DNA of 64,000 nt from Anaspis maculata (lineage: Eukaryota > Arthropoda > Insecta > Coleoptera > Scraptiidae), in assembly GCA_949128115.1 (NCBI GenBank), contig OX421963.1, forward strand, positions 53,563,306 to 53,627,305. Direction: 5' to 3'. How positions within the stretch are numbered: position 1 is the stretch's first letter; each line of letters begins with the position of its first letter. Below the pieces are notes generated by a model that saw nothing but the letters and a program-made list of their open reading frames with translations, did not search any database and was not told where the DNA came from. A program made the position numbers and the translations under genes. Of this stretch, positions 1 through 64,000 are shown in pieces.

Positions 1-1069
1 TATAGCCGCTTTAGCTATACGCAGCTCCGCAGATTCTTTGTTTTGTTGCTGATTGCTTCTTAAAGATTCCACGTTCATTTTCTTTGCCTACAAAGTGACA
101 CAATCATGATCCTGCAATTTTCCACTCTTGATAGAACACTCACTTGCTCTCTCAATGCTTTTTCGTGGCTGAAAACTTTACTGACAATTTGGCTGTAGAA
201 GTAGATAATCATGCTCATCGGTATGCAATACGAGCAGAAAAAAATGACGGCGACAAACAAGTGATTGTCGAATGTGTTAGTTAAATAATCGAACGAACAA
301 GAAGTCAAAAATCCTTCCGGAACGAACCTTCCCCACACTTCCAACAAAGGCATCGTGGCCCAAGGTATGGTGTAGCCCCAGACTATAATTATCATAACCA
401 AAGCCTTGGTCCTGGTCAGTTTTCCATCGAACGGTCTAGTGATCGTCGTATATCTGTCGTAAGCTATACAAGCATTGGTCATTCCCGCACCGATCCCAGA
501 CAACGAGCCCATGAAAGCAAAAATCTGGCAACCCAAATGGCCAGTAGCGAAGCCTCGATAAAAGGAGTTGTAGATAAAAATTGGAGTTTTGATCATCATG
601 AGGAAGTCACAAAACGCCAAATTGACTACAAACATGTTGGATGCAGTTCTCAGACTTTTCGCCCTGAAAAATTCATTTCAATACAATACAATTTAAAAAG
701 TGGACTGAAAACTAAAGCAAAAAAGTTATAGTTCTCTGTCCAATTTTCATTGTTCTATAACTAACGTTGAAAAGACCCAGATCACTAAGCCATTGCCGAT
801 AGTCGACATAACAAAGAAGAATATGTAGAGTAGGCCCAATAGGAAATGGATGGAAGCTTCTGGCTCGTTGTAAGTAAACCAGTGCTCGGGTATGTGAACC
901 AACTGATCTTGAGGAACGTTCCATGCTAATTTGTGGTGAGTTTGTTCGATTGCTTCTACAATTCTTTAAACAATTCAATGAAAATGGTTAATCCACTCTT
1001 CAGGTATCAGGTATGTTCTCACCTGGCTGCGGGAGAGGGTGCGTAAATGGTAAAATTGTCCGGGATCAT
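1..1069 (-). CDS. UV-sensitive opsin, 5' four exons (partial)
   Basis: Rhodopsin-class GPCR of photoreceptor membranes that binds retinal and signals through Gq. Coding exons by splice motif and phase: 1069-1023, 963-766, 663-144 and 87-1, giving 284 residues before the window edge. Visible: N-glycosylation site NFT at 5-7, the motif [15 protein letters not shown] (30-44), TM1 about 56-80, TM2 from 92, the disulfide cysteines C127 and C204, DRY at 151-153, and [11 protein letters not shown] before loop 3. Exon 4 supplies the loop-3 motif [10 protein letters not shown]. Lys107 in TM2 (MMIKTPIF) is the residue known to mark insect UV opsins (bovine position 90). TM6, TM7 and the Schiff-base lysine lie outside the window. 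The ATG was chosen because the 47-nt exon 1 joins exon 2 in phase; the exon 1/2 junction is the least certain. Confidence 0.93.
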
Positions 1070-1138
1070 TTTTCACTGGTTTGGCAAATTCATCTCTCGG
1101 AGAGCAGGAAATTACAAATCGTGTCGGAATGCAGCGGG

Positions 1139-1148
1139 ATTTTATATA
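1139..1148 (-). promoter_or_regulatory. TATA box of the opsin gene
   Basis: On the minus strand TATATAAAAT lies about 70 nt upstream of the opsin ATG, leaving room for a 5' UTR of roughly 40 nt, as is usual for opsins. A TAAT-rich stretch further upstream (about 1171-1200) could hold homeodomain sites. No perfect rhodopsin core sequence was found. Confidence 0.55.
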
Positions 1149-1214
1149 GAAACCAGAGAGTAATCGAATAAAACTGACCCTAATCTGCCTAATAACATTA
1201 AGCACAGATTTGAG

Positions 1215-2238
1215 TGATTATAAAAGCTTATCAAATCCTCAATAGCCATACAAATGTCAAGGTTAAACTTCTTTATGAGGAAACTCGAGCGCAATGTGCA
1301 TGGCATGTCTTCGGATTCCCAGTGAAATTATTACAATAGTAGGTACCTATATTTATTGTTGAACAGGTTGCAATGGGTTCTTATCATAGACGTTCTTATA
1401 ACAAAATACGATTTTATTGGCGTAGGTCGATGCCTGAGTTTAGTTTAGTTTAGTTCATTTATACTCTACTACAATGACCTTAGCCTAAGGTATTTTATAA
1501 TCTTCAAGTGAAAAAAATGAACTACTTTCGAGTTGAAAGAATATAAAAAAATCTTTGGCACCAAGAAAGGAAATAGAAATTCAGCTCATCACGTTCCATC
1601 TGTTCAAATGAGTGAATAAGTGCGCCAAAACCAGTACTGGGTTGCCACATGAACATCGGGGAGCAGTCGAGATGTGCCAATCAACATCAATATGTATTGG
1701 TCCGTTTAGGGTTTGAAACGATGCTGCTGCACAAATAATCAGTTTTGAGCAGGAAAAATCCCCCAGAGGTCGTGGTGTGGTGCGTACGTGGTCCATAATT
1801 TTTGTCAAAGAAATGCCGATTGCTCGCAGGCCTGTGTCAGGTTCTCGCCGCGGGATGAACCGCTGAAGGAATTTGTACAAAAGAGGTCCCTTTTGCGAGT
1901 GAGGTCCCCGGAGGACTTCTTTTGCACCTTATTATGCGATCTGACCACCTGATTGTCTGTTTAGACATCTTCTAAAACTTGTGTTTGATTTCAATTACCT
2001 ACGTACGTGCCTACCTATATTTTATAATAAATTCATCCAACTGCTTCTGATGAAATAACAGAGCTATAATATCATTATTTTGATTGAATTAAGCAATTTT
2101 CAAGTCACTAGTAACATCGGTCCTATGAGTTCAACTTCCTGGCGTGGATAATCCTTTTTTTCTTACTTATACTATAATAATTAATTAGTTTCTCCGCTTT
2201 TGGTCATAGCTGCAAGTTTCACGATTAAGTGCTAATAC
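1215..2238. other. Intergenic region, no gene seen
   Basis: AT-rich spacer between the opsin promoter and the left end of the large inverted-repeat element. It has short tag-rich repeats near 1437-1452. Open frames here are short, without family motifs or splice structure. Confidence 0.5.
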
Positions 2239-2989
2239 TTATGCCCGCGGCACACGGTGCATTTTTGCATGCAAGTTTTGCTGCTGGATTTCTAGGCAGG
2301 TTGGATGTCATGGAAACTGTGTCATTTTGGGTTTGCGGCATGTTTTCCGTGCTGGATTTCAGGCTGGAAATTGTTCCTATTTTTTCGTGCAGGTTTTCCA
2401 TGCATGTTTATGTCATCCTGACAATCAACGATAAAATTGTGTCAGATTATCAAAGTTGAAAGGAAGTGTGCAATTGATGTCCCGTAGGGTTCCGAGGGGT
2501 ATCGTCAGGTTCCAGTATCATGATCTTCAGCTTCAGCAAAGAGCAGGTATCAGCCGCCGACGTTTTTCGCATGTTTGTTTGAACCAAGTAGGTATAGGCA
2601 GGTAGGTACTCATAAAAGCTTCTCATAATTTTTCTTCCTATAATAAATGCAACAAAACAACTACATATTATCTATCAATTCGTTTGTCTACGCAGATCAC
2701 AGAGCACAGACACTATCGAGGAGAATATCAATGCGCCAAAGTCGCCCCGTGATCTGATTATCTGATCTAGGTCCTCAACAGCTGTTTTCCATCTTCATGT
2801 GCTGTCCTATTCAGCGCCATCAGTTCTCTGTTCCATGATCTATGTTGTGGCTCCAAAAGACACTGAAGAGTGAAGACTACGGTTGCATTTGATGGCACAC
2901 GACAATATCAATACTGCAATATTTGTCTTCCAGTGTTCCTTGATCTCGGAGTGGCCACTTTTTTGTCTTCATATATAATTTTCTTTGGT

Positions 2990-3720
2990 GCTCCATTGTG
3001 TATTCTTGTGTTGTTCGAAGCCCTACTGAGCCCCAATCGCTATTCTCTTCTACCTCGAAGCCCCGCGCGGGGCGCCTCGCGAGCTTTCCTTCTCCTTGCT
3101 GTATAATTGGTTCCTCTCGTTTCATTTGGAACCCTAATTAAAAGCCTTGTGTATTTTTGTGTTCTTCCCTACGGCTTACTGTATCGTTTGGTTACTTATG
3201 TGTCATTTGGAATTCTGATTAGTACCCTTGTGTATTTTCGTGCTCTTCCCTGTGCTTTGCTGTATCGTCAGGTTTCCTATAGCAGGCCCCCTCATGCCTT
3301 GTTGTATCCTCTGAAACCACTGACGTTCTGAAACCATAGTGAGATCCTTTGTACGGGGTGTTTATAAGAAACTGTGATCGCGGCAGGCATGGGTCGGGCT
3401 GAAAAACGCAGTAACAGGCGTAATTGTAGTGATCGAAAGCGGATTCCAAAGGTGATGCGATCACAAACGTTTATAAACACCCGGTATCTCCATAATGTCA
3501 TTTGGCAACATATTTGGCCCCCTTGTATATTATTCTTGTAGCGTTTGGAACTGTAGTGAGCTCTTCTATGTAGGTATTCTTGTGTTGTTCGGGGCCTACT
3601 ACGACCTCCATTGCCGCGTTCTTCTGTTCCGAAGCAATTTTGAACTATATTGTGCCTAGTCAGGTCGTTTGGTTCCCTAGCGGGCCCCATTATGTTTTGT
3701 TGTATACTCTGAGGATGTTC
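2990..3720 (+). repeat. Imperfect tandem repeats in the left arm
   Basis: Units of roughly 80 bp share wording such as TTGTGTATTTTTGTG, CTGTATCGT and a TTTGGAAC-type start. Diverged inverted versions lie at about 6300-7310 (for example ATACAAAACAG and GAGCCCAAGCAAGGCTCC). The open frames across this region reflect the repeats and are not judged genes. Confidence 0.4.
3354..3484. mobile_element. MITE, 131 bp, TA duplication
   Basis: The ends CGGGGTGTTTATAA and TTATAAACACCCGG are inverted repeats that extend inward to GTGATCGC/GCGATCAC. TA flanks both sides (3352-3353, 3485-3486). There is no coding capacity. Consistent with a Tc1/mariner-type MITE. Confidence 0.75.
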
Positions 3721-3899
3721 TCTTGAGACTTTTTTCCAGGGCTCCAATTTTTCGAGGACATTTTTTTCAGGGACATTTTTCCTGTGACTTTGCTGTCGAA
3801 GGTATGTTATCTCCGGGGACATTTTTTCCTCAAGACTTATTCCCAAAGACGTTTTGTGGGAGACAGTTTTTCTCGCGTTTTTCAAATCCCCGATATACC

Positions 3900-5200
3900 C
3901 ATACTGTGCCCATATTCAATGTGTGAATATCCATTCCCCTAGAAATAGTCAATATTGTTTACAGTGTTCAATTGCAGGAAATGTCAGCCCTCAGTAGTAG
4001 CTCATGGTAATAAGACGGATAGTGGGGTCGGTACAGTTTTATACGCTGCATTTTTGAGTAATGCAATGTCTTTTGGCACACATGTTCTTAGCACCTGTCT
4101 GAACAATTTTGTCCATCGCCGCAAATGAAATTTCAGTTGAGATCCTGTATACATGGTGAATAAGAATTTTTTTTTTAAATTGCATCTTTTGAACGGACAA
4201 AGGTAGAGTATTGCAGGGCATGTCATATGATGCACAGTTTCATAGTTGTTGAGGTACAACAAACCATTTTGGAACGTTGCTAACCGTTTTCGAGATATTG
4301 TCAAAGGTCACCGTCGTCTTACCTTTTCTGGCTTCTATTCGGGACATTCTGATATGCCCGAATACTGGACAATCGTTGCCTTCAACTGGGTGACGTATAG
4401 GAGAGGACTCGCTTGGCTTTTTCAGTACCTTCCGGTTTTTAATAAGTGGCGCAAGTTAAATATAACTCAGAAAGGGGGACGTTTTTGACGTTTATTGAAC
4501 ATTAAAGACTATCGAAAATAAACGAAGTATAATAATTAAATGACGAGAATACAGTACTTACATTATAGAGTACACCACGTCGACCCCGTGCACCGCAATG
4601 AACCTTTTCTATTCTGCCCCTGGTAGTCCCGGCACAACTACCACGCGATCGGCTCGGATCAAAAGAGGCCTTCCTCTTTGTCTCTAAAGGTTTTATCACC
4701 TCGGTTCATTCTTCACCCCTCCTTTGGATTTTTCCATGGAGGTCGGTGGACGGTGTACTTTGACTGTCGCGGATGTGATGATTCTGCTCATCTTTGCAAA
4801 AATTGCAACTTTGCGTTCCCGGATCATTGCGATGCAAGAGGTGCAACGTACTTATAATTACTATATCGGGTGCAGTCGGTTACACCGAGACATACTGGGT
4901 GAACCCTAACTTAAAATTGTAATTTCCGACATTACCCCCCCCCCCTCCCCCCCGCCTATAAAATTGGCGGCTGTCCCCAGCTGTTTGGTTGCCATTGATT
5001 CAGGTGTTGCAACAATAATTGTCTCCGCAGTAACAAAACCAAGTTTCACTGAACGAAAGTTCAACTTCAACTGAAATACTGTGCCTTAGTTTTTTTTGCG
5101 GCATTGGTTTAAAAACGATTTTTTTTTTGTTGATCTATTTCAAATAAGTATTTGTTTAGTTTATTGATGAAATGATGAGAATTGTCTGGATTAATTGTTT
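3900..5200. other. Non-coding interior of the large element
   Basis: No supported gene. It contains a C-rich run at about 4935-4952 and poly-T tracts near 5090 and 5122. Open frames are under 100 codons and without recognisable motifs. Confidence 0.4.
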
Positions 5201-5212
5201 TTTCATACCAGT

Positions 5213-6057
5213 CTAAATTTCGGGATTGAATCCCGAAAATCCCGGGATCCTGGGATCGTGATTCTTTGATCCTGAAATCTCGGGATCAGGATTTTTTTCC
5301 GGGATTGCACCCCCTGATGCCAATGTTTTGTTCAGTCTTTCCGTCAATCCGTTCGTCGCAGAATGATATGATGACGTGAATTGCGAGCACCCACCCATTG
5401 CCTTCACCAACTCTGTCACCAATTCCGATTGGAAGACTTTTCCTCTGTCTAACAGTAGGTATTTTGGGCAACCGTGTCTCGCTAGAATGTCCTCCAGTAT
5501 GAACCGTGCTACTGGGGCAGCTTTGCTACTATCGAGAGCTCGTGTCTGTGCGTAGCGCGTCGCGTAGTCTGTCGCTACCACGATGTATTTTGCCCCTTGT
5601 TTTGTCTTCGGAAAAGGAGCAAGAAGGTCGATCCCTACTTCATAAAATGGGGTAGCAACTTCTAAGTGTTCTAGTAGTCCCTGTGGTCGCTGGTTACTGC
5701 CGCGTCTGGCTTGGCGTCTTGGCATCCCTTTACGAATTTTGTCACGTCCTTTTGCAAGGTGGCCCAATAGAATCGATCTTTTATTCTACTGAGTGTTTTC
5801 GCGATGCCTAAGTAACCAGCCAAGGGCTCGCTGTGGTGTGCTAGTGAAATTTCGCCAACAAGTTTTATGGGAATCACCAGCAGATCTTCGCGCCCAGCTG
5901 TGGTTGCGTTCATAAACATTAACACCCAATTAAAAAAAAAACTCCAATAGTCAAGGTCTCTTGTTGCTCTGATTGATTCGGTGGTATGGGGTGGCGCATC
6001 TTTTTCTTTCTCTGGTGTTATGTTGGATCCGTGATAGCCCCGGATAGTCCCAGTCAC
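5213..6057 (-). pseudogene. Ty3/gypsy integrase fragment
   Basis: Two overlapping minus-strand frames (6057-5671, then 5767-5213) together cover a retrotransposon integrase. The first holds the zinc-binding region (HHSEPLAGYLGIAKTLSRI, then RFYWATLQKDV), with the usual second His replaced by Tyr. The second holds the catalytic core: D in GIDLLAPFPKT, D in LLLDRGKVFQS, E in GLTERLNKTL, consistent with a DDE triad. The frame change near 5700-5767 and loss of the C-terminal domain after TLASGG mean it is dead. The sequence after 5330 turns into GGGATCC/ATCCCG repeats. No flanking LTR was found. Confidence 0.85.
5214..5312. repeat. Short GGGAT/ATCCC repeat cluster
   Basis: Multiple copies of a GGGATTGAATCCCGAAA-like unit, both orientations, truncate the integrase reading frame at its C-terminal end. 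The origin is not recognised. Confidence 0.6.
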
Positions 6058-7987
6058 GGGGGACAGCTACGAGCAGGCTGAGGGCCGGAGTTGAAGAGAT
6101 TGCTGACTAAGTATTCCGTGTTTCTTGAGAATACTCCTCCAGCTGACCCTGCTTGCAACTCCTATCAACGCTCCGATTTGCTTTCTTCTGAGAAAATGAA
6201 GACCCTTGTTCCTTGTTACATCCGTGGAATTTCCGGACAAAGGACAGAACAAACTGAAGAAGCGACTGGATCTTGGCGAAGTAAAATGTGATCAACAATG
6301 TAGAATACTTTCCAAATATCAGAGCATGCTATTTGGTTTACAGAAAGACCGTCCCCCAACAAAACGTTCCAGGAAGTTGTGGTGACTGAAGCCCCATTGA
6401 ACTTCTATTCGTGAAAGATTCCTGGGGGCTCTTGGTGGCTGAAGACTAGCGCTCCTGAGATAACTATTAAGACTCTCTCAAAAACAAATGTTACCAGAAG
6501 ACTCCTGAGAACCAAACAGGGTTCCAGACTATACAAAACAGTAGGTACTGATGCCCTGACTTAAAGAAATGACCCCCAAAGATTTCAGGGGGTCAAATAG
6601 AGCTGAACATCTAAGGTATAAGATGGCACTAGTGAGTACCCTTTCCAAGCAGAAAAACCCATACACTTTGGAGAATCTTCCGAAGGCCATAATATGGTCT
6701 CCTTATCACGTAATACATGGGTTCCTTATCACAGTCTTCCATGAGCCAAACAGGGCTCCACAGCATGAAAGGCGGCAAGGATGGTCGTCCCCGTCCCCGT
6801 CCGTCCCGGTGACCGCTGACCATAGTTAAATACCGCAAAAACCAATTGCCTGTTGTTTAAAAAAAAGAAATGGTCTGAACCGGTTCACAGAATGAAAAGT
6901 GGGTGCAGGCGTCCATTTCCCTCTTTTGCTTGTTATTCCGTTTTACAAGAAAACTTCTGTTCCATTCCTGTTCTTTTATTACTATTGTTATAAACAAAAG
7001 AGACTCAAAGATTCCTGCAGGCCAAAGAGGACTCGTTATCACATAAGGCGACTCTGGTACCCTCACATAACAAAAATGACACCTAACGACTTCCGAGAGC
7101 TTGATATGGCGCTACAGTTTACACCTTAGGTACAAGACGACACTGGTCACTGAACTAAACGAAAAAAAGACATTCAAAAACTTGCGAGGGTCATATGGGT
7201 ATTTGATCACAAAAGACAACTCTGCTCTGGCGCACTCGTTTAAGAAAAAGACATTGATCAAAGACTTCCGGAGCCCAAGCAAGGCTCCTCACCTTACAAG
7301 ACGATATTGATGCTCGCATTAGACGACCTCGGCTAGCGAAAGATCACGCGACTGCAAATCATGAACATTCCAACGAACAAGGAGGGTTTTAACAAGACTC
7401 ACATCAGAGACTGAACTTGAAAGGATTCAAAAATAATAAAATTTGCAAGCAAAAATGCACGGAAAATAGGAACAGATCCTGCCTGAAAACCGGCTTGAAA
7501 ATTTAAAAAACTAGAAAGAGAGAGCTCGGGTTTCCATAACACCAGCCTGCCTGGCTTCCTGCCTGGAAATCCAGCACCAAAAATTGCATGCAAAAATGCA
7601 CCGTGTGAAGCGGTCCAAATCCCCTGCTTGTTTTCCAGGCAGGAAATTCAGTTTAGGTTAGGTGTCAAAGTCAATGAGTCTTGAATAATCATCCTGAACT
7701 GCACAATTCTACACATGTACCACTATTTGAATGATACCTTGCACTTGACTTCATAGCACGCACCAAACTGATCTAATAAACAAGTTGAGCTGTTTCCAAA
7801 CTATAAGATGACATCTAATATCAGTCTGACAGCATTCGTCAAAAATCCAGCACAGCTTCCTGCCTCGTGTGATGCCAAAACCTGCACGAAAACATGCAAC
7901 AAAACCTGCCTGGAAATCCTGCCTAGAAAACCTGCCTGGAAAACCTGCCTGCAAACATGCACCGTGTGCCGCGGGCATTAATGAGCT

Positions 7988-8133
7988 TGTGGCGGCTCTC
8001 ATGTGGGCGTGTGACGGAGGGACTGTTGTCTCCCTTGATAGCTTAGTGGTTAGAGTATCCATCCGGCAAATGGAAGACGCAGGTTCGAATCTTGCTCAGG
8101 GCAGACACTTTTTCTCCGTCACATCGCGCCATA
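7988..8133 (+). repeat. 5' LTR of the TRIM element
   Basis: Begins TGTGGCGGCTCTCATGTGGG. It differs from the 3' LTR by about five transitions in 146 bp, so the insertion is not recent. It ends at the ATA before the primer-binding-like site. Confidence 0.78.
8033..8102 (+). ncRNA. tRNA-like Pol III unit in the 5' LTR
   Basis: Folds as a near-complete cloverleaf: acceptor CCTTGA/TCAGGG, D stem GCTT/GAGT, anticodon stem TCCAT/ATGGA around the loop CCGGCAA, and T arm GCAGG-TTCGAAT-CTTGC. Box A is TAGCTTAGTGG and box B is GGTTCGAATCT. A TTTTT terminator follows at 8109-8113. The anticodon would be GGC, but U33 is replaced by C, so a working tRNA is unlikely; a transcribed tRNA-derived RNA is possible. 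Confidence 0.72.
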
Positions 8134-8135
8134 AA

Positions 8136-8149
8136 TGGTGACCCCGAAC
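8136..8149 (+). other. Primer binding site of the TRIM element
   Basis: TGGTGACCCCGAAC begins two bases after the 5' LTR. This matches the TGGTGACCCC-type primer sites seen in many insect LTR elements. The priming tRNA is not determined here. Confidence 0.7.
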
Positions 8150-8332
8150 AACAATAACACGCACGCAACACGCTACTTAAATAAACAAGTAACAGCGAAC
8201 AATTGAATAGCACCGCCACTTCTCTTCCTACGTCCACCCACGTGTCCTATCCGTCGCCCTAGCTGGGGGGTACCGAACAACGGTTTATAAGAACGGTGAA
8301 CACGGATGACATACGAGACGAACGACGTCTCT

Positions 8333-8345
8333 GGAGGGGGAGTAC
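8333..8345 (+). other. Polypurine tract of the TRIM element
   Basis: GGAGGGGGAGTAC abuts the TG start of the 3' LTR, as expected for plus-strand priming. Confidence 0.7.
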
Positions 8346-8491
8346 TGTGGCGGCTCTCATGTGGGCGTGTGACGGAGGGACTGTTGTCTCTCTTGATAGC
8401 TTAGTAGTTAGAGTATCCATCCGGTAAATGGAAGACGCAGGTTCGAATCCTGCTCAGGGCAGACACTTTTTCTCCGTCACATCGCGCTATA
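8346..8491 (+). repeat. 3' LTR of the TRIM element
   Basis: Direct copy of 7988-8133 exactly 358 bp downstream. It keeps box A (one change), a perfect consensus box B GGTTCGAATCC and the T-run. Confidence 0.78.
8391..8460 (+). ncRNA. tRNA-like Pol III unit in the 3' LTR
   Basis: Second copy. The T stem is fully paired (GCAGG/CCTGC) and box B is perfect. The anticodon position reads GGT instead of GGC. TTTTT follows at 8467-8471. Confidence 0.72.
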
Positions 8492-8815
8492 AGCTAATGC
8501 GCAGACGGCAAGATTTTTTTGTATCGATATCGTCGATCAACGAGTAGGTACTAACTTAGCAAGATGACTTGATCAAAATTTTTGTTCGAAAGATACGAGA
8601 GATGAAGTAAACAAGTGAGTATGCCTTCACGTGCGTGAGTCTCAGTAGCGCATTTTCTCAAAGAGGCATATTGTGAACGTAAAGAAATTTGGTTGAAGGA
8701 GAAACACCATTCCTTGCCCACTTTCTTCATTCGAAACTCATTGTGATATTGTGTTATCGGAATGGGGTACTTGCCAATGAAATAGATTTGAATGAAAATT
8801 CTTTCACTCATCAAT

Positions 8816-9407
8816 ATATTTTTTTGTTTGAGGGCGGGAGCTGGGAGCGGCGACTGATCAACAGTAGTCTATTCTTTCCCATTTTTAGTCGGCTATCCAC
8901 ATAGCGAAAGAATTAGATCGCTATGTCTTCGGGTTTATATTTTCCATTTATCTCTTACTTTGAGAGCAGCGTGTGGGAATGGCAGCATTCTGCAAAGAAA
9001 TTCTTCCACAGTTTGAGTTGGGAGTTTCTGAATGTTTGAGGTAACATTAAAATGTAATTCGGTGGAAATTATTGAAAGTTGCACTTTTTTTCTTTTGGGG
9101 GTGGAAGTTGGAGGCGGCGCCATGTCAAAGGTAGCCTATTCTTTCCCATTTTTAGTTAGCTATTCATAGAGCGAAAGAATTAGATCGTTATGTCTTCGGG
9201 TTTATGTTTTTCATTTATCTCTCACTTTGAGGGCAGCGTGTGGGGGCGGCAGCATTCGGCAAAGTAACTGTTGCACAGTTTGAGTTGGGAGTTTCTAAAT
9301 GTGAGGGAAATATGACAATCAGTGAAAATTGTGAAAGTTGCATTTTTTTGTTTGGAGGCGGCAGCTGGAGGCGGCGGCTAATTTAAAGTGGCCTATATTT
9401 TTCCAAT
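8816..9407 (+). repeat. Satellite-like tandem repeat, period about 270 bp
   Basis: Units start near CTTTCCCATTTTTAGT (8875, 9147) and include GAAAGAATTAGATCG, TATGTCTTCGGGTTTAT and CACAGTTTGAGTTGGGAG. The array continues at 10695 after interruption by the THAP element. Confidence 0.75.
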
Positions 9408-10694
9408 GGGGCCTTGCAATAGACCTATTTCTTATGGGGAACAGAGACGTTCAGACAAGGATGAATAATTTTAAGCCACACCCCTGGCCAATCAAAGGCC
9501 TTTAATTATTAGGCGCGAAATTCGAGGAAGGCGATACTGTCACAATGAATAAGAATTGTCACTGTCACTTATGACTGCAACCTGTGTCGTGTCGCTACAC
9601 TGATCGAATTAACTCGAAAAAGGCCCGTTTGTTGTGTGAAAAGTTGTCCGCACAAGTCCAAGGGAATATCTCCCCCAAATGTTCCGTTCCACGGTTTTTC
9701 TGCCGACGAAAATAAGCTGAATAAATGGATGACCGTCACTGGAAGACACCGGCATCAGGAAGAATTCAAAGGCGAACGAAACGACTTCAGCTGTTTTACA
9801 AGTTGCACAAGGCCAAAAGCGGGCTCGCCCAAATCACTGTTCAAAGTGCTGGGAATGCTATCTCACCTTCCTATTTGGCGATTACCTACTGCAACTTCAC
9901 AACAAAACCTCAATATTCTGCTTCAGTTTTGGTGTGATCACGGCACTTCAGAGTGGAAGATTTCTATTCATCCAGTGATTGGTACAAAGAAGACGCTGAA
10001 AACAAATGCTGTTCCGGACATTTTCTTGAGAAGCTTGTTTCTTTTTCTGGCTCCTGTAGCACTCCGCTTTCACCTCCAGGTTATTCACAAGTACGTCTTC
10101 AGAATATCCTTCCGCACTATACTTCAACCCCTTATCACGCTGGTTCCCCTTCATTTGATGCTTACACTCTTATAAAAAAAGTAAAGCGTAGTCGAGTCTG
10201 TAGGTTGCAGCGTGGCAAGACTTTTGCTCCACATTTTGGTTCTGTTCTACTGACAACCAGCGCTGACAACTGATGACAAATTGTAACAAATCGTTGTCAG
10301 GGGTAATGACAAGTAGAAAGTCAGTGGCACTGACAGAGTTGCCATGGGAGATTGTGAGGCAAATCTCGCCAATGAGCGGCGATAGGAGGCAAAAGAGGCG
10401 TGAAAAAGAAATAGGTCCATTGAAAAACTCAACGTGAGGTCGCCACTACTGTAGGGGGCGCCTACTTCGATAAAGCGACCGTAACGACGCGAAAAAGAGG
10501 GGAGTTTGAGTAGTTTGACCAGTAACTGACAGTGACTGGAGACGTCAAGCAAGAAACAGAGGTTATCCAAATTTCAAATCAAGACATAAAATGACGGACG
10601 TCGGTCGCTGAAGCGTCAACGCCGTCAAAATCGTTGAATTTGCCCCCAACGGTCGTGGCGCCCTCGGTGTGTAAAAGTGGCAGTGCAAGGCCCC
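9408..10694 (+). mobile_element. DNA element carrying a decayed THAP gene
   Basis: Bounded by GGGGCCTTGCA and TGCAAGGCCCC and inserted in a tandem repeat. A second inverted pair, AGACCTATTTCTT (9421) and AAGAAATAGGTCC (10405-10417), sits inside, so this may be one element or a THAP element of about 1 kb nested in a smaller one. The last 277 bp closely match 57580-57857. THAP coding suggests the P-element superfamily, but no 8-bp target duplication is evident. Confidence 0.6.
9603..10024 (+). pseudogene. THAP zinc-finger pseudogene
   Basis: A reading frame with CCVKSC (first zinc cysteines), then VPFHGFSADENKLNKW and GR, is the first half of a THAP DNA-binding domain (C2CH zinc finger, as in P-element transposases). 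The expected VCSxHF motif appears in another frame at about 9930-9965 (SRHFRVEDF), with the zinc cysteine codon reading TGA. The terminal AVPxxF motif (LKTNAVPDIF, to 10024) is back in the first frame. About 140 nt of unexplained sequence separates the halves. There is no in-frame ATG before CCVKSC. I judge it dead: one stop at a zinc ligand, one frame change, no start. Confidence 0.7.
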
Positions 10695-11045
10695 ATTTCA
10701 GTCAGCTATCAATATAGTGAAAGAATTAGATCGCTATGTCTTCAGGTTCATGTTTTACATTTATCTCTCACTTCGGGGGCGGCGTGTGGGGGCGGCGTGT
10801 GGGAGCGACAGCGTTCGGCTGAGCAAATGTTGCATGTTGCACAATTTGAGTTGGCAGTTCCTAAATGTTTAAGGGAACATCTCAATCAGTAACATTTGTG
10901 AAAGTTGCACTTTTTATCATTTGGGGGCGGAATCTGGGGGCGGCGACTAACCAAAAGTAGCCTATCCTTTCCCATTTTTAGTCAGCTATTTATATACCGA
11001 AAGAATCAGATCGCTATGTCTTCGGGTTTATGTTTTTCATTTTAA
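10695..11045 (+). repeat. Continuation of the 270-bp tandem repeat
   Basis: Repeats the GAAAGAATTAGATCG and TATGTCTTC wording at 10721 and 11000, with an expanded GGGGGCGGCGTGTG stretch near 10775. Confidence 0.7.
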
Positions 11046-11470
11046 AGTGATTGGAAATTGTGGAAAAGTGGAAATTCGAGAAGGGCACCTCAAGATCTAT
11101 AATACTGCCAAGTTTCAAAAATATCAGACAACCTTCAAAAAAGGCCGGAATTTAGCATATCTTATAAAGACAATTTTGACAGTTTCCCGAGATGACGTTT
11201 GTAAATTCAGGTATGAAATAAGAAGAGAATTTTTTTGTCTACAAAATGACGTTCCAGATGTTGAAATCCGTTGAAAAACAAACGAGCTACAGCCAGTTTA
11301 ATATTACCAGATTAAGCCCATTTTGGCGCCTCCACCATATTTGCCTGCAGCAGATGTCAATATTCCACCATAATTTTTCATGGTCCTTGATCGCCCAGGA
11401 GTCGATTAGGACATATCTCTATATATCTTCACGAAGTTGCACACAGCCAAGCCTTTTTTGACCCTATGCC
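11046..11470 (+). repeat. Dispersed repeat R1, uninterrupted copy
   Basis: About 420 bp containing CACCTCAAGATCTATAATAC, TGACGTTCCAGATG and GCAGATGTCAATATTCCACC. It recurs at 56398-56985 (minus) and 60700-64000 (plus, split by insertions). It is non-coding, and useful as the empty-site reference for two palindromes at the right edge. Confidence 0.8.
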
Positions 11471-12630
11471 CCCAGACTAATTATATTCGAACCCATACGC
11501 GAAATACGTAATAATATTGTCGAACCAAGAAAAATGATTTGAACGCAAAAAGAAATCAAAGTGGAATCCTGGATATCTGGATTCATACCAGAATATTATA
11601 TCAATCATTTTCTCTCGCGCAAAGCGATTTTTCTGTGTTCGACAATTTTCAGACTGACTAACTGACAGCGTCATCACGGCCGACTCAGTTTTTGAAAAAA
11701 GTCAGAAAAATCGCAAACGTGAAAATTTCCAATTACCTATCTCGAAAAATATGAAGTTAAAAGGTAGGGTACCCCTAGTAAAAATTTAAGAGGATAAAAA
11801 AAGGTTTCGGATAGCGTTATAAAATTGGGGGCATTTGAAAAAAAATGAGTTATGATATTTTGAAAATTATGAAGTTTGATTTTTTTGTGAACTGTAACAT
11901 AATATTAGGATATTGGTATTTGATCTGACTATCACCATGTCAAGTTTTATATCTTGGTTTTGAAAATCAAGGCTGCTACAATTTTTTTACGCAAACTCTG
12001 AAAATGCGATTTTTTTTCAGTTTTTAATTTTTAGTTAGTAACAGTGCTACACAATTGAAGAAGAAAAATACAGGCATAAGACAGTTTAAAAAGCTGAACA
12101 CAAAAATGCAAAAAAAATATGGGATGTCCCATTTTAAAAAATCGGCGTTCTATTTATCTGGTCAGAATGGGACACCTGCATAACTGAAAATAATTTCGGG
12201 TCATAGGTCTCATCAAACTATATAACTTTTCTCTTAGATTTTTTGTTCTACCTTGAACGGTAAGGCCGCTATGGGATAATTACGCTAGGATGGACCACCT
12301 GTAAATAAGGCTTCTGAAAATTTTGCACTACTTATTCTTTAATGATCTCCAAAACATTCTTTACCAAAGGGTCGATAGCTGGGTCACCACAGGCAGTCAG
12401 TGGCAGCAGCTTTTCATGAAAGTATAAAAATATAATAAAATCTTACTGCCTAACTACCTATTTTGCTATCAAACCATCTTTAATTTGAAATTGCATCGGA
12501 CCATTCGTGTAATATTTATAGGTAGGTAGATAACTACCTACTAGCACTACAGCAGTCTTATATTGTATAAAATATAAAATTAATACCTACTAAATATTAG
12601 TATATCTTCAACTTTTTGCCCTAACGATCT
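11471..12630. other. AT-rich spacer, no gene seen
   Basis: Between repeat R1 and the 3' side of GFOD. It has poly-T tracts and TAGGTAGGTAG-type short repeats near 12520. No coding motif was found. Confidence 0.5.
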
Positions 12631-12638
12631 CTTTAGAT

Positions 12639-12644
12639 TTTATT
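12639..12644 (-). terminator. Candidate polyadenylation signal for GFOD
   Basis: AATAAA on the minus strand about 230 nt past the GFOD stop. No transcript evidence. Confidence 0.4.
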
Positions 12645-12871
12645 AACTGAGACACCAATAAAGCCAACAAATCCAGTTCATAATAATTGAACAAGAAGCT
12701 CAGAAACTGTATCATCATTCACCACAATACTTCATCTTTTTTACAATGTTAATATCAAGTTACATTCTTATTAATGAAACGTGTCCGCTGAGCGATTTTC
12801 ATTGATGCATGTGAAATCTCATTGGAATCATCAATAATTTGTGTTTCACTGAATCAATTCATTTTAAACTT

Positions 12872-14035
12872 TCAAGACATTGAAATGGCAGTTCTTCGGA
12901 CAGCAGCACTCAACAGAGCATTTGTATCAGGCTGCTCAGTCATTACATCAACTTTGACCCACTGCCTGGTCTTAGAAGACTGCTTTACAGCACTGAGTAC
13001 GGCCTGCACATACAAACCATCATCGAAATTGGCAGCTGAACAGACCGGTTCCTTAACCCATCCTGCTTTTTCCTTTACAGGCAAAAATGCTTCCCTCAAA
13101 GCAGAAACCATCTTACAAATGCCTTTGATGAATGGCTTTGGCAGACTCAAATTCGGAACGGCACATTGCAAATCCTCCACGTCCAAGTACAGCACTTCTT
13201 CATTGCCTTTGTTTCTCCTGCCAAACAAGTCTCCACCTCTAACCACCAAGTGCCCAGTTGTACTGCAAATCATCACCTCCTGTTGAAACGTGCTTTGTGT
13301 GTGGCTATTCAAAGTGGCTGTCACCAAAGTACCATTCGAAAGTTCCATTTGAAAACAGCAAAAATCTGGTGCAGAAATATTTCTTATCCCGTTTATGCTC
13401 CCGTTAGTTTTGGAGAAAGTCCGGATCAAGCCGTGAACTCTCACCGCCTTTTGCTTGGTTAAAAACGTCACCAGATCTACCACATGACTTCCAATCAAAT
13501 TCAAAGTTCCACCCCCCATGGTATCATCACATTTCCAATTGAAAGTCTCTGATTCAGTGAACAGTGAACCAGACTGGATCCGAATGTCGATCAGCGTGAT
13601 CGGCATTTCCAGATAGTTCTCATTGATGGCTTTCCGCATCTGGGTGAAGGCCGGCAAAAACCTGAATGGGTGGTTTATCAGGGAAATCAACGAGGGGTAG
13701 TATTGTCCAGCTCGGACCATTTTCAAAGCATCGCACTGATTAAGTCCGGCCGGTTTGTCGCAGACTATGTGCTTGCCTATGCCCAGGGCTTTGACGGAAA
13801 TCTGGGCGTGTAAATTAGGCGAGCAGAGGACGAAGATCAAGTCGACGTCTTTGCGAAGAAGGACGTCGTCGATTTTGTTGGTGAAAAAGGGAATGTGGAG
13901 TTCTTTGGCAGCTTCTTGGGCGTCCTGGAGGGTCTGGCTCCAGATCGCTTCTATTTTGAAGTTGTTGTCACGCAGGATCGGGACCAATGCTTTGACGACG
14001 GGGCCAGTGCCGAAGACTCCTATGCCTGGCAACAT
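12872..14035 (-). CDS. GFOD2: Glucose-fructose oxidoreductase domain protein (GFOD1/2 family)
   Basis: 387 residues, close to the 385-390 of animal GFOD1/2, in one uninterrupted coding exon. N-terminal Rossmann fold with the dinucleotide-binding loop GVFGTG (6-11), then VDLIFVLCSPNLHAQ and the DKP motif (93-95) that corresponds to EKP of the Gfo/Idh/MocA family. The C-terminal half has GGGTLNLIGSHVVDL (174-188), with the family histidine at 184. Substrate is unknown for the animal proteins, so an enzymatic role is only inferred. The ATG directly follows a good acceptor (TTGTAATTTCAG), which implies a 5' UTR intron. The MLPGIGVFGTG start matches the family, so the start is secure. Choice between GFOD1 and GFOD2 is nominal. 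No signal peptide is obvious. Confidence 0.93.
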   Translation of the reverse strand: MLPGIGVFGTGPVVKALVPILRDNNFKIEAIWSQTLQDAQEAAKELHIPFFTNKIDDVLLRKDVDLIFVLCSPNLHAQISVKALGIGKHIVCDKPAGLNQCDALKMVRAGQYYPSLISLINHPFRFLPAFTQMRKAINENYLEMPITLIDIRIQSGSLFTESETFNWKCDDTMGGGTLNLIGSHVVDLVTFLTKQKAVRVHGLIRTFSKTNGSINGIRNISAPDFCCFQMELSNGTLVTATLNSHTQSTFQQEVMICSTTGHLVVRGGDLFGRRNKGNEEVLYLDVEDLQCAVPNLSLPKPFIKGICKMVSALREAFLPVKEKAGWVKEPVCSAANFDDGLYVQAVLSAVKQSSKTRQWVKVDVMTEQPDTNALLSAAVRRTAISMS

Positions 14036-14477
14036 CTGAAATTACAAGTGTAATTTCAAATTATCCTGATTTTTCAATAAACAAGCCCTTTACGTTTTCT
14101 CTTTAGTTCCTAATTCCACTTGCACGGTAAATGGGGTAACAAGTTTGTGCTTTCTCTCAAAAATAAAAAAAAAACATCAACACTCGACTCGAGTCACTGT
14201 CACGACTGTCACGACCAGGGCCTGTGCACTCTATAGCAGCGTGAAGGGACACGGTTATGCAGTGACGCTAGATGGCGCAAATTCAAATTATGCCGGTAAA
14301 ACACTCGCCCTGCATTACCGCTGTCCTGTCGTGTTTTCGACATTTCTCGTGGTCACTTTGGCAGCGGCCATTTTCGTTCTTGTTGTGAATGCTGCGAAGA
14401 GTCGATACGTATTTATCCTAATCCAGTGTGTTTAACAAGTGTTTTCGAAATTTTTTTTGCTTTCATCTTGATTCAAG

Positions 14478-14731
14478 ATGGCAAAAAAAGACCGTGTTGT
14501 GTTTTTGGATGCGGGGACAAAACTGCGGCGAGGTAAGTTGTAAAAATGAAAACAAATGAACATAACCTCAAAAAAACCTGTTGCTTCTTCCATGCTTTTT
14601 AAGTTATGATGATAATAATGTTTGTTTTCTTAGGTACTCAATCCCCAAAGAGAAGCGGGTGCGCGATATTTGGGTCGAAAGTCCTTTCAATAATAAGCGA
14701 TTCAATTGTAAAATGATTGTTGTATTATGTT
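14478..14731 (+). pseudogene. THAP-like two-exon fragment
   Basis: A frame reading KKRPCCVFGCGDKTAA ends at a GTAAGT donor (14532). A matching acceptor TTTTCTTAG (to 14634) opens an in-phase exon RYSIPKEKRVRDIWVESPF, which ends at a stop after about 20 more residues. CCVFGC plus RDIW fits the first half of a THAP zinc finger; the C-x2-H half is missing. The nearby ATG (14478) is out of frame because the following A-run has seven bases; one more base would bring it into frame. It is either a sequencing or homopolymer error, a decayed gene, or a gene with another upstream exon. Confidence 0.5.
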
Positions 14732-14734
14732 GAA

Positions 14735-15790
14735 TATTGTCGTAGGCTAAGGATTTCAGATTGTAAAAAAAAATAATCTAACTTGGTATGTACATAACGT
14801 GTATGTATGTGTATTACATAAATACATCTGTAGTTACACCAAAAAAGTGTAAGTTACCTTTGCTGTATTATGTTAAATAATGTCAAATAATTTAGTCTAA
14901 TTTCTAATTTAGTATGTACATACATAACGTGTATCTATGTGTATTTGTTTGTTTGATAGTACATAAATACATTGGCATTAAAACCTAAAAAGTGTTAAGT
15001 TACTGACCCTTTCTCTTAAATAATGAAGTTTTCTCAGATATTGGATAGGACCAATATAAATTTCAAATTTCGCGCTATATCTAAATTTCATATTTCGCGC
15101 TATATTTCTTACATCCCAAATTACAGAAATCTACTCTTCTCGGTTGAAATTTGGTTTTGGTTATATGCAGCGTTCAGAGATGGCGCTTTGAAACATGTGT
15201 CCGGCTGATTGCCTATAGAGTGGGCTATCTCTACCTTGCCACCTCCGGTCACGACTGACAACAACTGACAATGCGGTGACAGGCAGTTACCGCGACAGCC
15301 CATAAGCGCGACACACCCCAACCCCCCAACCGCTACACGTGGCAACGCTGCACGGCTGTCAAAAAGCAAAATGTCACATCTTGGCGAAATGTGGATCTGC
15401 CAATCTGATTCCCCCTTTCCCCCTGCACCCTTTTGACCATTCGGCAATGCCGCATCGAAGTGTCAAAATGCACGTGCTCCACAACACTCCACAACAATAA
15501 GTGCAATTTTTTTGTTGGTGTCTATAGGCGATTTACATTAGAAAAACGCCACCTGGTGTAGAGCTCGGTACTTGATCGTCGAGGACGTTTTTGCGAGGAA
15601 AACCTACTCCGACGTCTAGTAGCCTAGGTGGGCACTAGTGGATACCTGTAATACCCACATATTGACATGGAAATTTGACAAGTAGAAATAATCTGAAAAA
15701 GGGGTTTGCACAAGGAGGTTAGAATATAAGGAGGGAACGTAACCCAGCTTGTAGGCGAGGAAATTTGATGCGGAACGGGGTGAGGGGAAG
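14735..15790. other. Spacer, no gene seen
   Basis: Contains two copies of a TTAGTATGTACATAACGTGTAT-like tract (about 14780 and 14910) and two copies of a TTTCGCGCTATAT motif near 15070-15105. Open frames are short, without family motifs. Confidence 0.45.
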
Positions 15791-15798
15791 TCATGTAT

Positions 15799-18690
15799 TT
15801 GAGTATGCAACCCGTAAGTTATGAACCACCCGAAGGCACACGAATCACAGAGGTCTATCCCACAGAATTATACAGCAAAGTGACAGCATATCATTCGTTT
15901 TTGTGGTTAAATTTTTCCATTTGTCAGTTTCGCTCTTCAATGTGGCATTTTCAGTCGCTTTTGAGGTTTTTTAATGTGAAAACCACAGCGATCGCCGTTC
16001 AGAGACAGTTTTTCCAAGCAGAAGACAATCCAAACTAGAAAATACTGTTGCACAAGTAAGTGAACCTGGAACAATAAATTTTGAAGTTACGAATATGCCC
16101 AATTCAAGATTTGCAGCTCCAAATGATTTGATTGTATCCTCTACGACGTGTGCCCCTGTTCAGTGCCGAATTAAAAAGGACATAACCGCCTTGCGAACTC
16201 ATGGAAGACCAAACAAATGAAAAGCTCGAGCAAGCCAAAGTATGCCTCCTGCACTGCCCAGTGCACAGCTGCTGTGTACCTACCTATTTAACCTAGTACA
16301 GTTACCAATATTGTGCGTACGGACCTACGTGTGTGTTGTACTAGTGTGCACCTACACCGGATAATTCATACTTATAAAATGGAAGCAAGTCAATTAGGTA
16401 ATTGAGAGTCAAAAATGCCACAACATTTTGATAATATTGGTTTTATCTTTCCAAATTCAAGGATGCCTATTTTTGGATTTCACAGGCACGATCGAAGAGA
16501 AGATACTGCCTTTTACTCAAGAAGAAAGTGAACAAAGAAAAGAAAAAAGTCACTTGAAGTATGACCGCCTCGGCCCAGTCAACCTTCAAGTTCTTTTGTG
16601 CATAGGTGATGATTTGATGAAATGGATATGATGTGAGGCTTAGCTTTAGGAGGCCTAGATCTTAGTTTAGAGCACCATGATGAAAGGCATTGAAAAACTA
16701 CAGAATAATGATGAATCAGAAGAACGATACTGCTTGGCCCAAGAATTATTATTGAAACTTGAGTAAATCTCTTCGAAAATTTACAATTGAAAATAACTTT
16801 TCCATATTCAAGATCTCTGAACCTCACCAGAACATTCCATAATCAATAAGGAAGGATCGAGCACTACTGGTGGTCTCTGAAGAAGTAATGGAAAGATGGA
16901 GTGAATATTTCCAAGAGTTACTGAGTGCACAACCAAGGTAGACTGATGAAGACGACATTAACAAAGAAAATACGATCGAAGACAGAAATGAAGGGACGCT
17001 AACAGAAGACCTGAAAGAACAAAAGCATTCCTGAAACTGAAAAACGGCAAAGCTTCTGGACATGATAAATTTACATCAGAGATAATAAATAGCTTTGGGA
17101 GAAGAGGGAAAAAGATTGCTGCTGGAAATCTACAATATAAAGCATAGAAAAGAAAAGGGGGTTCTTAACGAGTGTGCAAACCATAAATGCATCACCTTGC
17201 TGAACATGCCAATGAAAATATACAACTACTGGGAAAGAAACTGAAAAAGACAATAGAGTCAACGTTGCTGAACACTCAAAGTGGACTCCGATAAAAAGGT
17301 AGCGTGCAAAGCCTCATCTTCACAATGCATCAAAAAATTCAGAGAGCAACGAGGAGTGAAAAAGAAACTAACTAGTGCTATAAAAAGTCTGTACAAGAAT
17401 ACCACCAGTATTATGTACTACTAAGACACTAATAAATAAAAAAGAAGTAACAAAGAAGACCAAGCTGAAAGTACCTATAATACGATTTTCAGATCAGTAC
17501 TAACTGATGACTCACAGGTGAGACATGGAGACATGGCTTATCTAAGAGAATGCAGAAGAAGCGTGAAGCAACGGAAATGAAGTATGCGTCTGCGGAGTAA
17601 AAAAAAAATACTGAGGAGACACAATTCGTAACCCCGAGTAAGAAAAGAGCTAAGATGAGGCCTGCAACAAAATTTGTAGATAAGGGACAACTGAGTTGTT
17701 GAGGACGCCTAGAGAGCATGAACGAAGATAGACCAGTAGAACGATAAGCGAGAATGACAGGAATAAGAAATCAGGAAAGACAAAAAGAAGCATACGACGC
17801 AACAGTAAGATAAATAACAGAAAATTGACTGAGCTGGAATAAAGGAAGAACGCTCGCTGAAGACAAGAGACGATGAGAAGTTCATACATCAAGAAAAAAT
17901 TGATACTTGATGTCGAGAAAGAACTGAGTTTTATTGTTGATATTTTATGAAAATGTTACATTTTTATTTGTATTATTCACACTACGCCGCAAAATAAAAG
18001 GATGTTGATAAATATAAAACAAAATTCGACTGCCACATCTTGTCATCATCAGTGTTGCACCTCTTCTGTTTTCTTTCAATCTTTGTCATCCATTTCAGCC
18101 CTTTTTCGTCATCTCCCAACTATTGCCTCAGAGTTCTGCCCTCCTTCAGCGATTCCTGACATGACCTCAAGTGCTCCATCGTCTCACTCCTTTCCACAAC
18201 ATGATATACCCTGGTAGCTTCCAGTAGCTACTCGTCTGTACCCCATCACCACACCACAACCGTGCAAATCGCTGCTTCCAGCCTTCACGTTTGGATTAAG
18301 CGTGCATCTAGGCACTTTGCCTTGTAGCTCTTTGTATTCTTGGTTTGGCATATCTAGAGTCTTGTAGCTTGTTTATCTGCACCTGCTTCTGTTCGTCTGT
18401 GTTCCTTCTGTTCTGCTTTCCATTTCTGCTACGCTATGCCTTTTTGCTTTTTCTGCTCGAAACATTTCTTTCTGGGCGGTGACCGCTAGTGGTCTTGGCA
18501 TCCAAAAGCCATGAAAGCTACTGATTCCGCCATTATGAAAAAGGGAGATTGGTAAAGGAAAAACACAAACACAAAAACTGACTGATTCTGTCACTACGCT
18601 ATTCGCAGTGACAGATTCATGAATCTGTGGGATGGACCTCTGTGACTCGTGGTCGTGTGCCTTCGTGTGGTTCATAACTTACGGGTTGCA
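15799..18690. mobile_element. Element bounded by about 90-bp inverted repeats
   Basis: 15799-15890 (GTATGCAACCCGTAAGTTATG onward) recurs inverted and diverged at 18600-18690. The 2.7 kb between them includes a decayed LINE. No transposase or clear target duplication is seen. Confidence 0.45.
16830..17905 (+). pseudogene. Decayed RTE-type LINE reverse transcriptase
   Basis: Short in-frame islands match the order of a non-LTR retrotransposon ORF: EEVMERWSEYFQELL (16880), LKNGKASGHDKFTSEII (17035), a SLIFTMHQKIQ stretch (about 17310), and a C-terminal GRLESMNEDRPVER (about 17703). Many stops and frameshifts separate them. The EVxERWxEYFxELL and KNGKAxGxD pattern is typical of RTE/BovB-like elements. 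Not functional. Confidence 0.6.
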
Positions 18691-18699
18691 TACCCAGAA

Positions 18700-19360
18700 C
18701 GTGACGTCACACGGCTTCACTTTTTTGAGCTCATGTTCCCTCCTGCTATAATTATAACCTCCTTGGGTTTGCATTTGTGTCTCTTATTTCATGTTATGGT
18801 TAGCGTATTTAGCAGGTTTTTAGTAGATCGAGCTCCAGAGGTGCGCAGCTGAAAGACTACGCCACCAGCAATGCACTACATTATTGCAATAAAAAAAGAC
18901 AACGTTTACGTCGCGAACACAGAGGTAGCTACGGCGAGCTTGTTAGAATGAAAAATGCGGATCTCCAGCTGAAGTCGAAGCAGGAAATCTTTAGAAAAAA
19001 GCGAGGAAAAAAGGTAGGTGGTGGTTGACTCTGCACGGCCAGCCCGAGGTGATTTTTTCTTGGCTGGCAGGCTGGTCGACGGGCTTGTGTGTTTCCCTCC
19101 GTGCGGGTGTGACAGAGTCTGTTGCTCTTCCTTGGGCGGAAGCTATGGATGATTTCGAGAAAGGTCTGTGACGACGCTGGTCATCAACATGGGGCCCAAT
19201 AACGAGCCTATGGGGTCCCAAGGGTTCACAGGAACGAAAGTTTGCTTGTAGCGTACTGCACAAGACAGCAAAGTGACAGTTTTGACATGCCACCAATTGA
19301 CGTAACCACCGCCGTTGCCGGACGACAACTTACACCAGTTCTAAAAATTAATGCCCTAAA
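18700..19360. other. Spacer, no gene seen
   Basis: No supported gene. Open frames on both strands lack family motifs. CGTGACGTCA near 18700 is a CRE-like word, most likely chance. Confidence 0.4.
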
Positions 19361-19369
19361 ACTTCCTCG

Positions 19370-20700
19370 ACGAAACGGCCATTTTCCCCAATAAGGTCAA
19401 TCGCCTATTGTTATCGAACATCGAACAAGTAGAGCACTACAAATATCTAGGAACAGTAATGGGATGTTTTCAGCGTAGTTGAAGAAACTCTGCTAGATGT
19501 CCCTAGTGGTTCGTAAGGGGCTTGGGAACATTTGTGTTCTGTATGTTGACAGCTCAACCGACTGCTTGTTGTCGTTCAAAATTGAAATGTAACCCGTGAA
19601 TGTAACCCAAAAAATGTAGCGACGTTTATCAAAAGTGTCAAAGTCTGAAGTGTTGAGTTTCGCTGGCCATTCTTTGTTCGTTGAACAATAACAACGAACG
19701 TGAACTGCAGCAAAACCATGCCTGTAAGGTCAAGGAATAAGAAAGTGCAACTGACGCTACTTAATTTTGAATTCAACACTTCGCCGAAGTGCTCGTCTGA
19801 AGATGCTCAACAGAGTTTAGTTTGGGTGTTATGGTTCTGGTCTCCTCCTGCTTCCTGCTTTGTGTGAAAGAAAAGGCGACATGAGAATACGAGTTAGAAT
19901 CATTGATAAAACCTGGTAGTTTTTGCATAATCTTGTTTATTAAAAACGTTCCTAAAATAATTTGCATGGCTTTCACTCGACCTCCTCGCATAGCGCGTTG
20001 AAGTTTACGTTCAATTCAGTGGTTGTGGCTACTCTCTGGTTGTAGTCTGCAGTCTGCACTACACCTTCTAGTCTCTTCAGGCTCTCAAGCTACAAAGCTA
20101 TCCACAGAACCATTTGTGGCCGCGCCTTCCACAGGGTGCGTGCTTCTTTCTTCTTTGTGTGAACAGAAATGTATACCGCAATTTCGTCACATCACCCAGC
20201 AATAAGAAAATTGTGTTCGAAGTTCAATCGATTTCTATTATTGTATCTTCATCTATACCAAGTTGTTCAGCACCAAGGAGCTTCCGTACAAAGGCCGTGC
20301 GTGATGATACGGGAATGGGAAATCTGGAACTGACAACAGCTGCCACATAGACAATTTAGCATTTGGCATATTTGGCAACGACTCTATGGCAACGACCGCA
20401 ACCTGTTGCAGAACCGTCACATTCAAAAATCCCGCTGAAATATCATGGCAGCCAAACTGCGTCAGTGTCGCCAATTTATGATAATTGAATGTTTCTCAGC
20501 CCCTTACGAACTACCAGGGACCATAGATAAGCCAGGGACATCGGACATCTATTGAGAACCTGTCAGGAAAACATCCCATTGGAGGGAACGGAAGACAGGA
20601 CAGAGAAGTGAATGAAAGAATTGCTATGGTGCGAAGAATATACAACTCCCATGGCCCATCCCATGAGAAAAACATTTTTCGGGAAGAGAGAAGTTACAAA
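19370..20700 (+). pseudogene. LINE C-terminal fragment split by an insertion
   Basis: Left of an inserted element the frame reads QVEHYKYLGTVM (to about 19463), a phrase common to LINE C-termini. Right of it the reading resumes as GRQDREVNERIAMVRRIYNS (from about 20590), the segment that normally follows. The approximately 1.1 kb between them is the inserted element. Confidence 0.55.
19460..20575. mobile_element. TIR element inserted in the LINE fragment
   Basis: Ends ATGGGATGTTTTC and GAAAACATCCCAT are inverted repeats. A second pair, GTTCGTAAGGGGCT (about 19508) and AGCCCCTTACGAAC (20498-20511), lies inside. It splits a recognisable LINE reading frame. No transposase is recognised in the interior; a 46-codon ORF starts at 19719 without known motifs. 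Confidence 0.6.
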
Positions 20701-20869
20701 GGAAATAAGAGGTGGTAACTCCAACACTGATTTAATGGGAGCGACTCGTGACCCTTATCTTAAGCTTGATTATCTGAACATTTTAAACTTCAATTTGGTC
20801 CTTTCTGACGCGGTAAACACAGCCACCCAAGTTTTCACTACTGACTATAACTGGTAAGGAAGCAGAAAT

Positions 20870-21490
20870 GAGGGAATGATTCAACACACACACATTGATA
20901 CCGATGACTGAAACGTGCCTGAAATTCACACATCAAAGTAAAAGCGGGAAGCCATCTACCTCAGGGTGACTACACCGACCACGACTTGAAATCGGTAAAT
21001 GATAAGAACAGTCTCTTTCATTATACAGCGCGCATGATCGTCTTCTGAAGTAATGGCGTCAGATACAAAATTTGCGAACAAATTCTAGAAAATGGCGTGG
21101 AAAACAGCCACAAAGTTGGGAAATACGCGCCACAGCGAACAGACTAATATAATAGGCTAGAGGTTATTACACACTATGTAGTGATTACTTAGTTTTTAAT
21201 TTATTTTTCATCAAAAAGTCCGCGTTATCTATGAAAAAGTCCCAGATTATAATTTTCTTTAAAATAAAAAAAAACATGTTCAAAACCTGTGCAAAAACAC
21301 ATGTTCAAATTTTATGTTCAAAACAATTATGTTTAAAAGAAATGCTTTTGTTTGAAACAAGTTTAAAACATTTTGTTTCAAAACAACCAACTCTGAAACC
21401 CAAAGTATTTACCTAACTTATTAGAATATTGAAATACGTTCAAAGTATTTAAATACATTTGCAGTAGTCAAATACTTTGACAGTATTTAA
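20870..21490. other. Spacer, no gene seen
   Basis: AT-rich sequence with runs of GTTCAAAACA-like and AGTATTTAAATA-like repeats (21270-21490). Confidence 0.4.
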
Positions 21491-21498
21491 ATACTTAC

Positions 21499-21998
21499 TA
21501 CACGTTTCCATGGAGAATTGAAATCGATTTGAAAACGGTATCAGGATTGAAAACTGCATGTAAACGCTTGCAACATCGTATTCAAATCGATTTGAGTCTC
21601 AAGGTCGATTCGGCAAATTCTGGGATCGTATCGGGATCGGATCGAAATAATACTCATGGAAACCCAATCGGACTGGATCGAAACATCAACAAACAGAAAC
21701 TGATACATAGCAATGAGTAAAACCGCGGCTGTTCTGGTCGCATCAAGGGTCGCATTCATACTTGCACCTCTGTTGTCTGCATTTCTGCCTTCTGCACACT
21801 TGCAGTTTGCAGAGTACTTTCACTTTCTTTGATACGTTAGGTTGGGATAATTTTAGGTTAGGGCTAGACTTACATGACAGATATGTAAACAGAATTCAAA
21901 TCGATTTGAATACCGAGTTCGAACCACTCATGTGAACACTTCCGTATTCAATCCTGATACCGTTTTTGAATCGATTTCAATTCTCCATGGAAACGTAG
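21499..21998. mobile_element. MITE-like element, about 500 bp
   Basis: The left end GTTTCCATGGAGAATTGAAA (about 21505) is repeated inverted at the right end (21975-21995). The arms continue through AATCGATTTGAAAACGGTAT on the left and its complement on the right. The core holds GGGATCGTATCGGGATCGG. Non-coding. Confidence 0.7.
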
Positions 21999-22239
21999 TA
22001 ACTACTGTAGAGATGAATACTTTTGAATTATTTAAATATTTTCTCATAATTTAAATGGAAAAAGTATTTAAATAACGAAAATATTTAAATATTTACAACT
22101 GCAACTTTCAAAATATTATTTATTATTTAAATATTATTTTGACCAGGAAATGAAAAGTATTTATTATTTAAATACTTTCCAAAAGTATTTTGCCCAGCTC
22201 TGCCGATTGTGCATCAGAATACTGGTGGAGAGTCCACCA

Positions 22240-22457
22240 TAAAAAAATGCAATTTTTCCTTGTCATACGAAAGCAGCCCTAGGATGGCACGCATAAAATT
22301 TTACTATCTTTAGCTGTGAATGTTGTGATCGGTTTTTCTCGGATTTTTCTCTGCTCACCTGTTTATATATGGACATATGAATAACTAAGTGAATTCTGAA
22401 ATGAGTAAGTATAAATGCCAGTTGAAAGAAAGTCACCGGCTTCGATTTAAGAGGTCT
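22240..22457 (+). repeat. Dispersed repeat R2
   Basis: About 200 bp sharing TAGGATGGC, CGGTTTTTCT, GTTTATAT and CACCGGCTTCGATTTA with 45507-45660, and an inverted trace at 43415-43505. It ends exactly where the gypsy reverse transcriptase fragment begins. Confidence 0.6.
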
Positions 22458-22458
22458 T

Positions 22459-23150
22459 TTAGTCGGAGCCGCTCTGCAAGACGCACTCCATTAGACATTC
22501 AAACGTGACCGGTGCGTTACAAAGTCCAAACGGCATCACAGTAATTTGATAAAGGCCGTTCCCGGCAGAAAACGCCGTTTTTTCTTTGTCGTCGTTATTG
22601 TGAAGTCCCACTTGCCAGTAACCACTCTTCAGGTCAAGCGTCGAAAACCATCTCGATCCAGACAGCGTGCTCAAAGTGTCGTCAATCGGAGGCAGTGGAT
22701 ATCAGCTGTCTTTCTTTGTCACTTCATTGAGTTTGCGGTAGTCCACGCAAAATCGCGTACTCCCGTCTTTCTTCGTAACCAAAACAACCAGTGATGACCA
22801 TGGGCTTGTCGATTCTTCCATCACGCCTTCATCCATAACATGTTTTTTAAAAGCTTCGACACTTCTTGCTTCGCCAATGGCAAGCGTCTGGGAGCCTGTC
22901 GAATTAATGCGGCGTTCTCGGTGTTGATCCGATGTTGGATTACGCTGGTCCTTCCGGTAGGATTACACCTTCCACCGCAAAGGCTGCGGCTTCTTCTTGG
23001 ATGAATTGCGTCGCAAGTTCCTTCTCGTTGCCACGCAGATGTTCCCAGTCAGGCGAGAACATCTCCACTATCCTTTTCTCCAAGAACTTTGGAGTCGAAG
23101 CCTTTGTCGATACATCTTCACAGCGTGAGATCCATTCTACGGGTTCACTT
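22459..23150 (-). pseudogene. Ty3/gypsy reverse transcriptase fragment (minus)
   Basis: Reading on the minus strand from about 23150: a linker with FLEKRIVEMFSPDWEHLRG, then HRINTENAALIRQAPRRLPL at the start of RT, SPWSSLVVLVTKKDGS, FCVDYRKLNEVTKKD, FSTLDLKSGYWQVGL and TVMPFGLCNAPVTF. The catalytic YxDD motif lies beyond the break at 22458. Two frame changes (about 22830 and 22940) and an internal TGA after KKDS (about 22701) show decay. The fragment is likely the continuation of the gag-protease region at 28225-29440, split by the opposite-strand element between them. Confidence 0.85.
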
Positions 23151-23176
23151 CCTTCCTACGGTCTCTCCTTCCTTGA

Positions 23177-23521
23177 TTGTTTTGCATGTCTCGTGTTACT
23201 GGCAGTAAAACCAGTTCCAGATCAAAAGCTAGAGAGCGAATTTCGATTTTTACGGGAGTTCCAGCGGGAACCAGTACATCGACGAAGATTGCTACGGTTG
23301 GTACCTCTGCCACTCAGTCTGTGGAGACTCCTCGTGAATCCAGACGAGTTTGCTGGAATTGCAGAGCCACAGGACATTTTGCTGGAAGTTGTCAGTCTCC
23401 GGAAACTCTCTATTGTCATCTATGTGGACATCAAGGTACTTCATACGCCCGATGCCCCAAGTGTAAGCCGTCTTCTCAACGCCACAAGAATGTTCCGTCG
23501 GTATCTAGGTCGGAAAACTAA
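23177..23521 (+). pseudogene. Gag C-terminus with zinc knuckles
   Basis: 115 codons ending in TAA. It has a CCHC knuckle CWNCRATGHFAGSC and a second cysteine-rich motif YCHLCGHQGTSYARCPKC, the nucleic-acid-binding end of a retrotransposon Gag. The capsid part is missing upstream. The protease frame starts 24 bp later in another frame. Confidence 0.8.
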
Positions 23522-23544
23522 ATAGCGAGCTCACAACAGACCGA

Positions 23545-24426
23545 ATGTCGAGTTCGTCGAAAAACAAATCGGTCAAGTCTTTACGTTTTCAACTTGCCAC
23601 TTTGCATCAGGATTCCAGACCTTACCTTGGAGTTTCCATATTTGACGTCCGCCTGACTGGGTTAGTAGATACAGGAGCTTCCAGAACCTGCGTTGGTCCT
23701 GATGGTATACGAGTTTTGGATGAAATAGGATGTGTTCGAGTCTCGTCGTCTGTCTTAGAGTGTAGAGTTGCGAATGGAGTCAGGATTGGAACTGTCGTCG
23801 GTGCCTATAAAGTTCCAATCCGAATCGGGAATTTGGAAAAATATTTTGAAGTTTTGGTGATACCGGAATTGTCCCATTCTTTGATCCTAGGAGCCGACTT
23901 TCTACGACGCATGCGGATGGTGCTGGATCTATCCAAGGATTGTTTGGAAGTACCTGAAGCAAGACCTGAAATTTCCTCCGTCACTGCCGAATCAAATTTG
24001 ACGGAAGATCAGCGCAAACGCTTGGATGCTCTATTGAATGAAGTGTTCTCAGAGTCACAGGAGGCATTGGGATGTACCACCCTTGTTGAACATAAAATCC
24101 GAGTGAAAAATGACGTCGAACCAATAAAACAACGGTATTACCCAATGTCCCCGGCGCTACAGCAACATGTGCACCGTGAATTGGATAAAATGTTGGAAAT
24201 GGATGTGATTGAGCCGTCGTCATCAGCTTGGTCCTCCCCGATAGTTTTAGTGAAGAAGCCGGATGGATCGTACAGATTCTGTGTTGACTATAGGAAGGTC
24301 AATGCTGTGACTCAGCGCGACGCGTATCCTCTACCTTACATTTCTGGGATTTTGGACCGACTGGGGAACGCACGTTTTCTCTCGTCCCTCGACATCAAGA
24401 CAGCCTACTGGCAGGGTTCCAGTTGA
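23545..24426 (+). pseudogene. Gypsy protease and N-terminal reverse transcriptase
   Basis: 293 codons. The aspartic protease active site is LVDTGASRTCV (about residues 36-46), with the second conserved motif SLILGADFLRRM near 112-123. The RT N-terminus follows: VEHKIRV, MLEMDVIEPSSSAWSSP, VLVKKPDGSYRFCVDYRKVN and FLSSLDIKTAYWQ. The frame is lost by one extra base at about 24415 and stops at TGA; RT continues in the next frame. Confidence 0.85.
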
Positions 24427-25261
24427 AGAAGCGTCTCGAGCCGTCACTGCATTCACAGTTCAGGGTCGGGGTCTGTTCCAATTCAAGCGGATGCCTTTCG
24501 GGCTCCACAATGCGCCAGCGACGTGGCAACGCCTCATAGACCGAGTGATTGGAGCAGATCTCGAACCATATGTTTTCGTATACCTCGATGATATTATCCT
24601 GGCCACGGATACGTTTGAAAGGCATTTGGAGATTCTTCGAGAGGTTTTCAGCCGATTGACGAAAGCTAGTTTGATGGTCGGTCGAGGGAAATGCCACCTG
24701 TGTCGCCCCGAACTTCGCTATTTGGGATACATTGTTGATGGTCGTGAACTGCACGTGGATCCCGGAAAGGTTGAAGCAATTATCGAAGTCCCCACACCGA
24801 AAACCACCAAAGAAGTTCGGCGAGTACTTGGAATGGCCAGCTGGTATTGGCGGTTCATCCCGAATTTCTCTACGGTCGTCGCTCCAATCACCAAGCTCTT
24901 GAAGAAAGATGTGAAGTTCGAGTGGACGTTGAGTTGCGAGCAGGCTTTGAGAACCCTGAAGGAATGCCTGATCACCACACCTGTGATAACTTGTCCAGAC
25001 TTTTCCCGGCCGTTCCAGGTGCAGACTGACGCCAGTGATTACGGGCTCGGCGCTGTTCTGACTCAGCAAGCGGAAGACGGAGAGCATGTCATATGCTATA
25101 TCAGCAGATCTCTTGAGCGCAAGCGAGAGGAAGTACAGCGCTACAGAAAAAGAGTGCTTGGCCTTGGTGTGGTCGATAAAAAAGTTGCGCCCATATATCG
25201 AAGCTACGCATTTCACTGTCATAACCGATCACTTTGCTCTACAGCTGTAGATAAACTTTAA
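24418..25261 (+). pseudogene. Gypsy reverse transcriptase core and RNase H
   Basis: Resumes directly after the frame change. It contains RMPFGLHNAPATWQ, the catalytic YLDDII motif, the thumb/connection PEVRRVLGMASWYWRF-like stretch and RNase H start [16 protein letters not shown] second frame change at about 25168 moves the rest of RNase H ([11 protein letters not shown]) into another frame, which also carries a TAG at about 25250. Confidence 0.85.
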
Positions 25262-25262
25262 A

Positions 25263-25721
25263 GAGTGGCTGAATAATCTGCGGGACCCAAACGGTCGACT
25301 TGCAAGATGGAGCGTCAGGTTACAACAATATGACTTCGATGTGATACACCGAAAGGGAAAAGACAACGTAGTCCCTGACGCTCTCAGCCGTAGTGTTCCG
25401 AAGATTTCTGCGATTGACTTTTCCAATATGGACGTGGACGATGACTGGTACTTGGCGATGGTGGGTAGGGTCACTGATGATCCAATCAATTTTCTTTTAT
25501 GGCGAGTCGAAGATGGTATTCTTTACAAGAATTGTAAGAATCTTGACTCGATGACAGGATACATGCGGAGCTGGAGAATAGTGGTCCCTCGAAATCACCG
25601 ACTTGATATCTTGAAATCGTCCCACGAATTGCCAACGTCAGGTCACGGAGGAGTATCACGTACTTACCACCGAGTTGCACTGAAGTACTACTGGCCGTCG
25701 ATGGCAGCGGAATATAACTGA
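25263..25721 (+). pseudogene. Gypsy RNase H end and integrase zinc domain
   Basis: Starts FKEWLNNLRDPNGRLARW with VIHRKGKDNVVPDALSR, the usual RNase H end. The integrase HHCC domain follows, with HELPTSGHGGVSRTYHRV. It ends at TGA in AAEYN because of one extra base near 25718. Confidence 0.8.
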
Positions 25722-25725
25722 CTTT

Positions 25726-26322
25726 GTGAAGAGATGTCAGATCTGTCACGAGCAGAAGCCTGAGCAGAAGCCGCCGGCTGGACTTATGTGCGGTCGCGTG
25801 GATGTGACCATGCCTTGGCAAGTAATTTCTGTAGATCTGGTTGGACCTCTTCCAAAATCCAAGTCAGGAAACATCCACATCCTGTCGGTATCTGATTACT
25901 TCAGTAAATTTTCTTTATTCTTTCCGCTTCGGACCGCCAATGCCAAGACCATCGTAAAGATCCTCGAAGATGATGTCTTTCTTTTGTTTGGTGTCCCGCA
26001 AAGACTCGTATGCGACAATGGCAGGCAGTTCGTAAGTGGGGAATTTGGGACGTTGCTGAAGAAGTATGGAGTGGAGATCCGGAAGACTGCGAATTACCAT
26101 CCTCAGGCCAACGCCGTTGAGAGACAACACCGAACTCTCAAGCAGATGCTGTCCAGCTTTGTGAAGGACAACCACCGTGAATGGGAGTCTTATCTGCAAA
26201 AAGTAGCCTGCGCCATATGCGTACATCGCGAGGAGAAAGCACTGGTCAGACGCCATACTTCATTAATTTTGGACGACAAATGTGTGTTAAAGGAAGAGAT
26301 CATGAGATGGCGGCCAAGCTGA
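25726..26322 (+). pseudogene. Gypsy integrase core
   Basis: The CQIC half of the zinc domain, then the DDE core: D in VISVDLVGPLPKSKSG, D in RLVCDNGRQF and E in NAVERQHRTLKQML. A frame change near 26235 diverts the C-terminus, so this frame ends in 30 unrelated residues. Confidence 0.85.
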
Positions 26323-26663
26323 GTGATCCGGATTGTGAAGTGCCGGTTCCGAACGAAGAACTGTTCGCGCAAATCTATAAAAAGGTTAGAACCAGATTGG
26401 CCAAGGCACACGAGAAAAGCAAACGGGTCTACGATCTACGACGGCGTGACGTGTCTTACGAGATTGGTGATAAGGTTTGGCGGAGGCATTTTGCGAACTC
26501 TGATGCAGGACGCTACTTCACAGCAAAGCTCGCACCAAAGTTCGTGGGACCACGAATCGTGGCTGAAAAGGTTTCGCCATGGACGTACCGACTAACTTTG
26601 TTGGATGGCTCACCAGACGGTGTGTGGCATGCTAAGGACCTAAAACTTGATACTACGTCGTAA
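26236..26663 (+). pseudogene. Gypsy integrase C-terminal domain
   Basis: Continues integrase after the frame change: TGQTPYFINFGRQM, then the basic YEIGDKVWRRHF and KFVGPRIVAEKVSPWTYRL chromatin-binding-type domain. Ends with TAA. Confidence 0.8.
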
Positions 26664-26867
26664 ATCACTGGAATGCAAAATTCTTAGACTGGCCCTCAGC
26701 TACAAATCCTTTTCTTTTTTTTCAAGTAATTGCACAAGTTTTGTTTGTTTTCTTTTTTAAATGTACGTACATATTCACTGATTGAGTAGCTTCACAGGTC
26801 CGAACAAATTTTTCTTTCTCTTTATTTTTTTTTGTGTCGAAATTTCTTCCTGGAAATTTCTCTAGAG

Positions 26868-26881
26868 GTAGGGGGGAGATT
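26868..26881 (+). other. Polypurine tract of the gypsy element
   Basis: GGTAGGGGGGAGAT lies just before TGTTACAC, the presumed LTR start, about 200 bp past integrase. Confidence 0.65.
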
Positions 26882-27751
26882 TGTTACACAAAAGTTGCCT
26901 ATCAATTAAAGCCAGCTTCATGGGAAATGTTGAGTGAGATTTTTGTCGGCGTCATAATTTGAATTATTTGGTGGTTCTGTTGGAGGCTGGGAAGAGGCGT
27001 CGAGTATGGGAGAAAGGTCTCAATTTAAATTTTACCGCAGAGGAACAAAGGCAGTGGAATCTTTATTGAACACGCACAAGTTCATGTAAAGAGATAAGAG
27101 AGGGCATAGGCATGTCCGTTTAACTGGCGATGGTACTTTTTTTTACCGGACTGGGTTTTCCGAGGGGTTTTCTTATCGGAATTTTCGGGAGTCGCTTTTT
27201 GAGTGGTGTGTGAGACAACGGCGTAAAGTTTTAAGTCCGTGAAAATACTACAATTTTCCAGTCGGAAATTGTTATATCACCCCACGATTGAGCCGCTCCG
27301 GTGAAGTAGATGAAAGGCCCCAGTTTTTAGAAAAAGCACCCAACACCATTTTTGGAATTAAACCCCTAACATTTTGTTTTTTTTTTTTGGTTTTCTTCTC
27401 GACTGTTCTATACACCGTCTGAACCGAGTAGTACCTTCCTACCACCGATAGGTACCTACGCAGTTTTGCTGTGCCTGTTCCGACCCCCGTGGTGGAAATA
27501 ATTGGGAATCGCCGAGTTATAAAGATATTCCAAGAAGCTCAGACGACATCTTCCCTTACCTCCACACGGAACCACCAGCGCCTCCACCATATTTTACTGT
27601 TGCTGAACATCGCTCACCACCGGACGAAAATACCAGATAAGTGGCATGTTTACGTTTTCCAAATCTGAACGCTACTTACCTCGTAGAAATCACCAATAAA
27701 TTTATTCTCCAATCTACCTTAATCTACGCCAAATTTCATTTTGTAAAACAC
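26882..27751 (+). repeat. 3' LTR of the gypsy element (tentative end)
   Basis: Starts TGTTACACAAAAG right after the PPT. AATAAA at 27691-27696 would be its poly(A) signal. TGTAAAACA at about 27743-27751 is a plausible end. There is no second LTR to confirm it. Confidence 0.45.
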
Positions 27752-28220
27752 ATTCAATTCACAATTTTTATTTCCTTGTTGTACTACATTAGTTTTATCG
27801 TACTATTTCCCATTTAACTAAATTTTACTTAGCCATTTCTACTCACCTGATTTGAGTAGTTTTCTCCAGGATAATTATTACTATACTTTCTTTTTTTAAA
27901 CTCTGTAAATGACCGAATTTTGGCCAAGATTCTGACATATCTAAAAATACACAAGTCAAACTCATAGTCGATAATATTAGTTATTGTATCTGTAACAGTC
28001 GAATTGCGCAATCATCGGTCATCGTCATAATACAATTCAAACTTTTAGCTTAACATTGTTTCTTTCTGTTCCTCTTTTTTTCAACTTCAATTTGCCAATT
28101 TGATATGGCTTTGCCGACTCACGCAGCCTAGTTATTTGTCTAGTGCTCCAAAGAAATAATCACTTACTGAGCTAGTCCACCTCTTTATCTGATGCACTAA
28201 CAACGGTATCACTCGTTCGG
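27752..28220. other. Spacer between two gypsy fragments
   Basis: AT-rich, no coding motif. If the nested-insertion model holds, part of this belongs to the inner element. Confidence 0.35.
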
Positions 28221-28224
28221 GTTA

Positions 28225-29440
28225 ATGACTGATCGGAATTTTCGTCTTGTCCATGTTAATCAATGTCTTAGCCATGATGCAGCTGGCAGCTGCGTCGGGT
28301 TCAGCAATGCCGGCGACATGTCCTCCAGGTCGTCCGCTGTGTTGATTTCCTCGTTTCCGATCTTCAGCGTCCGTTGTCCAACAACCAGGATGAATCTGTA
28401 CTTATCCATCATGTCCAGGCCAAGTATGAAGTCATCAACAAGGAACGGTCACACTTGAACTCGACCTTTGCCTGCAGTCCCGACGCAGATGACCTGGTTT
28501 TCCTCAGCCAAAGCAACGCGGTCTTCCTCCAGCTCTTGGTTCGCCTTGGGGTTTGTTCCGAGATATAGCGCCGAGGAGTTCCTCAAACATTTCCTTGACA
28601 GATTTATCGGCAATATGTGATGCTGCGGATTCGTCAAAGTTCACCTCTCTAAAACGATGAGGGCGCGAAGCATCTTTGGCTACCTTAATGCGAATCGGTT
28701 GGATGAGTGCCTCGCTGATGTTGGCTGGATTGCTGATCATGACCATCTGACGCAGATCTGGATCTCTTAGTCCGCCCATGAAAGTTTCTTTTGCGATGTC
28801 GGCCATAACATCTGCTGGATGTGGTGGATAGGCTAGGTGAAACAGCCTCAGGACTTCGGATTCGAATTCCTGAAGGCTTTTTCCGCTCCTTTGTGTCCTG
28901 GTCTTCAGCTAGGTTTGATGAATCTGCCGCACGTGATTGTCCCCATGTTGGAGCTCCAGGACCCTGGTCAGCTTGGCAAAGACCTTCTGTTCGTTCTCCG
29001 GAATCATCTGGAGCAGCTCCGACGCTGGGCCTCTGAGAGCCAGGACAAGTGCTGTAGCTTTGTCGTCCTCGCTCCATCCGTTGGCTCCAGCAGCGGCGTT
29101 GAACTTATAGGTAGTCCATGGGCTTTTCCCATCGAGGTTCGCCAACTTCACCTGATGGATACCAGCTGAATTGGCCATCGTAGAACTTGCGGCAGTTTTC
29201 TGGACCTGTTGCTCCAGCTTCGTCTTGTTGGCTTCCATAGATTCCATTATTTCTTCTACCATCGCAACCATTTCCTCTTCTAGCTTGTTGACACTGCTGT
29301 CGAAATACCGCGTTTGGTCCACCATGGTTCTTGCAGAAGACTCTTTAATTCTTCTTGGCGCTTCCTTTCAACTTCTTTCTCTTCGAGACGCTTCTTCTCC
29401 TGTTTTCCTTGAAGACTTTTCAGCTGCTGCAATTATACCG
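28225..29440 (-). pseudogene. Ty3/gypsy gag and protease fragment (minus)
   Basis: On the minus strand, a coiled-coil-like start (NKLEEEMVAMVEEIMES) is followed by the capsid region VKLANLDGKSPWTTYKF and GWSEDDKATALVLALRGPA. Then come ETFMGGLRDPDLRQMV and an end of an aspartic protease, FILGLDMMDKYRFILVVG, near 28400. Frames change near 28900 and 28500, and the protease catalytic DTG is not readable. The order runs away from an LTR and primer site at 29440-29640. Confidence 0.8.
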
Positions 29441-29637
29441 CTTCTGACACCAAATGCTACGGACTTCACGTTAAGGTTCGCTTAAATAATTGAGACGATC
29501 GTTTTAAAACACACACTGTTTATTACTGTGTACTACTATAAAATACACGTCAACAATTACTGCTTGCTTGCGCTTGGGTAGATCGCTTCAACTTTGTTTG
29601 AATTTACAATTTACAATAACTCGCTGTTAAACAAACA
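29437..29637 (-). repeat. Probable 5' LTR and primer site of the minus gypsy element
   Basis: On the minus strand a TGTTTAACAGCGAG start (about 29637) leads through AATAAA to a GTAGCA end (about 29452). TTTGGTGTCAGAAGCGG follows, a primer-site wording found in insect gypsy elements. The LTR would be about 185 bp. Confidence 0.55.
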
Positions 29638-29649
29638 AATTCTGTTGAA

Positions 29650-30200
29650 AAAAGGTGTACTGAAGAGGTCATCACTTCTTGGGAAAATGACAGTGCAAAA
29701 AATGTGTCTTCATAATTAGGCTTATGGAATGCGATTTAGTTCGGAACGCAACAAAACATCTGAATTTATCATTTCCTTGCATAGAAGAAAAAATAAAAAG
29801 TTTTTTTGACCTCTGACAAAGATTTTGTTTCCAAGTGTAAAGAATGGAACGGACACAACGACAATTGATGGAAACATTTTCAATAGACCCGTAAGCTTCT
29901 GTCTTATGACATATATGACGTTACTCAATGATCGTTTTGTAAAAGTTCTTGCATCTTGAAAATTGGGGGCCCTCCAAAAGTATCACATTCCGAGTCCAGA
30001 GCGATATTCACTCAAGCACACGAAAAAATATTCAAAAACATTACGTTTATCTTTGGAGATATATGGGGATCAAAAGGTGGAACTTCGCTTCCCTCTATTT
30101 TCGTATGTCAAAGTCATTTTGGAAAAAATATTGGTGATTTGCTAATCAGTGAAAATTATCAATCACTGAATGTGCACTGATCTGCTTATATTGATTATAC
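29650..30200. other. Spacer, no gene seen
   Basis: AT-rich. A TATACAGGGTGATTCAT motif near 30199 marks a likely TA-flanked element end. Confidence 0.4.
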
Positions 30201-30258
30201 AGGGTGATTCATAAATCTAAAAAATTCGTTTTCAATTCAAAAAAGAGTCATGTTTGTT

Positions 30259-30429
30259 CTAAAGGTGCGTTATTCAGTCAGCTTATTTAGCCGTAAGTTT
30301 TAATTTTAGTCGCAAGCGCAGCGACGTCCATTGGCTCTTATGAACCAGCCTCCTCAGAACAGCTAATAAGCGATGCAGCGGTTACGGCTAAAATTTTGCG
30401 GCTAAATAAGCTGACTGAACTCACCTTTA
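30259..30429. mobile_element. MITE, about 170 bp
   Basis: TIRs AAAGGTGCGTTATTCAGTCA and, inverted, CTGACTGAACTCACCTTTAA flank a core. The arms extend through AGCTTATTTAGCCG and CGGCTAAATAAGCT. Non-coding. Confidence 0.75.
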
Positions 30430-31079
30430 ATTATTATAGTCACCAATGGAATATTTTACAGATCTAGTTGGAGTAAAATGGATTTATAATGAAAATGGAG
30501 GGGGACAAAGTCCCACCCTTTGACCCCCGTATCTTAAAAAATAAACGTCATTAATTTTTATGAATATTTTCTAGACTTCTAGAGTGGATTCCATATTCCG
30601 CTCTGTACTCGGAATGCTATACTTTTGAGACACCTGTCTTTATAACTACGACCTTTCGTTCCCTATATTCAGCGAGATTCCAGGTACACTGGAGTTTTTC
30701 CAGTCTTTCAGGTCACTCCCACCTGTGTTGTGACAATTTATAACTTTCAGTATCTATGTTGCTTAGAATGGACATATTTATTTTTTGATTAGAACATATT
30801 TACCAAGTGCCGTCTAGTAATTATCAATTTCCAGGTTTCAGTAAAATATTGCTTGACAATATTCCAATAATGTATACTTAGTCAAACCCTGTATATTGTT
30901 GTAATCGTACCTATATGTATAAAAACGCAGATTCGAGGTTAAAACTTCTTATTCAAATAAACTATATGTCAATAAAAAATAATTCAACTAGCATATATTC
31001 AGATCTGGAACATTGGTGCACCCAAGACCCAATATTGTGGAAAAATAAATTAACACAGTTCCAGAGCTGAACTCTACCA

Positions 31080-31346
31080 TCATCGTGTCTCTCTGCCGTT
31101 CCTTTCCTTGGTTTCCAAAAACAATTTATATGCCGGTAAGTACTTCTCCTCCTCGTCCCATCCATCGTAATAAATTAGGCTTGGATTTTTCACGGTATTA
31201 ATCGTATTTCCTAGAGAGGTAAAACCCAAATCGTACAATTTACAATACGGGACCTTGTGGTACAGCAAGAAATCCCAAATGTCCGAGTAGTGCCAGTCCA
31301 ATATCGGGCTCACCCGCATGATTTCAGGCCAATCGGAATCCGTCAT
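31080..31346 (-). CDS. FLAD1: FAD synthase, exon 3 (C-terminus)
   Basis: Last coding exon: residues 369-456 and the TGA. MTDSDWPEIMRVSPILDW, DIWDFLLYHKVPYC and LYDLGFTSLGNT are the hallmark end of the PAPS-reductase-like FAD synthase domain, and the end ETKERNGRETR is close to the usual terminus. The acceptor TTTCTTTCAG precedes ATG AC in phase 0. Its upstream exon is at 36811-37164, 5.5 kb away. Confidence 0.93.
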   Translation of the reverse strand: MTDSDWPEIMRVSPILDWHYSDIWDFLLYHKVPYCKLYDLGFTSLGNTINTVKNPSLIYYDGWDEEEKYLPAYKLFLETKERNGRETR

Positions 31347-31928
31347 CTGAAAGAAAATAATAATAACAGGTAAGTGATATTTTTGTACTTACTTCGAAAA
31401 ATGACAGGTATACATAGGTCCGATTTTTGACTTCTATCCATACAACAATGATGGACATTCCCACATATTATGCTAACAAAAACAGCAGGGCAAGACCTCT
31501 TCGTCTTGTAGGGTTACAGACAATGGTTACAGAATAGCCTTGAAATTGGTCTTGGAGTGTCGCCTGACATTGTGAAGAAAAACAAACAAGTCGTACAACT
31601 CGCATTGATTAAAGCGCATAGTAGGGATCATGGCAATAAAAACGTCCAGGACTGCAAACGCAGGGGGCCCATTTCTACAAGTGTTTCCAAAATGGTGATA
31701 CAACCTTCGGGAGCTAATTCCCCATCAAAAATGGATCGGAAAAAATGTAACTTAGATTTCCTCAAATTCTCCGTTGAAAAGTTGTGTCCAAGTTGGATTT
31801 TTAAAATCGATTTTTTGACACAACTTTTGAACCGTTCAACCGAGTTCGTTGAAATAATGTGAACCAAAGATTACTGAAATAAGTCCCTATCGAACAATAG
31901 TAACGTGTTTCAAAAAAACTTCAAAGCG

Positions 31929-32395
31929 TATATAATGGGGGGTGTCCTCATTCCCTCCCACATTCTATCCCCTAGTTATTTTTTCAAATTATTCTTATGG
32001 TTGGATTCTACGTTCAATTTAGAAAAAAAGTTGCTCTTGCAAAACTTTGATTAGAGGCTTCAAAGGCCTAAAAATTAAAATCCAAGAAACTCATGATTCC
32101 TCAATTGAAATAAGTTTTCTTTGTGCTTTAAGTTTATAAACCACCATTTTTTGCTGAGAAATGAGAAGTTTTCAGGAATAAACAATTTGGGCTCTGGAAA
32201 GTGGCGATTTCGAGATGTTTTCCAAAGTTTCAAACCCAAATATCTCGAAAATGAAGTCTCTAATCAAAATTTTGCAACAGTAACTTTTTTCTAAATTGAA
32301 CTTAGAATCCAAAAATTAGAATAATTTAAAAAACAACTAGGGGGTAAAAAAGAGGTGGGGAAAATGAGGACACCGCTCATTATCTACACCCCTGA
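31929..32395. repeat. Palindrome, about 470 bp
   Basis: GGGGTGTCCTCATTCCCTCC (31938) pairs with GGGGAAAATGAGGACACC (32358-32375). The arms continue through CCCCTAGTTATTTTTTCAAA and its complement, and through TCAATTTAGAAAAAAAGTTG and its partner at about 32282. Confidence 0.7.
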
Positions 32396-34430
32396 CTTTT
32401 TTTTGAAACATGTTATACGTTGTTTCAGATATATTGCTATCCCAGTAGGTCATGAAAATCTAAATGCAGCTTTAGATTTAGTTACAAAAAACGTCAAATC
32501 AAAAGTGTAAATATTATGGAAACTTCATTATTTATTTTCAGGTTATAAGTCAGATCTTTCACTCCTTTCAGTCAGGAAGTATTTCTTCAGTTTTTTATCG
32601 AGTATCACGTGCGGCACCCCATTCAAGGTGCACTTGAAGAAAGATACATGCAGTTTTGATGTCGAACCGTCTCTTGTTTCCAATCTCAGGACTAAAAAAA
32701 ATAGGCACCTGGGGAGTCAGCAGATTTCGTTCTTGCCACAGTCTCAATCAACATTGTGCACATATCACACATGTAGATAGTAAAGCAGTACAGCAAACTC
32801 CATGGCCTTGAGAGGGATCAGATATGATATAAAGGAAGATCTGCTTCTAAAGCCGAGTTGCGCTGTTCTACTTCAACTGAGCCTTTTAGTGAAGACAGAA
32901 GCACGAAATCTGGTAGGATATGGCACAACAGACTGTACTGTACCTACTCTTTTGATTGAGAACGGGCGCCTGGCTGGTTTTTTTCTCGACTGGGCTCAGG
33001 GATCTACGGCTACTTTTTGGTTGTAAGTAGTGACAAATCTGGCTTCTTTTTGCCAGTATGCGTTTGACCGTGCAGTTTGTTACTAAAGATCAAAGCAACG
33101 CGCTGAATGCTGGCAGCTGCATTGTTGGAATCTCTGAAGAATTCTTCGTAACAGCGTCAAAGTATTTCACGTTCTCTCGCAGATAAACGAACTGGATCCC
33201 CACACATGGCGTGAAAATTATCAGGTAATCAAAACGAATGAAGGAACAACACAACAGTAACAGTAGGTATAACCATTGTATAACTAGTAACTAGTAGTAA
33301 GTAAAGTAACTAAGTAGTAACTAGTAGTGTTACTAGTTATACAATGGTATAACGTAACAGGAACAACAGTAACTGTATAAGTAACACGTACAGATTCTTA
33401 AAACTTGCGTCGATAGGTGCTCATTACGATTTTCTTTCCAAAAGCTATCTAGGTGGACAGAAAGATGACAGTTTGGACGACAGTAAAAAACTTCGCGGTT
33501 GATTTTGATTGACATATGTCACACTGACTTGGGACTAAAACAATAAACGTTTTAGAACTAGACAAAGCTAAAGCGACTTTTACCATATACTTCCAATGCC
33601 TACTGAGATAGCAATCAATCTGAAACAACGTATATTATTGTTCGATAGAGACCTATTTCAGTAAACTTTGGTTCAAAGAACAAAATCGGTTGAACGGTTC
33701 ATTGAACGGTTCAAAAGTTGTGTCAAAAAATCGATCTTAAAAATTCAACTTTAACACTCTGTAACTTTTCAACTAAGCATTTTAGGACATCGAAGTTATA
33801 ATTTTTTCTACGATCACCCAATATCACAAAGGTGAGATATTTTTTAAAACCGCACGCTACTTGATTATCCAGAAGTCCAGAATATCCAGAATGATATTAC
33901 TACTGTAGACAAAAAAAGCTGAACGACAGATAAATGACTTTTCAAATTTTTGACCTGTGAATCAGCTTTACTGTCATCAAGAATATGCCACCATAGATAA
34001 GTATGCCACCCATAACCAATAATGCTTTGTCATTTTCTGAGTTTTTGACCATGGTTTTTGAAATTGTGGAAACTTAAAAGTTGCAATCTTTGAAATCCAC
34101 TTTATGCTAGAAAAACTTGAAATGGAAATAATTAGCACTTTTAACAATTTGAAATAGCTAAGCCCAAAAAAAAACAATTTGAAAAATTCTGGATTTTTAT
34201 TTTTTGTTAAATTTCAATGTTTTTTTGGGGGGATTACGGAAATTGTTCCACGGAAAATGTGTCCTTTCTTAGTCACAATCGGTTGTAATTACTATATAAT
34301 TAGTTACTATTTATATAATATAAAATATAATACTATTCCTGGTCCATTTTTGATAAGGAATCAGCTCCCAAAGTTTGTATCACCATTTTGAAAACCTCCT
34401 GTATATAGAAAGGATGTGATTCGCTCACAT

Positions 34431-36606
34431 GTGATAGTGGCGGGGTTAACGGCCAAAAATGGAATGATCTGTGCATTTTGTGATCAAAGCATGAAATTTG
34501 GCATACGTGTTCAGAAGACCCTCCTTTGCAATTCCAGATGTGGCGCCACGCACGATTTCGCACCAGAGGCACTGTATTGCGGTTAGTATACCTGCTAGGG
34601 GTAAATTCTGCAAAAATGGTTCCTGGCCGGTCTCTGGTACCGCAGTCGGTATTTTTTAGTTCTGTTTAGCTAAAGCTACATGTAGAAATGAGTGAGGAGT
34701 GCATTTCCACGGGCAAAGTTCCAAATGCTGCCTTTATACGTTGTTTTAATACATTTCAAGGCCAACTTTGTTTTAGTACAGGAAACATAGTAAAAAAATT
34801 GCCAAAACCTCGGCAAAGATATGAACGTCCTGAAAATTTGATGTTCTGTTTAGAATTAGGTGCCCTACTACATATCTAAAATTGCAAAAAATCGCACCCC
34901 GAGGCTTCGAGTTATTGGAGGGGGGGTAAAAAATTGCAACTCAAAATTAAAGGTATAGAACCCGATGGAACCCGTCAATCCTATGGATGCAAATACGTCG
35001 TAGTTCGACGCATCACATCCCGTTGATACAATTTTGGCACAAAAAGTGTCGATCATTGTTGAAGGGGGGTCGCGGGGGAGGGCGAAACTCGGCTGGGTGT
35101 CTCTTTTTCTTCCTGGGCCATGAATAATCGATCACGACAAGATTGGTATCTTTCCCAGCTAAATTCAATGTCCTGAAATTGAATTCGATGTATAAATTTG
35201 GACAAAAACAAGTTCAAACAAGTTAACTTGAGAGAACCTGTTTTTTCTTTGACAATTTTCACAAAACTTTTTTTTACTGTTAAAGGCATTCATCTTTGAA
35301 AATATTTCAGAGGCCATTAGATTGAACTGTATTCTTCACGAAAATCATCGTTTCGATCTGTAACTTTGTTTTTCGAGATAAAAAAAAATCGATTTGAACT
35401 TTAGTCGGCACAGCCTGTCGTCTACTACTGACCAGAACACTACACCATGCATCTTTGAATAAAAATAGCCCAAACTATCTGAAAAATTAAAACTCATCTT
35501 TGATAGTTCGAGGATCTGTGCAGAACTGAATTGCCTATAACATAAACAAAATCGTCATAAATCGCAATGCAGGGTATTGAGTTATTACTTGAAAGTGCAT
35601 GCTGTAGTGTTCTGGTCATTAGTAGACGCCGGGCAGTGCCGACTAAAGTTCAAATCGATTTTTCCTACCTCGAAAAACAAAGTTACAGATCGAATGGATG
35701 ATTTTCGTAGAGAATGCAGTTTAGTGTAATGGCCTCTGAGATATTTTCAAAGATGAATACCTCTTACAGTGAAAAGAAGTTCTGTGAAAATTGTCAAAGA
35801 AAAAACAGGTTTTCTCAAGTTAACTTGTTCGAACTTGTTTTTATCCAAATTTACACATCGGATTCAAGTTCAGGACATTGAATTTAGTCGGAAAAGATAC
35901 CAATCTTGTCGTGATCGATTCTTCATGGCCCAGGAAGAAAAAGAGCCACCCAGCCGAGTTACGCCCTTCCCCACGACCCCCCTTTAACAATGATCGACAG
36001 TTTTTGTGCCAAAATTGTATCAACTGGTTATGATGCGTCGAACTACGACGTATTTGCATCCATTTGATTGACGGGTTCCATCGGGTTCTATACCTTTTAT
36101 TTTGAGTTGCATTTTTTTACCCCCCCTCCAATAACTCGAAGCCTCGGGGTGCGATTTTTGGCAATTTCAGATATGTAGTAGAGCACATAATTCTGGACAG
36201 AATATCAAATTTTCAGGACGTTCATATTTTTGCCGAGGATTTGGCAATTTTTTTACCATGTTTCCTGTACTAAAACAAAGTTGGCCTTAAAATGTATTAA
36301 AACAACGTATAAAGGCAGCATTTAGAGCTTTGCTTGTAAAAATGTACTCCTTACTCATTTATACATGTAGTTTTAACTAAACAGAACTAAAAAATACCGA
36401 CTGCGGTACCAGAGACTGGCCAGGAGCCATTTTTGCAGAATTTACCACTAGCAGGTATATTAACCGCAATACAGTGCCTCTGGCGCGAAATCTTGCGTGG
36501 TGCCACATCTGGAATTGCGAAGGAGGGTCTTCTGAACAAGTATGCCAAATTTCATGCTATGATCACAAAATGCACAGACCATTCCGCTAACCCCCCCACT
36601 ATGAAG
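34431..36606. repeat. Large palindrome, 2.2 kb, in a FAD synthase intron
   Basis: Left arm 34431-35455 and right arm 35595-36606 are near-complementary. Examples: GAAATTTGGCATACGTGTTC (34493) against 36530-36555; GGTACCGCAGTCGGTATTTT (34637) against 36387-36408; CCCGAGGCTTCGAGTTATTG against 36130-36155. The loop is about 140 bp. The arms drift by a few percent with small indels. Non-coding. Confidence 0.85.
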
Positions 36607-36810
36607 CATCTAGGCAACCAGGATTGTGATTGGCTGCATCGCAATCACCCAGTGATCGCTGTTCGCTCCCATCTAGAATAAGGCCACACAGACTACAGGA
36701 AACTTGCCTTGCAGACTGGAGCCGAATTAAAGCTGGCCACGTCGGTCATCAAAACCATAAGCACTCGAAGATAAAAATCGGACGCTAATGGATTCTGAAT
36801 CAATACATGC

Positions 36811-37164
36811 CTGAAACGTCTTCAGATTATTCGAAAACGGATCCGTGCGTCTTGTTCCCATAAAGCAAGCCTTGTAGTTGGGTGACCGGGACAGGACCTG
36901 CTCGAGGGCGTCTTTTATGCCGGATCGTATGGTCATTATTTCCAAATTGTAGTACCTCTGGTAGACCGATATGAATTCGTCTTGTTCCGGAAATGGATTC
37001 TCACTCTGCACATAAAGGCAGAAAACGGAACCGCTGTAATTGGGGTACTGCTTCTTGATCACGACCAGCACCAAATAGAGAAGTACGGTGCAATCTTTTC
37101 CGCCGTTGAAGCACACAAAGACGTTCTCAGGCCCTCCATATTTAAGCAAGCATTTCTCTATGTC
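36811..37164 (-). CDS. FLAD1: FAD synthase, exon 2 (catalytic domain)
   Basis: Residues 251-368. Contains the FAD synthase nucleotide-binding motif CFNGGKDCTVLLYL (G271-D274), ENPFPEQDEF and MGTRRTDPFS (352-361), which recognises FMN/ATP in the family. The acceptor is CTTTTCAG before GAC. The 3' border falls after CAG at 36811, where the next bases are GCATGT: no in-phase GT donor fits, so a GC-AG intron is proposed. Without it the frame runs on only into unrelated residues. Confidence 0.9.
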
Positions 37165-38186
37165 CTGAAAAGATTGGAAACCTGTAGAAAAATGCCATAA
37201 GATATGGCAAAAAGTTTCAGTCGTTATAGTTGGAAAAAAATACATAGAAATTATACAAGAGAGCCATTCACGGAGACTAATAGTCATTTGTGACGTCAAG
37301 TCGCCTAGTGTAGTATTCTAATCGTCATGATAACGCCCTTGGGAACGTGTTCAGAAATATACGTCGACGGCGAGAGTGAGGATTCACCTCAATTGATCTC
37401 AGCTCCCGTCTCTTAGCTTCCCCCCAAATGTACAAAAAAAGTTCCAAGGCATTTATATCGGGTCAGTCTATTCCAATAAAATTTTACTTCAGCTTATTGT
37501 GACCATTTCATTGCGTATGTATTATGTAAGATGTTGGAAGAAAGAAATCACGAAACGATGCCCCCCATCGGCCCTCTAAGGAACGAAGTTTTGAGTGCTG
37601 AGGGTCAAATAACTTGTATTGGTATAAAGTTAGCCCATGCCAAATTTCGTTGCCCTAGCCCAAAATGCAGTATCCGATTGCGTATCGCTTCCACCTTCCA
37701 CTACATATTACAGAATAGACCCTATGATCATTAACTTGGCATGAACGCCACTAGTCATCATCGGTTCCTATCAGAACGCATTAAAACGTCACTGATACAT
37801 ATTCCATTTTCTAAGTCAAATGATAACACACACCTCCATGCACACATCCTTGGATAACACATAACGTCAGTTTCATTATCTTTACCCTATAGTCGGAGTT
37901 CAAAATAAATTGCGTACCACTCAATTTGTCACGGCCGAAAATTTTGTTTCTTTTCACAACGATGTAACATTTGATTCCCGCCAAACATTTTTATTCGGTT
38001 TGTAGTGTCCATTAGCCTCATCTTTCGGTAGCCAATCCAGATACAAATTCAAGACCGCCCAAATGAAGTTTTTGCAGGGTGATATGTAAACATGCAAATT
38101 TTCAGTGTGTTCAACCAAACCCCGTTTGTGAAAAAAATGTTTTTCCCCAATTTCAACCATGACATTATGAAACTTCATGTCTTATA

Positions 38187-39640
38187 GTTGCAGCGGTACG
38201 CTAGCAAAATGACCCTGATTCTGCATTTTGTGATACTGCAATGAAATTTGGCATATGCAAACTACGTAGAATTTCAAGTGATTTGGCCCGCAGCACTCAA
38301 AAATTTGTCCATTAGGGGGCGACTGGGGGCCCAAGTTTCAAGATGTCAGAATTTTTACCATGCACCATTCAGTACCGCCCTGTCTACCGTACAGGACCTA
38401 AACAACTTTGTTCTTGACCATCATAACATTTTTCGTCATGTCAATTCCATTCTTCTTACAGAGAAAAATTATTTCTTTGTCTGGTCAACAAGTCGAGAAA
38501 TATATTTTTTTTTGGACCACAAATAGATAGTTGAGTCGTTTTTGTGTGATCATCGATAAATCCGCATCCCCTTGATTCATTTATGAAAACAATAGTTTTG
38601 CTGTTCTATTCTTTAACGAAGGAGTGACCTCAACTCACCATTATTTTCAACATCACCTATTTCAATTTTTTATCCCTAAAAATATGATTATTATTGTACT
38701 AATATATAGCTTGAAGTTTTCTTCAACGGTGTGGATGATGAAACGGCCTCAGATTCCACCTGGAAGCCGTGCATATTAATTTTTCTGCAAGGCCGTCAAA
38801 TTTGGCATTTTTGATTTTCTACCGGGAGCGGCCAAAATGTCAATACACACCACTCCGCCCAAAAGCACCGGTTGCGGTACTTTCGCACCAACTCTCATTT
38901 CAGTATCACAAAATGCAAAATTGTTAGGCGTGAATATCGTTTTCTGCTAGAGCAAACCGGTGCTCTTGGGCGGAGTGGTGTGTATTGACATTTTGGCCGC
39001 TCCCGCTAGAAAATCAAAAATGCCAAATTTGACGGCCTTGCAGAAAAATTATTATGTACGGCTTCCAGGTGGAATCTGAGGCCGTTTCATCATCCACATG
39101 GTTAAAGAGAACTGCAAGCTGTATATTAGTATAACAATAATCAAACTTACCGGGGTAAAACATTGAAAAAGGTAATGTTGAAAATAATGGTAAGTTGAAG
39201 TCACTCCTTTGTTGAAAAATATCACTGCAAAAGTTTTCTTTTCATAAATGAATCAAGGGGATGCGGATTTATCGATGATCGCACAAAAACTACTTAACAA
39301 TCTATTGGTGGTCCAAAAAAAAATTATTTTTCAATTTGTTGACCAGGCAAAGAAATTATTATTTTTCTATAAGAAGAATGGAATTGACATGACGAAAAAT
39401 GTTATGATGGTCAAGAACAAAGTTGTTTAGGTCCTGTACGGTAGATAGGGCGGTACTGAATGGCGCATGGGAAAAATTCAGACATCTTGAAATTTTGAGG
39501 GACCCCCAGTCGCCCCCCAAATGGACAAATTTTTGAGTGCTGCGGGTCAAATCACTTGAAATTTCATGTAGTTTGCATCTGCCAAATTTCATTGCAGTAT
39601 CACAAAATGCAGAATCAAAAAGCGTACCGCTGCAACTATT
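38187..39640. repeat. Large palindrome, 1.45 kb, in FAD synthase intron 1
   Basis: AGTTGCAGCGGTACGCT (38186) pairs with AGCGTACCGCTGCAACT (39622-39638), and the arms continue inwards to ACACCACTCCGCCCAAAAGC / GGGCGGAGTGGTGT around 38850-38975. The loop is only about 90 bp. Confidence 0.85.
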
Positions 39641-39644
39641 ACCT

Positions 39645-40589
39645 CGTTGGAATATTTTGAATCGGAAATCCAATAACGAAGATACGATTATTGTTTCAAA
39701 TTGTTGCATTTTAGACCTATCGTCACGTAGTACAATCGGTCTTTTGTTGATGAGAAAATGAAATTTGGTGCGATTGCTCGATTAATGATTTTGAACAAGT
39801 TGATTTACAACCGACCTCCATTATTTTGAAGAAGGTCAAATTAGATGCCTTTTTTTCCAGAATAACTGCAGTTCGGCTTCGAGTTGGGCCTGGCTATTAA
39901 TTCGAAAAGGGAACATTAACAGATATTCATGTGTGAAAATTTGTTTTTTTTTTTTTCATAATTTTGACCTTCTACGTATGATTCCGTTGTCAAATTGAAG
40001 TTTCAGACAAAAACAAGGGCTCCAAAGAACAAAACTCGAAAAAATTCAGGGTATCGAAAGTCTCACCAATTTGAAACAAAAATCATATCTTCTGGCGGGG
40101 TTTGGTTCAACATTTGTACATGGTTTACATATCACCATGTACAAATTACACTTGGGCGATCTTGAGCTTTGTATCTATGGAATGAACTGTCAGAAGATGG
40201 GGCTAAAGGGCACCGTAAACCGAATCAAAATATTTGGCGGGAATCAAAAGTTACATCGTTTCGGAAAGACGCAAAATTTTGGGTCGCGACAAATTGAGTA
40301 GTGCGCACTTTAGTAGAGAGTGACTAATGCCTGTGTAATCAATAATGACTATGACTGAACTAATGACAAAATATATTTTTTTCGCATTTCTACGTTTTTG
40401 GCCCTTTTTTCATGACCCACCTATGATTTTCCTTCCCCTTCCCACGTTCCTCCGCAAGGCTCCAAAATGCTCAAGTATGAGTCACTCTCAACTATTTTGA
40501 ATTCCGACCCGACTATAGATGTGGTAGATGATAATTTTCGTAGAATGATTCGAGTAATAAGTAATATCTACCTGTTGAGTGGGAATCTC

Positions 40590-40627
<38 letters not shown>

Positions 40628-41330
40628 AAAAATTGACGTGGCACCACGAAACCTACACATTTCGTAATTCAAAAAACTACAGCGCAAACTTCGACCTGTG
40701 ATAAGCTCCACGAAATATTCATTTTAGGTATAGAAGAAATGCTGTGAGTCTGAGTACGAGTCACAGTTGAAAAAAAGAGATTGAATGATTTTTTTGGGGA
40801 AGCAATTTCCGAAATCGGACCAAGGGTTTTTGAGTTTTCCGCCCAGGAAAAACTGCCAATTTCTAGCTTTTTATTCCTTATTCCGTAAATTGATTTTCAC
40901 CTTTTTTTTTCTAACAACGGATAACTGGTTCTTGCGGCATTCCACCATGGTCAGTGGTCACTGTTCCCGCCCCGCATAAGAAGCTTTCTTCCCCTTTTCT
41001 AGAAAAATGCCAAGTTTCTGAGAGATCGGGGGCTTTTAGTATGTTCCCTATGTTGCCTAAAAAATTCTGAACAGGTTTAAAAGTTTTCAGCTCTTCCCCT
41101 CGATTTATTCCTGGTAAAAAAACGGTGTTCCCTGGGCTACCATCAAGTCTCGTAGTATGTGGTGGGCATTACACCGGACTTGGCTTCCATCATTACCGAG
41201 GGACCTCACACTTGAGTTCCTTCCATTTGTTCCTTACTACTTACCGGGAAAGTTTTTGGGTGACGTAACCGATTCTTGTATTTGTTTTTAAAGAAAATTG
41301 GTATATTCTACAACTACAGCCTTACCTGTT
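39645..41330. other. Remainder of FAD synthase intron 1
   Basis: AT-rich, no gene recognised. It includes an (AAT)n microsatellite at 40591-40625 and diverged pieces of dispersed repeats. Confidence 0.4.
40591..40625 (+). repeat. (AAT)n microsatellite
   Basis: About eleven uninterrupted AAT units. Confidence 0.9.
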
Positions 41331-41336
41331 ACTTAC

Positions 41337-42086
41337 TTCAAGAGTATTTTGGACCAGCACATCATCAGCTGAGTAAATATCTTGCCAGCAAATTGAGTCT
41401 TCCTCAACAAAAAAATTGTATGCCTTGAAAATCTCTCGTACTTTATTTTCGAACTTTACAACACTGGCAATCTGCGAGCTGGATATCTCAAACACCAGAA
41501 AATGATCTTCCTTTCGAAATTTCACCATTACATCGCTGCCCACAGCCAGCTGGTCCACATCTTCGGAAGAGAAACCCGAATTTCCATTTCTGTTGATTTT
41601 CACAATTTTTCTGTAAAATGGTTTTTGTCGATAGTGTGACAAGTAGTTTTCCAAGACGACAAAGCTTGATACGTCATTGAGGACGAAAATTCGCTGTTGA
41701 TGTATAACTGGGTAGTGTTTTCCTGATGAGATCAATTTAACAGTTTTTGGTGTTGCCACTTCGGTCGTGCTGTACGACACATTCAATGTATCCAAAATTT
41801 TTACTAGCTGTGGATTGGGCACCAGCTCTTTAGCGAACAGGCGCCCTAAAGCTTTGTATACGGTCCAATTTTTGGTGCTTGAGCCTCTGATTATGATCAG
41901 GAAATCGCTCTGTTGATTGATTAGTTTGATTTCTGTATAAATTGCTTTTTCATTTTCCGGTATGATCGAGAGTTTGTGGATGTCAAATTGTAAATTATGC
42001 AATTCTTGGATAACATTGTGGGGGTGAGGGACTTCCGCTGCAATTTCGTCGCATAACACAATAAGAGACACCGTTTTCAAAGACAT
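41337..42086 (-). CDS. FLAD1: FAD synthase, exon 1 (molybdopterin-binding-like domain)
   Basis: FAD synthase adenylates FMN to FAD. Residues 1-250 form the N-terminal MoCF/MPT-binding-like domain of animal FLAD1: VSLIVLCDEIAAEVPHPHNVIQEL, a Rossmann-like SDFLIIIRGSS where the family has GGxGPTxDD, and ELVPNPQLVKIL. The degenerate loop suggests that hydrolase activity reported for some homologues may be lost. The donor GTAAGT follows GAA at 41337. With exons 36811-37164 and 31080-31346 the protein is 456 aa, a little shorter than human isoforms. Start 42086 is the first ATG; DBR1 starts 419 bp away on the other strand. Confidence 0.9.
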
Positions 42087-42505
42087 AGCGAAGTTGACAT
42101 GTTCCGGTAAGCACTATGCCACGTTCAGACACAATTAGAAAGCTGAATAATTTGGAACATCAGGTACTTTCGTCAAAATCATTACGCACTTTGTATCGCT
42201 CACCTCACCTTGCTAGTTCAAATTTTAGGTTATGAATTATGACGGACCTGTCACTGTCACTGTCTTTCGGAAAAGTTCTGTCGGTAAAGTAGGTCCCATT
42301 TTTGATGACTCGTGAAGACGTCTTGGGAAGACGTGAAGGTTAGTGAGGTTAGGTTCAACGTTTGTTGTCAACATTCGAACTCCGAACATAAAAATCACGC
42401 CAAGCTCGTCTCAGGAAGTTTATTGGTCAATTAAAATTGATTCTCTTCATAGGAATTTGAATCCTAATTAAACCAGCCAGCAGCCAGGCCAGAACAGTAG
42501 CAGCA
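42087..42505. promoter_or_regulatory. Bidirectional promoter FAD synthase / DBR1
   Basis: The 419 bp between divergent start codons must hold both 5' UTRs and promoters unless extra 5' exons exist. No TATA box is evident on either side, as expected for housekeeping genes. Confidence 0.55.
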
Positions 42506-42702
42506 ATGAAAATAGCAGTCGAGGGCTGCGCTCATGGCGAGCTGGACAATATTTACAACACACTGGAATGTTTACAGGCCAAAGAATCTATTAAAGTCGA
42601 CCTGCTTATATGTTGTGGCGATTTTCAGTCTTCAAGAAATGAAGAAGATCTCAAATGCATGGCTGTACCAGACAAATACGCCAAGATGTGCTCCTTTTAT
42701 AA
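42506..42702 (+). CDS. DBR1: Lariat debranching enzyme, exon 1
   Basis: DBR1 cuts the 2'-5' bond of intron lariats in the nucleus. Five exons give a complete 508-aa protein, near the 544 of human DBR1. Exon 1 starts [15 protein letters not shown]: Cys8 and His10 are metallophosphoesterase metal/active-site residues, and Asp39 in CCGDFQ is another. It ends in codon 66 at a GTATAA donor; joining to 42758 restores [12 protein letters not shown], a conserved phrase. The intron is only 55 nt. Confidence 0.95.
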
Positions 42703-42757
42703 GTATAAACGTTTTTGAATTAATGAAACTGTTTGTCAACAGCTGTATTTTGCGTAG

Positions 42758-42909
42758 GTATTACACTGGCGAGAAGAAAGCTCCAATTCTTACAATTTTC
42801 ATTGGAGGAAACCATGAAGCGTCAAATTACCTTCAAGAGCTGCCTTATGGAGGTTGGGTAGCGCCAAATATTTATTACTTGGGCTATGCTGGGGTCATCA
42901 ATATTGCTG
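42758..42909 (+). CDS. DBR1: Lariat debranching enzyme, exon 2
   Basis: Residues 66-117. Contains GGNHEAS, with Asn84 and His85 as metal/active-site ligands, and [15 protein letters not shown], highly conserved in DBR1. Acceptor GCGTAG, donor GTAATC, both in phase. Confidence 0.95.
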
Positions 42910-43087
42910 GTAATCTATCATGTAATCAAATAAATTCTTAATTTAGGTAGGCTGTGCCCTAGCCAAAGGCAGCTTTGCGCCCCTGAATTTGACCATCAGG
43001 CTACGGCTTGCTTAAATTGAAAATTTATTTGATCATTCCATATTTGCCAAAATTTTCTTGGAAAATTAAGCCGATTATGATTTGTAG

Positions 43088-43328
43088 GTATCCGAATCGG
43101 AGGGATCTCTGGGATTTACAAAGGAAGAGATTACATGAAAGGACACCATGAATGTCCCCCATATGGCAATGATTCAAAGCGCAGTGTTTATCATGTCCGA
43201 AATTTAGAAGTTTTCAGGCTGAAGCAACTATCTGGTTTAATGGACATATTTTTATCACATGACTGGCCTAATGGTATTTGGCAATACGGCGATGCAGATC
43301 AGTTATTGCGGTTCAAGCCTCATTTTCG
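43088..43328 (+). CDS. DBR1: Lariat debranching enzyme, exon 3
   Basis: Residues 117-197: [31 protein letters not shown] and the LSHDWP motif with catalytic-site His174. Acceptor TTTGTAG, donor GTAATT after CATTTTCG. The next exon lies 2.55 kb away across a nested palindromic insertion. Confidence 0.95.
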
Positions 43329-44452
43329 GTAATTCTGCTTTAGTATCCTATTCATTTATACAGGCTGTTTGAAGTCTTGGGATTGTAAATTGAACTGATT
43401 GTAAAAGGGTCATGAATTAAGAGCCCTCTTGTACGCTCAGCGCGACTCCAATTAAAAGGCCTCCAAATCAAAGCCAGTGATTTTCTCTCAACTGGCATTC
43501 AGAGAAATTATTTCGTACTTTCTCTCCTTCTTTTAGGGTGGACTCTCCTGCACAGTATTTTGTACAAGAAGCTACAGTGATTTTTTCATAAAACATCTGG
43601 AGCATTTGGTTGTAAAAATCCCTAAAAAATTGCTTTAAAATTCGCAGCTTTATACAGGGTATTTGCAAACTTGGGGTAGAAAGTTGAACAGCGGTCCTCG
43701 GGTGGTCTTAGGCAAACCCCCCGAGTATACATGGCTCCAGCCGGAGGTACGGCAATGTGTAGAGGAAAACCGGCAGCGTGGTCGGGAGGCAGACGAAGTC
43801 AGGAACACCGGCGCAGGGAGCGTGAATGTATCGGACATTCGCACCTGCGGTACGGGGGTGAAAGACGGAGTCAAGGTCAACCGTGCGCTTGTCGGCCCCA
43901 GTGCTTGGATGGTCCGACCATCAAACATCTAGGCACCACATTGCGGCTCGGTGAGTCCGGCTGGTCTGGAAGAGGGGTACAATGGGCCCAATAATGAGGC
44001 CTACGTGCCAGGTGAAACTCTGTTCCACCAACTGCCCAAAATGGAATACAGAAATCCAGAATTGAACAGCAGGTAGGGAAATGCTCCAAAAGTGCCAGAA
44101 AAATGTTGAAAAAATTCATGATTTCAATTTTTGGAAAAATGGAGGGTCAAAAGGTGGTCCTTCGACCTCTTCTATTATTGTTATTTTGAAAGAATTTTGT
44201 AAACTATTTATATCAGACCAAAAAGCAATTTTTTTGAACCTTTGAATGTGTTTTGTAATTTGATTTAGTGTACAGGGTGAGTCATGAATCGCAAAAATCT
44301 ATTTTTCCTCGAAAATGCTCGTGAAAAGTTCTAGAGGTTATAAAACTTATGTAGAGCAACAAATAACACAAATAGCTCTCATATGAAATGTTCTGCATGC
44401 ATTGTTGTAGAAAACTGGATTTTCAGGATTTACGATTCACCTTATCCGCTAT

Positions 44453-44710
44453 GTGCATTCAGTCGATTAGCGACATCGCGCAGCCGAAAATAACACAAAT
44501 AGGCATCCTTCAGTTTCGTATATCACCACTTTGAGCGCTGAGTTCGACTCCTCCCGGCGAACGCACATAGCGGAATCACCATGTGCATTCAGTCGAGTAG
44601 CGACATCTAGCTACCGAAAACAGAATAAATAGGCATTATTCAGTTTCGTAAATCGTCACCTTGAGCGCTGATGTCGACTCCTCCCACTTTTTTGGCGAAC
44701 GCACATAGCG
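44453..44710 (+). repeat. Two-unit tandem repeat in DBR1 intron 3
   Basis: GTGCATTCAGTCGAxTAGCGACATC occurs at 44453 and 44583, each followed by a CAGTTTCGTA and a GACTCCTCCC motif. Period about 130 bp. Confidence 0.8.
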
Positions 44711-44724
44711 GATACATGTAGTAA

Positions 44725-45170
44725 TGGGGAACTATAGGCAAAACGAATTGTAGAGGGCGACGTGTTCCATGCACCCATATTGACACTCTTGACAGTTATC
44801 GTACATAACCTCCCTCAAAGAAATGTACGGAAAGGGGAAAGGTGCTAATGCTCAAAAAAGAGTCGAGGCGAAGAGGTGCCCCACTGAGAGGAAAAAAAGA
44901 GCTGGTGCAAAGGTGCAGCTTGGTACATAACACGGCACTACCTTTTTTTTTCACCGCTATTTTTCGCTTGTCGACTTTTCGACTTTTCTCTGCTTTTTAA
45001 CTCACGAAGTGACGCAAACCGCTGGTTATATGCTGAGTGCCGACAAATGAAAGTGAAATTACACTTCCAAAGTTGAGGTTATGTACGCTTAAAATGACAG
45101 TTATGATGGCTAGGGTGCATGGAACACGAGCGCCATTACTTCGGGCGTTTGCCACTATAGTTCCCCATTA
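44725..45170. mobile_element. TIR element nested in DBR1 intron 3
   Basis: The ends ATGGGGAACTATAG and CTATAGTTCCCCAT are inverted repeats flanked by TA. Second pair: GTGTTCCATGCACCC (44762) and GGGTGCATGGAACAC (45114). Non-coding. Confidence 0.75.
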
Positions 45171-45883
45171 AAATCACAAAACACATTCAAAGGTTCTAAA
45201 ACATTGCTTTTTGGTCTGTTGAAAAGAGCTGACCAAAATATTTCAAAATAACGAAAGTAGATGGGGTCGAAGGACCACATTTGACCCTCATCCATATTTC
45301 AAAAAACAAAAGGCCTGAATGTTTTTCAACTATTTTCTGATACTTTTGAAGCATTTCCCCAACTGCGGTTTTATTTTCTACCCCAAGTTTGCAAACACCT
45401 TGTATGTTTGGCTGCATTTCTTCCATCGAAAAATTAATTGGATCTATCGAGCAGAATACTGTAGAGTCCACGTTTAAAGAAGACATTTTTTTGTGTCAAA
45501 TAAAAGCACTAGGATGGCGCGCGTAAAATCTGAGGATCTTCGGCTGTGGTCGGTTTTTCTATGATTTTTTCCTTTTACGTGTTTATATGGAGATATGAAG
45601 TCATTTCTTCAAGTGCCATTTAGAAGGAAATCACCGGCTTCGATTTAGAGGCCTTTTAGAGCTGCTCTGAGCGTACAGAGGGCTCTTCTTAATGCTCATG
45701 CAGTAAAGATTTGTAATTTGGAACCAAAATGTCTGACTTACTACCCGCCCCAAGGTTAGATGGTGGAACAGCAAAGCGTATAAACTAAGCTGAATGTCTC
45801 TTCGTTAAAGGGAATTTTTCATTATTATTATTATTATAAGACTGAAAAATCATTACAGAAGTTTTGACTTGTTTTTTTTTCAG

Positions 45884-46213
45884 AGATGATATCAACACAA
45901 ATCAGTTGGGAAGTAAGCCAAGTCAGGAATTGCTGAATCACTTGAAGCCAAAGTATTGGTTCGCCGGGCATCTACATTGCAAATTTGCTGCCCTGGTGAC
46001 CCATGAAAATGAGCAAAGGACGAGATTTTTAGCTTTGGACAAGTGCCTGCCACAAAAAAGGTTTTTACAAATAGTAGATGTTCCACATGATGAGGCTCAA
46101 AACATAGCAATCAACTATGACTTGGAATGGTTGACAATCCTAAGAACAACAAATCATTTGTTGAGTGTCAAAAATGTAACAAATTACTTGCCGGGCCCTA
46201 CTGGCAGAGAAAG
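45884..46213 (+). CDS. DBR1: Lariat debranching enzyme, exon 4
   Basis: Residues 197-307. GHLHCKFAAL carries the last metal ligands, His226 and His228; TRFLALDKCLPQKRFLQI and the region DLEWLTILRTTNHLL begin the C-terminal DBR1 domain. The acceptor is a long poly-T ending CAG; donor GTAAGT. Confidence 0.95.
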
Positions 46214-46389
46214 GTAAGTGTAACTACGTTTCTGTTCATAATTGAAGCGAAAATTTTCGAATGAACAGTTGAACATCTTGTGCGCTAAAAATTCTAATTA
46301 TAATCCTTTCTAATTCTCATTTGGCTGGATGACTGACGGGCGTGGTGGCCAACTACAAGAAATTAAACTGAATCATTCTCATTCAAAAT

Positions 46390-47800
46390 TCAGAATCGCT
46401 TCCATCATGGCGATGGAAAATTTATTGTTAGCGCACTTTCCCAAAAAATGGGAAAAAGGCGCTTTTAGCTTCACTTTGTCCGTCCGTCCGTCTGTCCGTC
46501 CGTCCGTACCCGGGATAACTCCTCGGGTAAGAAAGATATCGATGTGGTGTAAACGCTGATCAATAGTACACATGTCCAGGATGTCAAGTTGACTTTTAGT
46601 TTTTTGTTATTCTGCCGCCATCTTTGATCCGCCATTTTGAATTTCTCTAAAAGTGATCCGATTAAAATGAAATTTGCAGGCAATGTAAACCACATCAAGA
46701 TCTATCCAATTTTCGACAATTGATGTCCCGCCGCCATCTTGTATTCTCCATATTGAACATGTTTCGAAGTGATAGAACTACGAGAATTATGCCTCAACGA
46801 AAAGAGATATCGATGTGGTGCAAACGCCAATCGAATGCGTACGTGACCACCATATAAAGTTGACCAATGATTTTTGTCACTTGGCCGCCATCTTTGATCC
46901 GCCATTTTAAATTTCTCTGAAAGTGGTCTGATTCGAGTGAACTTCGCAGGTGATGTGAACTTCAATTAGATACATCCAATTTTCGACAATTGATGCCCCG
47001 CCGCCATCTTGTATTCTCCATATTGAATATGTTTCAAAGTGATAGAACTAGGAGAATTATGCCTCAATGAAAAGAGATTTCAATGTGGTGCAAACGCCAA
47101 TGAAATTCGTACGTGTCCACCATATAAAGTTGACCAATGATTTTTGTCATTTGGCTGCCATCTTGATCCGCCATTTTAAATTTCTCTGAAAGTTGTCTGA
47201 TTCGAGTGAAATTCGCAGGCGATGTGAATTTCAATTAGATACATCCAATTTTTGACAATTGATGCCCCGCCGCCATCTTGTATTCTCCATATTGAACATG
47301 TTTCAAAGTGATAGAACTAGGAGAATTATGTCTCAACGAGAAGAGATATCAATTATAAAGTTGACCAATGATTTTTGTCACTTGGCCGCCATCTTTGATC
47401 CGCCATTTTGAATTTCTATGAAAGTGGTCCTATTTGAGTGAAATTCACAGGCGATGTGAACTTCATCAAAATACATCCGATTTTGGACAAATGATGCTCT
47501 GCCGCCATCTTGGCCGCCATATTGAAATTTCTTATCAATTAACGATTTTCATGGAGCTTGGGAGTCACCTTTGTTTCGTATGATCATTCTTATTCTCCAG
47601 CCAAATTCCAACATTCTGCCGCCATCCTGGCCACCATATTGAAATCTCTTATTAGTGGAACGATTTTCATGAAACTTGGAATTCGCCCTTGTCTATAGTA
47701 CGATAATTTTGATTTTTAAGCCAAATTTCATGAATCTGACGTTATTTTGGCCGCCATATTGAAATTTCTGCCCAAATAACATTAAAACCCCAATTAACAT
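46390..47800 (+). repeat. Tandem repeat in DBR1 intron 4, period about 270 bp
   Basis: Phrases CGCCGCCATCTTGTATTCTC (46730, 46999, 47269), TTGACCAATGATTTTTGTCA and GATCCGCCATTTT recur in the same order, with further diverged units on either side. Units contain no ORF. Confidence 0.85.
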
Positions 47801-47956
47801 CTTGCGTTAAATAATCCTTCAAAAAGGAAGTGCGCTACTGAGCCTCATGCCCATGAGGCATATTCGCTTGTTAATAATTATTAGGCTATGAACCGCAAAT
47901 ACTGCATGTTAGGTATTAAAGGCACACAAATCATAGGTAATTATTTCAAATTCCAG

Positions 47957-48563
47957 GTATAATTTCGTCCCAAGTGAGGAAGAAAAAGCATTAACTTTGG
48001 GCAAGATGGAAGGCAACCTGGTGGTTCCAAACAACTTTGTGAAAACCGCTGTGGGATTCAGCCCTCAGAATCACAGAAGATCCGTGAAGCCACCGTTCGC
48101 GTCGTTAAACCCACAAACAGTGGATTTTTGTTCCAAGCTGACGGTGGATGATCCCATGAAACTCCTGCTGAATCTGGACCCTCCCAGCGTAAATTCGAAC
48201 GAAAGTGTAAATCAGAGTTACAATAACGATAACACAACCTTTATCAATGAAACCGATACCTCGTTGGATTCTTCTGTTAGGAGGACTAGCATGCAATTAC
48301 CGGCGCCCGTCTATAATGACTTTTCTGGTAAAGAAGTGCACGAACAAGAAGAACCTGATTTGAAACATGACGAAAATAATGATGATGAGGAACTAGTCCA
48401 TGAAACAGGTCAAGTAGCGATCAGTAAAAGAAAAAGTGATCAATGTTTGAACAGTGAAACTGCACCTAAGGAAGACAGTGAAAAAGAATGCTTGGAAGGT
48501 ACAAGTGGAGTTAAAAAGTTCAAAAGAAGAAATGCAAGTATGTACGAAACTGATTTGTCATAG
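47957..48563 (+). CDS. DBR1: Lariat debranching enzyme, exon 5 (C-terminus)
   Basis: Residues 307-508 and TAG. Acceptor AAATTCCAG in phase. YNFVPSEEE and LVVPNNFVKTAVGF belong to the DBR1 C-terminal domain; from about residue 410 the tail is acidic and low complexity (HDENNDDEEL), as in other animals, and ends with a basic VKKFKRRN that may be a nuclear localisation signal. Confidence 0.93.
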
Positions 48564-49370
48564 TTTCTGTTTGAAAATTGTAATTTCTCATGTTTTTGCG
48601 GTAAATTCGTTCACAATCATAATGTTTATTAATCACCTATACACCTTTGTCGAAGATCAAAGGACCTTGTATTTTATTGTGACTCTCTCTCCAACCCCTT
48701 CGCCCCCACCCTACCCTACTTTGAAATTTCAAATAGCATTACCTATATTGTTATAATTGAATTGAAGGTGATGAAATTCTCTCTCTACCAGAAACATATT
48801 TTAACAAATTTCAAACCCATCCATCCCCTAAGCTCTTTAAAGGAGGACAGGGTGGGAACAAAGGGGTTGGAGATAAAAATGCAGCAATGAAATATCATTT
48901 TGAAGCCGTCAAAACCTCCAACTTCAACCCCCTGTGGGTAAAAAACTGTCCATTATTTGAGTTTGGGGTTCACGGTATTTGATTAGTATATCATGACATG
49001 AGCTACAACGTATCATAAATTCAGATAATTTAACCGGGAGCCATTTTCCATAAGAATCGTGCGGGGTCCTTTATTCGATCACTCGTCGTTATATTATGTA
49101 TTCGCGATTTTAACTACCGATGATGGGGGCGCTGTAAACAATAATTATGGAGGATTGTAAGTTTTTCTGTCCCCTGTCATCGTGCGTTGTATAACGGTTG
49201 TATTTGTGGTATTTGGGTTAATTAATTATTGGTCGCTATTGACCAAATCAATGGCTATCTGACAGAAGCGACAGAACAGCAGAAATGCCGTAAGAACTTA
49301 CAAGTACAAATTAGATTCGCCATTCCAGCCGCCAGAGGGCGTCTAGATTTTTGAAATTGCGAATAAGTAC
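48564..49370. other. DBR1 3' flank, no gene recognised
   Basis: Includes an inverted pair around CTAAGCTCTTTAAAGGAGGACAGGGTGG (48828-48856). An ATG with a strong donor (GGAGGATTGTAAGT, 49148) could start an unrecognised exon, but no continuing exon fits. Confidence 0.35.
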
Positions 49371-49373
49371 GAG

Positions 49374-50130
49374 ACTTGCGTCTATATCCCAACACTAGTT
49401 CCTGGTACATGCGCATGCGCTAGATTCGAAAGTTGTCTGTGCCTTAGATCATACATATATGGATAGCACCTCGCCATAAGTGTCGGTAATAATTCTCAGG
49501 AATAGACAAAATCGACCGTTATGAAGAAGTTGGATAAATTAAAAACAGTCGTCATGAACTGTGAAAATATTGATTCGATTGAGTTTATGCATCAAAAAAC
49601 ATCAATTATTCCAGGCATTAGCGTGACAAACTCTCAAAAACATATTCCTTTGCCCAAAACACCAAGTCAAGTTGTACCCAATAAAAAAGCAGAAAAACAA
49701 AAACGGTTTTTGAGCGCAGAGAGAGTAGTGTTGCCAGTCTTCAAGAAAATTAAAAAAAAAAACAAGAAAAATGTGACGCGTGAAAATGACACCAATGACA
49801 CTTTGATTGGTCTGATAATGGGGTAAAGGAAAATTAGTTGAAATGCCTTCGCTATAATTATAATAAGAATTACTTTTCAAGAGCATTTGCCAAAGATTAA
49901 TAATATCTAATTCATATCATATTTTATTCATAACCTTAGACTTATTTCATTTAAATGCTAATATTATTGCCTGCAGAGTTTGCTTTTGAAAATTGTTGAA
50001 CACAAATAAAATGTAAACACCAACGTTAGTTTCATTACCCCTGACGGGACTTAACACATGGAAGGGAATCTCAAACCTTGCGCATGCGCATTCGCCAGGG
50101 ACTAGCGTTGGGATATAGACGCAAGATACC
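49374..50130. mobile_element. TIR-bounded element with small ORF
   Basis: CTTGCGTCTATATCCCAAC at 49375 recurs inverted at 50111-50129. The arms continue through CTAGTTCCTGG and include GCGCATGCGC in both ends, about 50 bp per arm. Target duplication not clear. The interior holds a 101-codon ORF and AATAAA at 50005-50010. Confidence 0.65.
49521..49826 (+). CDS. Unrecognised lysine-rich ORF, 101 aa
   Basis: Starts MKKLDKLKTVVMNCENIDS and is strongly basic in its second half (PNKKAEKQKRF, FKKIKKKNKKN), ending LIGLIMG. There is no known domain, signal peptide or membrane segment. It lies between inverted repeats, with a polyadenylation signal about 180 nt after its stop, so it may be the last exon of a transposon gene or a captured host exon. 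The flanking ATG context is weak. Function not assigned. Confidence 0.35.
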   Translation: MKKLDKLKTVVMNCENIDSIEFMHQKTSIIPGISVTNSQKHIPLPKTPSQVVPNKKAEKQKRFLSAERVVLPVFKKIKKKNKKNVTRENDTNDTLIGLIMG

Positions 50131-50830
50131 TACGAGTAGTAAACCCAGCTTATTTTCCTGATTATTATTCAATTGGGGTGGCTATGGATGATCGTTTTGG
50201 AACTTAGGGGTTTTCTTATCTAAGGTCTTATCCTTACCTGATGCACATATGAGTAGATAATAGAGAAGTGCAAACGAAACGTTGTAATGTCAAATTAGCC
50301 CTGTAACTAAGGAGTTTGTCCTTGATTACAGTTCAAATTTCACTTAAAATTTAGCGCTCCGTCGTAAACATGCACGTGAAAATTGCGAATTGTCTAATAT
50401 TCACATGTAAAAAGTGAACTGTACGTTAACGCAGTTTATCAAGAGTTGGGGATTTCTGTCAAATTTTGGTGTTATAGTATTTTACAAATATGGTTTACTT
50501 CAAGGGTTACTTCCTTTTTTAACAAATCTACAACCATAGACTCCTACAACCTACAAGAAAGATGCTACTGAGACGACAAACAGGTGGACAGACAGAGAGA
50601 GGAGAGAGAGATGGGGGATGGTGTTTTTTAATCATCCTGTATTTCATTCTGAAATAAATTATTAGCATATTTTTGGACTTGGACCGTTTACTCCTTTTCT
50701 GGGAAAACATCCGCAATTTCTGTTCTTCGTGCCAGAACAATACCCACCTGTTATTGTCTAGGTGGGTAGTTTCTTTGACTTTCTTTTACCTCTACCTGCC
50801 TATACCAGTACGTACCTACCTGCCATCAAC
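50130..50830. other. Spacer, no gene seen
   Basis: AT-rich, without coding motifs. Confidence 0.4.
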
Positions 50831-50845
50831 AATAAGGGCCAAATT

Positions 50846-50994
50846 CAGGTTAACCACTCAACCTACACTCACACTTATTGATTCTCACTCAATTTGACCC
50901 AACACAATGGTTTCAGGTAAAAAACCCAATGTGTTAGGGTAAGTTGAGTGAAGAATGAGTGAGAATATAGGATGAGTGGCGTCTCTGAATGTGG
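50846..50994. mobile_element. Hairpin MITE-like sequence
   Basis: AACCACTCAACCTACACTCA and ACCCAACACAATG pair with CATTGTGTTAGGGT-like and GAATGAGTGAGAAT stretches across a short loop near 50920. About 150 bp. Confidence 0.55.
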
Positions 50995-51370
50995 ACCTAG
51001 GTCACAAGTTGAAAAGTCACATCCATTATTTATTTATTTAACACCATATAAGCACTTGCCCTCAGTAGACGTTCGTGCGAGTAGGGTCACTGTTCGGGTT
51101 GTACGCTGTACTTATAAGTACCTATATACCTAAAATACTAACAATAGCTACGTATCAACAGTTTGAGCATTTACTTGTGCTCTCGTAGTTTGTGAATGTA
51201 ACTATTTAAGTGGTCATAAAAATGATTCCATCAGGATCCCCTTATTTTATACAGATTCAGTTGTCTGCCGATGTAAGAATAGAAAAATATGATCTGGTAA
51301 GTTTTTGCATTGCATTGCATATAATAATTATGTTTATACAGGTGTTCCACGAAGTAATAACCGACATATA

Positions 51371-52288
51371 CAGGTGTCCGTTTTTCGAGGCTAAGCATGG
51401 GTATCTCGCTTATCTTGAGAGATACAAAGTCGGTTAAATTAGGAAAAAGTTGCGCATTTTCATGACGATCAATGATCCAAAAAGAAATTTGACGTATCGA
51501 TTTTAGTTTTTGAGATATCGTGAGAAAACAGGAATTTGAATTTTTGTTTTTATTTTTTATTAAAAAAACGGTTGAAGGTGGCCTTTTCTAATCTAGACAT
51601 TGTCAGGGCACTTTTTCAAGGAGAATTCAAATCTGTCAAAATCTTTTTTCTACCTTTCAAAACAACCGAGACACGACATTCAACTTTTTGCTCTAATGGG
51701 CGCCATATTGGATTTTGATATTTTTGAATACGGTATTCTTTTCTGTTCACAACGATTTGCCACATGTTACTGTTGAATAAATGTTTAACATTCACGTTTT
51801 TTTTATTGTCGGTGCTGACTTTGTTTCCAAAGCACTCTTTGAAAAATAAAAAAATAGTTTTTTGCTCAAAAGCATGAATTCAACAGTGGCATGTGACACA
51901 TCGTTGTAACCAGAAAAAAAAATTGTATTCAAAAATGTCAAAATCCAATATGGCGCCCATGAGAGAAAAAAAAGTTGAATGTCATATCTCGGTTGTTATG
52001 AAAGCTAAAATGAAGATTTTGGCAACAATGAATTCCCCTTGGAAAAGTGCCTGCACAATGTCTTAATTAGAAAAGGCTACTTTCAACCGTTTTTCAAATA
52101 CAGAATAAAAACAAAAATTACAAATTTCTGTTTTTTCTCGATGTCTCGGAAACTAAAACTGACAAGTCAAACATCTTTTTGGATAATTGATCGTCATGAA
52201 AATTCGCAACTTTTTTCTAATTTAACCGACTCTGTATCTCTAAAGATAAGCGAGATACCCATGCTTAGCCTCGAAAAACGGACACCCG
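51371..52288. mobile_element. Foldback element, 918 bp, TA duplication
   Basis: The end CAGGTGTCCGTTTTTCGAGG pairs with CCTCGAAAAACGGACACCCG. Arms of about 440 bp pair nearly throughout (for example CTTATCTTGAGAGATACA and its partner at about 52235) across a loop near 51830. TA flanks both sides (51369-51370 and 52289-52290). Non-coding. Confidence 0.85.
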
Positions 52289-52290
52289 TA

Positions 52291-53257
52291 GCTTGAAAGG
52301 GTGGATGTACCTATTTTTTCGAAGCCAATTAAAATCTGCATTCGAAATTTTCCTGACATCCTACGTGTCCGATATAGCGATATACAAGGTGATTTATGTG
52401 TTCACCCGAAAATTTTTATTGGCAATATTTCACGAATAGATCAATAGAATCGATTGAAATTTTGCAACTATATTCTAATAGGTCGCGGGAACAAAAATGG
52501 CTGCCTAAAGATGGGTATATGGTATGATGTTATCTTCACTAGTACTTTGGTAATATAATTTTCTTTGGTTGTAATAAATACAAGGATAAATTATCGAAGA
52601 ATTGTCGCTGTATTAAAAAAATTATGCGCTGAGCTCAAGATTTGGCTGAGTAATGAGTAAAAACGAGCGAATCTCTACTGCGCTACCTTGGCACCCCCCA
52701 ATGCGCAAACGCGGGCAAGAAACTGGCAAGAGGCGCTTCGTTCTCGGCTTCGTTGTGCCGGCGTGCCTGCAACGTTGCCATAGCGGGTGCCAGGGTGACG
52801 GTTATGTTCCCGCGACCTATACAAAGGGCCTTTGTAACGCCCTTTTCATTTATGGAAAGAATGCAGGACCGTAATAAAAACTTTATTCTTGAAGTTTTTG
52901 TTGAAAAAGTCATTCTGATGTCATATTTGGAAACTACATGAAAAATTCTACAAAATGTTGTTCTTCAATTATTTGACACTATTTAGCTCATTCGAAAAAA
53001 AGGGGTCGAGTACACTTGACGGCTACATTTTAAACATTTTTTACAACCACGAAACAAACTCTGTTGCCTTCTATTCACGATGATTAGTCCCGACCGAGGG
53101 GGAAAATTACGATCACACTTATAGTTTCTTTGCAGTTGAATTGTTTACGTCGCACTGCTCTTCTTTGCGGTGTCCATCTCATACCTACGCACATCATTGC
53201 GCAACATTATTTTGTTGGTAAGTCATAATAGTGCGGGCGCTAAGAGCCAAAATCGGG
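52291..53257. other. Spacer, no gene seen
   Basis: One TACAAGGTGATTTATGTG end-like motif at 52383. A GC-richer patch at 52670-52860 has overlapping open frames but no motif. Confidence 0.4.
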
Positions 53258-53575
53258 ATGAACCTTGCAAATGGTGATGAAAGCATGAAATTGGATACAC
53301 GTACTCAGAATGGGCCCCTCTTTCAGATAAGAGGTGGAGCCACGCCGAATTTTCACCGGAAGGGGGCTCGGGGGGCTGCTGAAAGTTGAAGGTGCTAGGA
53401 CTCCCACTAAACGGCTTATCAGTTCGTTTTGACAATTAAAAAGGAAACTTATGAATATATTGTAAACATTGACGGCGTCTATCGCCTTGTCCGGGGAATT
53501 TTTCATTATGAACAAAAATAAGTTCTTTGGCAGGACACACAAATTGGTTTTATTTTATTTTCACCTACAAAGACC

Positions 53576-54243
53576 ATAAAAGCTTAAAACAGAACCTTTC
53601 AGTTAAATTCCTGGGTTTTACCTTGGATTGTCACCTCTCTTGGACGGGTCATATTAACGAGACAATTCGCAAGCTAAAAGTTTCACAGTACGTCCTTTGG
53701 CAATTACGGGACAAGGTTGACACTTTTGTTTTAAAAACGTTCTATTACGCTTACGTCCATTCCATTTTGAGTTACGGGATAATTTGTTGGGGCGGCGGTA
53801 CTGGGTTGGGTGATTTGTTCCTGACGCAGAAAAAAATAGTACGGACTATGTGCTTTTCAAATCAAAGTTCTTCTTGCAAACCCTTATTTGCAAAACTAAA
53901 CATTTTAACTGTGCCGTCCATGTATATATTAAGCTGTGTTTTATATGTTCGTAAAAACAGAAACAATTACACCTCCGGCAGAGATAACAATCCTAATTAT
54001 CACTTAAGACAAAAACTAAACCTTGATATTCCTATGCATCGATTGAGCAGCTCTGCAAAAGGACCATTTGTAATGCCAATAAAACTGTATAATAAGCTAC
54101 CACTAGCGATTAAAAAAGTAGAAAACCTATCTGTATTTAAAAACAAAATTAAATCATTGCTTCTAGCTCATAATTTTTACTCAATCCAAGAATATCTTGA
54201 TTGTACGACATTAGATAATAAATTAGCCAAAGTGTATCTGTGA
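53576..54243 (+). pseudogene. LINE reverse transcriptase C-terminus
   Basis: Open for about 222 codons to TGA. VKFLGFTLDCHLSWTGHI, ILSYGIICWGG, KKIVRTMC and RLSSSAKGPFVMPIKLYNKLP are in the order seen in the C-terminal ends of jockey/CR1-like elements. The catalytic FADD and upstream domains are absent because of 5' truncation. The open frame suggests a fairly recent insertion. Confidence 0.85.
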
Positions 54244-54369
54244 TATTTGAGTGTAATTTTTATATATTGTGATTTGTTGACGTTTTACTCTATATTCTCT
54301 ATATCTCTGACCAAATCATATTGTGTGACAATTCTCATGCTGTACCTACAGTCCTAAGAGAAATAAAGA

Positions 54370-54370
54370 T

Positions 54371-54401
<31 letters not shown>

Positions 54402-54403
54402 TT
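54370..54403 (+). repeat. (ATTT)n tail of the LINE
   Basis: About eight TTTA units form the 3' tail just after an AATAAAG motif. Confidence 0.9.
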
Positions 54404-55479
54404 AAAGAATTAAGGAGGAGATGTGCAGCACGTTAATTCCCACAAATTCGTATCATCCGAATTCGTTTGTGGAGTCAAAATTTTGATGGTGTATCTTCTT
54501 GAAGAGGGGCATTCCAAAGAGTAAGCCATTTTCAACACTAAGTTCAAACAGAATTTTTCCAATGTTCTGAATCGAAATTACTGAATTCCTTCCAGCAATG
54601 CATACCCTGAACTCTTCTTTGGAAGTACTGTGTGCTATTGAACGTGGAGTAAGTCCTGAAACACTATCAGAATTTTTCTTCTGTGATGCTACTATCCACT
54701 CTCGACCGGGGCAATTAGGTTCCTACACAGCATGCGCGGAGTGTATACACGATGCATTGTATTTTCTCGGTTCAGTCAATTTTTTTATGATTGAAATTGT
54801 GTCATAATATTGAAATAACGTGTATACACTCCGCGCATGCTGTGTAGGAACCTAATTGCCCCGGTCGAGAGTGGATAGTAGCATCACAGAAGAAAAATTC
54901 TGATAGTGTTTCAGGACTTACTCCACGTTCAATCGCACACGGTACTTCCAAAGAAGGGTTCAGGGTATGCATTGCTGGAAGGAATTCAGTCATTTCGATT
55001 CCGAACATTGGAAAAATTCTGTTTGAACTTAGTGTTGAAAATGGCTTACTCTTTGGAATGCCCCTCTTCAAGAAGATACACCATCAAAATTTTGACTCCA
55101 CAAACGAATTCGGATGATACGAATTTGTGGGAATTAACGTGCTGCACATCTCCTCCTTAATTCTTTGTAGGTGAAAATAAAATAAAACCAATTTGTGTGT
55201 CCTGCCGAAGAACTTATTTTTGTTCATAATGAAAAATTCCCCGGACAAGGCGATAGACGCCGTCAATGTTTACAATATATTCATAAGTTTCCTTTTTAAT
55301 TGTCAAAACGAACTGATAAGCCGTTTAGTGGGAGTCCTAGCACCTTCAACTTTCAGGAGCCCCCCGAGCCCCCTTCCGGTAAAAATTCGGCGTGGCTCCA
55401 CCTCTTATCTGAAAGAGGGGCCCATTCTGAGTACGTGTACCAAATTTCATGCTTTCATCACCATTTGCAAGGTTCATTC

Positions 55480-56395
55480 ACCTAGTGCCTCCACTATAAG
55501 TCAATGTATGCCGTACCTGCTCTAATTTTCCACTGAAGTGATGTAGGCAACCAACAATACAACAACATCCAGAGTTGTATCACACGAACATACACTGTTC
55601 TTTGAATGCGTTGTTCCTTCTTTATTTATTTTTTTCAAAGTTTTCTGGATAATCCGCAAATTTTATCTAAGATTATCATTTTACACGCCATTCCGAGTGA
55701 TTAGCCTATTTTTTCGTTTCGATATGCGTGTGGTCGTTGAGTGCCATAAACCCTAGAATATCATTATACACACGATGCACCGGAAAAATGTCCACAACGC
55801 ATTTATCCACTGTCAGGTGACTTCGCCCATAGACATTGCAAAACTAGATGAGGTTGGGTGTATGTTTGAAATCAGATAGCCTTTACTTCTTTTCATCCCC
55901 AAACTTTTCACTGATCAGTGTTAGAAAACGAGCAATTTGTCGAGTAATATTTTGGACAAGAAATTAACTGCTGTTATTTTTCATGATAATAACATACATT
56001 CAACAGACCAGCTACTAGTTTTGAAATGTCTATGGGTGTAGGCGGCATTATGACAGTGGCTAAATGAGCGGTGGACCTTTTTCCGGTGGATCGTTTGAGC
56101 AGTGGATGTCTTTGCGCTGGTAGAACTCGGGGATGAATGAGTCGTGGATTTTTTTCCGGTGGGATGTTTATTGAGCTGTGGACTGATTTTACTGTGGACC
56201 GCTGAGTGGGCTCCCACCGTTCTGAGTGGTTTGCCAATTTTTTCGTTTGGATTTGCGTGTGGCCGTTATCCGTACCGTAACATGTGTCGTAACCATAATA
56301 AATTATTAAGCCCCTATAACTTTGTTCTCTGCACAAATAAGTTCCCTGCTTCTATAGTATGGGAGCATAGGTCGTGCCGTGTGCAGCTTCGTGAA
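55480..56395. other. Spacer with diverged short repeats, no gene seen
   Basis: A TTTTTTCGTTTCGATATGCGTGTGG stretch (55710) recurs at about 56236 in the same orientation. TTCCGGTGG motifs repeat at 56091 and 56154. No coding motif. Confidence 0.45.
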
Positions 56396-56397
56396 GA

Positions 56398-56985
56398 TAT
56401 ATAGAGTTACGTCTTAATCGATTCCTGGGGGATCAAGGACTATGAAAAACCATGGTGGAATATTGGCATTTACTGCAGGCAAATATGGTGGAGGCGCCAA
56501 GATGGGCTCCATCTGGTAATAAAAAACTGGCTGTAGCTCGTTTGTTTTCCAACGGATTTCAACATCTGACACGTCATTTTGTGAACAAAAGAATTCTCTT
56601 TTTACTTCATACCTAAATTTACAAACGTCATTTCGTGAAACTGTCAAAATTGTCTTATAAGATATGCTAAATTCCGCCATTTTTTTAAGGTTATCCGATA
56701 TTTTTGAAACCTGGCAGTATCATAGATCTTGAAGTGCTCTTCCCGAATTTCTACTTTTCCACTTCGTATGTTCGCCGTTTTGGCCGCCATATTGAAAAGA
56801 TGGCGCCCAAAAAACAGTTTTTTGTCAATATCTTGAATTTAACTGACTCAAGATTGAAACGTGTATACGCGGAGGAAAGCCATTCCAATCTCTACAATTT
56901 GACATATCAGTCATTCATGTGCGATTTATGGTTCTTGAGTTAGAGCTTTCAGTACTTCCAGAAGCATCAACTTTCGGCATTCAAT
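56398..56985 (-). repeat. Dispersed repeat R1, minus-strand copy
   Basis: Inverse of 60700-60985 plus 11046-11440 (AGATCTTGAAGTGCTCTTCC, CGTTTTGGCCGCCATATTGA), showing that the 11-kb copy lacks part of the 5' half. Confidence 0.75.
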
Positions 56986-56989
56986 CAGC

Positions 56990-57560
56990 ATGTTGAATTG
57001 ATACCACCGTCATGTAGTGAGCAAATTATAACCATAAATAGCTTTTGGCCATCAACCATAGATGATGAAAAATTTAGAAAATCGATCATGGTGATGTTAT
57101 TTGTGTAATTACAGGGTGAACTGTGAAAGTAAATTGACTTTAAAAAGAAATAAAGGTAATATAGCATTTGGAGGATATCAGATACATTCGAAACTCATTA
57201 TTATGATGAAATTTGGGGTCATTATTCAGAATATCCACTTTTCCACTTCGTGTCTCTGCTGTTCTGGCCATAATTTTGGAAAGATGGCGTCCAAAAAACA
57301 TTGTCATCAAATTTCAGGCTTCATATCAAAAGTGAAAGTCTATCAAATTCTCTAAAATTTGACATCTGAATCACTCATGTGCGACCTACGGTTCTCAAGC
57401 TATACCCTTTCAAAGTCAATTTTCCCTTAGAGTTCACTCTGTAGTTGTATAACAACCGTTACCATGATTGATTTTCTGGATAATGATGGTCTGTGGTTGA
57501 CAACTTATCATTATTTATGGTCAATTTGACTGCCACGTGGAGCTAAGATCAACTTGATAT
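56990..57560. repeat. Diverged palindrome, about 570 bp
   Basis: CATCAACCATAGATGATGAA (57051) and ATTACAGGGTGAACTGTG pair with a GAGTTCACTCTGTAG (57430) and GTCTGTGGTTGAC region (57488). Arms about 140 bp and strongly drifted. Confidence 0.5.
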
Positions 57561-57567
57561 GCTAATG

Positions 57568-57857
57568 GGGCCTTGCAATTGAAAAACTCAACGTGAGGTC
57601 GCCACTACTGTAGGGGGCGCCTACTTGGATGAAGCGGCCGTAACGACGCCAAAAACAGGGGAGTTTGAGTAGTTTGACCAGTAACTGACAGTGACTGGAG
57701 ACGTCAAGCAAGAAACAGAGGTTATCCAAATTTCAAATCAAGACATTAAATGACGGACGTCGGTCGCTGAAGCGTCAACGCCGTCAAAATTGACGAATTT
57801 GCCCCCAACGGTTGTGGCGCCCTCGGTGTGTAAAAGTGGCAGTGCAAGGCCCCATTG
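57568..57857 (+). mobile_element. MITE related to the THAP element, 290 bp
   Basis: GGGGCCTTGCAATTG to GTGCAAGGCCCC, and nearly identical to 10419-10694. It keeps both ends of the 9408-10694 element but lacks the THAP interior. Non-coding. Confidence 0.8.
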
Positions 57858-58601
57858 ACCTTTCCAATTTTAGGAGATAGAAAATACATGGATTTTCGAG
57901 GTCACCTTTGACGTTTTGACGTTTATGACGTTTGGACGTTTCGTTTCTGACTTTTGCGGGAATTTTGAATCGGTTAGCTATACTGTTCCCATCATCATGT
58001 GGGGAAAGTCACTAGAACCCATAAGGGAGTTTTTAATGGACGAAGTAATAGAGTTTTTTCGTAGTAAGATGCACGTGTCTGGTGCAGCGTGATCCCTGGT
58101 GGTGCTGGTGCAGCCACACTTCCATCAAGTTTGGGTCTTTCGTGACACAACACCCTTGAACCATTTCTGTAAGTATCTTCAGTATCTTCTCAGTTTTCCA
58201 CTACATATAACACACTTATTGGCAAGAACGAGGGTAAGAACAAGTGAAATCATGAAATCCATGCTGAAATCAAATAAATACACGACAGGGCGCTTGTCAG
58301 ATTCGAAAAATTTCCCATTGTCAGAAACGAAATGTCATATCTCAAGAAACATAGGACGATTTCCAATAACTGCGACAAGACGGATACACAATGTCAAAGT
58401 GCACTTGCCAGCTCAATTCTAAACTCAGCCTCGCCAATGTTTCGATTGTGTCGACATGTGGTGCTATTACTGATATTGGAACGCTAGCTGTGTCAAATTG
58501 TGTCGAATTGTGTCCTTATACGCCTTATTGGGAAGCGCCCAATGACCTCGATTAACCGTATCTTATGCGCATGACGTCACAGTAAAGAGTATAGCTACTC
58601 T

Positions 58602-59517
58602 TGCTGCGTTCGGCTTGGCTGTTCGAGTGACTCCTTTTCACTCCGAACACTCTAAATCGTTCGGGTACGGCCAAATGGAGTGAAGAGAGTCAACTCGGTA
58701 GCGTTCGGGTTGCGTAGAGTGGAGTGCATCGAGCTCACTCTACGTGCACCACCTTTTCACGCGGGGCGGATGGAGCTTGGGATGGAGTTTTTTGTTTGAG
58801 AGGTTACGTTTTGCTGCGTTTTGTCATCTTTTGGTACTGTCGGCTGTCGCCGTCATATCAGCATGGATAATAACTCAAAGAAATCAAAGGAAAGGGCGCT
58901 TGTGTGGTGGGATGTGGGATGAAAATCACCCAAGCAAAATTTCATGTGTTGTAGGACGCTTTGGGTAACCACGAAAACTCACTAGATGCCGAGAATTCTT
59001 TATTCAGCACCAAGATTCAGCTCCACTCCACACCTTAAGCTCTCAATGGATGTTCTAGAACTCCCCCACAGAGAACTCCCCTCGCCGCTGCTCGTCGACA
59101 CTAGTCAAAATCCCCCTTCCGCCTCCTTGTCCATCCCGCGCTGCCCTCCGCCCTTGCCACCGAGTTGGACACGTTCCCTGGCGCCTTTCACTCCCACGCG
59201 GCACCTCACACATGTTTTATTTCGATGTGTACCTATACCGATTTCACTCCCCCCTTTCTCAGTACCTACCTTCAAGTGGGTACCTCTTCTCTCATTTCAC
59301 TTTTCAGTTGCCATTCGGATTCGGCTATCACAGCTCATACCTGAGGGGCTCATACGTCGGCAGAAATTGCCTTATAATCTTAATGGACTTGACAGTGACA
59401 GGCGACTGGGTGACAGGGAACGTTTGGCTTGTTCTTGCCCCGTTCACTCCATAATCACGTGACCCAAACTCCAACTCCACTCCACTCGTTCCACTCCAAA
59501 CCAAGCCGAACGCAGCA
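58602..59517. mobile_element. TIR element with THAP-like remnant, 916 bp
   Basis: TGCTGCGTTCGGCTTGG and CCAAGCCGAACGCAGCA are exact inverted ends. The subterminal parts are rich in GAGTG/CACTC words that also pair. One THAP-like start is inside. No duplication of flanks was identified. Confidence 0.7.
58862..58951 (+). pseudogene. Possible THAP-domain start, broken
   Basis: An ATG (58862) opens MDNNSKKSKERA and then runs out of frame. One frame over the sequence reads CVVGCGMKITQAKFHVL and stops. C-x3-C followed by KFH resembles the first exon of a THAP zinc finger. Too short to be certain. Confidence 0.3.
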
Positions 59518-59531
59518 TCTATATAGGACAG

Positions 59532-60640
59532 CTGACTCGTCAGCCATTTTGGTGCAGATGTCACATTTGCGCACTCTGTCACGCGTTCTGATGCGTGGAT
59601 AATTAATAGCGGGAAATTTGAAAATGAATCGTCAACCTCGTCGTACGAGGTATCAGTTTTCAACTATGATGAGCTTCGCCTTGTCCATGAATGAAGACAG
59701 CGGCGTGACCCCTCACCTAATTCCACCTACCTAGAGAATGAACTGCAGACTGTAGTGAAACCCGCCCAAACCCGTGTCGGATTCGGCAGTTTTGTGCCCC
59801 GGGAATTCTGGGATCAAAAATCACGCCCCAGAAAACTGAGCTTTTTCAGTTTGTTTTGCACCCTCCAAGACTTTGCGCCCCAGATCTGTATATCCTTTTT
59901 GCACCCCGATACCTCGAATAATCCAACAACACTGACACACCCCCTTACTGCTGGTACCCGGAGCGAACCGCACTCCCCGCCCTCCCCTTGGTACACCACA
60001 CTGGCTGAAGAGGATTCAAAGTAGTGTTACGAATTTGCTTTGGGTACCTAGGTACCTACCTACTTTAATAATTAGGAGGAACGTTCAAACACATATTGTT
60101 TCACTGTTTTATTGCTGCATATAGGTTCTGCTAATTTACAAGTCACATGAATTGTCGTACGAGGTAAGTATTGCTCTATTTGTTCTTCGCGAGCTTGCGA
60201 GCATGCAGGCATCAGGCACTTCATTATTCGCTCAGTATTGTGCGAGTCGATCCAGGTGAATAACTCATCTCGGTTGTAGGGGCTCTTTGGTCCGGCGTTC
60301 ACGACGTCGTTGATATCCTCTTCACCAGTTCACCACCACGGTGTAGGTATGGTCCCTCCCTCGGATGAGGAACTACATGTCCCAAATTATTCTGTTTTTC
60401 ATGTATACTAACTAAATTACCAGAAAAATCACGATAAGAGCAGTTGAATTGTGCACACTTACCATATCTGTCAGTTTTTTTCTGAAACGTCAACAACGAC
60501 GCATTTACGGCAACTTGACGTCCATAGCTAACGTTGTCTTCGAAAAACTAGGTTTACTAAACGCAAAAATGACGCAAAAAGACGCTTGACATCGGAACGT
60601 CGGACTGACATCTGCACCAAAATGGCTGACGAGTCAGCTA
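59532..60640. mobile_element. TIR element, about 1.1 kb
   Basis: GCTGACTCGTCAGCCATTTT (59532) and its inverse at 60621-60640, with arms continuing through GGTGCAGATGTCA. Interior without recognised coding sequence; simple GGTACCTACCTAC repeat near 60046. Confidence 0.6.
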
Positions 60641-61027
60641 CCCTTTTATAGTAGCTGTAGTAAAGAGAGACAACGGAAAATTGGAGACCTCAATGGATGA
60701 CCAAAGTTGATACTTCAGGGAGTTCTACAAGCCATAACCCAAGAACCAGAAGTAGCACGTACACGAGTAAGGTGTCAAATTGTAGAGAATTGAATGAGCT
60801 TCCATTCGCATACAAACGCTTCCACCTCACATTAACTGAAATGAAGAGAGTGACAAAAAACTGTTTTTTGGGCGCCATCTTTCCAATATGGCGGCCAAAA
60901 CGGCAAAAATACGAAGTGAAAAAGTGGAAATTCGGAAAGGGCACCTCAAGATCTATAATACTGCCAAGTTTCAAAAATATCAGACAACCTTCAAAAAAGG
61001 CCGGAGTTTAGCATATCTTATAAAATA

Positions 61028-61084
61028 AAATATAAAATATATATATATATATATATATATTTTATATATATAAATATAAAATAC
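61028..61084 (+). repeat. (AT)n-rich microsatellite
   Basis: Uninterrupted TA units inside repeat R1 with flanking AAATATAAAAT. Confidence 0.9.
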
Positions 61085-61340
61085 AATTTTGACAGTTTCC
61101 CGAAATGACGTTTGTGAATTCAGGTATTAGTGCGGGAGCCCACTGCAAAATTCTGGGTCGATCGCTTTTATGAAGAATTTCTGTTTCAATCGATAGTGGG
61201 CAATACGATGAATATTCCGATACCCGACAGCCACCTTCCATTCCCTGCTATAAGGGTCGCCACCGGATTTGAAGATGCCCATTTTGAAACATTTTTTACA
61301 CCTCTTGTTTATATAAAAAAATGTCACAATGATTGACAGA

Positions 61341-61423
61341 AGGCGAGATGGTCGAGTGGTCTAGATAAAAGTAAACGAATTCAAAGGTCAGAGGTTCTAA
61401 TCTCCGCGAATACCTTTTTTTTT
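61341..61423 (+). ncRNA. tRNA-like Pol III sequence, left arm
   Basis: Box A TGGTCGAGTGG (61349-61359), box B GGTTCTAATCT (61393-61403), and a run of nine T from 61415. The GGTCGAGTGGTCTA wording is tRNA-Ser/Leu-like, but the T stem does not pair fully, so a SINE-type relic is more likely than a tRNA gene. Confidence 0.6.
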
Positions 61424-61998
61424 ATTCTTTTTTTTCGCATTTAAAAAGCTTGACTTACTTGAACTTTTTGAAATTGCGGAATTGAACGACGTTTCTCAAT
61501 TTGGAGTAACTTTCGTCGCTAAATTTATTAATGCTGCCGTTTTTTTCCACACAAAAAATACGGCATTTCCTAGTATAGTGCTCTTTCTTCAAACGTGAGT
61601 GCCATGAAAACCAGTGAAGTGTGGAGAATTGAAAAAAATAAGGGTTTCCTAAAATCAGGTGTGGAAATGTATAAGTATGTATTTCAAACTTTCAAAATCC
61701 GAAAAACTCGATTTTTTTTCAAAATTTTTATATATTTTTTGAAAAAAGACCCTCATTCTCTTGCCAGCTCAGATTTAAATAACTAATTTTTCTGTTACGT
61801 TTTTAGCTGCACAGATTTGGCAGTAACTCACGCCAAAAAAATCTATCTGTTGTTTCTCTTCCGCTCTGCAGCTGATCCGCAGTCTGTTTCAGCCGTTTTT
61901 TATGCTAGGAAATAACATCCTCAACTACTGAAAATGGTATCTTTGTATTAAACAGTGATATGTGTCTGTCAAGCTTTTAATAGGCGAAAAAAAAGAAT

Positions 61999-62082
61999 AA
62001 AAAAAAAGGTATTCGCGGAGATTAGAACCTCTGACCTTTGAATTCGTTTACTTTTATCTAGACCACTCGACCATCTCGCCTT
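61999..62082 (-). ncRNA. tRNA-like Pol III sequence, right arm
   Basis: Inverted copy of the left-arm unit, with the same A and B boxes and a T-run on the minus strand, facing the left copy. Confidence 0.6.
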
Positions 62083-62300
62083 CTGTCAATCATTGTGACA
62101 TTTTTTTATATAAGCAAGAGGTGTAAAAAATGATTCAAAATGGGTATCTTTAAAACCGGTGGCGACCCTTATAGCAGGGGATGGAAGGTGGCTGTCGGGT
62201 ATCGGAAGATTCATTGTATTGCCCACTATCGATTGAAACAGAAATTCTTCATAAAAGCGATCGACCCAGAATTTTGCAGTGGGCTCCCGGACTATATGAA

Positions 62301-62441
62301 AATAGTATATTATAATACGAGTTTAATAAGACGAAGTTTGTCACACGACTGTTTTTGGGGCCCGACGAACGCAGTGAGGAGGGTCCCAAAGGAAGGAGTG
62401 TGACGAAACGTCTTATTAAACGAGTGCAATATACTATTTTA
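62301..62441. mobile_element. MITE, about 140 bp
   Basis: AATAGTATATTATAATACGA and TTTAATAAGACG pair with CGTCTTATTAAACGAGTGCA and the end ATATACTATT. Arms about 45 bp around a GGGGCCCGACGAACGCAG core. Confidence 0.75.
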
Positions 62442-62702
62442 TCTATTTTGCCCAAAATATTTGAGAAAAATTTAAAAATTCTAGAGCTAGCAATGTCTTT
62501 CAGTGTCATAAAAGTCAAGCGCCAGTAAGACACGCGTTTGCGTGTCGAAAAGTGGCCAGTACGATACGGGAATAGATAAAAGAAGATAATTTTTTTGTCT
62601 ACAAAATGACGTTCCAGATGTTGAAATCCGTTGAAAAACAAACGAGCTACAGCCAGTTTATTATTACCAGCTAGATAAGCCCATTTTGGCGCCTCCACCA
62701 TA

Positions 62703-63873
62703 CAGGGTGATTCATGAGTGACCTTACATAGGCTAATGAGAGATAGAGGACTTCGAGGCGAGTCAGGATCCACTGGAGAAATTTTATTTTCTCCAATGGT
62801 TACGAAGATACAGGGTGTTTTGTGTGTTTCGTATGAAACTTTGATAAAGCGATATTTCTGAAACGGCCAAAGGTATTTTGTTGAAATTCACCAGTAATAT
62901 CTCTCTATTGGAACTCATCCTGAAGCCATGCCGGGTGAGTCAAAATTCAGGGCCGGGCTAGAAAAAAGGTGCCCCTTTTTTGTTTCATCTAAAAGTACAT
63001 TTTCTGACCGCTTTTCTAAAAAACTGCTATCGGATTCAAAAAGCTGAGGAAAATGCTTCAAGAATCACTCTTCAATTTAGATGGCACACCTAAACCGTTT
63101 CGAGAATAAAATAAAAAGTAAAATTTGTGGGTGAGTTCCCATTTTCGACAGGACATGATCGACTCATTGTTTGATTGAATTCATCAAAATTCATTTTTTG
63201 GCATGTCTCTGTTGAATAGAAGAGCTTGGTTGAAAGACAAATTCCAGAGCCGAACAATTTTTTTATGACAAAATCGAGAGTAAAACCAAAATTAGACTCG
63301 ATTTGGTCGTCAAAAAAAAAAAATTCCGGCTATGGAATTTTTCTTCCTACCAAGCCCTCCCATTCCACAGAGACAAGCTGAAAAATGAATTTGAATGAAT
63401 TCAAACAATGAGTCGATTATGTCCGGTCGAAAATGGGAACCCACCCACAAATTTTACTTTCAATTTTATTGCCGAAACGGTTCAGGTGTGCCATCTAAAT
63501 TGAAAAGTGATTCTTAAAGCATTTTTCCTTGGCTTTTTGAATCCGATGGCAGTTTTTTGGAGAAGCGGTCAGAAATTGTACTTTTTGATGAAACAAGAAA
63601 GGGCCACCTTTTTTCTAGCCCGGCCCTGGATTTTGACTTACCCGGTATGGCTTCGGGATGACTTCCAACGGAGAGATTTTACTGGTGAATTTCAAGGAAA
63701 TATCTCTAGCCGTTTCAGAAATATCGCTTATCAAAGTTTCATACGAAACACACAAAACACCCCTGTATCTTCGTAACCAATGGAGAAAACAAAGTTTCTT
63801 CAGTGGATCCTGACTCGCCTCGAAGTCCTCTATCTCCCATTAGCCTATGTAAGGTCACTCATGAATCACCCTG
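62703..63873. mobile_element. Foldback element, 1171 bp, TA duplication
   Basis: CAGGGTGATTCATGAGTGAC pairs with GTCACTCATGAATCACCCTG, and the arms stay complementary to a loop near 63290. TA flanks both ends. The empty target CCACCATATTTGCC exists at about 11332-11345. Non-coding. Confidence 0.92.
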
Positions 63874-64000
63874 TATTTGCCTGCAGCAGATGTCAATATT
63901 CCACCATAATTTTTCATGGTCCATGATCGCCCAGGAGTCGTTTAGGACATATCTCTATAATTATATCTTCACGAACTTGCACACGGCCAAGCCTTTTTTG

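Follow-up and report, generated by a model that had tools for sequence, protein, structure and literature searches.

TRIMs with tRNA-derived sequence in their LTRs have been described under the name Helenus ('TRIMp3') (Kojima, 2024; PMC10886601). In animals, Helenus is accompanied by 4-bp duplications and has Gypsy partners, and Trp is among the hymenopteran primers. These animal partners are linked through PBS similarity only, the helpers are predicted to keep ordinary LTRs, and Helenus is regarded by Kojima as being of several origins (PMC10886601). All arthropod hosts in Table 1 of that paper belong to the Hymenoptera, and the term 'coleoptera' has no occurrence in its main text. For Cassandra, a plant element with 5S sequence, Kalendar and colleagues described an LTR super-hairpin that arises from self-complementarity (PMC7215508, section 2.4). 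In that article, template switching is proposed for Cassandra arrays and the autonomous partner is called unknown.

The element described here occupies 504 bp of a 64-kb window, the whole stretch of Anaspis maculata DNA that was analysed. By its build it is firmly a Helenus-type TRIM, set beside Helenus by published description. Like Helenus, it has tRNA-derived sequence in both LTRs, a PBS and a PPT without coding sequence, and its length falls within the 311-1263 bp of that group (PMC10886601). It also resembles the animal families in its 4-bp duplications, Gypsy-type partner and dispersed multicopy nature, and it shares its PBS with an autonomous Gypsy of its own genome. Tandem arrays, noted for Helenus in one fish family, occur as well, and in neither case is a tRNA function expected. 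Unlike Helenus as published, the element has a beetle host and is seen in hybrids with two Gypsy lineages. Since the arthropod hosts in Table 1 are all hymenopteran, the beetle represents a new host order for Helenus. The LTR of the beetle element also has complementary arms; 'inverted', 'hairpin' and 'palindrom' have no occurrences in the main text of Kojima (2024). In the open-access literature searched, no later or beetle report of tRNA-bearing TRIMs was found beyond a meeting report citing Kojima (2024).

With Cassandra, as described in the parts of the reports cited here, the element shares a Pol III-type promoter in the LTR, tandem LTR-internal arrays and small size (PMC7215508; PMC10853983), as well as LTR self-complementarity, which forms the super-hairpin there (PMC7215508). 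Unlike the plant element with its 5S sequence, the beetle element has a tRNA, and candidate partners can be named. Rfam found tRNA only, and no 5S rRNA-derived sequence, in the beetle LTRs. The initial annotation had drawn a parallel to Cassandra, with a tRNA in an insect. PbTRIM of the harvester ant is likewise a non-plant, insect TRIM; compared by description, it differs in its ant host, and a tRNA is not reported in the part of the article cited here (PMC3532108).

Structure of the element

The features of the locus are collected in Table 1. Anatomy, Rfam scores and genome copies agree with the original proposal of a miniature LTR retrotransposon bearing a tRNA-like sequence in each LTR; its direct LTRs, PBS, PPT and AGCT flanks, all without coding sequence, were found again. 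The order LTR-internal-LTR is complete. The two LTRs differ by five mismatches over 146 bp, every one a transition. The longest stop-to-stop frame fully within the element is 75 aa, and no plausible coding sequence is present; the one candidate protein from a junk frame gave no match at E <= 1. Neither a second copy of the element nor another exact match to the PBS TGGTGACCCCGA was found in the 64-kb window, and searches of viral_contigs with two LTR patterns gave 0 matches for either. Adjoining the element, short tandem-like repeats around CCTGCCTGGAAA occupy positions 7877-7961.

Table 1. Positions of the TRIM and its parts in the window.
Feature	Position	Strand	Basis
TSD AGCT, left copy	7984..7987	.	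sequence
5' LTR, TGTG...CATA, 146 bp	7988..8133	+	sequence and copy comparison
U3 arm, complementary to U5 arm of its own LTR; ATGTGACGGAG in most copies	8009..8019	+	
tRNA-like sequence, 5' LTR; CCGGCAA as anticodon loop; boxes A (at 8039) and B (from 8082)	8032..8103	+	
TTTTT, possible Pol III terminator, 5' LTR	8109..8113	+	
U5 arm CTCCGTCACAT	8114..8124	+	
Internal region, 212 bp, without coding sequence	8134..8345	+	
PBS TGGTGACCCCGA, tRNA-Trp type	8136..8147	+	
PPT GGAGGGGGAG, then TAC; identical tract in Gypsy-A	8333..8342	+	
3' LTR, 146 bp	8346..8491	+	
tRNA-like sequence, 3' LTR; anticodon loop CCGGTAA	8390..8461	+	
TTTTT, 3' LTR	8467..8471	+	
TSD AGCT, right copy	8492..8495	.	sequence

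The tRNA-like core

The covariance model RF00005 of Rfam scored both cores far above its cut-off of 29 bits, with 55.2 bits (E 3.7e-09) in the 5' LTR and 53.7 bits (E 9.4e-09) in the 3' LTR. These were the sole Rfam matches at gathering score in the whole window. ARAGORN, run with the bacterial code, found the same two cores only and typed them as Ala-GGC and Thr-GGT. Boxes A and B had been annotated in each LTR. The box A pattern TRGYNNANNGG is matched in full in the 5' LTR and the box B pattern GGTTCGANTCC in full in the 3' LTR, but the other box of each LTR is one base off. The annotated TTTTT terminator is present in both. Among 70 full LTRs (from 95 LTR matches), TTTTT occurs in 69, the commonest box A in 52, the commonest box B in 58, and the anticodon loop CCGGCAA followed by ATG in 63.

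A functional tRNA gene has one decodable anticodon, U33 and an intact acceptor stem, and this combination was not found in the LTR cores. tRNAs carry U directly 5' of the anticodon. The 5' LTR carries the anticodon GGC and the 3' LTR carries GGT; in both, C directly precedes the anticodon, and non-standard pairs are present in the acceptor stem. A working tRNA is unlikely, because the anticodons differ between the two LTRs and C stands where tRNAs carry U; judged from the sequence, a promoter role would suit the core better. Use of the core by Pol III, as read from the boxes, is probable; for Helenus, too, Pol III transcription is unproven in the published account (PMC10886601).

Copies in the genome

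The genome searched comprises 757.8 Mb in 50 contigs. A copy search gave 54 matches from 40 scored of 924 candidates, most of them full length at 92-97%. An LTR probe, with one mismatch allowed, matched 1,231 genome sites, and the reversed control matched 0. The 40 loci examined in detail were picked as the best-scoring matches, so this sample favours well-kept copies. Thirty of them are arranged as LTR-internal-LTR, six have three LTRs, one has five LTRs and three have a direct LTR-LTR join. Exact 4-bp duplications lie just beyond the outer LTRs in 34 of the 40. In the 30 simple copies, LTR-LTR identity is 94.5-100% (mean 98.0); the copy in the window, with LTRs 96.6% identical, is among the older ones. 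Full internal copies have an exact PBS in 46/49 cases and an exact PPT in 44/49.

The LTR-LTR joins without internal region are L005, L010 and L026. The first 8-9 bases of the second LTR are missing from L005 and L026, and in L010 an inverted LTR follows the join. Of 100 listed LTR probe sites, all on contig C1, 58 stand alone and 42 are paired or arrayed within 1 kb; the isolated ones could be solo LTRs or could have partners missing from the exact-site list.

Probable Gypsy partners and hybrid loci

The pattern TGGTGACCCCGACGTGA, like TGGTGACCCCGA in the element, is presumed to be the PBS for tRNA-Trp. It has 57 exact genome sites (control 0). The surroundings of all 57 were examined, and eight of the sites lie directly behind a tRNA-LTR. 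In L082, which is among these eight, and in L070, the PBS continues with TTTGAAC into TRIM internal sequence, and the two together match 24/24 bases of the presumed tRNA-Trp primer complement. The 57 include two larger element groups, one of 19 sites whose upstream end is ACTATATGCTATAT or a close variant of it and one of 16 sites where it is ATCGACCCCAAAAC.

Two Gypsy lineages with DUF7041 gag have this Trp-type PBS in common with the TRIM. Gypsy-A, as found in L076, encodes gag with DUF7041, reverse transcriptase, RNase H and integrase, and its protease match is under the cut-off. It has an LTR of about 250 bp that bears no relation to the tRNA-LTR. Gypsy-A and the TRIM have the same PPT with the same TGT behind it (CTGGAGGGGGAGTAC directly before TGT; L106, L107); of the two lineages, Gypsy-A is the one that shares the PPT. 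The gag of Gypsy-B is 56% identical to that of Gypsy-A over 284 aligned residues.

At three Gypsy-A loci (L075, L076 and L106) and six Gypsy-B loci, the tRNA-LTR is joined to Gypsy at the PBS. L106 runs from Gypsy-A pol through LTR_A and a TRIM internal region, enlarged by an insert of about 0.4 kb, to the tRNA-LTR. In L076 the order is LTR_A, seven bases, tRNA-LTR, PBS, and Gypsy-A gag and pol, truncated near the end of pol and fused there to another repeat. In L075 the tRNA-LTR is followed by Gypsy-A gag fused to integrase through an internal deletion. The start of the Gypsy-B internal region was matched at eight loci (15 candidates scored), six of which have it behind a tRNA-LTR (L071, L072, L073, L074, L088 and L119) and two behind an ordinary LTR (L117 and L118). 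L072 and L073 are mixed TRIM/Gypsy-B arrays with the exact 4-bp flanking repeats GTAC and AAGA, which suggests that the arrays inserted as units; matching flanks were not found at L071 and L074. On the hybrid loci, Rfam gave 16 tRNA matches at nine loci, every one in a tRNA-LTR, and none in the ordinary Gypsy LTR sequence of L107, L117 and L118.

The hybrids probably point to the Gypsy-A and Gypsy-B lineages as the mobilisers of the TRIM. The simplest account of their origin is that reverse transcription switched templates between RNAs of the TRIM and of Gypsy; recombination between DNA copies could also have produced them. L077 was considered as a further hybrid and rejected: its similarity to the LTR_A end is confined to the last bases before the PBS, and a 76% LTR_A match lies about 0.9 kb upstream. 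At this locus, different upstream sequence precedes an internal part like that of the TRIM and a 3' tRNA-LTR.

Folding of the LTR

The U3 and U5 arms of the LTR are complementary with a score of 45, compared with at most 42 in shuffles (n=2000) and at most 35 in window controls (n=1051). ATGTGACGGAG lies within the commonest 15-base arm, found in 49/70 LTRs, opposite CTCCGTCACAT. The whole LTR folds more stably than its shuffles (z -3.8 and -4.5, with 0/200 shuffles as stable for each LTR), and in the model it forms one stem with the tRNA-like cloverleaf as cap. The initial annotation had named a foldable cloverleaf; taken by itself, the 72-nt core is no stabler than shuffles (z 0.09 and -0.60), and only the whole LTR beats them. 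A modelled RNA from 8020 to 8471, whose ends were chosen by us, is stabler than 100/100 shuffles (z -2.87); 18 of its 20 U5 bases pair with U3, and the ensemble expectation is 16.3 such pairs. By this model, U3-U5 pairing could join the ends of the putative genomic RNA, and we offer this end-pairing role of the arms as a hypothesis.

Selection for arm pairing was not detected within the family, where 7 of 15 changes in the arms leave pairing intact (expected fraction 0.377, P 0.32) and two-sided changes affect 0/50 pairs in 30 LTRs. Across 22 LTRs of several types, those of the hybrids among them, pairing holds in 97.0% of 1116 cells. Two T-stem pairs vary on both sides there (17 GC vs 5 CG; 11 GC vs 9 AU), and cells with two-sided changes number 16 against 7.9 in shuffles, 0/500 of which are as high. 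Two of five measures fail in this set, two-sided pairs (3) and pair types (30) being no higher than in shuffles, and the arms show one-sided changes only. Relatedness alone can raise the remaining covariation measures.

Proposed replication and alternative explanations

We consider it very probable that the element is a TRIM with a Pol III-type tRNA core that is moved in trans by DUF7041-gag Gypsy elements. Such Gypsy elements, which have ordinary LTRs, would supply the Gag-Pol that packages and reverse-transcribes the TRIM RNA. A tRNA-Trp-type primer would act on the PBS, the second strand would be primed at the PPT, and insertion would generate the 4-bp duplication. Most likely, the tRNA-like core serves Pol III as an internal promoter. 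A genomic RNA made by Pol III would start near the tRNA of the 5' LTR, pass the first TTTTT and end at the second; the tRNA unit would then be R, and the complementary U5 and U3 would flank it just outside. Their pairing may tether one end of the RNA to the other for the first strand transfer. Pol III use, read-through, the borders of R, the role of the pairing and trans-mobilisation are all inferred.

Two other accounts of the element itself were weighed against this one. Two tRNA-derived SINE copies in tandem, with no LTR element at all, would also give cores that are tRNA-like and hold boxes A and B. The genome copies rule this out: LTR-internal order with PBS and PPT recurs in 40/40 loci, and the 4-bp duplications of the 34 loci sit outside the LTRs, leaving the tandem SINE account a negligible probability. 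Many copies with paired LTRs and short duplications are thus present, as expected for the annotated element, and others share its PBS and PPT. An autonomous Gypsy with a native tRNA-LTR, of which the TRIM would be a deletion product, was suspected from L076, which combines tRNA-LTR, PBS and gag and pol frames; L075 and the six Gypsy-B loci likewise start with a tRNA-LTR. This was dropped once ordinary LTRs were found, namely LTR_A in L107 and L104 and LTR_B in L117 and L118. Moreover, L076 itself has the LTR of Gypsy-A just 5' of its tRNA-LTR and lacks a 3' tRNA-LTR in 9.9 kb, and gag and pol stand between two tRNA-LTRs in none of the fetched loci, a subset of the copies. We therefore regard a native tRNA-LTR as quite improbable.

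A stronger rival concerns transcription only. The genomic RNA could come from Pol II, by a U3 start or by read-through from a host gene, and the tRNA unit would then have another role, such as production of a short Pol III RNA only, TFIIIC binding or action as a packaging tRNA mimic. The TTTTT behind the tRNA in 69/70 LTRs should stop Pol III ahead of the internal region, and the gag-bearing hybrids hold more TTTT runs, with two in the internal region of L071 and 13 in the Gypsy-A part of L076. Against Pol II transcription, boxes A and B are intact in most of the 70 LTRs. T runs of at least four are missing from 47/49 internal copies, which counts weakly, since such runs are rarely expected in 212 bases. 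A Pol II origin of the genomic RNA is a serious possibility, to which we give somewhat less than an even chance.

Other features of the window

An uninterrupted frame of 389 aa at 12872-14041 (-) encodes a GFOD-like protein that is 87% identical to that of Tenebrio molitor and 86% to that of Tribolium castaneum. Among the best 120 of its 489 matches, the named organisms above rank 64 are all beetles, and the first non-beetle match is 63% identical. By this single gene, but with a wide margin, the host is a beetle, and an ant host was rejected. A decayed Gypsy pol with protease, reverse transcriptase, RNase H and integrase pieces lies at 22908-26870 (+); a polypurine stretch at 26870 is followed by TTTGTTACAC, and its LTR start is unlike that of the TRIM. 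A Gypsy integrase fragment at 5213-5785 (-) matches rve slightly below the Pfam cut-off. One repeat occurs uninterrupted at 11060-11460 and split into pieces at 60916-64000, with 94-96% identity, and one of the gaps in the split copy has CAGGGTGATTCA at one border and the reverse complement of CAGGGTGATTCA at the other. The uninterrupted copy was considered as a processed gene copy and rejected, as it has no intron-like borders. A tandem repeat at 46534-47526 has copies about 77-83% alike.

Implications

The element extends tRNA-bearing TRIMs to beetles. It provides a named test system both for the question of who moves such TRIMs and for that of how a full-length RNA can arise when each LTR holds a Pol III unit and its terminator. 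The tRNA-LTR copies, several thousand or fewer, would inflate tRNA gene counts from unfiltered predictors, because ARAGORN types both LTRs as tRNA genes. It is also conceivable, but unlikely, that the tRNA-LTR works as a mobile module, a promoter that brings its own means of pairing the RNA ends and that recombines repeatedly at the PBS with Gypsy helpers. If so, the arms would join a Pol III genomic RNA end to end, a closure to which the cyclisation sequences of yeast Ty1 are comparable, and tRNA-LTR elements with helper gag or pol would be a route by which coding elements gain a Pol III LTR.
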